Origin: Thermoanaerobaculia bacterium
GTDB taxonomy: Bacteria; Acidobacteriota; Thermoanaerobaculia; Multivoradales; JAHEKO01
DNA length: 40,904 nt
NCBI GenBank assembly: GCA_945787635.1
Contig: CALZIK010000195.1
Location: 1-40,904, forward strand
Direction: 5' to 3'
Shown here: positions 1 to 40,904 of the stretch, in pieces
Layout of the letters: every line of letters begins with the position of its first letter
Position numbering within the stretch: position 1 is the first letter of the stretch
The notes under the pieces: generated by a model
Seen by the model: only the letters and a program-made list of their open reading frames with translations
What the model was told of the DNA's origin: nothing
The model's database searches: none
Position numbers and translations under genes: made by a program

Positions 1-2
1 GC

Positions 3-644
3 GCGCGCGTCGGCATCGCGCATCTCACTCGCGGCGAAGCCGGCACCCGGGGCACGGCCGAGGGGCGGCGTGAGGAGGCCGAGAGCGCCGGGAAAGCCTT
101 GGGCGCGGACGTGGTCGAGTTTCTGGACCTGGGCGACGGCTCCATGAGGACCGGATCCGAAGAGGAAGACGCGCTGATCCGCCTGCTGCGCAAGCTGAGA
201 CCCGAGATCGTTCTGGGACCGGCGGGGCGCGATCGGCACCCGGATCACGGCAGGGCCCACCAGTTGGTCGAATCGGCGTCGTTCTATGCCGGACTCGCCA
301 GGCGCGGCGCGCCGGAGTGGGGAAAACCGCACCGCCCGGCAGCCGTATTCCACTACATGCTCCACGATCCGTTCGAGCCCCGGTTCATTGTTGACGTCAC
401 CAAGAGCTGGCCGCGGAAGATGGCGGCGTTGGCCTGCTACGAAAGTCAGCTCTACCAGCCGGCGGCGCCGGGAAGCGACGAGCCCGAGACCAAGGTCTCC
501 TCCCCCGAGTACTGGCTCGCGGTCGAAGGCCGGGCGCGGCACTACGGCCTCCTGATCGGCGCGGAGTACGGCGAGCCGTTCGGCAGCCGGTTGCCGGTGG
601 CGGTTGCGGACGTCATGGCGCTCGCGCCGCGGGGCCTTCGGTGA
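3..644 (+). CDS. bshB1: BshB1-like bacillithiol N-acetylglucosaminyl-malate deacetylase, 5' end cut by window
   Basis: The frame is open from the window edge, so the N-terminus with the usual zinc motif (AHPDD-like) lies outside. What remains matches the PIG-L/LmbE deacetylase fold of BshB1: LTRGEAGTRGTAEGR near the start, GPAGRDRHPDH with the second metal-binding His-Pro-Asp-His, and a late CYESQ motif. BshB1 removes the acetyl group from GlcNAc-malate, the second step of bacillithiol synthesis in the cytoplasm. The stop TGA overlaps the GTG start of bshA (GTGA), so the two are translationally coupled. That pairing separates it from generic PIG-L deacetylases. No bshC is present in the window. 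Confidence 0.9.
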   Translation, partial: ARVGIAHLTRGEAGTRGTAEGRREEAESAGKALGADVVEFLDLGDGSMRTGSEEEDALIRLLRKLRPEIVLGPAGRDRHPDHGRAHQLVESASFYAGLARRGAPEWGKPHRPAAVFHYMLHDPFEPRFIVDVTKSWPRKMAALACYESQLYQPAAPGSDEPETKVSSPEYWLAVEGRARHYGLLIGAEYGEPFGSRLPVAVADVMALAPRGLR

Positions 645-1762
645 GAATCGGCATCAGCTGCTATCCGACCTTCGGGGGCTCCGGGGTCGTCGCCACCGAG
701 CTCGCGATGGCGCTCGCCGCGAGTGGCGACGAGGTCCACGTCATCAGCTACGCGCTCCCCTTCCGGCTCGACCTGGTCGAGGCCCGCTTGACGTTTCACG
801 AAGTCGTGGTGCCGCACTACCCGCTGTTCGACTACCCGCCCTATTCTTTGGCTCTGGCCACCAAGATGGTCGAGGTGGCTCGCCACAACCAGCTCGACCT
901 CGTGCACGTGCACTACGCCGTGCCGAACGCGGTTTCGGCGGTTCTGGCGCGCGACATTCTCGAGCCGCAGCCGCTCAAGGTGGTGACCACCCTTCACGGT
1001 ACCGACATCACCCTGATCGGCAACGATCCGAACTACCTCGAGACGACCCGCTACGGAATCGAGCGAAGCGACGCCGTGACCGCGGTGTCGGAAGCTCTGA
1101 AGGCGGCGACCATCGACAAGATCGGGGTCACGAACGACATCACGGTGGTACCGAACTTCATCGAGCCGGAGCGTTTCGAGCGGGCGCGGCTGGAGCACGA
1201 TGCGCGCAGCTGGGCGCACGGCGACGAGAAGCTGATGGTGCACATCTCGAATTTCCGGCCGGTCAAGCGCGTGCTCGATGTGGTCGAGGTGTTTCACCGA
1301 GTGCGGCGAGAGCTGCCGGTGAGGCTTCTGCTCGTCGGTGACGGACCGGATCGTGCCAAGGTCGAGCGCCACTGCCGGGAGTGCGACACCTGTGACGACA
1401 TCACTTTCGTGGGCAATGTGCCGATGGTCGAGCAGGTGCTGGCGGGCGCTGACATCTTTCTTCTGCCCTCGGAGACGGAATCGTTCGGTCTCTCGGCGCT
1501 CGAAGCCATGTCGTGCGAGGTGCCGGTCATTGCCACCGAGGTCGGTGGCGTGCCCGAGGTGGTCGATCACGGCGAGACCGGGTTCCTGTTTCCGGTCGGG
1601 GACGTCGACGCCATGGCGGCGGCGACGGTCGAGCTTCTGCGCGACGAGCCCAGGCGCCTGGAGATGGGCCGGCTCGGCCGGCAGCGAGCGATCGAGCGAT
1701 TCTCGGAGGATCGCGTGGTCGAGATGTACCGCGCGGTCTATGCAGAGGTTCTGGCACGGTAG
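641..1762 (+). CDS. bshA: BshA, N-acetyl-alpha-D-glucosaminyl L-malate synthase
   Basis: This is a 373-residue GT4-family glycosyltransferase that joins GlcNAc from UDP-GlcNAc to L-malate, the first step of bacillithiol synthesis. The N-terminus MRIGISCYPTFGGSGVVATE is the BshA signature with its glycine-rich loop. LHGTDITLIGNDPNY in the middle is also typical. The C-terminal donor-sugar site shows ESFGLSALEAMSCEVPV followed by GGVPEVV. Length fits the family (about 375-380). The GTG start is set by the 4-nt overlap with bshB1 and by homology starting at residue 1. The two genes together indicate that bacillithiol is the organism's low-molecular-weight thiol. Confidence 0.95.
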   Translation: MRIGISCYPTFGGSGVVATELAMALAASGDEVHVISYALPFRLDLVEARLTFHEVVVPHYPLFDYPPYSLALATKMVEVARHNQLDLVHVHYAVPNAVSAVLARDILEPQPLKVVTTLHGTDITLIGNDPNYLETTRYGIERSDAVTAVSEALKAATIDKIGVTNDITVVPNFIEPERFERARLEHDARSWAHGDEKLMVHISNFRPVKRVLDVVEVFHRVRRELPVRLLLVGDGPDRAKVERHCRECDTCDDITFVGNVPMVEQVLAGADIFLLPSETESFGLSALEAMSCEVPVIATEVGGVPEVVDHGETGFLFPVGDVDAMAAATVELLRDEPRRLEMGRLGRQRAIERFSEDRVVEMYRAVYAEVLAR

Positions 1763-1767
1763 CCGGT

Positions 1768-2385
1768 TTGGCGGATTCGGCGTCGAGCTACCGTGTCCTC
1801 GGGTCGGCCTGCACCGCCGAGCTCCGGGAGAAGGGCTCGCGCTTTTTGGCGTTGGTTCATCCGGTCGCCGATGAGGGCGAGGGCGGCCGGCTTCGCGAGC
1901 GCCTGGCCGGTCGGTATCGCGACGCCAGCCACCTCTGTTGGGCCCAGCGGCTCGGGTGGCCGTCGCGGGAGCGCTGGTCGGACGCAGGTGAGCCCCGGGG
2001 AACCGCGGGAGAGCCGATCGCGAGAATCCTGCGGTCGCGCGAGCTCTCTGATGTCGTCGCGGTGGTGATTCGCTGGTTCGGTGGCACAAAGCTCGGCAAG
2101 GGAGGCCTCGCGCGGGCCTACTCGGCCGCGGTGTCGGCGGCTCTCGAAAGCGCCGTTTTCGACACCCGCCACGCCACCGCACGCTTGCGACTGCGTTTGC
2201 CTTACGACAAGGTCGGAGCGGTCAAGCGGCTGGTTCGGCCGGGCGAAATCGACTGGCTGGACGAAGAGTACGGTGCCGAGGTGGCGGCGGGCCTCACGGT
2301 GCGCAGAGAGCTGGTGGCGGAGGTGCTCTCGGCGCTGGCGAATCTTCGCATCGAGGCGGAGGTCGAACCAGAAGATCACTCGTAA
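1768..2385 (+). CDS. YigZ/IMPACT family protein
   Basis: This 205-residue protein belongs to the YigZ/IMPACT (UPF0029) family. Visible motifs are EKGSRFLALVHPV near residue 20, GEPRGTAGEPIARIL near 70-85, and WFGGTKLGKGGLARAYS near 105-120, the family's strongest signature. A C-terminal DUF1949-like ferredoxin-fold region follows. The bacterial role is uncertain; eukaryotic IMPACT inhibits GCN2, and a ribosome- or nucleic-acid-related role is often inferred. The frame stays open upstream inside bshA, but homology begins only after the bshA stop, so I chose the TTG five bases after it. The Shine-Dalgarno is weak. It is probably co-transcribed with bshBA. Confidence 0.85.
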   Translation: MADSASSYRVLGSACTAELREKGSRFLALVHPVADEGEGGRLRERLAGRYRDASHLCWAQRLGWPSRERWSDAGEPRGTAGEPIARILRSRELSDVVAVVIRWFGGTKLGKGGLARAYSAAVSAALESAVFDTRHATARLRLRLPYDKVGAVKRLVRPGEIDWLDEEYGAEVAAGLTVRRELVAEVLSALANLRIEAEVEPEDHS

Positions 2386-2390
2386 CAGAC

Positions 2391-2419
2391 TTGCCGGGAA
2401 CGTGTGTGTCGGCTAGAAT
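2391..2419 (+). promoter_or_regulatory. sigma70-type promoter for the small membrane protein cluster
   Basis: TTGCCG (2391-2396) and TAGAAT (2414-2419) are separated by exactly 17 nt, a good vegetative promoter match. It lies just after the YigZ stop and about 60 nt before a gene with a strong Shine-Dalgarno, so the transcript should have a normal leader. Confidence 0.6.
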
Positions 2420-2485
2420 TCTTTACAGTTTTCTAACGAGTTCCCGCCGTTTCCGGCGCGTAGATCGTTTAAAAAGGAGTGTGCG

Positions 2486-2884
2486 ATGAGCGAAGAAGAA
2501 ACGCAGACGACATCTGAGGCCCCTCCGCCGCCTCCGCCCGCTGCTTCGGGCTCGTCGGGTGGTGCGTCGTCGAATCGCGGTCTGATGATTGCCCTGTCCT
2601 ATCTCTGGCTGTTGGCGATCGTGCCACTCCTGGTCGAGAAAGACGACGCCGAGGTGCAGTGGCACGCCAAGCACGGCCTGGTCTTGCTGGTAGCGGAGGT
2701 CATCCTCTGGTTGGCGTTTGCGGTGCTCAGCATGGTGCTCGGTCCACTGGCATGCGTGCTGGCGATCGTGCAGCTGGTTCTTTTCATCGGGATCGTCGTG
2801 GTTCACATCATCTGCATCGTCAAGGGCGTCAACGGCGAGCGCTTTCTCGTGCCGGCAATCAGCCAGTACGCGGATCGCTTCTAG
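2486..2884 (+). CDS. DUF4870-like small membrane protein
   Basis: This 132-residue protein starts with an acidic, proline-rich cytosolic tail (residues 1-30, with a run of prolines). It then has about three hydrophobic helices near residues 33-48, 62-85 and 88-112. The pattern of a helix, a short loop with QWHAKHGLVLL, and two further helices is that of the DUF4870/Tic20-like family, whose function is unknown. AAAGGAG lies about 8 nt before the ATG and fixes the start. It is followed 15 nt later by another small membrane protein, so the group is likely one operon from the promoter at 2391. Confidence 0.75.
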   Translation: MSEEETQTTSEAPPPPPPAASGSSGGASSNRGLMIALSYLWLLAIVPLLVEKDDAEVQWHAKHGLVLLVAEVILWLAFAVLSMVLGPLACVLAIVQLVLFIGIVVVHIICIVKGVNGERFLVPAISQYADRF

Positions 2885-2899
2885 GACTGGAGGCCGAGA

Positions 2900-3175
2900 T
2901 TGAATCAAGCAGCAACCAGCAACCGTCCGGTCATCGCGCTCATTCTGGGGATTCTGGGAATCATCTGCTGCGGCCTTCTCGCGCCGGTGGCCTGGTACAT
3001 GGGCTCGCAGGAGGTCAAGGCGATCGCCGCCGGCACGGCCGCGGCTTCGGGCGAAGGTCTCGCCAAGGCGGGAATGATTCTGGGCATCATCGGCACGATT
3101 CTGCTCGTGCTGACGCTGCTCTGGGTGTTTTTCGCCGGCGGAATGGCCGTCATTCAAGGCCTTTCGGCCGCCTGA
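2900..3175 (+). CDS. DUF4190-like two-helix membrane protein
   Basis: A 91-residue protein with two hydrophobic segments (about residues 10-32 and 56-85). A polar stretch, GSQEVKAIAAGTAAASGEG, separates them. This is the DUF4190-type layout: a first helix with ILGILGIICCG, then KAGMILGIIGTI. The TTG start is chosen because GGAGG sits about 7 nt upstream and no ATG lies nearby. Function is unknown; such proteins often sit beside DUF4870 and DUF2752 genes, as here. Confidence 0.75.
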   Translation: MNQAATSNRPVIALILGILGIICCGLLAPVAWYMGSQEVKAIAAGTAAASGEGLAKAGMILGIIGTILLVLTLLWVFFAGGMAVIQGLSAA

Positions 3176-3191
3176 TCGCCGACCTGATCTG

Positions 3192-3578
3192 ATGGCTCGG
3201 CCGGGCTTCGGATGGTGGCTCGCAGGCCTGGCGGGGATTGTCGCGTTTTGGCTGGTGAGGGCCTGGAATCCGGTCGATTCCGGTTTCCAGGTGTGCGTTT
3301 TTCGAGGCGTGCTCGGCCTGCCCTGCCCGGGGTGCGGGCTCACTCGAGCGGCCGGGCACCTGGCGAGGGGGTCGTTCGCGGCCGCGTTCACCCTCCATCC
3401 GCTCGCGCTGCCTTTCGCCGTCGAAGCGGTGCTCGGCTGGCTGGGTTGGGGCCTCGTCGGAGGAGACCGCTTCAGGCGCTTCGTGTCCGAGAATGCCGGA
3501 GCACTGACCTTGGCCAACACGGTTCCCCTGTTCGCGCTGTGGCTGGGGCGAGCGGCGACCGGCGCCCTGCCGTTCTAG
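3192..3578 (+). CDS. DUF2752 family membrane protein
   Basis: This 128-residue membrane protein carries the DUF2752 signature LPCPGCGLTRA (near residues 43-53), with two cysteines between predicted helices. The helices lie near residues 8-22, 70-87 and 105-122. The CPxCGxT motif suggests a metal or redox site, but no function is established. It begins 16 nt after the preceding gene in the same direction, so it is probably the last gene of this small operon. A stable hairpin follows the stop. Confidence 0.85.
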   Translation: MARPGFGWWLAGLAGIVAFWLVRAWNPVDSGFQVCVFRGVLGLPCPGCGLTRAAGHLARGSFAAAFTLHPLALPFAVEAVLGWLGWGLVGGDRFRRFVSENAGALTLANTVPLFALWLGRAATGALPF

Positions 3579-3586
3579 CCTCAACC

Positions 3587-3608
3587 GCGCCGCACATGTG
3601 TGCGGCGC
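3587..3608 (+). terminator. GC-rich hairpin after the DUF2752 gene
   Basis: A perfect 9-bp stem (GCGCCGCAC / GTGCGGCGC) with a 4-nt ATGT loop begins 8 nt after the stop codon. No T-run follows, so it may be a Rho-type or mRNA-stabilising hairpin rather than a classical intrinsic terminator. Confidence 0.45.
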
Positions 3609-3619
3609 AACCCTGACGA

Positions 3620-3761
3620 CCGGCCGATGAGGCCGGGAGGTCCGTCTTGAAGGCCTCGATCGATGCGCGAGCTCTACCGGCCGATGAGGCCGGGAGGTCC
3701 GTCTTGAAGGCCTCGATCGATGAGCGGGCTCTACCGGCCGATGAGGCCGGGAGGTCCGTCT
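3620..3761. repeat. 57-bp tandem repeat, 2.5 copies, each with an internal hairpin
   Basis: Units begin at 3620, 3677 and 3734 and repeat every 57 nt. Units 1 and 2 differ at only two positions, and unit 3 stops after about 28 nt. Each unit opens with CCGGCCGATGAGGCCGG, a perfect 6-bp stem with a GATGA loop. The array fills the gap between the DUF2752 gene and yidD. The period is a multiple of three and frames are open on both strands, but I see no start signal or homology supporting translation. Confidence 0.9.
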
Positions 3762-3780
3762 CCTCTCGGGCCTCCGGCGC

Positions 3781-3786
3781 TAGGAT
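3781..3786 (+). promoter_or_regulatory. -10-like box close to the yidD start
   Basis: TAGGAT, preceded by GC, ends 6 nt before the GTG start. It fits the recurring leaderless-type box in this window. AGGA within it could instead act as a weak Shine-Dalgarno. Confidence 0.4.
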
Positions 3787-3792
3787 GGTGGG

Positions 3793-4110
3793 GTGCCTCG
3801 TCCCGTGCTTCGCCGGTGGATTCTCATTGCCGGCATACTCGTCGTCGCGCTCGGCGCTGACCTCGCCCGCTCGCCCGCGGACCAGTGGAGCGCGAAGGCC
3901 CTTCTGGGCGGGATCGATCTCTATCAGGCGACTCTTTCCAAAGCCCTGGGTGCGAGCGGCGCTCGGTGCCGATTCGAGCCGACGTGCAGTCACTACGGTG
4001 AGGCGGTGATCCATAAATACGGTGCGGCCAAGGGAAGCGCCCTGGCGCTCGCGCGCATCGCTCGATGCGGTCCCTGGACGCCCGCCGGCACCCACGATCC
4101 TCCGCCGTAG
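3793..4110 (+). CDS. yidD: YidD family membrane protein insertion efficiency factor
   Basis: This 105-residue protein has an N-terminal hydrophobic stretch (about residues 8-22). The YidD core follows: LYQATLSKALGASGARCRFEP, then TCSHYGEAVIHKYGAAKG and ARIARCGPW. The cysteines in CRFEPTCS and RC are the conserved family ones. YidD assists insertion of inner-membrane proteins alongside YidC. The usual rnpA-yidD-yidC neighbourhood is absent here, so this is a stand-alone copy. The GTG start gives the hydrophobic N-terminus; a later start would remove it. Confidence 0.85.
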   Translation: MPRPVLRRWILIAGILVVALGADLARSPADQWSAKALLGGIDLYQATLSKALGASGARCRFEPTCSHYGEAVIHKYGAAKGSALALARIARCGPWTPAGTHDPPP

Positions 4111-4120
4111 TCGACGGTGT

Positions 4121-4126
4121 TAGCAT
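4121..4126 (+). promoter_or_regulatory. -10-like box close to the DUF971 gene start
   Basis: TAGCAT, preceded by GT, ends 9 nt before the ATG, and no purine-rich Shine-Dalgarno is present. This predicts a leaderless or nearly leaderless transcript. Confidence 0.45.
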
Positions 4127-4135
4127 CGCTCGCTC

Positions 4136-4513
4136 ATGACCGAGCCGGCGGCACATCCCACCGAGATTCGTCGCCTGGCCGAGGTTCAGCGGCTGCGCGT
4201 CCTCTGGTCGGATGGCCATCAGGCCGAGTATCCGTACGACTACGTTCGCGGCTACTGTCCCTGCGCGGGCTGTCAGGGCCACACGCCCAGCGAGATTCGC
4301 TTCAAGCCGCCTGGCGGAGCGGTCGAGCCCTGGCGAATCGAGCCGGTCGGCAACTACGGGATCTCGATTCAGTGGTCGGACGGACACGCGACCGGGATCT
4401 ACAGGTTCGATTTTCTGCGGACGATCTGTCCGTGCGAAGTTTGTACGAAAAACAGAGAGGCGCTTGCCGGCGACGGCGTCGCCGACCCCGACCCCCAGCA
4501 AGGAGTTGAGTGA
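4136..4513 (+). CDS. DUF971 domain protein (gamma-butyrobetaine hydroxylase N-terminal-like)
   Basis: A 125-residue single-domain protein of the DUF971/GBBH-like N-terminal family. Motifs include LRVLWSDGHQAEYPYDYVRG, then YCPCAGCQGH, a second ISIQWSDGHATGIYRFDFLR, and CPCEVC. The paired CxxC clusters probably bind zinc or an iron-sulfur cluster. DUF971 domains occur fused to Mrp/ApbC iron-sulfur carriers and to 2-oxoglutarate hydroxylases, which suggests an accessory role in metal-centre assembly. The stop overlaps the ATG of the following cyclophilin gene (TGATG), so the two are coupled. Confidence 0.85.
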   Translation: MTEPAAHPTEIRRLAEVQRLRVLWSDGHQAEYPYDYVRGYCPCAGCQGHTPSEIRFKPPGGAVEPWRIEPVGNYGISIQWSDGHATGIYRFDFLRTICPCEVCTKNREALAGDGVADPDPQQGVE

Positions 4514-5106
4514 TGATGAAGGTTGTAGTGCTCTTGATAGGAATGGGTATCTTCGGTCTTGCCGCGTTCGGCCAGCCGAATCTCGCCGAGAAAGTGGTTC
4601 TCGAGACCAATCACGGTCGCATGGTGATCGAGCTCGATGCGGAGAAGGCGCCGCAGACGGTCAAGAGCTTCCTCGAGAACGTCGACTCCGGGATCTACGA
4701 AGGGTCGCTCTTCCATCGGGTGATCCCGAATTTCATGATCCAGGGCGGCGGATTCACCAAGGACTTCAAGCTGATCCCCACCGACAAGGTCCTCACGAAC
4801 GAGGCCGACAACGGGTTGAAGAATCTGCGCGGCACGGTGGCGATGGCGCGCAAGGGCGATCCGCACAGCGCCTCGATCCAGTTCTTCGTCAACGTGATCG
4901 ACAACGACTTTCTCGATCACACAGCGAAGACGCAGCAGGGCTGGGGCTACGCGGTTTTCGGGCGCGTAGTCGAGGGAATGGAGGTCGCGGATGCGATCGC
5001 GGCGGTGCCCCGCGGCAGGGTCGGCTCGATGGGCGACGTTCCCAACGAGGCGGTGGTCATCGAGAGCGCCGAGCGGTTGTCGACGGAGACGCCAGCGAGC
5101 CCGTAG
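4513..5106 (+). CDS. exported cyclophilin-type peptidyl-prolyl cis-trans isomerase
   Basis: A 197-residue PPIase with an N-terminal signal peptide (hydrophobic residues 3-19, cleavage likely near AAFG-Q). The cyclophilin domain spans about residues 25-190. Typical motifs are FHRVIPNFMIQGGGF with the catalytic Arg, TVAMAR, SASIQFFVNV and YAVFGRVVEGMEV. It should speed proline isomerisation during folding in the periplasm. AAGGAG lies 7 nt before this ATG, which overlaps the preceding stop; GTG at 4510 and ATG at 4516 are alternatives. Convergent with the next gene, with about 100 nt between them and no clear terminator. Confidence 0.9.
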   Translation: MMKVVVLLIGMGIFGLAAFGQPNLAEKVVLETNHGRMVIELDAEKAPQTVKSFLENVDSGIYEGSLFHRVIPNFMIQGGGFTKDFKLIPTDKVLTNEADNGLKNLRGTVAMARKGDPHSASIQFFVNVIDNDFLDHTAKTQQGWGYAVFGRVVEGMEVADAIAAVPRGRVGSMGDVPNEAVVIESAERLSTETPASP

Positions 5107-5208
5107 TGACCACCGGGCCATCGAGGACACCCGTCACGGCTGGCCCCTTCCGACTGGTTTTGCTGACAGGTACGGGACGATTTCCGTCGACACGGAGGTC
5201 GACCGCGA

Positions 5209-5799
5209 CTATTTACGCGTCTTGCCGCGCACGTACTCGAGGCAGGCCCACAAGACCTCGAGTTGCTCGCGACCGTGGGGAATCGAGAGGCTCATCCAGA
5301 CGTCACGGATCGCGGTCAGCAGGTCGTAGAACTCGAAGCCCGCGTCCTTCTGCCGGCCTTTCTGAATGATGCGCCGCATTGCGGCAAAGACGTCGGAGGC
5401 GTTCCAAAGCGACGGCGACTTGCCACGCAGCTCTTCCCAGGCGACCTCCAGCGCGGCGAGGCGCTTTCTCGAAACTTCGGGGTCCCGGTAGCGCTCGCGC
5501 AACGTGCGCACGGCATAGAGATCGTCGAAGCTCGCGCCTTCGGGAATCTGATGAGAGCTGATGACTTGCCAGTGTTGCGGCAGGAGCTCGTCTTTCTTGA
5601 TCTGCATGACCAGCGTGTCGTATCGCTTGAGCGGCAGGTCCTCGAACAGCACGCCGACCAGCGGATAGTCGTCTCCTTGAGCCCAGCGGGCGATGCCGTC
5701 GAGGTCGGGAAGCTCGCGGGGCGGCTCGGGTGGGGGCTTCTTTGGCGCTGCGGAGGCCGGTTTGGCGCCGGCGTCGCGCGAAGGCTCTTCGGTAGTCAT
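5209..5799 (-). CDS. hypothetical protein, unrecognised
   Basis: I do not recognise this 196-residue soluble protein. Residues 1-30 are a charged, Ala/Pro-rich tail. The rest is a compact, mostly helical domain with conserved-looking stretches LDGIARWAQGDDYPLVGVLF, DTLVMQIKKDELLPQHW and FEFYDLLTAIRDVWMSL. No signal peptide, membrane helix or known catalytic motif is visible. It stands alone on the minus strand, between a convergent cyclophilin gene and a divergent sulfatase-like gene. Codon use matches the neighbours, and a plausible promoter box supports it as real. Confidence 0.7.
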   Translation of the reverse strand: MTTEEPSRDAGAKPASAAPKKPPPEPPRELPDLDGIARWAQGDDYPLVGVLFEDLPLKRYDTLVMQIKKDELLPQHWQVISSHQIPEGASFDDLYAVRTLRERYRDPEVSRKRLAALEVAWEELRGKSPSLWNASDVFAAMRRIIQKGRQKDAGFEFYDLLTAIRDVWMSLSIPHGREQLEVLWACLEYVRGKTRK

Positions 5800-5808
5800 C
5801 GCGCGCGC

Positions 5809-5814
5809 ACTCTA
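5809..5814 (-). promoter_or_regulatory. -10-like box before the hypothetical gene
   Basis: On the minus strand TAGAGT ends 9 nt before the ATG, with no Shine-Dalgarno between, matching the leaderless pattern seen elsewhere in the window. Confidence 0.4.
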
Positions 5815-5908
5815 TCGAAGTTGCGGGATTGTGTGCGAGAAGGCCGTAGGCGAGGCGCCGAGTCGCGATAGGATCGCCCCTGCTTCCGGCCCACGCCGAG
5901 ACCTACCC

Positions 5909-5914
5909 TAAACT
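5909..5914 (+). promoter_or_regulatory. -10-like box before the sulfatase-like gene
   Basis: TAAACT ends 9 nt before the ATG. The interval TTCTTCAGA has no Shine-Dalgarno, so a very short or absent 5' leader is predicted. Confidence 0.4.
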
Positions 5915-5923
5915 TTCTTCAGA

Positions 5924-8050
5924 ATGCGTAAGTTCCGCCGGTTGGCCCGGCTCCTGTCCGCGTCCGCCCTGGTTCTCGCCCTCGGCTGCTCGACCGAAGA
6001 GCCGAGCGCACGTTACCTCGACTTACTCGATGACCTGCCCGGGCTCGAGAAGCACGTCGAGACGAGGGCGATCGATTTCGGCGCACCGGAAGCGCGCGCC
6101 GACATGGTGCGCGGCTTTTCGGAGACCAGCTGGGATGGCAAGCGCGAACGTTATTTCGCGCGCGGAGTCGGCAAGCGATCGGTGGTTCGGTTTGCTCTGC
6201 TCGAGGCCCGCGACCTCCAGCTGGTGCTCGAGGGCCGGCCGGTTCCGCGAGACGCGAGCGAGCGCGTGGAGATCGCGGTCAACCGGGACGTGCTCGGGGA
6301 GATCGTGCTGGAGCCGAAGCTGGGTCGCTACAAGATCACGCTGCCCCGGTCGGCGCTCCTGGTGGGCGAAAATCTTCTCTATCTCACCTATTCCGGTGAT
6401 GCCGAAACGGTTGCCTGGTATCGGCTACAGTTTTCACCCGGGGCGGCGGTGGCCCGGTTGCCGGTCAACAACCGTTCTGCCGAGTCGCTCTTTCTGCCCT
6501 TCGGCAGCCAGGTGACGGTTCCCGTGCTGGCTCCGCCGCGATCTCAGTTGCGCTTCGACAAGCTCGGAGTCCGCGGTGAGAGCGGCCGACTCAAGATCGA
6601 CGTACGGCGAGACGGGGCGCCCGATCTGGTCTTTGAAGAGGCGGCTGCAGCGGAATCGCTCGCCTACGACCTCGAGCTCGAGGACTGGACCCCGGTTCGG
6701 CTCACTCTGACCGCGCAGTCGAGTGCCGCGACGGGCGAGCGGGACGGTGTCGCTCTGGTCCGACCGGCGGTCTGGTCGCCGGAACGTCATTTTCAGATGC
6801 TTCCGGCGTCGCAGAGCACCGGTGGCGGAGGCGTGAAGCCGGCCAACGTGATCGTCTATCTCGTGGATACTCTTCGCGCCGATCGTTTGGGAGCCTACGG
6901 CTACGAGCGGCCGATCTCCCCTTCGATCGACGCGTTCGCCGAGCGGGCCACGTTGTTCGAGAACGCGATCGCCCAGACCTCCTGGACCCGTCCGGCGGTG
7001 GCGTCCGTATTCACCGGCATGTGGCCGGCTGCGCACGGCGTCAACCGGACCAAGGACCGGTTGCCCGATGAGACCGTGACCCTGGCCGAGGTCCTGAGTG
7101 GTGCCGGCTACGACACCGTCGGCTACGTCGCCAATCCGAATGTCTACCGGAAGTTTGGACTCGCGCAGGGTTTCGATCTCTATCGCCATATGCCCGGCAG
7201 GAAGCCGCCCTCGGACAGGATCAACGAGGAGGTCGGCGCCTGGCTCGACCTGCGGGATCCCGACCGGCCCTTTTTCCTCTACGTTCACACGGTCGATCCC
7301 CACGATCCGTACGAGCCCCCGGAACGATTTCGCCGCCAACATGCGCCGGGAACGGAGGACGTTCTCGCCTTGCCCAAGAAAGCTCGGTGGGTCAAGCAAC
7401 ATCGCGAGGCCCTGAGCGATCTCTACGACGCCGAGATCGCCTTCAACGACACGAGCTTCGGCGAGCTGGTCGCGAATCTCCAGGCACGCGACCTCTGGGA
7501 CGACACCCTGGTGGTCTTTCTGTCCGACCACGGTGAGGAGTTTCAGGAGCACGGTGCCTGGACGCACGGCCGGGCGCTGTTTGACGAGAGCATTCGGATT
7601 CCGCTGATCGTGAAATGGCCCGGGCAGAGGAAAGGCGAGCGGCGCCGGGATCTCGCCCAGCAGATCGACGTGGGCTCGACCATCCTCTCGGAGCTGGGGC
7701 TCGAGTGGCCCGAGGCGTTCGAGGGACGCGACCTCGCCCGCTCGGCGGCCGACCACCCGCCGACCGCGTTTTCCTATCTCAACTACTACGGTCCGCTGCA
7801 GCTCGCAGCCGTGCGGGAGGAGTGGAAGCTCATGGTGCGGGTCGATCGCAAGTCAACGTGGCTCTTCGATCGCGGCACGGATCCGGAGGAAACCGAGGAC
7901 TTCACTCGGGATCACCAGATCCGCAAGGACGTTTTCGATTCCGAGCTCGCCGGGGCGCTTCGGCCTCGCCCCTACTGGCTCACCGCCGGCGAAGCCGTGA
8001 TCGACAAGAAGCTCGAAGAGCAGCTCCGGGCCCTGGGGTATCTGAACTGA
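5924..8050 (+). CDS. sulfatase-superfamily lipoprotein with a Thr at the nucleophile position
   Basis: A 708-residue exported protein. The signal ends in the lipobox LALGC, so it is probably a lipoprotein. Residues 30-300 form an unrecognised, beta-rich region. Residues about 305-660 are an alkaline-phosphatase/sulfatase fold. [14 protein letters not shown] supplies the first metal ligand (D315), [11 protein letters not shown] supplies D535 and H536, and [11 protein letters not shown] follows. The nucleophile motif reads [14 protein letters not shown], so the sulfatase Cys/Ser position is Thr352 with R356 retained. Formylglycine cannot form, so phosphoester or transferase chemistry is more likely than sulfate release. 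It is transcribed alone. Confidence 0.8.
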
Positions 8051-8073
8051 CCCGGCTCGGCTGAGCGGGCATG

Positions 8074-8099
8074 AAAAAAAACGGGCTCGAGAGCCCGTT
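8074..8099 (-). terminator. intrinsic terminator of the gap-pgk-tpiA-secG-tRNA-Leu operon
   Basis: Read on the minus strand, AACGGGCT and AGCCCGTT pair in an 8-bp stem with a 4-nt loop, followed directly by eight T residues. It lies about 37 nt beyond the tRNA 3' end. Confidence 0.9.
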
Positions 8100-8135
8100 C
8101 GAAAGGCGAACCGCGCGGTTCGCGGAGCTTGATGA

Positions 8136-8220
8136 TGGTGCCGAAGGCCGGAGTCGAACCGGCACGGGTTGCCCCACACGGCCCTCAACCGTGCGCGTCT
8201 ACCAGTTCCGCCACTTCGGC
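8136..8220 (-). tRNA. leuU: tRNA-Leu (anticodon GAG)
   Basis: The minus strand folds as a class II tRNA. The acceptor arm GCCGAAG pairs with CTTCGGC, followed by discriminator A and an encoded CCA. The D arm is GTGGCGGAACTGGTAGACGC. The anticodon stem is CACGG/CCGTG with loop TTGAGGG, giving anticodon GAG, which reads CUC and CUU. A long variable arm and GGTTCGACTCC in the T arm complete it. It starts 16 nt after the secG stop and is probably processed from the same transcript. Confidence 0.97.
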
Positions 8221-8236
8221 GTCGAAGTCGATGCTA

Positions 8237-8686
8237 TCAAGCCCCCCCGGATTCCTCGGCGGTGGCCTCGCCTGTGTCCTGGCCGGTGTCCTGAGTGGTG
8301 CCGCCGCCCTCGGTTGGCTCGGCGAGGTCCGCATCCGGAGCCTGGCCGGCTTCGCCTTCCGTCGCGGGCACGGCCTCTTCGACCGCGGGAGCTTCGACCG
8401 CGGTCTCGGCGGCGGGGGCGGCTGGCGCCGATCCTTCGACCGTGCTCATGACCGAGCCGCCGCCGGTCTTCAAGAAACCGATGGCGATGGTCGTCAGGAT
8501 GAAGCCGACGAAGCCGGCGACCGTCAGCTTGTGGAGGAGGTTGGTGGCGCTGCGAGCGCCGAAAGCCGTTTGCGTGCCGCCACCCCCAAAGACCGACAGG
8601 TCGGCGCCGCTGCCCTGCTGGAGCAGCACGACGAGGATCAGGAAAAGGCAGATCAGCACGTGGATGCCGTAGACGATATAGATCAT
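8237..8686 (-). CDS. secG: SecG, preprotein translocase subunit
   Basis: A 149-residue SecG. Two membrane helices lie at about residues 4-22 and 52-70, joined by the signature loop LLQQGSGADLSVFGGGGTQ and RSATNLLHKLT. SecG joins SecYE at the inner membrane and helps SecA-driven export. The C-terminal half (residues 80-149) is an unusually long, Ala/Glu/Thr/Gly-rich acidic tail; ordinary SecG is 75-110 residues. GAGAGG upstream of the ATG is a good Shine-Dalgarno. It follows tpiA by 24 nt and precedes tRNA-Leu. Confidence 0.95.
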   Translation of the reverse strand: MIYIVYGIHVLICLFLILVVLLQQGSGADLSVFGGGGTQTAFGARSATNLLHKLTVAGFVGFILTTIAIGFLKTGGGSVMSTVEGSAPAAPAAETAVEAPAVEEAVPATEGEAGQAPDADLAEPTEGGGTTQDTGQDTGEATAEESGGA

Positions 8687-8710
8687 GGTAAGTCCTCTCT
8701 CGGGCGGCGC

Positions 8711-9466
8711 TTACGAGCCGCAGGAGCGGATGATAGCCGAGAATTGGCTGGGGTCAAGGCTCGCGCCGCCGACCAGGAAGCCGTCGATGTCGGGTTTGGC
8801 GAAAAGCGAAGCGGCGTTTTTCGGGTTGACCGAGCCTCCGTAGAGAATCCGCTTGCTCGCCGCCGCGGGCTCTCCGATGAGGTCAGCGAGCGCCTCGCGC
8901 AGGAAAGCGTGGGTTTCCTGGGCGATTTCGGGGGTCGCGGTCTTGCCCGTGCCGATCGCCCACACCGGCTCATAGGCCAGCGCGAAGGGCTCAGGTCGCT
9001 CGGCGAGCGAACCCGACAGTTGGCGCTCGAGAACTTCCAAGGCGCGGCCGCTCTCGCGCTCACCCTCGCTCTCGCCGATACAGATGAGCGGCGTCAACCC
9101 GGCGGCAACCGCCGCCTGGGCCTTGGCGGCGACCTGAGCGTCGGTCTCGCCGTGATCGCGCCGCCGCTCGCTGTGGCCGCACAAGACCCAGCTGCAGCCG
9201 GCATCGACGAGCTGGGTGGCGGAAACGTCGCCGGTATGGGCGCCGGCCGGCTCGGGATGAAGGTCCTGCCCACCGACCGCGATCGGGCTGCCGGCGAGCC
9301 CGGCCGAGGTCGTGGGCAATAGGGTGGGTGAGGGGAAGATCACGACTTCCCCGAGAGCGTCCGAAACCAGACCCGGCAGCTCGCGGCAATAGGCCTCGGC
9401 CTCGGCGGCGACCTTGTGCATCTTCCAGTTGCCGCCGAAAAGCGGCCGCCTGCTGATCGACGTCAT
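8711..9466 (-). CDS. tpiA: triosephosphate isomerase
   Basis: A full-length 251-residue TIM-barrel enzyme that interconverts dihydroxyacetone phosphate and glyceraldehyde 3-phosphate. Catalytic elements are FGGNWKMHK (Asn and Lys near residues 11-13), VLCGHSERR (His near 95) and AYEPVWAIGTGKTATPE (catalytic Glu and the flexible loop). ILYGGSVNPKN near the end binds phosphate. The ATG follows the pgk stop directly (TGAATG), and AAAGGAG lies 7 nt upstream inside pgk, so translation is coupled. Confidence 0.97.
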   Translation of the reverse strand: MTSISRRPLFGGNWKMHKVAAEAEAYCRELPGLVSDALGEVVIFPSPTLLPTTSAGLAGSPIAVGGQDLHPEPAGAHTGDVSATQLVDAGCSWVLCGHSERRRDHGETDAQVAAKAQAAVAAGLTPLICIGESEGERESGRALEVLERQLSGSLAERPEPFALAYEPVWAIGTGKTATPEIAQETHAFLREALADLIGEPAAASKRILYGGSVNPKNAASLFAKPDIDGFLVGGASLDPSQFSAIIRSCGS

Positions 9467-10654
9467 TCAAGCGCTCCTTTCCAAGACTGCGACCCCGGGG
9501 AGGACCTTGCCGGCCAGAAGCTCGAGCGAGGCGCCGCCGCCGGTCGAGACATGCCCCAGGCGGTCGATCACACCGGCCCTGTGCGCCGCTGCCACGGTTT
9601 CGCCGCCACCGATCACGGTCCATCCCGGGCAGGCCCCCATGGCTTCGGCGACGGCGACCGTGCCGGCGTCGAAGGGTGGCTTCTCGAAAACACCGAGAGG
9701 GCCGTTCCAGAAGACCGTGCCGGCACTTGCGACGAGCTCGGCGATCGCGGAGCGGGCCGCTGGACCGATGTCGACGGCCTTAGTGCGCGCCGGCACCTGA
9801 CCGGGTACGACCGTGGCCACGTTGCGAGGGTTGTCGAGGTCGTCGGTCACCACGAGATCGGCCGGGAGCAGCAGATCGGTTCCGGCGGACTCGGCTCGCT
9901 CGATCAGTTCGGAGGCCAGCTCCAGGCGATCGTGCTCGACCAGCGACTGCGCCAGGTCAAAGCCCTGGGCGGCCAGAAAGGTGTTGGCCATTCCGCCGCC
10001 GACCGCGAGCGCGTCGAGCCGGGGCAACAGATTCTCCAGGGTCTCGATCTTGCCTTCGATCTTGGCGCCGCCGACGATGCCGACGAAGGGCGCAGCGGGT
10101 CGGTCCAGGAGCCTTCCCAGGGCCTTGATCTCCGCTTCCAGGAGCCGGCCGGCGGCGCGGTCGGGAAAGTGCAGCGCCGCTCCGACCACCGAGGCGTGCG
10201 CGCGATGGGCGGTGCCGAACGCGTCGTTGACGTAGAAGTTTCCGAGCCCCGCGAGCCGGCTCGCAAACTCGGGGTCGTTGGCTTTCTCGCCGGGCCAGAA
10301 GCGCAGGTTCTCGAGCATCATGACGCCACCGGCCGATTGATCTCGGACCATGGTCTCTGCTTCCGCCGGCGTCCGCGCGAACCGGACCGGGGCGTCCAGA
10401 ATGCCGGCGAGGTGGCGCGCCACCGGCTCGAGGCTGAATGCCAGATCCGCGTCGCTCTTCGGTCTGCCGCAATGGGAGAGGAGGACGATTCGCGCACCTC
10501 GATCGACGAGCTCGCGAATCGTGGGCAGCGCGGCACGGATACGGGTGTCGTCGGCGACCCTTTCGTCGGACAGGGGCACGTTGAAGTCGACTCGAACGAG
10601 GGCGGTTCGATCCCCGATCGGGGGCAGGTCGTCGAGAGTTCTCAGGTTCGGCAA
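9467..10654 (-). CDS. pgk: phosphoglycerate kinase
   Basis: A 395-residue enzyme that transfers phosphate from 1,3-bisphosphoglycerate to ADP. Motifs run in order: [78 protein letters not shown] and [16 protein letters not shown]. The frame is open further upstream to 10708. The TTG at 10654 is preceded by AGGAG at 7 nt and begins right before family homology, so I use it. The gap stop lies 10 nt upstream and overlaps this Shine-Dalgarno. Confidence 0.95.
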
Positions 10655-10664
10655 GAAACGGCTC

Positions 10665-11687
10665 CTAGGGTTGGTCGTGTTCGGCGAGGAGCTCCAGGAT
10701 ATCCGCAAGCCGCGCCGCGTGCCCCCACTCGTTGTCGTACCAGGCGACCACGCGAACCAGAGCCCCGCCGGCGCCCCGGTTCAGCGAGCGGGTCAGGGGC
10801 AGATCCACGATCGCCGAATGCGAGTCGCCGATGAAGTCCGAGGACACCAGCTCGTCGGCGGTAGTGGCCAGTACGCCGGCGAAGTCTCCGCCGGCGGCCT
10901 CGATGAAAAGACGATTGAGGTCCTCGGCCGACGGGCTGTCGTCGAGCTCGGCGACGAGGTCGATCAGCGAGACGTTGGGAGTGGGAACCCGCACGGCGAA
11001 GCCCTCCACTCGGCCGGCGAGCTCGGGCAAGACTCGTCCCAGGGCTTCCACGGCGCTGGTGGAGGTGGGAATCATGTTCAAGGCTGCCGCGCGGGCTCGG
11101 CGCAGGTCGGGATGGGCGGATTCGAGCAGTCGCTGGTCGTTGTTGTAGCTGTGAACGGTGTTGAGCATGGCCCGCCGAAGGCCGAACTCGCGATGGAGCA
11201 GGTACGCCACCGGGGCCAGACAGTTGGTCGTGCACGAAGCCCCACTCAGGAGGTGATGGCGCTGGGGATCGTAGGCGCCGTCGTTGACCGCGCGACACAG
11301 AGTCAGGTCCAGGCCTCGAGCATTCGCCGAGACGATGACCTTCTCGACTCGGCCGCGCCGGTGGGAAGCGGCGCATTCCCGAGTCAGGCACCTGCCGGTC
11401 GCATCCACGACCACCCTCGCGTCGGTCGACGGCCAGGGAATCTCTGAAGGCTCGGCCTCGTCGAAGACGGGAATTGGGCGCCCGTCGAGGATCAGCGTTC
11501 CCGGGCTCGCGGCAACCTCGCCCTCGAAACCTCCGTGGATCGTGTCGTGCGCCAGCAGGTGGGCGAGTTCGGGGGCGCCGGCGACGTCATTGGCGGCAAC
11601 CAGAGCCAGCGACTCGCGCTTGGCCGCGATGCGCAGCAGAGCGCGACCGATGCGGCCGAGACCGTTGATGGCGAAAGGTATCGGCAT
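10665..11687 (-). CDS. gap: glyceraldehyde-3-phosphate dehydrogenase
   Basis: A 340-residue GAPDH that oxidises glyceraldehyde 3-phosphate to 1,3-bisphosphoglycerate with [12 protein letters not shown] near residue 8 is the Rossmann glycine motif, and the Asp in AANDVAGAP favours NAD over NADP. The active site is [12 protein letters not shown] with the nucleophilic Cys; [11 protein letters not shown] holds the activating His. [17 protein letters not shown] and WYDNEWG are also present. The frame stays open to 11837, but homology starts at [12 protein letters not shown], so 11687 is chosen. It is the first gene of gap-pgk-tpiA-secG-tRNA-Leu. A TAGACT box about 25 nt upstream could be its -10. 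Confidence 0.95.
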
Positions 11688-11753
11688 GGATCGCGGGCCG
11701 CGAAGAAACAAAAGTCTATCAAGGGGCTGACGGAACACCGGGCTCCGCGAAGC

Positions 11754-11759
11754 TATGAT
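11754..11759 (+). promoter_or_regulatory. -10-like box before tsaD
   Basis: TATGAT, preceded by GC, ends 10 nt before the ATG at 11770 and overlaps another in-frame ATG at 11755. If it is the -10, only the 11770 start can be translated. The gap/tsaD divergent interval is only about 80 bp. Confidence 0.45.
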
Positions 11760-11769
11760 TCGACCCGTC

Positions 11770-12843
11770 ATGACCTCCTCTGACATCGAGCGCCGCGCCG
11801 GCCTGATCCTGGGGATCGAAACCTCTTGCGACGACACAGCCTGTGCGCTGGTCGAGGCCGATGGGTCGGTGCTGTCCTCGGTGGTCTCCAGTCAACTCGC
11901 GGTCCACGAGCCCTACGGTGGGGTGGTTCCGGAGATCGCTTCTCGTGAACATCTTCGCAACTGGCCGGCCGTGCTGCGCAAGGCCCTCGAGCGCGCGGAC
12001 CTGAATCTCGAGGCCGTGGACGCAGTGGCCGCGACCCGAGCGCCCGGGTTGATCGGCTCGCTTCTGGTGGGCCTGTCGCTCGGCAAGGCAATGGCCCGCG
12101 GCCTCGGGCGTCCGTTCTACGGCGTCCACCACTTGGAAGGGCACCTCTACTCGCCGTTCTTGCAGGTGAGTGGCGCGGGCGCGGAATCGCCGCCCGAGCG
12201 GTTCGTGGCTCTGGTCGTGTCGGGCGGGCACAGCGCTCTCTACCGGGTGCGGCGGGGCGAGACCGAGACCATCGCCGAGACGCGGGACGACGCCATGGGC
12301 GAGGTCTTCGACAAGGTCGGCAAGCGTCTCGGTCTGCCCTATCCGCAGGGACCCAAGGTGGACGAGATCGCCGAGGCCGCGGAGACCGAAGTGCCCGAGT
12401 TCGCGATTGCGCGCTGTAGCGACGGCAGTCTGGATTTTTCCTTCTCCGGTTTGAAGACCGAGACGCTCCGTGCGTTGGACCGCGTATCGGCGCCCGCGGA
12501 CGGCTCCGACGCGGTTCCCGCGGTCGCCGGCGTCGTTGCCGCCTTCCGCGCCGCCGCGGTGGCGCAGATCCTCGACCGGCTCGAGCGGCTGCACCGTCGA
12601 GACCGCTTCGAGACCATCGCGGTATCCGGTGGTGCCGCGGCCAATCGGCTGTTGCGCAGGAGCCTGCCCGAGTGGGCGGCGGACCACGGCGTCGATCTGC
12701 GGCTCGTCGACCTCACGCTTTCGGGCGACAACGCGGCGATGATCGCCTACGCCGCGAGCCGCCGCCTGGCCGCCGGCGAGGCCGGGGATCCCTGGACGGT
12801 CGAGGCTGCGAGTCGAGCGCCGCTGGGCGCCAGAGCGAGGTAG
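11770..12843 (+). CDS. tsaD: TsaD, tRNA N6-threonylcarbamoyladenosine transferase subunit
   Basis: A 357-residue Kae1/TsaD protein of the ASKHA fold. It transfers the threonylcarbamoyl group to A37 of ANN-decoding tRNAs with TsaB and TsaE, which are not in the window. Motifs are LGIETSCDDTACALV, HHLEGHL with metal ligands H121 and H125, VSGGHSALY, DFSFSGLKT, AVSGGAAANRLLR and SGDNAAMIAYA with the last metal ligand. LPYPQGPKVDEIA differs slightly from the usual PGGP. I prefer ATG 11770 over 11755 because the latter lies within a putative -10 box. Divergent from gap. Confidence 0.95.
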   Translation: MTSSDIERRAGLILGIETSCDDTACALVEADGSVLSSVVSSQLAVHEPYGGVVPEIASREHLRNWPAVLRKALERADLNLEAVDAVAATRAPGLIGSLLVGLSLGKAMARGLGRPFYGVHHLEGHLYSPFLQVSGAGAESPPERFVALVVSGGHSALYRVRRGETETIAETRDDAMGEVFDKVGKRLGLPYPQGPKVDEIAEAAETEVPEFAIARCSDGSLDFSFSGLKTETLRALDRVSAPADGSDAVPAVAGVVAAFRAAAVAQILDRLERLHRRDRFETIAVSGGAAANRLLRRSLPEWAADHGVDLRLVDLTLSGDNAAMIAYAASRRLAAGEAGDPWTVEAASRAPLGARAR

Positions 12844-12874
12844 GAGGAAGCCCCGAGCTTCTTTGCCGCTTTGC

Positions 12875-12880
12875 TAGATT
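12875..12880 (+). promoter_or_regulatory. -10-like box before the M1-like peptidase gene
   Basis: TAGATT, preceded by GC, ends 6 nt before the ATG. The interval GCGGCC has no Shine-Dalgarno character, and TAGATT itself lacks one. This is one of the cleanest leaderless candidates here. Confidence 0.5.
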
Positions 12881-12886
12881 GCGGCC

Positions 12887-15256
12887 ATGGTCAAGGGAGC
12901 GCACCCGGTTTCCGTTTGGGTCGTCACCCTGGTCGGGTTCTTGGTCCTGCCTGGCCTCGGGAGTGCCGAAAGCGCTGCGGCTCTCGCTGCTCGCACCGAC
13001 TATGAAGACCTCCAGGAGTGGAGTTTCTCGGACGCCGCGGCTCCCCTGCCGCCGGAAGGACTGCGGTGGACGCTCGGCGCTTCGACGTTCGAGCTCACCG
13101 AGGGCCGGATTAGACGACTCCGGCCGACCTCGGCCGGGGAGGTCACCGGGTTTCTCTTCGAGGGCAAGGGGCGTCTCGAGATCGAGGTCCACGACCCCGT
13201 GGAGCTGCGCCAGCTCCGGCGCTTCATGAAATCCGACGCGGACGGGTTCGAGACGGAGTTCACCGAGCTCGTCGCGCGGTCGGGGGACCTGTCTTTTCTC
13301 GATCGCCTCGGGCCGATCGCCTCGGGCCGCTACCAGCCCGACGCGACCGCCAGCGATCGCCGCGACCATTGGCTTCGTTTCCGCCGGCACGACGCCGACG
13401 CCCGAGTGATCGCGGCTCTCGCCAACCCCGGGGACTCGTACTTTCGCGCCGACCTCAAGACCCGGGAGCACGACTGGGTGACCTTCGATTTCGATCGTCG
13501 GAGGATCGAAGAGCTCCACCTCTCGGTCTTCCGCAAGCGCAACTCGGTGGTGGAGCACTGGCTGGGTCTCGACGTCGAGCCGGACGACATCGCCCCCGGA
13601 GCCGTCGAGCTCGAGCACTTCGACTGTTCGGTCAGCCTGCTCAAGTCCGGTAAGGATGCGATCGACGCCAAGGCCGGGCACACCAAGCTGATCGGGGAGT
13701 TCTCGGTCGCTTCGCAGTTTCGCGCAGGCCGCAGCGGTGATTGGGCGATCCGGTTGTACCTCCATCCGATGGCGAAGGTTCTCGAGGTTCGGGACTCAGA
13801 GAGTCGGTCTTTGCCGTTCCTGCGCGACAACCTTGGCGCGCGCTGGAAGAATCTCGACAAGAGACTGCACGACATCGATCTGGTGGTCCTGCTCGCCGAA
13901 CCGACGGTGGCCGGCGAAGCCCTCGAGCTCGCTTTCGACTATGAGCTTGAGGTCGCCAACTACATGCCCGGCAGATCCTGGTATCCGCTCGGCGAGGAGC
14001 TCGAACGAGGTCCGACCAACAGGCATACCGCCGAGCTGCGCATCGAAACCCGGGACGAGTTCGAGATCCGGGCGATGGGAGAGCAGATCGACGACGCGGT
14101 CGAGGGTTCCTCGCGGATTGCCAGATGGCGGGTCGAGAAGCCCGCCAAGATGATCACTTTCGCCATCACCCGGAAGATGGAGGAGCACATCCTCGAGGTG
14201 GAGGCCGGGCCGGAGGTCGCGGTGTTCGGCCCTCCGGTCGGCGACGACAAGCTGCTCCGGATGGGTGCCGATATCGTCAACAGCCTGGCCTACTTCCAGG
14301 AGCTCTACGACGAGACTCTTCCGGAGAAGCGGCTCTATGCGACCCTCATCCAGGCCGGCCACGGTCAGGCCTTCGACGGTTTTGTCCATTTGACCGAAGA
14401 GAGCGCGTATCGCTCGGCGAGCCGGGGCATTGTCGAGCGGTTCCTGGCGCACGAGGTCGCGCACGCCTGGTGGGGCCACCTGGTGGGCTGGGCCAGCTAC
14501 CGGGACCAGTGGCTGAGCGAAGGGATGGCGGAGTACGCGGCGATGATGTTCATCGAGGCCGAGGTGACCGGAGGCGACGAGATCTTCCGCGAGATCGTCG
14601 GCGCCTACCGGGACGAGCTGATCGGCTCGATGAGCTCGTCGATGAGCCACTTTACCGATCCCAATCGGATCCAGCTCGCGCGGGTCGCGCAAGCCAGGAT
14701 CGGTCCGATCGCGCTCGGCTTTCGCGCGGCGACCGCGGAAGCGCCGAACGCCTATTGGACGCAGAACTACCGCAAGGGAGCCTTGGTGGCGCACATGCTT
14801 CGTGGCACGTTGACCGTCCAGTCGGGAAGCGAAGAGCTCTTCCGGCGGGTGATGAGAGGATTCGTCGACCGCTTCGCTGACGGCGCGGCCTCGACCGCCG
14901 ATCTCGCGGAAGAGGTGGCCCGCCACGCGCCCGGCGACTGGAGCTGGTTCTTCGAGCAGTGGGTCAATCGGGCGGAGATTCCGACCTACAAGTGGAGTGC
15001 GAGTATCGGCCCGGGACCCGACGCGGACGGCATGTACCCGGTCGAGCTCGTCGTCAGGCGCGAGGACGTGTCGGAGGATTTCCGCATGTTTGTTCCGGTC
15101 GAGGCCGAGTTCTACAAGAACCGCACCGAGATAGTGCTGGTCGATGTCGACGAGGACACCGAAAGTTTTAGCTTGTCGTTTGCGGAGCGGCCCAGCAGGA
15201 TAGTCTTCAATCCGGACGCCGCGGTTCTGGCGAAAACGGAGAAGTCCAAGAGATGA
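12887..15256 (+). CDS. M1-like (gluzincin) zinc metallopeptidase, exported
   Basis: A 789-residue protein with a signal peptide (hydrophobic residues 8-25, cleavage near GSAES). A long N-terminal beta-rich region (about 30-430) precedes the peptidase domain. The zinc site is HEVAHAWWG (H522, E523, H526) with the third ligand E545 in WLSEGMAEY, the exact HExxH-x18-E spacing of gluzincins. The GAMEN exopeptidase motif of classical M1 enzymes is absent; GQAFDGFVHLTEES occupies that place, so true aminopeptidase activity is uncertain. The C-terminal region includes DWSWFFEQWVNRAEIP, typical of M1-like C-terminal domains. Its TGA overlaps the ATG of the pilB-type gene. Confidence 0.88.
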   Translation: MVKGAHPVSVWVVTLVGFLVLPGLGSAESAAALAARTDYEDLQEWSFSDAAAPLPPEGLRWTLGASTFELTEGRIRRLRPTSAGEVTGFLFEGKGRLEIEVHDPVELRQLRRFMKSDADGFETEFTELVARSGDLSFLDRLGPIASGRYQPDATASDRRDHWLRFRRHDADARVIAALANPGDSYFRADLKTREHDWVTFDFDRRRIEELHLSVFRKRNSVVEHWLGLDVEPDDIAPGAVELEHFDCSVSLLKSGKDAIDAKAGHTKLIGEFSVASQFRAGRSGDWAIRLYLHPMAKVLEVRDSESRSLPFLRDNLGARWKNLDKRLHDIDLVVLLAEPTVAGEALELAFDYELEVANYMPGRSWYPLGEELERGPTNRHTAELRIETRDEFEIRAMGEQIDDAVEGSSRIARWRVEKPAKMITFAITRKMEEHILEVEAGPEVAVFGPPVGDDKLLRMGADIVNSLAYFQELYDETLPEKRLYATLIQAGHGQAFDGFVHLTEESAYRSASRGIVERFLAHEVAHAWWGHLVGWASYRDQWLSEGMAEYAAMMFIEAEVTGGDEIFREIVGAYRDELIGSMSSSMSHFTDPNRIQLARVAQARIGPIALGFRAATAEAPNAYWTQNYRKGALVAHMLRGTLTVQSGSEELFRRVMRGFVDRFADGAASTADLAEEVARHAPGDWSWFFEQWVNRAEIPTYKWSASIGPGPDADGMYPVELVVRREDVSEDFRMFVPVEAEFYKNRTEIVLVDVDEDTESFSLSFAERPSRIVFNPDAAVLAKTEKSKR

Positions 15257-17016
15257 CACTCAGTCCCGATCTGGTGGCCGAGATCCTGGTTCGCCAGGGC
15301 GTCCTGAAGGAGGAACAGGGCAAGGAGGTTCGCCGCGAGGCCAGGCTTCTGCCGACGCGGCCCGGGAATCCCCGTGCGTTCGAGCAGCAGACGCCGGCCT
15401 ACGACGTCGTCGAGCACCTGAGCTTTCCGAGCAAGGAACGCCCGGAGCGGACCATCGGCGAGATGGACATCGCGCGCGCGATCGCCCGGGACGCGGGCGT
15501 CGAATTCGTGCGCATCGATCCGCTCAAGCTGAACGCCGATTTCATCGAGGCGCGCATGTCGCGGCCCTTCGCAAAGCGCCATCGCATGCTGCCGGTCGGC
15601 CTTTCGAGTGGCCGCCTGCAAGTGGCCTGCGCCGATCCCTACGACATCGAGGCGATCGACTCGTATCGGCGGATCGTCGGCAGAGAGCTGGAGATCAAGG
15701 TGGCCTCGGAGCGCGAGATCCTTCGGGCTATCAACGAGTTCTACGGGCTCAGGCACTCGGTCAAGCGCGCCGAGGACGATCTTCAGGCCGGTTTCGACCT
15801 GGGCAACCTGGAGCAGCTGGTCAAGCTGCGCAGCTCAGCCGAGATCGAGTCCAGCGACAAGCATGTGGTCAACGCGGTCGAGTTCATGCTGCAGCACGCC
15901 TATGACACCCGGGCGAGCGATATCCACCTGGAGCCGAAGCGCGAGGTTTCCCTGATTCGCTTCCGGATCGACGGCGTTTTGCACGACATTCAGACCATTC
16001 CGAAAGTGGTGCATAAGGCGGTAGTCAACCGAATCAAGACCATGTCGCGGCTCGATATCGCCGAGAAACGACGGCCACAGGACGGTCGGGTGAAGACCAC
16101 TCGGAGCGGGCTCGAGATCGAGCTTCGTGTCTCGACTCTGCCGGTCGCTTTCGGCGAGAAGGTCGTGTTGCGGATCTTCGACCCGGAGGTGTTGAGCCAG
16201 GACCTGGAGAACCTGGGGTTTTTCGTCGACGAGCTCAACACCTTCAACGATTTCATCACCCGACCCCACGGCATCATCCTGGTCACCGGTCCCACCGGCT
16301 CCGGCAAGACCACGACCCTGTATTCGGCGCTCAAGACGATCGCGAGCAGAGAGCTGAATGTCACCACCATCGAGGACCCGATCGAAATGGTGGACGAAGA
16401 GCTCAACCAAACCGCGGTGCAGCGCAGGGCCGACATCGGTTTCGCCACCGCCCTGCGCCACATCCTCCGGCAGGACCCGGATGTCATCATGGTCGGCGAG
16501 ATTCGCGACGCCGAGACCGCGCAGTACGCGGTGCAGGCGGCGCTTACCGGGCACCTGGTGTTTTCGACCCTGCACACCAACGACGCCGCGGCGTCGATCA
16601 CTCGACTGGCGGATCTGGGGGTCGAACCCTACCTGATCTCCTCGACTCTCATCGGTGTCGTCGCTCAACGTCTGGTGCGCAAGATCTGCCCGCACTGCTC
16701 TACCGAGCATGTCCTGAGTCCGCTCGAGACCAAGACGCTGCGGCTGTCGGTGCCCGAGGGCAAGCTGGTGCAGGTCAGGATCGGAGACGGATGCGCCGAG
16801 TGCCGCGGAACCGGACATCTGGGCCGCACCGCGATCTTCGAGATTCTACGAGTCGACGAGGCGATCCAGGCCCTGGTTCTCGATAGTGCCGACGCCACGC
16901 GTATCCAGCGCGAGGCGATCAAGAACGGCATGCGATCGCTTCGCCAGTCCGCCCTGCGCAAGCTTTCAGACGGCGCGACCTCCTACCAGGAAGTGGTCCG
17001 CGTCACCGCCCTGTAG
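15253..17016 (+). CDS. pilB: GspE/PilB-type secretion or type IV pilus assembly ATPase
   Basis: A 587-residue hexameric motor ATPase that powers pilus extension or type II secretion. Residues about 1-190 form an MshEN-type N-terminal domain. The ATPase core has ASDIHLEPK, Walker A GPTGSGKT (346-353), an Asp box IEDPIEM, Walker B-like DPDVIMVGEIRDAETA, and a His box TGHLVFSTLHTND. A zinc-binding region uses CPHC and CAEC. The ATG overlaps the stop of the upstream peptidase (ATGA), an unusual partner. No pilC, pilT or pilin gene is in the window, so pilus versus secretion use is open. Confidence 0.92.
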   Translation: MTLSPDLVAEILVRQGVLKEEQGKEVRREARLLPTRPGNPRAFEQQTPAYDVVEHLSFPSKERPERTIGEMDIARAIARDAGVEFVRIDPLKLNADFIEARMSRPFAKRHRMLPVGLSSGRLQVACADPYDIEAIDSYRRIVGRELEIKVASEREILRAINEFYGLRHSVKRAEDDLQAGFDLGNLEQLVKLRSSAEIESSDKHVVNAVEFMLQHAYDTRASDIHLEPKREVSLIRFRIDGVLHDIQTIPKVVHKAVVNRIKTMSRLDIAEKRRPQDGRVKTTRSGLEIELRVSTLPVAFGEKVVLRIFDPEVLSQDLENLGFFVDELNTFNDFITRPHGIILVTGPTGSGKTTTLYSALKTIASRELNVTTIEDPIEMVDEELNQTAVQRRADIGFATALRHILRQDPDVIMVGEIRDAETAQYAVQAALTGHLVFSTLHTNDAAASITRLADLGVEPYLISSTLIGVVAQRLVRKICPHCSTEHVLSPLETKTLRLSVPEGKLVQVRIGDGCAECRGTGHLGRTAIFEILRVDEAIQALVLDSADATRIQREAIKNGMRSLRQSALRKLSDGATSYQEVVRVTAL

Positions 17017-17041
17017 CGGTCGGCGCCCTTGTCGACCGTCT
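17011..17041. repeat. palindromic intergenic element, copy 1
   Basis: It begins CTGTAGCGG and ends GTCGACCGTCT. CGGTCG and CGACCG pair around a 10-nt loop. The TAG inside it is the pilB stop codon. It resembles the element at 21336 (about 25 of 32 aligned positions). It sits between convergent genes, where it might act as a two-way terminator or REP-like element. Confidence 0.55.
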
Positions 17042-17057
17042 TATCGACTTCCGCCGA

Positions 17058-18131
17058 TCAGCTCCTGGCGAGCGCTTCCCTGACCTCGGCCTCGTCGATC
17101 ACGAGGGCGCCGTCGACAGCGCCTTCGGTGGGCGCGAACTCGCGGTCGCGAATCACTCGCCGAAAGACTTCCTTCAGGGCCCGGGCGCCGAGCCGGGGCT
17201 GGTCGGCGGCCTTACGGGCGATCAGCCGGGCGGCTTCGGGTGACAGCACCAGGTCCACGCCGAACCGGGCAAGAAACTTGGTGGCACTCTCGAGCCCCGA
17301 ATCAGGCGATCCGAGGAAAATTTTCAAGAGATCAGTCTCGTCGAGATCCTCCAGGAGCACCACCCCGTCGAAACGCGACAAGAACTGCGGCGACAGGCCG
17401 TAGTCGAAGAGATCCTTGCTGCGCATCCATTCGCGAAGCGAGAAGTCGGTTCTCTCGCGAACGCCTTCGGTGTCGAGCACGGTGACCGGTTGCAGCGAGC
17501 CGCGGTCCTGCCCGACCGTGACCCGGTCGTAGACGGCGTCGTAGAGTCCCTCGAACGCTCCCGCCGCGACGAACAGGATGCCGCGAGTGTCGAGAAACAC
17601 GCGCCCGCCGCCTGAAGAGGCGGGCAGGGTCAAAGGCAGTCGCTCATTCTCCATCACCGTGAGCAGCGCCTCCTGCGCGCGAATACCCGGGACGTGAGCT
17701 TGACTACCAATGCGCGCTCGGATTTTGTCCACCTCGTCGATGAAGACGATTCCGTGGGCGACGCGATCGAGCAGCGCCGGAACCGTGCAGGCGGCTCCGA
17801 GCTGTTCTTCGGCGCGGGCGAGGAGGCGGTGCAGAAGACGCTCGCCGGGAGCCCCTTGGTCGGCCTCCTGCGCCAGGATGTTGGCGTGGACGCGAACCAG
17901 GGTCGAGCGCTGGGCGAGCGCCGGGCTCGAAGACAGAAACCATTCCACGGCGCGCATCGCCGTGGTCTTGCCTGAGCCTGAGGGGCCGATCAGGAGAACA
18001 TTGCCCGCCGCCAGCCCGGCGAGCTTCTTCGAAAGGGCAACGGCGATCTCGCGGATCGCAAGATCCTGGCCGAACACCCGGGTCGCGAGTGAGTCGGCGA
18101 TCTCTTGTGGGCTTGGTACCGAGTCGCTCAA
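17058..18131 (-). CDS. divergent ClpX-like AAA+ ATPase
   Basis: A 357-residue AAA+ protein closest in layout to ClpX. Walker A is GPSGSGKT (49-56), Walker B HGIVFIDEVDKI, sensor 1 GILFVAAGAFEGLYD, arginine finger region SPQFLSRFDGV, and sensor 2 GARALKEVFRRVI. Three ClpX hallmarks are missing: the N-terminal zinc-binding domain, the aromatic GYVG pore loop (the place reads DQGAPGE), and an IGF-like ClpP-docking loop. It may therefore remodel a dedicated partner rather than feed ClpP. The start is a TTG without a clear Shine-Dalgarno. It stands alone, divergent from the beta-propeller gene. Confidence 0.8.
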   Translation of the reverse strand: MSDSVPSPQEIADSLATRVFGQDLAIREIAVALSKKLAGLAAGNVLLIGPSGSGKTTAMRAVEWFLSSSPALAQRSTLVRVHANILAQEADQGAPGERLLHRLLARAEEQLGAACTVPALLDRVAHGIVFIDEVDKIRARIGSQAHVPGIRAQEALLTVMENERLPLTLPASSGGGRVFLDTRGILFVAAGAFEGLYDAVYDRVTVGQDRGSLQPVTVLDTEGVRERTDFSLREWMRSKDLFDYGLSPQFLSRFDGVVLLEDLDETDLLKIFLGSPDSGLESATKFLARFGVDLVLSPEAARLIARKAADQPRLGARALKEVFRRVIRDREFAPTEGAVDGALVIDEAEVREALARS

Positions 18132-18249
18132 GTCAGCGCCGAGTGTGGCTCCGACAGGTTGCGGCCGTCAATAGCAGAAGCGGTTGACGTCACTTCGGGT
18201 GTGGTCCGGCCCCGGTCATTGGGGTGTGGGGGTTGAGCGCCGTGTGGGC

Positions 18250-18255
18250 TAGGAT
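18250..18255 (+). promoter_or_regulatory. -10-like box before the beta-propeller gene
   Basis: TAGGAT, preceded by GC, ends 9 nt before the ATG. No good -35 hexamer lies at 16-18 nt. AGGA inside the box could alternatively serve as a weak Shine-Dalgarno. Confidence 0.4.
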
Positions 18256-18264
18256 CTGCGAGCC

Positions 18265-19395
18265 ATGAGACCTTCACACGCAAAAACAGCTTTTGTCCTG
18301 GCTCTTTTCCTTCTCGGCACGCCGCTAGCGCTAATCGCGGGAGAGGCGACCGACGACGGAGGGGAGCAGCGGTTCCTGACCAGGGTACGGCGCTTGACCT
18401 TCGAAGGCCGGCGCGCCGGGGAGGGCTACTTCTCGCCGGAAGGCAAGAAGCTGGTATTCCAAAGCGAACGGGACGCCGCGAACCCCTTTTACCAGATCTA
18501 CCTGATGGACCTCGAGACCGGCGAGACCGAGCGGGTCTCGCCCGGACACGGCAAGACCACCTGTCCGTTTCTGCGACCGGGCACGAACGACGTCCTGTTC
18601 GGTTCCACCCACCACGATCCCGAGTCCGAGCGCTGGCAGCGCGAGGAGCTCGAGCTGCGCGCCTCCGGCAAGGAGCGCCGCTATGCCTGGGACTACGATC
18701 CCGAGATGGAGCTTTGGGTGCGGGACGCCGAGACCGGCGAGCTCCGCCGCCTGACGAATGCCCGAGGCTACGACGCCGAGGCGAGTTATTCGCCGGACGG
18801 AGAGTGGATCGTCTTTTCGTCGACGCGAGGTGCCTATTCAAGCGAGCTCACCTCCGAAGAGACCAAGCTTCTCGAGTTGAACCCTTCGTTCTTCGGTGAG
18901 CTCTTCCGAATGCGCGCCGACGGCAGCGGCCTCGAGCAACTGACCGACGCACCCGGCTACGACGGCGGCCCGTTCTTTTTCCCGGACGGCGAGCGCATCG
19001 TGTGGCGGCGGTTCGATCGCGAGGGCCTCATCGCCGACATCTTCACCGCCGCGGCGGACGGATCCGAGGCCCGGCAGGTCACCGATTTCGGCGCCATGAG
19101 CTGGGCCCCGTACGTTCACCCGTCGGGTGAGTACATTCTGTTCGCTTCGAACAAGCTGGGATTCTCGAACTTCGAGATCTTCATGGTCGATGTCGACGGG
19201 CAGCGCGAGCCGGTTCGGATCACCCATACCGACGGCTTCGACGGGCTGCCGGTGCCCTCGCCGGACGGCAGCAAGTTGGTCTGGACGTCGAGCCGCCACA
19301 AGGGCGAGGGCGGACAGCTCTACATGGGAGACTGGAACCACGAGGCGGCGCGGGCCGCGCTGGCCGCCAGTCCGAAACGCGCGGCCGCCGAGTAA
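18265..19395 (+). CDS. TolB-like (PD40/WD40-like) beta-propeller protein, exported
   Basis: A 376-residue exported protein with a signal peptide (about residues 8-24, LALIAG-E). It has repeated PD40 blades of the form YFSPEGKKLVFQSER, YSPDGEWIVFSSTRG, FFPDGERIVWRRF, VHPSGEYILFASNK and PSPDGSKLVWTSSR. Each is followed by a segment such as IYLMDLETGE or IFMVDVDG. This is the TolB C-terminal type propeller without the TolB N-terminal domain. It probably binds peptides or substrates in the periplasm. It precedes an M28 peptidase gene by 43 nt on the same strand; the pair may work together, since PD40 propellers are often linked to peptidases. Confidence 0.88.
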   Translation: MRPSHAKTAFVLALFLLGTPLALIAGEATDDGGEQRFLTRVRRLTFEGRRAGEGYFSPEGKKLVFQSERDAANPFYQIYLMDLETGETERVSPGHGKTTCPFLRPGTNDVLFGSTHHDPESERWQREELELRASGKERRYAWDYDPEMELWVRDAETGELRRLTNARGYDAEASYSPDGEWIVFSSTRGAYSSELTSEETKLLELNPSFFGELFRMRADGSGLEQLTDAPGYDGGPFFFPDGERIVWRRFDREGLIADIFTAAADGSEARQVTDFGAMSWAPYVHPSGEYILFASNKLGFSNFEIFMVDVDGQREPVRITHTDGFDGLPVPSPDGSKLVWTSSRHKGEGGQLYMGDWNHEAARAALAASPKRAAAE

Positions 19396-19438
19396 ACGCG
19401 GACCCACGGGCATTCCGGGGACCACAAGGGAGTTATCA

Positions 19439-21319
19439 ATGGCGAAGAAACGGATCGGAACATTGGCCGCGCTGGCGCTGCTGGGAATGGGTTTGCCGGG
19501 TCTTCCGGCCGGCGCGACCGAGAGCGGCTTACGCCAGCACGTGGAGGCGCTGGCGTCGGACGCCTGGCAGGGCAGGATGACCGGTAGCGAGGGGGCCGTG
19601 GCGACGGTCGAGTATCTGGTCGAGCAGTTGACGGCTCTTGGCGCCCAGCCGCTGCCGGGAGAGGACGACTTCGTACTCGAGTTCGAGTTCACCGCCGGAA
19701 CCGACGACACCGGCTCGGCGATCACGCTCGAGGACGCGTCGGTCGAGAGCCCGGATCCGTCCGGAGGTCAGAGTTTCGCCGGAACCGGTCTGGTTCAGGC
19801 GCTGTCGTTCAGCGAGGACGGCGAGGTGACCGGACCCGCGGTGTTCGCGGGCTATGGCATGGTGGTTCCCGACGACGACGAGTTCTTCTACGACAGCTAC
19901 GCCGGCATCGATGTCGAAGGCAAGATCGTAGTGGCGCTGCGCTATTTCCCCGAGGACGCCGAAGACGAGACGCGCGCGCGGCTGTCGCGATTCGCGGGCC
20001 TTCGATACAAGGCGATGCAGGCGCGCGAGCGCGGCGCGTTGGCCATGGTGGTGATCACCGGTCCGCGCTCACCGAATGCCGGTGAGGTCGTGCCGATGGC
20101 GTTCGACGCGGCGGTCGCCGATTCTGGTCTGCTGGCGGTGAGCGCGAACGCAGAGGTGGCCGAGAAGCTGCTCGCCTATGGGTCCACAAAGACCCTCGAA
20201 GAGATCCAGAAGTCCTTTGACGACGCCAACCCGCACGTGGTCGGCTTCGATCTGGAGGGACTCGAGCTCACCATCAAGGCCAGCGTTCGGCGCGAGAAGA
20301 AGATCGGCCGAAACGTGGTTGGGATTCTGCCGGGAGCGGTACCGGCGGGGTCGAACGGATCGGGCGGCTCGAACGGTTCCAACGGGAGCCCGGACAAGCC
20401 CTACCTGGTGATAGGAGCGCACTTCGATCACCTCGGCAAGGGGCGCACGGCGGGCTCACTGGCGGACAAGAGCGAGGCCGATGCGATTCATTACGGTGCC
20501 GACGACAACGCTTCGGGCGTGGCTGCGGCGCTGTCCGTGGCCGGGCGGCTCGCGGGCAAGGAGACGACGCGGAAGCTTGTTTTGGCCTTCTGGTCGGGAG
20601 AGGAGATCGGCATTCTGGGGTCTGCCGACTTCGTCAAGAACGGCCCCCTGGCGGTCGAGGAGATCGCCGCCTACATCAACTTCGATATGGTCGGGCGCTC
20701 GAAAGACAACAAGCTCTCGTTGCAGGCGGCCGGCTCGAGCCCTGTCTGGCCCAGCTTGATCGAGCAGTCCAACGTGCCGGTGGGCTTCGACCTCTCGATT
20801 CAAAACGATCCCTACTTGCCGACCGACAGCACGTCGTTCAACACAGTGAAGGTGCCGACGCTCAACTTCTTTACCGGCAGCCATGAGGACTATCACCGCC
20901 CCTCCGACACCGCCGAGAAGATCAACTACGAGGACCTCGAGCGAATCTCGCAGCTGGGCACATTGATTGCCGGCAAGGTGAGCCGGCTGGACGCTCCTCC
21001 CGAGTTCGTCACGGTGGAGCGTAAGGTCGAAGAAGGCGGCGGTCGTGATGGCGTTCGGGCTTTTACCGGCACCATCCCCGACTACGGCACAGAGGTCGAG
21101 GGGCTCTTGCTGTCCGGAGTCATCGAAGGCGGACCGGCCGACGAGGGCGGACTCCTGGGCGGCGACGTCATCGTTCAGTTTGGCGAGAAAGAGATCTCGA
21201 ACATCTACGACTACACCTACGCGCTCGACGCGGTCAAGATCGGCGTGCCGGTCAAGATTGTCTTCCTGCGCGACGGTGAGCGACAGGAGACCACGATCAC
21301 CCCGCGGTCGCGGGACTGA
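19439..21319 (+). CDS. M28 family zinc peptidase with PA-like insert and C-terminal PDZ domain
   Basis: A 626-residue exported peptidase. The signal peptide spans residues 5-27 (PAGATES). LRQHVEALASDAWQGRMTGSE is the usual N-terminus of this M28 group. A PA-type insert follows at about 130-280, with a short Gly/Ser/Asn linker near residue 303. The di-zinc site is spread over IGAHFDHLG, GADDNASG, SGEEIG, NFDMVGR and HRPSDT. Residues 540-620 form a PDZ domain with GVIEGGPADEGGLLGGDVIV. It likely cleaves peptides, perhaps as an aminopeptidase, in the periplasm. AAGGGAG is 6 nt before the ATG. Confidence 0.92.
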   Translation: MAKKRIGTLAALALLGMGLPGLPAGATESGLRQHVEALASDAWQGRMTGSEGAVATVEYLVEQLTALGAQPLPGEDDFVLEFEFTAGTDDTGSAITLEDASVESPDPSGGQSFAGTGLVQALSFSEDGEVTGPAVFAGYGMVVPDDDEFFYDSYAGIDVEGKIVVALRYFPEDAEDETRARLSRFAGLRYKAMQARERGALAMVVITGPRSPNAGEVVPMAFDAAVADSGLLAVSANAEVAEKLLAYGSTKTLEEIQKSFDDANPHVVGFDLEGLELTIKASVRREKKIGRNVVGILPGAVPAGSNGSGGSNGSNGSPDKPYLVIGAHFDHLGKGRTAGSLADKSEADAIHYGADDNASGVAAALSVAGRLAGKETTRKLVLAFWSGEEIGILGSADFVKNGPLAVEEIAAYINFDMVGRSKDNKLSLQAAGSSPVWPSLIEQSNVPVGFDLSIQNDPYLPTDSTSFNTVKVPTLNFFTGSHEDYHRPSDTAEKINYEDLERISQLGTLIAGKVSRLDAPPEFVTVERKVEEGGGRDGVRAFTGTIPDYGTEVEGLLLSGVIEGGPADEGGLLGGDVIVQFGEKEISNIYDYTYALDAVKIGVPVKIVFLRDGERQETTITPRSRD

Positions 21320-21335
21320 AACGGCGACGGTTCCT

Positions 21336-21367
21336 CTGTAGCGGGTCGATCTTCGTGTCGACCGTCT
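21336..21367. repeat. palindromic intergenic element, copy 2
   Basis: It begins CTGTAGCGGG and ends GTCGACCGTCT, like the element at 17011. GGTCGA and TCGACC pair around an 8-nt loop. It lies between convergent genes, 17 nt after the M28 stop. Confidence 0.55.
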
Positions 21368-21390
21368 CCTCTTCGCCAAGGCAATAGAGG

Positions 21391-23664
21391 TCACGAGAGC
21401 AAGGTCGTGACCCGAAGCCTCGAGGTGGCTTCCGCGGACGTGGTCTTGCCGATGATCGCCGCCGCGTGACCCGAGTCCAGGAGCGTGGCGAGAGCTCCCT
21501 CGGCGTTCTTCTCGGGCACCCCGAAGAGCAGACCGCCCGACGTTTGCGGATCGAAGAGGAGCGCAAAGCGAGGGTCCCGGCGAGCGGCGCCATCGATCTC
21601 CATGCCCCTGGCGACGCGAGCGTTCTCCTCGTGAAAGGTACTGCGCAGCCCGGTCTCGAGAATCTCGGTCGCGCCGGGGAGAGCCGGAAGCCGGGTGACG
21701 TCGACGACCGCTGCGAGATCGGCCGCCCGGAGCATCGACGCCAGATGCCCGGCGAGGCCGAAACCGGTGATGTCGGTCGCGGCGCGCGCGCCGAAGCGGC
21801 GCGCGACGGCGGCGGCTTCCCGATTAGAGCGCTGCATCGAGGCGAGCGCGCCTTTGAACCACGGACCTCTCAGTTCGCCTCGCATGTCGGCGCGAAATAG
21901 TACGCCTGTGCCCAGAGCCTTCGAAAGAATCAGGGTCTCTCCAGCCCGGAGACGTTTTTGGGCAAGGAGCTCCTGGTCGCGCTCGGCGAAGCCCTCCACG
22001 TGAAACCCCATCAGAAGCTCGGTCGCGGTGGTGGTATGGCCGCCGATGAGGGCGATACCGAGCTCGTCGAGGGCGGCTCGGGCGCCCGCCATGAGCTCGA
22101 AGAGGGTGTCCTCGTGCTCGGAGTCTGAACTCCCTTCGGGCAGTGCCACCAGGGCGTGGGCGTAGCGCGGCTCGACTCCCTTGGCATAGAGATCGGAGGC
22201 CGCATTGATCGCAGCGACCTTGCCGACCAGGAACGGGTCGTCGGTAAACGCCCGGAACTGATCGACGCTCGAGACCACACGTTCGCCTCCGGGTGCCGTG
22301 TAGCACGCGGCGTCATCCGCATCGCCGAGGCCTAGCTCGACCGAACGGTTCTCGGCCGCGGGCGGCAATCGAGACAACGTCCGCTCGAGCGCCAGCTGAC
22401 CAAGCTTGGCTGCGCAACCGCCGCAGAGCATCTCCATTTCAGCGCCTTCTCCATCCTCCTGCCCCATCGCCGCGGTGTCGAATGCCGTCGATCGATTGGG
22501 ATGATCCAAGGGTTGGAAGCGATGCATGAACTTGCGGTCGATCGCGTCCTTGAGCCTGAAAACCCAGTCGCCTTCGAACGAGAGAAACCACTTGCCGCCG
22601 ATGGCGCCGCCGCCGCCGGTGTTGACCAGGGTCAGAAAGTCGTGTTGTGGCGTGTAACGGTCAAGCAGTTTTCCACCGGCGAGCAAGCGCCGGAGGTTGG
22701 CGGTCAGGACCGGACCCTGGCGGACCGCGTACACGCCGGCCTTCGGAGTCGAGGGGTGGTTTTCGAGCGTCGCGCAATCGCCGACCGCGAGAATGTCGTC
22801 GTGGTCGAGGAGCTGGAGGGTGGAGCGGACTCTGACGAAGCCGCGCTCATCGGTGGGGAGGTCCGAGTCTCGAAACAGCGGCTGACTGACGGCGCCGGTG
22901 ACCCAGAGAAGCAGATCGAACGCGGCATCGGTCTCGGTCCCTTGCGGGTCCGTCAGCCGCGCCGTATTCGCCTCGACTCCGACCACTCGTCGGCCGGTTA
23001 AAACGTGGATGCGTCTCTCTTTGGCCGCGCGAACCGTGCGGCGGCGCATGCCGGCCGAATACCCGGGCAAGATCTCGGGCCCGGACTCGATCACCGAGAC
23101 GTCGACCGCGTGCCCTGCCTCGCGCAGACGGTGGTCGAGGGCAAACGCCACTTCGACGCCGCCGACCCCGGCGCCGACGACCACGACCCGGAAGGTGTCG
23201 CGCGGGCGCTCGGTGCGAAGCCGCTCGAAAAGCGCGTCCACCCTGGAGACGAAGAGTCCGATCGGTCGGGTCGGAATCGCGTGCTCGCGCACTCCCGGCG
23301 TCGAGAGGCCGGCGACCGTCGATCCGATGTTGATCGATGCGAGATCGAACGAAACGGCCGGCCGGCCTTCGAGAACGATCTGTTTTCGTGCCGTGGAGAT
23401 ACGGACGGCCTTGGCCAGGATGACTCGCGCGCCGATCCGGCGCGCGAGGGGGAGAACGTCGATCTCGAGCTCCTCCCTGCGGTACTGGCCGGCGACGAAA
23501 CCGGGCACCATGCCGGAGTACGTCGCCACCGGCTGGTCGACGATCAACGTGATGCGCGTCTCAGGGGGCGGCTCCATGGCGAAGCCTTCGAGGACCTGGA
23601 CATGGGAGTGCCCGCCGCCGACGAGGACGAGATCGGTGCGCTTGCTGGTCGACGTCGGCTGCAT
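21391..23664 (-). CDS. selD: flavin-dependent oxidoreductase-SelD fusion (selenide, water dikinase)
   Basis: A 757-residue two-domain protein. Residues 1-395 are an NDH-2-like pyridine-nucleotide oxidoreductase: LVLVGGGHSHVQVLEGF binds FAD, VVVVGAGVGGVEVAFAL binds NAD(P)H, and DDILAVGDCATL is the second FAD motif. Residues 410-757 are SelD, which makes selenophosphate from selenide and ATP; its active site is LCGGCAAKLG (C414 and C417), followed by DDAACYT, DQFRAFTDDP and GGHTTTATEL. The oxidoreductase may supply or shuttle reduced selenium. The start is the ATG at 23664, just before the FAD motif; the frame stays open to 23856 without homology. No selA, selB, selC or ybbB is seen nearby. Confidence 0.93.
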   Translation of the reverse strand: MQPTSTSKRTDLVLVGGGHSHVQVLEGFAMEPPPETRITLIVDQPVATYSGMVPGFVAGQYRREELEIDVLPLARRIGARVILAKAVRISTARKQIVLEGRPAVSFDLASINIGSTVAGLSTPGVREHAIPTRPIGLFVSRVDALFERLRTERPRDTFRVVVVGAGVGGVEVAFALDHRLREAGHAVDVSVIESGPEILPGYSAGMRRRTVRAAKERRIHVLTGRRVVGVEANTARLTDPQGTETDAAFDLLLWVTGAVSQPLFRDSDLPTDERGFVRVRSTLQLLDHDDILAVGDCATLENHPSTPKAGVYAVRQGPVLTANLRRLLAGGKLLDRYTPQHDFLTLVNTGGGGAIGGKWFLSFEGDWVFRLKDAIDRKFMHRFQPLDHPNRSTAFDTAAMGQEDGEGAEMEMLCGGCAAKLGQLALERTLSRLPPAAENRSVELGLGDADDAACYTAPGGERVVSSVDQFRAFTDDPFLVGKVAAINAASDLYAKGVEPRYAHALVALPEGSSDSEHEDTLFELMAGARAALDELGIALIGGHTTTATELLMGFHVEGFAERDQELLAQKRLRAGETLILSKALGTGVLFRADMRGELRGPWFKGALASMQRSNREAAAVARRFGARAATDITGFGLAGHLASMLRAADLAAVVDVTRLPALPGATEILETGLRSTFHEENARVARGMEIDGAARRDPRFALLFDPQTSGGLLFGVPEKNAEGALATLLDSGHAAAIIGKTTSAEATSRLRVTTLLS

Positions 23665-23743
23665 TGCGGTAACGGCGAGATCGGTCGCCAGAACTGTACC
23701 GGAATCGGATTTGGCGGCTGCGGGTAGCGGGCCGAGGTGAGCC

Positions 23744-23904
23744 GCGAGGGGGCAGGCGCTCCGCTCAGGGGCCGGCTCGGGCTGTCGGACTGCCGTATCT
23801 AGGCCCTCGCCTGCGCGTCGCTTCGGGCAAACCAATCGTGGCCTCCGGCCCGGCATTTCGAGCGCTCGCGTCGAGCCCCCTGAACGGAGCGCCTGCCGCC
23901 TCGC
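23744..23904. repeat. inverted-repeat pair in the gap upstream of the SelD fusion
   Basis: Arms 23744-23772 and 23876-23904 are inverse complements at 26 of 29 positions, 103 nt apart. The shared core GGCAGGCGCTCCG is perfect. The gap 23665-23998 holds no other gene I can support. Shorter GCAGGCG/CGCCTGC words recur at 23807 and 23929. This could be a MITE-like relic, a recombination site, or a structured leader of selD. Confidence 0.75.
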
Positions 23905-23986
23905 TTGTCTTGTGGTTGCGCCTTCAGGAGCAGGCGAGCCGGGTTTCCTTGTCGTAGGTGCTGCTCTACGATAGCGGGCCGGTTGT

Positions 23987-23992
23987 TAGGAT
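23987..23992 (+). promoter_or_regulatory. -10-like box before xthA
   Basis: TAGGAT, preceded by GT, ends 6 nt before the ATG. A small hairpin (TCGTAG/CTACGA, 8-nt loop) lies just upstream at 23952-23971. Confidence 0.4.
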
Positions 23993-23998
23993 CGCCAC

Positions 23999-24772
23999 AT
24001 GCGGGTCGCCACCTGGAACGTCAACGGCCTTCGCTCCCGCCTCGACTTCGTCAAGATCTGGCTGCGAGAGCGCCGGCCCGATCTCGTCGCCCTCCAGGAG
24101 CTCAAGCTCGAGGACGAGAGGTTCCCTCACGAGGAGCTCGAAGCCGAGGGTTTCGTCGCCGCCGTCTACGGACAGAAGGCCTGGAACGGAGTTGCGGTTC
24201 TGGCGCGGGAAGAGCCCGAGATCCTGCAGAAGGGCCTGCCGGGCCACGGCGAGCTCGGCTCGCGGCTCTTGACCGTCAGGGCCGGCGGCCTGTCGTTCAC
24301 GAGCGTCTACTGTCCGAACGGCAAGAGCGTCGGCCATGAGGACTTTCCTCGCAAGCTAGCCTGGTTCGAGTCCCTGGCCGATCACCTTCGCGCGACCGGC
24401 ACGCCGGCGCGGCCGGCGATCGTCGGGGGCGATTTCAACATTTGCCCGGAAGGGACCGACAGCTGGAACGAAGCCGGAAAGAAAGACAAGATCTTCCATA
24501 CCGACGAGGAGCGCGCGAGGTTTCGGGCGCTGCTCGACCTGGGGATGGTCGACCTCTACCGGCGTCTCCACCCCGACAGGCAGGCGTTCTCGTGGTGGGA
24601 CTACCGCGCCGGCGCCTTTCACAAGAACCAGGGCCTCAGGATCGATTTCTTGCTCGCGACGGCCGGAGTGGGAGAGGCCTCTGCGGTCGAGATCGATCGC
24701 GAGTTCCGTAAGAAGCAGGAGGGCCTGACCCCCTCGGACCATGCGCCGGTCTGGGCGGATGTTTCGGCATAA
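23999..24772 (+). CDS. xthA: exodeoxyribonuclease III
   Basis: A 257-residue Mg-dependent EEP-fold enzyme with AP-endonuclease and 3'-exonuclease activity, used in base excision repair. Motifs are MRVATWNVNGLRSRL (Asn7), VALQELKLED (catalytic Glu), GVAVLAREEP, YCPNGKSVG, IVGGDFNICPE (catalytic Asp and Asn), LRIDFLLAT and TPSDHAPVW (catalytic Asp-His). Length is normal for XthA. It is convergent with the ZIP gene, with only 18 nt between stops. Confidence 0.96.
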   Translation: MRVATWNVNGLRSRLDFVKIWLRERRPDLVALQELKLEDERFPHEELEAEGFVAAVYGQKAWNGVAVLAREEPEILQKGLPGHGELGSRLLTVRAGGLSFTSVYCPNGKSVGHEDFPRKLAWFESLADHLRATGTPARPAIVGGDFNICPEGTDSWNEAGKKDKIFHTDEERARFRALLDLGMVDLYRRLHPDRQAFSWWDYRAGAFHKNQGLRIDFLLATAGVGEASAVEIDREFRKKQEGLTPSDHAPVWADVSA

Positions 24773-24790
24773 AAACCGAACGATCGATCT

Positions 24791-25597
24791 TTAATGGCTC
24801 CACAGGGCCAGAGCCGCGGTGAGCGCGAGGCCCAGAGTCGCAAAGAGCCACTTCGCCCAGCGGCTGCCGGGCTTGAGGAGCTCGTCCTGGAGCATGTCCA
24901 TCGACGCGATGTAGAAAAAGGTCCCGGCGGCGAGCGACAGGACGAGCGCGTCGAAGGCGAGACCGGTCGCGGGCGCGATCAAACGCCGGGCGAAAAGACC
25001 GAGCAAGACCCCGACCGGCGTGGTCAGGGCGAAGATGGTGATCAGCCGCCGGAAGCGCCGGCGCTCTCCGCTGCGCGCCAACGCGAGGCCGAGAGCCAGG
25101 CCCTCGGTGACCTTGTGGGCAAGGATCGCGACCAGGATCGCGGCAACTTCTGCCAGGGCGGGCTGCAGGCCTAGAGCGATCCCGGCGAGAACCGAATGAA
25201 ACGAGAGCCCCAGAAGTAGCCCGTACACGTGACCGGGAGTCTTCTGCTTCGAGGGGGCGATCGTGGGCAGGCCCTCGCCGGCGTGAGCGTGGGTCATGGC
25301 GTGCGCCGACTCGGGCAAAAGCACGTGCTCGAGAAGAAGAATGAAGGCGAACGCGCCTGCCGCCATGACGAAGGCGACCGGATAGCCGTACCCCAGCTCC
25401 CGCCAACCGGCATCGGCGTCGGGCAGCATGTGAATGAGCCCGATGCCGAGAAAGATGCCCGCCGAAAGTGCGTTGCCGCAGGAGAGCCAAGGCGAATCTG
25501 CGCCGGTCCTGCGACCGGCGAGCGGTAGCGAGCCGCCAAGCCAGCCGGCGGCGAAGATCAAGAGGACGGCGAGAAGCTTGACTTCGAGAATGCCCAT
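24791..25597 (-). CDS. ZIP family metal transporter
   Basis: A 268-residue inner-membrane protein with about eight hydrophobic segments. The ZIP metal-path motifs are LSFHSVLAGIALGLQ in helix 4 and ILAHKVTEGLALGLAL in helix 5. A short His-containing loop (HAMTHAHAGEG) lies between helices 3 and 4. It most likely imports zinc or another divalent metal. It starts 22 nt after the stop of a zinc-dependent M28 peptidase on the same strand, so the two are probably co-transcribed. No Shine-Dalgarno is obvious. Confidence 0.92.
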   Translation of the reverse strand: MGILEVKLLAVLLIFAAGWLGGSLPLAGRRTGADSPWLSCGNALSAGIFLGIGLIHMLPDADAGWRELGYGYPVAFVMAAGAFAFILLLEHVLLPESAHAMTHAHAGEGLPTIAPSKQKTPGHVYGLLLGLSFHSVLAGIALGLQPALAEVAAILVAILAHKVTEGLALGLALARSGERRRFRRLITIFALTTPVGVLLGLFARRLIAPATGLAFDALVLSLAAGTFFYIASMDMLQDELLKPGSRWAKWLFATLGLALTAALALWSH

Positions 25598-25619
25598 GGA
25601 GGTCGCCGAGCGCGGACGC

Positions 25620-27305
25620 CTAGTGGAGGGCGGCCAGCGCTTCGGTTCTTGCCGCCTCGAACTCGTCGCCCGGGTTCCAGGTCGGCAGCTGGTCTTGCTC
25701 CGCGAGATGGAGCCCCATCTCGAATCCGAGGATCGCGTCCTCGATCATGCCGTCGAAGTCCCAGTCGTCGACCAGCTCATCCGAGGGTTGGTGATAGTGG
25801 ACCGCCTCCCAGGCTTCGATCTGCTCCTTGCCCCAGCCCTCGGGCCGATCCACGAACTCGGTGCCGGTGTCGAGATAGATCGCCGGAACGCCGACCTTGG
25901 CGAAGTTGAACTGGTCGGAGCGGTAGAAGAATCCCCGGTCCGGGAACTGATCGGGTTTGACGGTGCGTCCCTGTTCGCCCGCGAACATCTCGACGACCGC
26001 GTCCAAAGACGACTTGCCGTAGCCGATGTAGGTGACGTCCTTGGTCCTGCCCCAGATGTTGCCGCCGTCGTAGTTGATGTTGGCGGCCATCCGGCCGGCG
26101 GGAACCGGTGGGTTCTGCGCGAAATAGGCCGAGCCCAGAAGCCCTTGCTCCTCGGCCGCGACGAACGAAAGCATGATCGAGCGCCTCGGCTTGTCGGGCA
26201 TGGCGGCGAAAGCGCGCGCGATCGCGAGCACCTGGGCGCAGCCCGCGGCGTTGTCGAGTGCACCGTTGTAGATGTCGTCACCGGCGTCGTTGGCCTTGCC
26301 GACGCCCAGGTGATCGTGATGGGCCGAATAGACGATGTATTCTTTTGAGAGCTCGGGATCTCGCCCCGGGAGGGTTGCGACCACGTTGGCGGTTTCGACT
26401 CGCTGGACCTCATTAGTGAGCGTCAGCGATGTGGTGACCCCGAGCGACACGGGCTCGAAATCACGGCTCTTGGCGGCTTCGCGCAGCTGGTCGAGATCCT
26501 GACCGGCAAGCTCGAAGATCCGGTACATCGCGGCTTCGGAGGTCCAGGCGGGAATCTGGATTCGGGCCTCACCGGCAGTCGGTATCTCGAACTGCGGTCC
26601 GGTCCAGGATGACTGGACCACCTGGAACGGGTATCCCGCCGACGGGGTCGTGTGGATGATGATGGCGCCCGCCGCTCCCAGCTCGGCCGCCTTTTCGTAC
26701 TTGTAGGTCCAGCGACCGTAGTAGAGGCGTCGGTTTCCCTCGAAGAGATCATCCGACCAATCCGGATCGTTGTTGATGATCACCAGAACCTTGCCCGACA
26801 CGTCCATGCCTTTGAAGTCGTCCCAGTCGTACTCGGGCGCCTGAATGCCATAGCCGACGAAGACCAGCTCCGCCTCGGCGATCGAGGCGGTCTCCGCCTG
26901 GACGCCGCTCGAGGCGATGTACTCGTCCCACCACTGGAGCGAGACCTTCTTGCCGTCTTTCTTGAAGGTCCAGGTCGCCGGTGCGGTCGAGTTGACCCCG
27001 ACGATGTCGAAGGGCTGCTCCCAAGAGCCACCGGCCGCTCCCGGCAGGTAGCCGATTTCCTCGAGCTCGGCGATGAGATATTGCCGAGCCTTTGCGTCGC
27101 CCTCGCTACCCGGGCCGCGACCGCCGTATGCGTCGCTCGAGAGCTCGGCGACCGGGTCACGGAGGGCCTCCGTGGTGATCTGCGCGAGTGCGCCCTGAGA
27201 CTCGAGCAGTAGAGATTCCGTGGTAACGACTTCTTCCGCGGGCGGCGCGCACGCCGGAAGATTGACCAGTGCTGCGAGTGCGAGACAGAAAAGAGCCTTC
27301 TTCAT
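25620..27305 (-). CDS. M28 family zinc peptidase, lipoprotein
   Basis: A 561-residue lipoprotein: the signal peptide ends LVNLPAC-A. LRDPVAELSSDAYGGRGPGSEG starts the mature domain. A PA domain at about 100-290 contains LVFVGYGIQAPEYDWDDF and KVLVIINNDP. The catalytic region has VYSAHHDHLG, GALDNAAGCAQ, VAAEEQGLLGS, NINYDGG and HYHQPSDE, which supply zinc ligands and the general base. It is probably an aminopeptidase in the periplasm. GGAGGAATCAGA before the ATG is a strong Shine-Dalgarno. The ZIP gene follows. Confidence 0.93.
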   Translation of the reverse strand: MKKALFCLALAALVNLPACAPPAEEVVTTESLLLESQGALAQITTEALRDPVAELSSDAYGGRGPGSEGDAKARQYLIAELEEIGYLPGAAGGSWEQPFDIVGVNSTAPATWTFKKDGKKVSLQWWDEYIASSGVQAETASIAEAELVFVGYGIQAPEYDWDDFKGMDVSGKVLVIINNDPDWSDDLFEGNRRLYYGRWTYKYEKAAELGAAGAIIIHTTPSAGYPFQVVQSSWTGPQFEIPTAGEARIQIPAWTSEAAMYRIFELAGQDLDQLREAAKSRDFEPVSLGVTTSLTLTNEVQRVETANVVATLPGRDPELSKEYIVYSAHHDHLGVGKANDAGDDIYNGALDNAAGCAQVLAIARAFAAMPDKPRRSIMLSFVAAEEQGLLGSAYFAQNPPVPAGRMAANINYDGGNIWGRTKDVTYIGYGKSSLDAVVEMFAGEQGRTVKPDQFPDRGFFYRSDQFNFAKVGVPAIYLDTGTEFVDRPEGWGKEQIEAWEAVHYHQPSDELVDDWDFDGMIEDAILGFEMGLHLAEQDQLPTWNPGDEFEAARTEALAALH

Positions 27306-27454
27306 TCTGATTCCTCCATTGATTTCGGGCCGGCGAGCGCACCCTGCAGCGAGTCGCTGGGCGCCCGTTGTCTTCAGAACGATACGCTTCCTGGCGCTCT
27401 ACGTCGAGGCGAGTGAGGTCGCGCGGAAGGTTCGGCCGGGGGACGACTGGGTCG

Positions 27455-27460
27455 TATGAT
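27455..27460 (+). promoter_or_regulatory. possible -10 box for the NTF2-like gene
   Basis: TATGAT lies 23 nt before the ATG, with TTCGGC 18 nt further upstream as a weak -35. A short leader with AGGGG precedes the start. Confidence 0.35.
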
Positions 27461-27483
27461 GGGTCGACAATAGGGGACCCCGC

Positions 27484-28092
27484 ATGAAGAGCGAACGCAG
27501 TCTGGGCGGTCTCAAGGCCGTGCTCGTGGTTACTGGTGTGGTCGTGGGCGGAGTTGTCGCGGTTCTGTGGCTCGCTTCGAGCGTGAGCCCGAGGCCGAAC
27601 GCGCATGGTGCGGCGGAATCGGTCGAGACGCTCTCGGTGGAGCAGGCGGTCGGCGAGCGGAGCGCGGCCATTGAGCCCGAGGAGCCGCGCTCCGGCACGC
27701 CGCTGGCGGCGCGAGCCGAAACGGCGTTGTCATCCCGCAGGGCAAACGAGCTCGCCGAGGTCGAGGCTACGGTCAGAGCCTGGGCGCGAGCCTGGTCCGA
27801 CCAGAGCGTCGAGGACTACCTGGATTTCTACAGCGTCGGCTTCGAGCCGGCCGACGGCACGCCGCTTTCAAAGTGGAGACAGGAGCGCTATCCGCGCCTC
27901 CGAGACCCGCGCCGGATTCGTGTCGTGCTCGGCACGATCGACGTGCGAATGGCGTCGTCCGACCTCGCCATCGCGAGTTTCAAGCAGTCCTACGAGAGCG
28001 ACATCTACACCGATCGTTGTCACAAGACGCTCGAGCTGGTTCGGGAAGACGGCGTCTGGGTGATCGAACGAGAGCTCGCCGAGGAGCTCTGA
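27484..28092 (+). CDS. membrane-anchored protein with an NTF2-like (Cds6-type) domain
   Basis: A 202-residue protein with one N-terminal membrane helix (about residues 13-34). A low-complexity Ala/Glu linker (40-85) follows, then a C-terminal NTF2-like domain. EVEATVRAWARAWSDQSVEDYLDFYS, VVLGTIDVRMASSDLAIASF and KTLELVREDGVWVIERE match the domain that often ends L,D-transpeptidases (Cds6 C-terminal type) or tetratricopeptide proteins. No transpeptidase domain is present. It probably binds a ligand or partner in the periplasm. Divergent from the M28 lipoprotein and convergent with mscL. Confidence 0.75.
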   Translation: MKSERSLGGLKAVLVVTGVVVGGVVAVLWLASSVSPRPNAHGAAESVETLSVEQAVGERSAAIEPEEPRSGTPLAARAETALSSRRANELAEVEATVRAWARAWSDQSVEDYLDFYSVGFEPADGTPLSKWRQERYPRLRDPRRIRVVLGTIDVRMASSDLAIASFKQSYESDIYTDRCHKTLELVREDGVWVIERELAEEL

Positions 28093-28106
28093 CGGCCCCA
28101 AAAGCG

Positions 28107-28135
28107 AAGGGCCGGAGTCGGAACCCCGGCCCTTT
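28107..28135. terminator. hairpin between convergent genes, probably a two-way terminator
   Basis: AAGGGCCGG and CCGGCCCTT form a perfect 9-bp stem with a 10-nt loop, followed by a short TTT on the plus strand. On the minus strand the stem is followed by CGCTTTT. It serves both the NTF2-like gene and mscL. Confidence 0.75.
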
Positions 28136-28157
28136 CCAGTCGGGTCGCAGGTCCGAT

Positions 28158-28580
28158 CTAGCCTTTGGCCAGGGAATCGCGGATCTCGGTCAGAAGCTTG
28201 ACCTCGTCTGAAGGCTCGGGCGGTGCCGTCGGAGCTTCTTCTTGCTTCTTGCGCATGTTGTTCATCGCTCGAATCATCATGAAAATGACGAAGGCTATGA
28301 TCACGAAGTCGACGACGTTCTGGAGGAACGCTCCGTACTTCATGATCGCGGCGCCGGCTTCCTCGGCCGCGGCTAGCGAGGCATACGAGTTGCCGTCGAG
28401 CGACGCGAACATGCTCGAAAAGTCGACACCGCCGGTGAACTTGCCGATCACCGGCATCAGCACGTCATTGACCAACGAACCGATGATCTTCCCGAAGGCG
28501 CCGCCGATGATGATACCGACGGCCATGTCCATGACATTGCCCTTCATCGCGAACTCTTTGAACTCTGACACCATGCTCAT
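28158..28580 (-). CDS. mscL: MscL, large-conductance mechanosensitive channel
   Basis: A 140-residue channel that opens under membrane tension and releases solutes after osmotic downshock. FKEFAMKGNVMDMAVGIIIGGAFGKIIGSLVNDV is TM1, shown here in parts by its motifs FKEFAMKGN and AVGIIIGGAFG. NVVDFVIIAFVIFMMI is TM2. The C-terminal bundle ends EVKLLTEIRDSL, as usual. AGGAGG lies 7 nt before the ATG at 28580. The frame continues upstream to 28655, but that extension has no homology. It has its own strong ribosome binding site and follows a terminator, so it is likely transcribed separately. Confidence 0.96.
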   Translation of the reverse strand: MSMVSEFKEFAMKGNVMDMAVGIIIGGAFGKIIGSLVNDVLMPVIGKFTGGVDFSSMFASLDGNSYASLAAAEEAGAAIMKYGAFLQNVVDFVIIAFVIFMMIRAMNNMRKKQEEAPTAPPEPSDEVKLLTEIRDSLAKG

Positions 28581-28640
28581 CCTGTTTCCTCCTGTGAAAA
28601 AGACAAAAACAACGCCCAGCCACCCGAGCGGCGGCGGGGC

Positions 28641-28673
28641 AAAAAAAAGACTCAACGCTTCCGTTGCGAGTCT
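28641..28673 (-). terminator. intrinsic terminator after the phytase-like/nuclease gene
   Basis: On the minus strand AGACTC-GC-AACG pairs with CGTTGAGTCT (2-nt bulge, GAAG loop), followed by eight T residues. It separates the nuclease operon from mscL. Confidence 0.85.
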
Positions 28674-28706
28674 AGCGAAGCGCTCCCAGTCCTCGCGATC
28701 GCGGTA

Positions 28707-31667
28707 TTAGGAATCGTGTTGCGATTCGGAGTCTTCTGCCGCGGCTTGCCGAATCCGAACGAGCACCGGATCGTGATCCGAGGCCCGGGAACCGTCGGGA
28801 AAATCAGCGTTCAAGTGCACGATGTCGATCTCGGGTGAAGCGCCGGCCAGGCTTGTGCTCACCAGAACGTGGTCGAGAACCTGCGAGTTGCCTTGGTAGA
28901 CATAGGTATAGCGATCGCCGGCCGGAACTGATTCCACTAGATTGGTCAGGCCCGAGTCGAGCAAGAGCAGGACGGGATCGCGGTACTCGTGCTCGTTGAA
29001 GTCGCCAACGACCATCGCTGCCGCCGCCGGGTCAAGCTCGAGAAGCCGGTCGACGAAACCGGCGACAACGCGCGCTTCTTCGGAGCGAAGAGGTTCGCTG
29101 GTGCGCGGAGGCGGCTGGACGCCGCCGAAAAGAGAGCCGTCACCCCGCTTCGAGCGCAGATGGACGTTGACCAAGAAAAGCCTCTGCCCGTCGACTTCGA
29201 ACTCGGCGACGAGGGGCTTCCTGACGCCGGTGAGGCTCCGAGCCGGGTCGGCTGAGAACGCGGGATGTCGAGCGCCGATACGGGCGGGGTTGGGGGACAG
29301 AAACGGTCCGTCCTCGTCCACCAGAAGCTCGGCCTCGCTGGCGGCGTCGGGCATGCCTCGCGAAACGAAGCCGACGCGATCCGGCAGGTAGAGGTAGGCG
29401 ACGCGAATGTTGGCTCCCGGCTGGCCGCCGTCGGCCTGGTTGCCCGGATCGATCTGGCAGTACTCGTACCGGGGTCCGCCGGCCGCGGTGATCGCTTCGA
29501 CCAGCCGCAGCAGAGTCCGTTCGGCGGTGACGGTGCCGTCGTCTTCGGGTCCGGTGTCGTCCTGGATCTCCTGCAGGGCGAGGATGTCTGGGGCCCCCAG
29601 GTTCTCGACGATCGAGCGTGCGAGACGAGCGTATTTTTCCGGTCCGCTTGTCGCGCTCAGGTTCTCTACATTGTAGGTGGCGACGGCGAGAGCTCGATCC
29701 GAGGAGAGAGTGGCGGTCTCGGGTTCGACGCCGCCCGAGAGGGGTACAGGAACCTCGTCGGCGAGGACCCGAAACCCACCGAAGGCGTAGTCGAGAACTC
29801 CGACGATCGGCTCCGGGAAGCGATCGCCGACGCTCGCTCTGGGAGCGGAGGAACGGTCAGGGGAAACGACCAAAAAACGCTCGGGGTGGAGGTCGCTCGC
29901 GGTGGCGATCAGACCGCCGGCGCGGGAGCGCAGCCGGGCGCCGTCTTCAAGCCCGCTTGCGGCGACGACGGCGAACTCGCCGAAGCGGGTCGTGGGTCCG
30001 ACGACCACCGAAGCGGGCACGGCGACGCGCATTCCTTCGAGGCTCTCGAAGAAGTCGATAGCGTCGCTGTCGGGCGAAAAGACCTCGAGGCCGTCGTCGT
30101 CGATTCGATCCGAAGGCAGTACTCGGCCCCCCGTCCCGCCTGCTCGTGATTCGATCGTGACCGGGGAGGGCAAAGGCGCGTGCTCGCCGGCGTCGACCAG
30201 GGCGCCTTCGAGGCTGGTGACCGTCAGGGCACCCGGAAACCCGCGCTCTCGAACCCAACCGGCGAGCTCGACGGTGGTCCCCGGCTCGAGCGCGGTCGCC
30301 TCTGCCGGCAGGACGAACAGTGCATCGCTGGTGTCGTGGTCTCCGTCGGAAGCGCCCTGCACCCAGAAGCCCGGCCCTCGCGCCGCGCCGGCGGTGACCG
30401 TGCCGCGCACTCCGCGAACCCAGGCTCCCTCGAGGTCCGAGCGGTGGCCGGCGCCTTGGATTCGGGAGATCTCGGGCCTTTCCTCGCCGATCGCGAACGC
30501 CAGAACCTGACCGCGCTGCCGCGGGTTGAAGTTGTTGTCGGCGATGACGAGGAGAGTGCGCCGGCCATCGGCGAGCCGCGGTCCGAGGGTCATCCCCTCG
30601 AGGTTGTCGAGCTCGATACCGAGCCCCGAGAGCTCGAGAAGCCGAGTCTTCTGGACCGGCGTGTAGCTGTATCCGAGGAGAGCTTTGGTCTTGCGGACGT
30701 CGCTGGCGCCGCCCAGCGAGACTAGAAAGAGATCGACCGCGTTACCCACGCCCTGGGTGTAGGAGCGCTCGAGAGCGAGCAGGTGGTCGTCGTCCAGAGC
30801 CAAAAGCTCTACCAGACCGCGCGTGCGAAAGGCCTCGGGATCTGGCGGCGCCTCGCCTACCGGATCGACCGTGTAGACGAACTCGGCCGACAGCCGCCCA
30901 CTGGCGCGCTCGTAGCGAAGGATGCGACTCGGGCTCGCAACACCGACGTCGGCTTCCGGGCCGTCCTGGCGAAGTGCGTTCTCGGTCGAGGAATAGAAGA
31001 ACCGGCCGCTCGGCGTGAGCGTCGCGCTCTCGAACCCGAGGTTGTGCCGGATGCCGCGCGTTTTCGACGGTTTTGGCAAGAAGTTGTCGGGAAGTGACAA
31101 CCCGCGCAGGTGCTGTCCGTCGAGGCCGACCTCGCGCAGGAAGGGATCAACACCTTGATCGGCCTGGCCCTCGGAAGACACGTAGAGCGTGTCGTCGGGG
31201 CTCAGCGCGATGCCCTCGCAGTCGAGGGTCATTTCGGCGAACGGGGCGCCGTCTCGATCCAGAAGGCGGGTCAAGGAAAGTGCTTCGACATCCTCCGACG
31301 TGAGAGAGCCGTCCGCGAGGTCGATGGTGAGAGTGAAGAAACGAGCCGGTCCCCGGGAAGCCGGGTCATCGGAGATCGCGTAGTAGACCTCGCGCTTCGG
31401 GTCGTAGGTGATCCCCGAGAGCCCGCCCACCGGGCTGCCCTCGACGAGCGCGTCCTCCGGGATCACCGCCTCGCCGAGGAATTCGAGCACGCCGATCTCC
31501 GGAGGAGCCGGGCTCAAGACGGAGGCGGTGGTCGAGGCCTGATCCGGCGCGGTCGCGGTAGACGTTGCGCAGCTAATCCAGATCGCCGCGGACGCCGCCG
31601 CGAGAAGAGCGCCCTTCACCCGAGCGAACTGGCGGCCCGCTCGGTCCCCTGGCTCCCGATGCGTCAT
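28707..31667 (-). CDS. phytase-like esterase plus ExeM/NucH-type nuclease fusion, lipoprotein
   Basis: A 986-residue exported protein with lipobox-like IWISC (Cys33). Residues 57-400 match the 'esterase-like activity of phytase' domain: GGLSGITYDPKREVYYAISD, LDCEGIALSPDDTLYVSSEG and LDNLEGMTLGP. Residues 405-640 look like the OB-fold region of ExeM/NucH nucleases (VRGVRGTVTAG, GFWVQGASDGDHDTSD). Residues 655-980 are an EEP nuclease: VATYNVENL, DILALQEIQDD, VNVHLRSKRGDGS, VVGDFNEHE (near 888), LDHVLVS and SDHDPV. It should degrade extracellular DNA and perhaps phosphate esters. The ATG overlaps the stop of nothing upstream but its own start lies 4 nt inside the end of the M28 gene. Confidence 0.9.
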   Translation of the reverse strand: MTHREPGDRAGRQFARVKGALLAAASAAIWISCATSTATAPDQASTTASVLSPAPPEIGVLEFLGEAVIPEDALVEGSPVGGLSGITYDPKREVYYAISDDPASRGPARFFTLTIDLADGSLTSEDVEALSLTRLLDRDGAPFAEMTLDCEGIALSPDDTLYVSSEGQADQGVDPFLREVGLDGQHLRGLSLPDNFLPKPSKTRGIRHNLGFESATLTPSGRFFYSSTENALRQDGPEADVGVASPSRILRYERASGRLSAEFVYTVDPVGEAPPDPEAFRTRGLVELLALDDDHLLALERSYTQGVGNAVDLFLVSLGGASDVRKTKALLGYSYTPVQKTRLLELSGLGIELDNLEGMTLGPRLADGRRTLLVIADNNFNPRQRGQVLAFAIGEERPEISRIQGAGHRSDLEGAWVRGVRGTVTAGAARGPGFWVQGASDGDHDTSDALFVLPAEATALEPGTTVELAGWVRERGFPGALTVTSLEGALVDAGEHAPLPSPVTIESRAGGTGGRVLPSDRIDDDGLEVFSPDSDAIDFFESLEGMRVAVPASVVVGPTTRFGEFAVVAASGLEDGARLRSRAGGLIATASDLHPERFLVVSPDRSSAPRASVGDRFPEPIVGVLDYAFGGFRVLADEVPVPLSGGVEPETATLSSDRALAVATYNVENLSATSGPEKYARLARSIVENLGAPDILALQEIQDDTGPEDDGTVTAERTLLRLVEAITAAGGPRYEYCQIDPGNQADGGQPGANIRVAYLYLPDRVGFVSRGMPDAASEAELLVDEDGPFLSPNPARIGARHPAFSADPARSLTGVRKPLVAEFEVDGQRLFLVNVHLRSKRGDGSLFGGVQPPPRTSEPLRSEEARVVAGFVDRLLELDPAAAAMVVGDFNEHEYRDPVLLLLDSGLTNLVESVPAGDRYTYVYQGNSQVLDHVLVSTSLAGASPEIDIVHLNADFPDGSRASDHDPVLVRIRQAAAEDSESQHDS

Positions 31668-33103
31668 CGCTCGCGCTGGGTGCGCGCGGGAGCCGGAAAG
31701 AAGGAAGTCTCGGTTTCGGCCGCGTAGAACGCGACGGTTGCATAGGCGGCGACGTTCTGGGCCAGCGCGTCCGGCGCCACTTTGTCGAGGGTGTCGTCCT
31801 CGGTGTGGTGGTAGTCGAAGTAGTAGGTCCCGTCCTGGGTGAGGTCTGCCACCGGAACCCGGGAGGTGTGAAGGTAACGCAGGTCGGCGCCGCCCCAGGC
31901 CGGGCCGGCATCAAAAGCGATCTCGAGTGGCTCGAGGAGCGTCGCGATGCTCTGCGCGGCGGTCCGGGCCGCCGGTTCGACCGACGCGGCGAATCGCCAG
32001 ACGTTGCCGGCGCCGAAATCCGACTCCATCGCCAGCTGGTGCGTGGTGAGCTCCGCTTGATGGGCCTGGGCGTAGGCTTCGGCGCCCGACAGGCCGAACT
32101 CTTCGTTGGCGAAGAGGACCACCCGGATCGTACGGCGGGGAGGCCGGTCGAGCGCCGCGATCAGCTTGGCCGCGGCGAGCGAGATCGCGCAGCCGGCGCC
32201 ATCATCGAGGGCACCGGTGCCGACGTCCCAGGAATCGAGGTGCCCGCCGAGAAGCACGATCTCGCCGGGCTTGTCCCGGCCGACGACCTCGCCGATGACG
32301 TTCGCCGACTGGGTGTTGGCGAGATAGCGACTGCCGAGGTAGAGATGAAACCTCACCGGCTGCCCGCGGCGAAGCTGGGCCTCGAGCACATCGGCGTCGG
32401 GAACCGCCAGCGCCGCCGCCGGAATGCGCGGCGTGTCTTCGGCGTAGCGCAGGGCTCCGGTGTGGGGAAAGCGGTGGGTACCGGTCCCCACCGAGCGGAT
32501 CAGCACGGCCACCGCGCCTTTGGCCGCCGCGGCCGACGGCCCGCGTCCGCGGATCGGCACGGTCTGCCCGTAGCCGCGCCCGTCCTGGCGCCGTTCCATC
32601 CGTCGGTTGAAGAAGACGATCTTGCCCGCGACCTCGGCGTCGGGGACCTCGACGAGCTCCTCGAGGCCGGCGACCTCGAGGATCTCGGCCTCGATGCCCG
32701 TTTCGGGCGTACCGACGCTGCCGCCGAGGGCGATCAGCTTCATCTCCTGGGGGTAGGGGGAGAGCGTGCGACCGCGGGCTTCGCCGCGCACCCACTGCGG
32801 GACCGTGACCGGTTCGGCTCGCACGTTCTCGAGGCCGAGCTCCTCCATCTTGGCTACCGCCCAGGCGACCGCGGCGCGGTCGCCGGCGCTGCCGGCGAAG
32901 CGGTGGCCCACCTCGGTGGTCAATGACTCGAGCAGCTCCCAGGCCAGTGGCGACGCCAGAGCCCGGTCACGCAGCTCGGCGGCGGTTTCGTCGATCGTGG
33001 CCGCACGCTGAGCCTCAGCCGCGGTCGTGATCGGGGCCGGCCCGAGAGCGGTCCAGAGCACGAGCGCCGCCGGAAGAATCGAGCGGTTACCGGACGTTGC
33101 CAT
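31664..33103 (-). CDS. carboxypeptidase Q-like M28 family peptidase, exported
   Basis: A 479-residue secreted metallopeptidase. The signal peptide runs to about residue 29 (ITTAAEA). WELLESLTTEVGHRFAGS begins the mature domain, and a PA insert spans about 125-265. Zinc-site motifs LLGGHLDSWDVGTGALDDGAG (shown as GGHLDSWD and DDGAG), NEEFGLSGA, ESDFGAGN and YHHTEDDTLDKV are those of the carboxypeptidase Q (PGCP) branch, which cleaves dipeptides. Its stop overlaps the ATG of the nuclease fusion gene (ATGA), so the two are coupled. A TACGAT box lies 8 nt before the start. Confidence 0.93.
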   Translation of the reverse strand: MATSGNRSILPAALVLWTALGPAPITTAAEAQRAATIDETAAELRDRALASPLAWELLESLTTEVGHRFAGSAGDRAAVAWAVAKMEELGLENVRAEPVTVPQWVRGEARGRTLSPYPQEMKLIALGGSVGTPETGIEAEILEVAGLEELVEVPDAEVAGKIVFFNRRMERRQDGRGYGQTVPIRGRGPSAAAAKGAVAVLIRSVGTGTHRFPHTGALRYAEDTPRIPAAALAVPDADVLEAQLRRGQPVRFHLYLGSRYLANTQSANVIGEVVGRDKPGEIVLLGGHLDSWDVGTGALDDGAGCAISLAAAKLIAALDRPPRRTIRVVLFANEEFGLSGAEAYAQAHQAELTTHQLAMESDFGAGNVWRFAASVEPAARTAAQSIATLLEPLEIAFDAGPAWGGADLRYLHTSRVPVADLTQDGTYYFDYHHTEDDTLDKVAPDALAQNVAAYATVAFYAAETETSFFPAPARTQRER

Positions 33104-33111
33104 GGCGGCGG

Positions 33112-33117
33112 ATCGTA
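33112..33117 (-). promoter_or_regulatory. -10-like box before the carboxypeptidase Q-like gene
   Basis: On the minus strand TACGAT, preceded by GC, ends 8 nt before the ATG; the interval CCGCCGCC cannot be a Shine-Dalgarno. It shares a 92-bp divergent gap with moaB. Confidence 0.5.
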
Positions 33118-33195
33118 GCAGACGGCTCGCATGTTTCCACAGGCGGCGCGAGCGCGCGTTGATACCATCGAGAGACTTCCCACGAGGTGATCTTC

Positions 33196-33708
33196 ATGAG
33201 CGAGTCAGCCGACTTCCACCGCCGTTCCGCGTCCGGCCAGATGGCGCGTTGCGCGCTCTTGACGGTGAGTGATAGCCGTACGGCCGACAACGACCGCGGC
33301 GGCGATGCCATTGCGAAGCGTGTCGGACGGGCCGGGCACGAGTTGGTCGATCGCCAGTGGGTGCGCGACGAGGCCCACGAGATCGCCAGGGTGTTGACCG
33401 AATGGCTCGCGCGGGACGACATCGGCGTCATCTTCACGACCGGCGGCACCGGCATCTCGACTCGCGACACCACGGTAGAGGTCGTCGAGCGCTTTCTCGA
33501 CAAGCGCCTGGACGGTTTCGGCGAGCTGTTTCGGATGCTCAGCTTCCAGGAGGTTGGAGCCGCCGCGATGCTCAGTCGCGCCGTCGCGGGACTCGCCCGC
33601 GGCGTGTTTGTTTTTGCGGTGCCCGGGTCGGTGGCGGCGGTCGAGCTGGCCTTCGACCGACTCATCGTCCCGGAGCTCGAGCACCTGGTATGGGAGCGAA
33701 AGCGCTGA
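33196..33708 (+). CDS. moaB: MoaB/MogA family molybdenum cofactor protein
   Basis: A 170-residue MoaB/MogA-type protein that adenylylates molybdopterin or a related intermediate. Motifs are CALLTVSDSRTADNDRGGD, FTTGGTGISTRDTTVE, a variant of the conserved TGGTG pterin-binding loop, MLSFQEVGAAAMLSRAVAG and FAVPGSVAAVELAFD (usually LPGSP). The GTG at 33187 is in frame, but GAGGTGA sits about 6 nt before ATG 33196, so I use the latter. No other molybdenum cofactor gene is nearby. Confidence 0.92.
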   Translation: MSESADFHRRSASGQMARCALLTVSDSRTADNDRGGDAIAKRVGRAGHELVDRQWVRDEAHEIARVLTEWLARDDIGVIFTTGGTGISTRDTTVEVVERFLDKRLDGFGELFRMLSFQEVGAAAMLSRAVAGLARGVFVFAVPGSVAAVELAFDRLIVPELEHLVWERKR

Positions 33709-33727
33709 GCCGCGCTCGACGAAAGGC

Positions 33728-34276
33728 ATGAGACTAGTCGCCCTGTTGGCGCTGATGTGGCTCGTTCCGTTCGGCGTTTTCAAGGCGGGTGTCTGGGTGA
33801 TGGGCGCGGCAAGCGGGCGTACCGCCACGCCCGAGCCGCTCAACACCCGGTTTGGCGGCTACGGTACGGAAGATGCCATGGTCTACTGGGGCGGGATTCG
33901 AGGCAGAGAGGGAAGAGAGGGGCTCGACGCCGAGATGCTCTTTCTCGAGGCCGACCTCGTGTTTCCGTTCTTCTATGGAGGAGCCCTCGCGGTAAGCCTC
34001 TTGATCGGCTGGGCGCTCGTCGGCCGGTGCTTTCCTCCGGGGTTATGCTTCCTGCCGGTGGCGATCGCCGTGGTCGCGGACTGGATCGAGAACCTCGTTC
34101 AGATCGGGCAGCTGTCACTTTTCACGGCGAACCAGCCGCTCGGCGACGCCGCGGTCTCGGCTGCGAGCGCTGCCACGAGAATCAAGCTGGTGGCGCTGAC
34201 CGCTTGCGTGCTGGGAGTTGCCGTGCTCACCGCCTGGGCGGTCGGAGCGAGGGCGGCCGCGAGCCGGACTCGCTAG
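33728..34276 (+). CDS. hypothetical four-helix membrane protein
   Basis: I do not recognise this 182-residue membrane protein. Helices are predicted near residues 3-24, 78-98, 103-125 and 152-174. A periplasmic or cytosolic loop (25-75) contains TRFGGYGTEDAMVYWGGIRG. LPVAIAVVADWIENLVQIGQL in helix 3 has an Asp-Trp-Ile-Glu-Asn patch that looks conserved. It starts 19 nt after moaB on the same strand and may be co-transcribed, with no functional link evident. Confidence 0.7.
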   Translation: MRLVALLALMWLVPFGVFKAGVWVMGAASGRTATPEPLNTRFGGYGTEDAMVYWGGIRGREGREGLDAEMLFLEADLVFPFFYGGALAVSLLIGWALVGRCFPPGLCFLPVAIAVVADWIENLVQIGQLSLFTANQPLGDAAVSAASAATRIKLVALTACVLGVAVLTAWAVGARAAASRTR

Positions 34277-34280
34277 GCCG

Positions 34281-34306
34281 AGTGGGTCGCTGCGAAACGA
34301 CCCGCT
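34281..34306. terminator. hairpin at a convergent gene junction
   Basis: AGTGGGTCG pairs with CGACCCGCT (one G-T pair) around an 8-nt loop, between the membrane protein gene and the dienelactone hydrolase gene. No T-run is present, so termination is only a suggestion. Confidence 0.4.
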
Positions 34307-35180
34307 ACTCCAGGTGCTCGCCAAAGAACGCCAGCGTCTTCGCCCAGGCGTCTCGGGCCGCGCTCTGGTCGTACCGCGTGCCGCTGGGATTGGCGAAGGC
34401 GTGATTGGCGTCCTCGTAGATATGGATGGTGACCGGCTTGCCCAGCTCGCCCAGAGCGACCTCGAACGCGCGGACCGAATCGACCGGGATGCCCCGATCC
34501 TGGCCGCCGAAGAGTCCCAGGATCGGCGCTTCGACGAGGGAGAGGCGCTCTCGGTCGTCGGTCACCCGGCCGTAGTAGATGACCGCCGCGTCGAGGTCGC
34601 CGCCGAGGTGAATCGCGGCGTTGAGCGACCAGCCGCCGCCAAAGCACCAGCCGACCGAGCCGATTCGCCCGGCACCGGCCCGAGCGAGGTAGTCCCGGGC
34701 CTGACGCAGGTTGTCGTTCAGGCGATCGGTTTTGTCGAGCGTGGCCCGCATCAGGGCAGCCGCGCCGTCGCGATCCTGGGCCAACGAGCCTTCATAGAGA
34801 TCGACCGCGAGCGCCAGATACCCCTCGCCGGCGAACCGGTCGGCGACCGCTCGGATGTTGTCGTTCAAGCCCCACCATTCGTGGATGAGGATGATTCCGC
34901 CTTGGCCGGTGCCGCCGCCCGCGGGTCGGGCGAAGTAGCCGGATACCGCGGTTGTGTTTTCGCCATCGGCGAGGGTCGCGTACCGGACGGTCTCTGCAAC
35001 GACCTCGGCTCGGGGCTCGACAGCGGTCGCCGGCGAGGCCACGGGCTCGTCGGCAGCGTGCTCGCGCGCCATCGCCCTGAGGTGGGCTTCGTCTTCAGCC
35101 GCGCAGGCAAGCACGAGGACCATCGTGGCGATCAGCCCGGCAGTGAAGATCAGGGCTCTGCGGACGGGTCGGGACTTCAT
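34305..35180 (-). CDS. dienelactone hydrolase family lipoprotein
   Basis: A 291-residue alpha/beta hydrolase exported as a probable lipoprotein (LVLAC, Cys26). Motifs of dienelactone hydrolase are IILIHEWWGLNDNIRAVAD, VGWCFGGGWSLN with the nucleophilic Cys, LGLFGGQDRGIP with the catalytic Asp, and YEDANHAFANPS with the catalytic His. The natural substrate cannot be told; it is an esterase or lactonase acting outside the cytoplasm. AGAGGAGAT lies before the ATG. Divergent from the DUF885 gene; the 196-bp gap holds no clear promoter. Confidence 0.92.
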   Translation of the reverse strand: MKSRPVRRALIFTAGLIATMVLVLACAAEDEAHLRAMAREHAADEPVASPATAVEPRAEVVAETVRYATLADGENTTAVSGYFARPAGGGTGQGGIILIHEWWGLNDNIRAVADRFAGEGYLALAVDLYEGSLAQDRDGAAALMRATLDKTDRLNDNLRQARDYLARAGAGRIGSVGWCFGGGWSLNAAIHLGGDLDAAVIYYGRVTDDRERLSLVEAPILGLFGGQDRGIPVDSVRAFEVALGELGKPVTIHIYEDANHAFANPSGTRYDQSAARDAWAKTLAFFGEHLE

Positions 35181-35376
35181 TACGGATCTCCTCTGGACAG
35201 TGGGCGAGACATTGAAGCGGCGCCTTTACATGAGGCTAGCACCCCGAAACCATTCCTTTCTCGCTACGTAATACACTGGAAAGCTCTCTGCGAGGGCGCG
35301 CGTCTGCGTGCAGCCTGCGGCAACCTGGCGCTCTCATCGCCACCGCCACCAATCAAACCTGCAAGGAGGAAGTGAT

Positions 35377-37257
35377 ATGCGAAAACTGACCACTGCGGCC
35401 GTCGCCGCGGCAGTCTGTCTGTCCGTAGCCGCTCCGCGCGCCTGGGCGGCCGAGCCGGACCCGGTCACCGAGACTCGAGCCGCGTTACAGGCTCGAGGAC
35501 AGGCCATCAAAGCCAACGCCGAAGGCCATTCCGAGGCCGAGCGGCTTCAGCAGTTCATCGATCTCTACTTCGAATGGGTCATGAACGAGCACCCCGAGTT
35601 CGCCACCATGATCGGTCACCCCACCGGGCACGACCGCTGGACCGACAACTCGCTCGAGGCCGAGGCCTGGCGTGACGAACAGACGGTGGTCGCGCTGGAG
35701 ACCCTCAAGTCGATCGACCGCGAAAAGCTCCAGGGTGAAGATCGCCTCAACTACGACCTGCTGATGGATGACATGGTCGACAGCATCGAGGCCCAGAAGT
35801 TTCTGGGCGAGTACCTTGCCATCAACCAGATGGGCGGAGTGCACCAGAACTCGGCCCGGATGCTGGCGATGATGCCGGCCGGCAATCGACAGCAATTCGA
35901 GAACATCCTCTCGCGGCTCGAGGGAATCCCGACGCTGATCGCGAACGCCATGGTCCGGCTCGAGAAAGGCCTCGCGGCAGGGGTGACGCCGCCAAAGGTC
36001 ACGCTACGCGACGTTCCGCAACAGGTCGAGAACATGATCGTCGAGGATCCGGCCGAAAGCCCGCTGCTGCGCGCGTTTCAGGAATTCCCCGCCGACATCT
36101 CCGAGGAAGACCAGGAGGTTCTGCGCAGCCGGGCGTATGCGATCTACGCGGATGGCATCCGGCCGGCCTTCGAGAAGCTTCACGGGTATCTCGTCGAGAC
36201 CTACATCCCGGGCTCGCGCGAGTCGATCGCGATGAAGGATCTGCCGGACGGCGAGGAATGGTACGCCTTCCAGGTCAAGCAGATGACCACAACCGACCTC
36301 TCTCCGCAGGATATCCACGGCATCGGCCAGTCCGAGGTCGAGCGCATTCGCGGCTTGATGGACAAGGTGATCGCCGACTCCGGTTTCGAGGGCAGTTTCG
36401 AGGAGTTCACCGAGTTTCTGCGCACCGACCCGCAGTTCTACTTCGAGACCGGTGACGAGCTTCTTGCCGCCTACCGGGACATCGCCAAGCGCGCCGACGG
36501 CCAGATGCCGAGGCAGTTCGGTCTCCTGCCGCGCACGCCGTACGAGGTCGTCCCAGTGCCGGCCTACGCCGAAAAGTCGCAGACCACGGCCTACTACCAG
36601 CCGGGCTCGCTCGACGCCGGCCGCGCGGGGCAGTTCTTTGCCAACACCTACAAGCTCGACACTCGGCCGAAGTGGGAGATGGAGGCCCTGACCCTGCACG
36701 AAGCCGTGCCCGGACACCATCACCAGATCGCGATAGCGACCGAGATGGAAGACCAGCCCTGGTTCCGGCGTTTCGGCGGCTACACCGCCTACACCGAAGG
36801 CTGGGGCCTCTACGCCGAGAGCCTGGGCGAGGACATGGGCTTCTATGAGGATCCCTACTCCAAGTTCGGTCAGCTTACCTACGAGATCTGGCGGGCCATC
36901 CGCCTGGTCGTCGACACCGGCATGCACCAGCTCGGCTGGAGCCGGCAGGAAGCAATCGAGTTTTTCATCAACAATACCGGCAAGCAGGAGCACGACATCG
37001 TGGTCGAGGTCGATCGCTACATCGTCTGGCCCGGCCAGGCGCTGGCCTACAAGATCGGCGAGTTGAAGTTGAAGGAGTTGAGAGGCTTGGCCAAGGAAGA
37101 GCTGGGCGACAAGTTCGACGTACGCGCCTTCCACGACACGGTTCTGGGCAACGGCGCCCTGCCGCTGCGGGTGCTCGAGACCCAGGTTCGCGAGTGGATC
37201 GCGACCGAGAAGGGCGAGGCGCCCGAAGTCGCGCAGCCGGCGGTCAAAGGACCGTAG
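35377..37257 (+). CDS. DUF885 family exported protein, probable metallo-hydrolase
   Basis: A 626-residue exported protein with a signal peptide (residues 1-24, ending RAWAAEP). The rest is a helical DUF885 domain. Its zinc-type motif is LTLHEAVPGHHHQIA at about residues 441-455, followed by TEGWGLYAESLGEDMGFY, as in M32-like and DUF885 peptidases. Peptidase activity is inferred, since the family is poorly characterised. AAGGAGG lies 8 nt before the ATG. It is monocistronic and ends with a strong terminator. A roughly 100-nt untranslated leader may exist, with a weak TACACT box at 35272. Confidence 0.88.
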   Translation: MRKLTTAAVAAAVCLSVAAPRAWAAEPDPVTETRAALQARGQAIKANAEGHSEAERLQQFIDLYFEWVMNEHPEFATMIGHPTGHDRWTDNSLEAEAWRDEQTVVALETLKSIDREKLQGEDRLNYDLLMDDMVDSIEAQKFLGEYLAINQMGGVHQNSARMLAMMPAGNRQQFENILSRLEGIPTLIANAMVRLEKGLAAGVTPPKVTLRDVPQQVENMIVEDPAESPLLRAFQEFPADISEEDQEVLRSRAYAIYADGIRPAFEKLHGYLVETYIPGSRESIAMKDLPDGEEWYAFQVKQMTTTDLSPQDIHGIGQSEVERIRGLMDKVIADSGFEGSFEEFTEFLRTDPQFYFETGDELLAAYRDIAKRADGQMPRQFGLLPRTPYEVVPVPAYAEKSQTTAYYQPGSLDAGRAGQFFANTYKLDTRPKWEMEALTLHEAVPGHHHQIAIATEMEDQPWFRRFGGYTAYTEGWGLYAESLGEDMGFYEDPYSKFGQLTYEIWRAIRLVVDTGMHQLGWSRQEAIEFFINNTGKQEHDIVVEVDRYIVWPGQALAYKIGELKLKELRGLAKEELGDKFDVRAFHDTVLGNGALPLRVLETQVREWIATEKGEAPEVAQPAVKGP

Positions 37258-37280
37258 CCGAAGGTTTCTCCAGCGATATC

Positions 37281-37318
37281 AAAGCCCGTGGCGGTCGCCG
37301 GTTCGCCACGGGCTTTTT
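37281..37318 (+). terminator. strong intrinsic terminator after the DUF885 gene
   Basis: A perfect 13-bp stem (AAAGCCCGTGGCG / CGCCACGGGCTTT) with a 10-nt loop ends in five T residues, 24 nt after the stop. Confidence 0.95.
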
Positions 37319-37417
37319 GCATCTCGGTATCGTCGGGCCCCCGCGCCCGACGACACCTCGGGCAGCGGACCCATTACCCACGGTCGGATACAGTAGCTGG
37401 ACCTCGCGAGGCCTCAC

Positions 37418-39187
37418 TTGAACCTGATCGGCTACTTTCACGGCGTCGACCCCGCGGCTTGCCTCGTTCGCGACGGTGAAGTCGTCGCCTTCGTCGAAGA
37501 AGAGCGGCTGATCCGGTTCAAGCATGCCAGCGGGCTGTTTCCGATCCGGGCGATCGCCGCGTGTCTCGAGATCGGCGGCCTCGAGATCGCCAACATCGAC
37601 GGCTTCGTCTACGGCTGGGACGCTCCACGGTACGCGAACGGCGAGATGGCGCTTTTCTACGAGCGCGTCAACGAGATCCATTCGCCGGATGCCGGCACCC
37701 GAGCGTGGCAGGCTCGCAATCTCGCCTGGTTCAAGCCCGCGGCTCTCGAGCGCCGCCTTTACGACGAGTTGGTCCGTTTCTTCGGCATCGAGCGGGCCGC
37801 GCTTCCGCCGCTGACCTTCTTTCCCCATCACGAGACCCACGCGGCTGCGGCGTTTTACCTGTCTCCCTTCGACGAGGCGCTGGTGCTGGTCGTCGACGGC
37901 TCCGGCGACAGCGACTCGACGACCGTGTGGCACGGGCGGGGCGCCGATCTCCAGTGCTTGGACCGAATCGAGATCCCGCACTCTTTGGGCTGGTTCTATG
38001 CGGCGTTGACCGAATACCTTGGTTTCAGGGCCTATGACGGCGAGTACAAGGTCATGGGGCTGGCGGCGTACGGTCGCGAGAGCCTCGACTTTCGCGACAA
38101 GCTTGCGGGCGTTTTGACTACCGGTTCCAGGGGCTTTGACTACGGGCTCGACCCGTCGTTCATCCACCACGGCAAGCACAGCTACTCGGAGCGCTTTACG
38201 GACCGTCTGGTCGAGCATCTCGGGATCCCGCCGAGGCTCGGACCGGCGGCGATCGAGCCGGTGCACGAGGATCTCGCCTTCGAGACCCAGCGCGCTCTCG
38301 AGGAAGCGGTGCTGCGGTATCTGACCCACTATCGCGGCCACACCGGCGTCGAGGATCTCTGCATCGGCGGTGGCGTGGGCTTGAACGTCAAGATGAACAG
38401 CCGGATTGATCGCAGCGGGCTCTTCCGTCGGGTCGCGCCGTTTCCGGTGCCGAGCGATTCGGGCCTCGGTATCGGGGCCACGATCGGTGAATGGGTCAAG
38501 CGCGGTGGCGCGCGCCCCGAGCCGCTCGAGCACGTCTACTGGGGACCGTCGCACGCCGACGACGAGATCGAGGGCCAGATCCGAGCCTGCGGCCTGGCCT
38601 TTCGCCGGCCCGAGGATCTCGAGGACGAGACCGCTCGGCTTCTTTCGGAAGGCAAGGTCGTGGCGTGGTTTCAGGGTGCTCTCGAAGGGGGCCCCAGGGC
38701 CTTGGGAGCGCGATCGATCCTCGCCGACCCTCGCGCTGTCGAGTCTCGCGACCGGGTCAACGAGGCGATCAAGTTCCGTGAATACTGGCGGCCCTTCTGT
38801 CCCAGCCTGACCGAGGAGGCCGCGTCCCGCTTTCTCAGAAACGCTCGTCCGGCGCCCTACATGATCCTCGCGTTCGAGGCCACCGACGAAGCCCGCGAGA
38901 CGGTCCCGGGGGTGGTTCACGTGGACGGCACGATGCGCGCCCAGACCGTGAGCCGCGACACGAATCCTCGCTATCACCGGCTACTCGAGCGCTTCGAAGA
39001 ACGGACTGGAGTTCCGGTTCTTCTCAACACGTCGTTCAACATCAAGGGCGAGGCGATCGTGTGCTCGCCGCGGGACGCCTTCCGCACCTTCTGGAGTACC
39101 GGAATCGACGCGCTCGCGATCGGGGCATTTCTGATCGAGAAACCCGAAGCCCCTTCGAGCGTCGAGGGCGTAGGATCGCACCGGTGA
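37418..39187 (+). CDS. NodU/CmcH family carbamoyltransferase
   Basis: A 589-residue O-carbamoyltransferase that moves a carbamoyl group from carbamoyl phosphate, through carbamoyl-AMP, to a hydroxyl of a sugar or small molecule. The N-terminal Kae1-like domain (1-370) has HGVDPAACLVRDGEVVAFVEEER, PHHETHAAAAFY, LVVDGSGDSDS, GEYKVMGLAAYG and GGVGLNVKMN. The C-terminal domain (380-570) has ALEGGPRALGARSILADPR, FREYWRPFCPS and LLNTSFNIKGEAIV. The TTG start has GAGG 6 nt upstream. Its end overlaps the PIG-L gene (GTGA), which points to a glycan or glycolipid acceptor. Confidence 0.93.
   Translation: MNLIGYFHGVDPAACLVRDGEVVAFVEEERLIRFKHASGLFPIRAIAACLEIGGLEIANIDGFVYGWDAPRYANGEMALFYERVNEIHSPDAGTRAWQARNLAWFKPAALERRLYDELVRFFGIERAALPPLTFFPHHETHAAAAFYLSPFDEALVLVVDGSGDSDSTTVWHGRGADLQCLDRIEIPHSLGWFYAALTEYLGFRAYDGEYKVMGLAAYGRESLDFRDKLAGVLTTGSRGFDYGLDPSFIHHGKHSYSERFTDRLVEHLGIPPRLGPAAIEPVHEDLAFETQRALEEAVLRYLTHYRGHTGVEDLCIGGGVGLNVKMNSRIDRSGLFRRVAPFPVPSDSGLGIGATIGEWVKRGGARPEPLEHVYWGPSHADDEIEGQIRACGLAFRRPEDLEDETARLLSEGKVVAWFQGALEGGPRALGARSILADPRAVESRDRVNEAIKFREYWRPFCPSLTEEAASRFLRNARPAPYMILAFEATDEARETVPGVVHVDGTMRAQTVSRDTNPRYHRLLERFEERTGVPVLLNTSFNIKGEAIVCSPRDAFRTFWSTGIDALAIGAFLIEKPEAPSSVEGVGSHR
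39171..39176 (+). promoter_or_regulatory. -10-like box inside the carbamoyltransferase gene, before the PIG-L gene
   Basis: TAGGAT ends 7 nt before the GTG start. It may be an internal promoter, or AGGA may act as a weak Shine-Dalgarno for the overlapping gene. Confidence 0.25.
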
Positions 39188-39888
39188 GCGAGGCTCGCCC
39201 AGCCGCGAAGCGGATTCTCGTGATCGCGCCCCACGCCGACGACGAGACTCTCGGTGCGGGCGGCACCATCGCGCGCCATGCCGCCGAGGGCGACGCGGTG
39301 ACCGTCGCCGTCGTGACCGGTCACGGCGAAGGCGGACCGCATCCACTGTGGCCGCGCGAGGTCTGGACACGCGTCCGAGCCGAGGCCGCGAGGGCGACCG
39401 CGATTCTTGGCGTCGCCGAACTAGTGTTCGAGGAGATCCCGGCGGCGCGGGTTGCCGAGGAGCCTCCCTGGAGCCTGAACCGGGTGACCGGGGCGATCGT
39501 CGAGCGTGTCCGGCCTCAGGTTGTGTACGTCCCGTTTCCTTTCGACCTGCACAAGGACCACCGGGAGATCTTCCACTCCCTGTCGGTCGCCTGGCGCGCG
39601 TCGAGTGAAGTCGGCCGGGGTATCGAGGAGATCTACTGCTACGAGACCCAGTCCGAGACTCACTGGAACGCGGCCTACCTCGAAGCCGGTTTCCTGCCCA
39701 ACTGCTGGGTGGACATCAGCGAACATTTGGGAACCAAGCTCGAGGCCGCGGCGTGCTACGAGAGCCAGATGCGGCCCGAGCCCGACGCCCGCTCGACCGG
39801 AGCGCTCGAAGCCCTGGCCCGCTGGCGGGGCTCGCAGGTGGCGGTCGCCGCCGCCGAGGCCTTCGTCGCCATCCGCCTACTTCGCTGA
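39184..39888 (+). CDS. PIG-L/LmbE family deacetylase
   Basis: A 234-residue zinc deacetylase of the PIG-L family. ILVIAPHADDETLGAGGTI gives the zinc site (His-x-x-Asp-Asp), VVTGHGEGG follows, and PFPFDLHKDHREIFH supplies the second His. The C-terminal CYESQMRPEPDA resembles the CYESQ of bshB1. Such enzymes remove N-acetyl groups from GlcNAc-linked compounds. Coupling to a carbamoyltransferase favours a cell-surface glycan or glycolipid role, but a second bacillithiol deacetylase (BshB2-like) cannot be excluded. The GTG start lies within the upstream stop. Confidence 0.88.
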   Translation: MSEARPAAKRILVIAPHADDETLGAGGTIARHAAEGDAVTVAVVTGHGEGGPHPLWPREVWTRVRAEAARATAILGVAELVFEEIPAARVAEEPPWSLNRVTGAIVERVRPQVVYVPFPFDLHKDHREIFHSLSVAWRASSEVGRGIEEIYCYETQSETHWNAAYLEAGFLPNCWVDISEHLGTKLEAAACYESQMRPEPDARSTGALEALARWRGSQVAVAAAEAFVAIRLLR

Positions 39889-39894
39889 CCCGTG

Positions 39895-40716
39895 ATGATG
39901 ATCGTTCTCCTGATAGCGGTGGCGGCCGGGATGTTCGCCGTCGAAAAACTCTGGCCGGCGATGGAGCTTCCCAGGGTTCACAACTGGTGGGCTCGGGTCG
40001 CGCTGATCAACTTGATCCAGCTCGGGATCGTCGTTTTGGCCGGGCTCACCTGGGACCGCTGGCTCGCGGGGTGGTCGTTGATCGCACTGCGCGACCATCT
40101 TCCGGCGGCCGCGCAGGGGGCGATCGCCTACCTGGTTTCGACCTTCATCTACTACTGGTGGCATCGCCTGCGCCACGAGTCGGATTGGTTCTGGCGTGTC
40201 TGCCACCAGCTTCACCACTCGCCCCGGCGGATCGAGGTGCTGACCTCGTTCTTCAAGCACCCGGTCGAGATCACCGTCAACTCGATCCTGAGCGCGGCGA
40301 TCGTCTACCCGCTCCTGGGCTGCTCGGTCGAAGCCGGGGCGGTCTACACCCTTCTGACCGCGCTCGCCGAGTACTTCTATCATTGGAACATCTCGACCCC
40401 ACGGCCTTTGGGCTACCTGATCCAGCGCCCGGAAGCGCATCGGGTGCACCACCAGTACGATCACCACACCCAGAACTTCGCCGACCTTCCGGTTTGGGAC
40501 ATCCTTTTCGGTACGTACAACAACCCCCGCCGCTTCGAGAAGACCTGCGGATTCGACGACTGGCGCGAGGACCGGTTCGAGGACATGCTGGCGTTTCGCA
40601 ACGTCCACACGCGAGGCACGAGCGAGCGGGCACCGCTCCGGTTTCTTCCGACCTGTATCGGTTGCCGGAAGCGCTGGGCGTGTGCCGCCGGCAAGGCCGG
40701 CGACCCCGACGGCTAG
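39895..40716 (+). CDS. sterol desaturase/fatty acid hydroxylase family membrane protein
   Basis: A 273-residue integral membrane di-iron enzyme. Histidine boxes are HRLRH and HQLHH around residues 85-107, and HRVHHQYDHH near 182-191, together with the conserved TSFFKHPVEI. It likely hydroxylates a fatty acid or another lipid. The C-terminal tail is unusual, with CIGCRKRWAC, a possible metal-binding patch. GTG 39892 and ATG 39898 are other possible starts; no Shine-Dalgarno is seen. It follows the PIG-L gene by 6 nt, so it belongs to the same operon. Its TAG shares CTAG with the convergent gene's stop. Confidence 0.9.
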   Translation: MMIVLLIAVAAGMFAVEKLWPAMELPRVHNWWARVALINLIQLGIVVLAGLTWDRWLAGWSLIALRDHLPAAAQGAIAYLVSTFIYYWWHRLRHESDWFWRVCHQLHHSPRRIEVLTSFFKHPVEITVNSILSAAIVYPLLGCSVEAGAVYTLLTALAEYFYHWNISTPRPLGYLIQRPEAHRVHHQYDHHTQNFADLPVWDILFGTYNNPRRFEKTCGFDDWREDRFEDMLAFRNVHTRGTSERAPLRFLPTCIGCRKRWACAAGKAGDPDG

Positions 40717-40904
40717 TCCAGAAACCGCGAACGAGCTTCGGGGTCGGGCAGCTTGCAGGCGTCGAACTTGCCGAACCAGGCGTAGCGGTAGCGGGCGACG
40801 ACCCGGTAGATAGCGTCGCGAAGGGGCCGCGGTACGAGCCGTAGCCACGAGACCACGCGCCAGAACCCGCCGACTGCAGCCAGCGCGCGCAGCACGCCGG
40901 TCGA
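40713..40904 (-). CDS. DCC family thiol-disulfide oxidoreductase-like protein (DUF393), 5' end cut by window
   Basis: Only the last 63 codons are in the window, and the frame is open to the edge. WRVVSWLRLVPRPLRDAIY, then RYRYAWFGKFDACKLP and PEARSRFLD match the C-terminal half of DUF393 (DCC family). The N-terminal DxxCxxC motif is outside. Its stop overlaps the stop of the hydroxylase gene on the other strand within CTAG. Confidence 0.85.
   Translation of the reverse strand, partial: STGVLRALAAVGGFWRVVSWLRLVPRPLRDAIYRVVARYRYAWFGKFDACKLPDPEARSRFLD

Follow-up and report, generated by a model that had tools for sequence, protein, structure and literature searches.

Introduction

Among described nucleases, the nearest in architecture to the protein reported here are ExeM of Shewanella and Xds of Vibrio, which, like this protein, carry an OB-like region followed by an EEP domain with its catalytic residues. 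The available part of the ExeM study describes a sugar-unspecific endonuclease that needs Ca2+ and Mg2+/Mn2+ and is composed of a lamin-tail domain (LTD), an OB-like region and the EEP domain (PMC6085458). Another chain of this kind, deposited as an EEP domain-containing protein, has been crystallized (9SF8/9SF9); our search of the literature found no paper describing it.

Beta-propeller phytases (PF02333) are six-bladed. The phytase name is also carried by a second domain, PF13449, whose records in several phyla are named "esterase-like activity of phytase". In the accessible text of one study, the esterase-like phytases are called not well characterized (PMC11219571), and we found no PF13449 member with a measured activity in the literature. 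The accessible portions of the literature on PF13449, on the phytase label and on ExeM-type nucleases yielded no description of a PF13449-nuclease fusion. A comparable joining of an enzyme to a propeller has been described for a SOD whose partner is a Ca2+-dependent propeller lactonase (PMC12362111, from the part available).

We analyzed a stretch of 40,904 nucleotides of a Thermoanaerobaculia bacterium (phylum Acidobacteriota), here called the window, in which one gene joins a PF13449 propeller to an OB-EEP nuclease. Both the ExeM-like OB-EEP nuclease and the PF13449 domain are known; what appears to be new is their fusion. The reading we prefer, whose chances we put at about even, is that the gene encodes an enzyme with two active sites, probably exported, that degrades nucleic acid outside the cytoplasm, with the propeller acting as a phosphoesterase and a neighboring M28 peptidase sharing in the scavenging.

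Results

The fusion gene and its flanks

The fusion protein is encoded on the minus strand by one open reading frame of 986 residues (28707..31667), in which Pfam placed PF13449, named "Phytase-like", at residues 79-380 (290.4 bits; gathering cut-off 27.6) and the EEP family PF03372 at residues 663-965 (45 bits; cut-off 24.5). Its parts run in the order signal-like stretch (residues 1-33; 31569..31667), propeller (residues 60-394; 30486..31490), OB-like barrel (residues 416-496; 30180..30422) and EEP nuclease domain (residues 660-973; 28749..29690), all on the minus strand. The propeller, which is five-bladed in the predicted model, was delimited from Pfam, that model and alignments, and the EEP domain from Pfam, conserved residues and a fold model. 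Between them, residues 416-496 form a five-stranded barrel in the model, are covered by the 9SF8/9SF9 match and are presumably an OB fold; residues 500-650 carry no fold assignment. The fusion is no accident of frame, since relatives carry the same continuous fusion, and the single frame with PF13449, OB-like and EEP parts claimed in an earlier sequence-only reading of this DNA is thereby borne out.

Directly 5' of the fusion, on the same strand, is an open reading frame of 479 residues (31664..33103) encoding a carboxypeptidase Q-like M28 peptidase (PF04389; 100 bits, cut-off 21.3). The coordinates of the two frames agree with the earlier claim of a 4-nt overlap, the shared nucleotides being ATGA. 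A MoCF-type gene lies divergently upstream of the pair and mscL lies downstream of the fusion. Two weak terminator-like hairpins with T-rich tails are located between the fusion and mscL on the minus strand (28666-28653 and 28630-28613). These correspond to the T-run terminator proposed for the pair, but the number of terminator-like sites in positions 28000-33400 (five) was within the range of shuffled sequence (3.3, sd 2.1).

Judged by eye, the N-terminus has a signal-like stretch suited to export and lipidation that ends W-I-S-C, which departs from the usual lipobox at position -3. Both same-genus relatives have an LLGC lipobox, and a lipobox-like pattern occurs in 5 of 18 fused relatives. 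The fusion protein is probably exported; its earlier designation as a lipoprotein agrees with the signal-like stretch but less well with the off-consensus lipobox and with how few fused relatives have the pattern.

The nuclease half

The match between residues 400-972 and the 9SF8/9SF9 chains, which have no propeller, extends over almost the full length of those chains (E about 1e-88). The NCBI ExeM/NucH model NF033681 gave 137.4 bits, under its curated cut-off of 300, and we therefore refer to the fusion as ExeM-like and not as a member of that family. There was also a weak match to the ExeM-GG model at residues 393-479, over the OB-like region. In an alignment of the window EEP domain with 22 relatives (L077, L039 and L080 being among those left out), N666, E700 and H836 were invariant in the 23 sequences and D889, N891, D964 and H965 were kept in at least 90%. 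We take these to have the catalytic roles of the N, E, H, DxN and DH residues of EEP enzymes. Nocturnin, TDP2 and DNase I were among the EEP structures that the fold model of the domain matched, with Z 22-24. The residues E, D, H, N and H named for ExeM in the available text partly match those found here (PMC6085458).

Two differences from ExeM were apparent. The place of its N-terminal lamin-tail domain is taken here by the PF13449 propeller, and no lamin-tail match was found in the fusion by Pfam at E values up to 0.1. In addition, the C-terminus has no GG-anchor, unlike ExeM/NucH nucleases. By analogy with these enzymes, we infer that the OB-EEP half is a nuclease acting on DNA or RNA. The ExeM-type nuclease of the sequence-only reading thus holds as an ExeM-like one, based on the 9SF8/9SF9 match and the kept catalytic residues, at a score below that of the named family.

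Occurrence of the fusion

A search for the domain architecture, which the sequence-only reading had suggested as a check, found both halves in one frame in 18 of 59 close genomes, the window's own included, and in G176, a genome from another family of the same class. In one of the 18, the contig stops inside the EEP half; a further genome was too truncated to judge. Stand-alone PF13449 places were about as many as fused ones in the 59 genomes. Across 297 genomes of the phylum, at least 18 had a match at E 1e-20 and at least two were fused (the window's own genome and G176); in another, G015, the two halves are separate genes on different contigs. Among 296 Bacteroidota genomes, at least 19 had a match, of which 17 were propeller-only and two OB-EEP-only, with none fused among those scored. 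Because no more than two candidates were scored from each genome in these two scans, the counts are lower bounds. A scan of genome contigs gave seven loci. Three were fused and a fourth partly so, these four all being from Acidobacteriota, and the remaining three were propeller-only; the four fused or partial loci (L024-L027) were not counted again beside G313, G303, G308 and G298.

The fusion as a whole was not seen on plasmids: 74 of 72,556 plasmid records matched, and no place covered 80% of the fusion protein. PF13449 stood alone in five of six plasmid records inspected. These five proteins, of 376-406 residues and named "esterase-like activity of phytase", have the same domain and conserved residues as the window protein and no nuclease. 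On a tree of 36 PF13449 domains, 19 of them fused, the fused rows needed five changes on the free tree, and a single clade of fused rows, which one origin of the fusion would predict, was not rejected (p-AU 0.054).

Other arrangements of these domains were found. Other ExeM-like proteins found on plasmids differ in their extra parts: some combine a choice-of-anchor I domain with a 5'-nucleotidase C-terminal domain, and others have Calx-beta and Ig/cadherin modules. Nucleases of this type therefore do exchange modules. A protein of Indioceanicola profundi (WP_225890063.1; 1207 residues), whose gene adjoins one for a PhoX phosphatase, has EEP and PF13449 in one chain as here, in the reverse order and with an extra domain (GDPD - EEP - PF13449). 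Its EEP domain is not clearly like that of the window (BLAST E 0.002). Because the likeness is limited to 25 residues, the most likely reading is that this protein is an independent fusion with the order reversed. The two arrangements suggest, on sequence grounds, that pairing of PF13449 with phosphodiester-cutting partners recurs.

The M28 peptidase

By sequence, the M28 protein is closely related to the structure 3iib, titled Peptidase M28 (E 5.1e-127 over 434 residues), with the metal-site motifs aligned and no notable difference. The roles of the metal ligands and the name carboxypeptidase Q, the latter carried over from the sequence-only reading, are our assumptions. In 19 fused loci (the window and 18 others), M28 overlapped the fusion start by four nucleotides in four, the window, G297, G298 and G300, all of family f1. 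It was found about 1-2 kb upstream in two more (G304 and G309) and was not seen beside the other 13 fusions. Flanks are short on some contigs, such as those of L070 (1.1 kb upstream) and L068 (1.8 kb). The gene itself was detected at E 1e-60 in 40 of 59 relatives; in 17 fused relatives it was on the contig of the fusion in five, on another contig in nine and not detected in three (G305, G313 and G336).

Pairing with M28 is therefore local to a few close relatives, as these counts show, and the general two-gene module proposed earlier is not supported. The lack of a conserved neighborhood in relatives, named at that time as evidence that would count against the proposal, was found for M28 outside family f1, while the overlap is kept in some f1 loci. 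All three fused loci examined in family f82 have a gene for an M14 zinc carboxypeptidase upstream on the same strand. It adjoins the fusion in two of them, whereas in L071 the distance is about 1.3 kb and open reading frames lie between. This hints, from that one family, at some benefit of having a peptidase gene here. Among 60 open reading frames neighboring the 13 fusions without M28, picked mechanically (four of the 64 listed were left out), no family was present in more than three members.

Fold and kinship of the propeller

The propeller model, built from 36 PF13449 domains with a mean pLDDT of 93.9, has 20 strands, which we counted by eye from the DSSP line as five blades. Its best fold match was E. 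coli YjiK (3qqz; Z 21.6; 2.5 A over 228 residues), which stood 4.8 Z units above the fourth-ranked match; papaya glutaminyl cyclase (2iwa) was second (Z 19.9; 3.5 A; 224 residues). The matches that followed, at Z 15-17, were propellers of phage, NHL and apyrase type, and many of the fold matches are non-enzymes (NHL domains and phage tail proteins). Foldseek's own ranking was set aside as rich in WD40-type chains with a TM of about 0.3-0.4.

YjiK has no nuclease, and its sequence link to PF13449 was weak. PF06977, the YjiK family, gave weak matches in 11 of the 36 members (best E 0.00048), the window domain scored 13.3 bits against a cut-off of 21, and hhalign of the 36-domain profile with YjiK returned a probability of 11.5% over 28 columns. 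Kinship with YjiK consequently rests on the fold and on the Pfam hints. When solved structures were searched by sequence with the same profile, no relative was found among the three matches returned (best E 0.21).

The link to phytases proved weaker still. PF02333 was listed for none of the 36 members (at E values up to 10, where the HMMER filters drop most matches above about 0.1), and when the profile was compared by hhalign with a single PF02333 protein, the probability was 0.8%. The Pfam name is thus the only phytase link that we found. With five blades in the model against the six of PF02333, an ordinary phytase identity was not supported, nor was the "phytase-like" label in its plain sense. 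Within the phylum, PF02333 was found in 3 of 60 genomes, the window's own not being one of them.

A nucleotidase was also considered. The blade motifs presumably resemble those of the five-bladed calcium-activated nucleotidase, and an apyrase (1s18) was among the fold matches at Z 15.9, which NHL domains equaled. PF06079 was found in none of the 36 members and in none of 60 genomes of the phylum, the latter scan being no proof of absence because it also gave none in 14 control genomes. Nothing on an apyrase-PF13449 link was found in the literature, and we treat apyrase as a lead only.

Conserved charged residues

The PF13449 alignment used 35 of 37 relatives, the truncated L091 and L092 being left out. 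Ring sites were selected by aligning relatives that belong to the phylum of the window, and they were then checked in 15 further proteins: three from Alphaproteobacteria, one from a Betaproteobacterium, one from Bacillota and ten from Bacteroidota or from genomes placed there. Together with the 36 domains these made a set of 51; L029 is not part of it because it has stops in frame.

Two five-fold rings, mostly acidic, were evident in the propeller. One is formed by the first inner-strand position of each blade (S84, E151, E213, E287 and E357) and the other by the end of the second strand (D100, E166, E229, E300 and D377). Identical in all 51 sequences were E151, E213, E357, D100, E166, E229 and D377, as well as R248, R301 and N355; S84 (with one gap), E300 and N379 were identical in 50, and R109 in 49. 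The E287 position was the most variable of the rings, with E in 37 sequences, D in 11 and A or G in three. The rings and Arg248/Arg301 are therefore near-invariant in fused and stand-alone forms across phyla, a constraint that suggests a site for a metal and an anion.

Discussion

From the near-unchanged acidic rings and the two arginines we infer a metal-dependent esterase that works with the nuclease. In the two-active-site enzyme that we favor, the OB-EEP half would cut extracellular DNA or RNA as ExeM does. The central channel of the propeller would hold a divalent metal, probably Ca2+, the conserved arginines may hold a phosphate group, and the propeller would then hydrolyze phosphate esters released by the nuclease. 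The M28 peptidase, presumably co-translated through ATGA coupling in a few close relatives, would trim peptides, contributing to a common scavenging of nutrients without being an obligate partner. Feeding on nucleic acid is probably the purpose of the fusion. Our literature search found no assay supporting a two-active-site enzyme of this kind. Also counting against it are the many non-enzymes among the fold matches, the lack of any PF06079 (apyrase) or PF02333 listing for the 36 members, and the stand-alone state of PF13449, seen in all 17 Bacteroidota matches, in five of six plasmid records and about as often as the fusion in the close genomes.

The recovery of phosphate, also claimed earlier, is plausible because of the chemistry and of the Indioceanicola case, but no regulatory or neighborhood evidence for it was found at the locus. 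No Pho box was detected in the window at up to three mismatches, with 1.27 sites expected by chance and with the proteobacterial consensus as query. The phosphate genes among the 60 neighboring open reading frames were one Na/Pi cotransporter and one PhoU, with none recurring, and a search for the locus with the cotransporter did not find it. Among the literature matches listed for the phytase label with phosphate starvation, none carried that label.

The alternative that survives best, although we consider it somewhat unlikely, is that the propeller has no catalytic role: it would be a binding or targeting module that tethers the nuclease to nucleic acid, to the cell wall or to partner proteins, with all the chemistry left to the EEP domain. 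Its fold matches include phage tail propellers and NHL domains, some of them RNA-binding (Z about 14-16), and related nucleases have, at the N-terminus, modules that are no known enzymes: Calx-beta, Ig/cadherin or choice-of-anchor I modules in the plasmid ExeM-like proteins, and the LTD in ExeM (PMC6085458). However, a module for mere binding would be expected to vary more than two charged rings and an arginine pair that are near-unchanged across phyla. A non-catalytic propeller unrelated to phytase esterases had been named beforehand as the finding that would speak against the sequence-only reading; the charged residues kept across phyla point away from it and leave it with the lesser probability given above.

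We would also entertain, as a somewhat unlikely extension of the two-active-site reading, that PF13449 is an unrecognized class of five-bladed metal-dependent phosphoesterases, unrelated to the six-bladed phytases and joined repeatedly to EEP and GDPD domains, and that one exported chain here would take nucleic acid to nucleoside and phosphate.

It is improbable that the propeller acts instead as a metal-dependent esterase, such as a lactonase, whose link to the nuclease serves export or stability and no shared pathway. One of the fold matches is the propeller of the Deinococcus SOD fusion (9m59; Z 15.6), and Ca2+-dependent lactonase activity is reported for that fusion, yet the accessible text places its propeller in the SMP-30 family with six blades (PMC12362111). 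Only one of the 36 PF13449 members gave an SGL (SMP-30-type) match, a weak one (E 0.055), and the enzymatic partners seen with PF13449, EEP and GDPD, cut phosphodiesters.

Very improbable is the earlier proposal of a true phytase, nuclease and peptidase forming a dedicated nutrient-recovery operon, which draws on the Pfam label, the ATGA overlap and the drawing of "esterase-like phytases" as a clade (PMC11219571, in the part available) but is opposed by the five blades, the want of a PF02333 link in the profile comparisons, the 13 of 19 fusions with no M28 seen beside them and the lack of a Pho box in the window.

Together, these results indicate that the original observation was largely sound and that its phytase and operon reading was too specific. 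As a caution for annotation of the family, the PF13449 label is not to be read as phytase. The fused gene suits a test of PF13449 activity because the nuclease supplies a likely substrate, and the SOD-lactonase fusion, as described in the available text, is a useful model for testing such fusions (PMC12362111). A near-invariant acid-and-arginine site, in a domain found in two fusion arrangements with phosphodiester cutters, would allow the function of PF13449 to be tested directly.

Gene order at the fusion locus

Comparison of the fusion loci indicated that the gene order MoCF, M28, fusion, (mscL), second M28 and xthA-like was conserved within the genus of the window, with no mscL seen in G298, a genome of the same genus, in this comparison. 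The second M28 peptidase gene (561 aa; window 25620–27305, minus strand) is situated beyond mscL on the downstream side. In two lineages the fusion is followed by a gene for a mechanosensitive channel, which is MscL in several genomes of the family containing the window (28158–28583 in the window) and MscS in another relative, G314 (locus L066, 7803–8696).

Proteins related to parts of the fusion

An EEP nuclease matching the OB-EEP half of the fusion is encoded on Sinorhizobium meliloti pSmeAK21b (L118, 3902–5656). Next to it are genes whose annotation is that of an ABC-three component system, and we consider this site a candidate defence locus. The 2021-aa protein of a Skermanella rosea plasmid (L101, 1392–7457) joins a 5′-nucleotidase C-terminal domain, choice-of-anchor I, EEP and RTX repeats.

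The source genome also encodes a second, unfused PF13449 protein (G000:C97:17904–19016; L041, 9893–11386), whose length of 498 aa was taken from the longest ORF. The approximately 130–160 residues N-terminal to its domain had no Pfam match at E 0.001.

In a secretome table for Teredinibacter turnerae, a 90.6 kDa protein that has a signal peptide is labelled “Esterase-like activity of phytase” (PMC12055684). Based on the size given in that table, which far exceeds that of the stand-alone PF13449 domain, this protein may be another multi-domain form.
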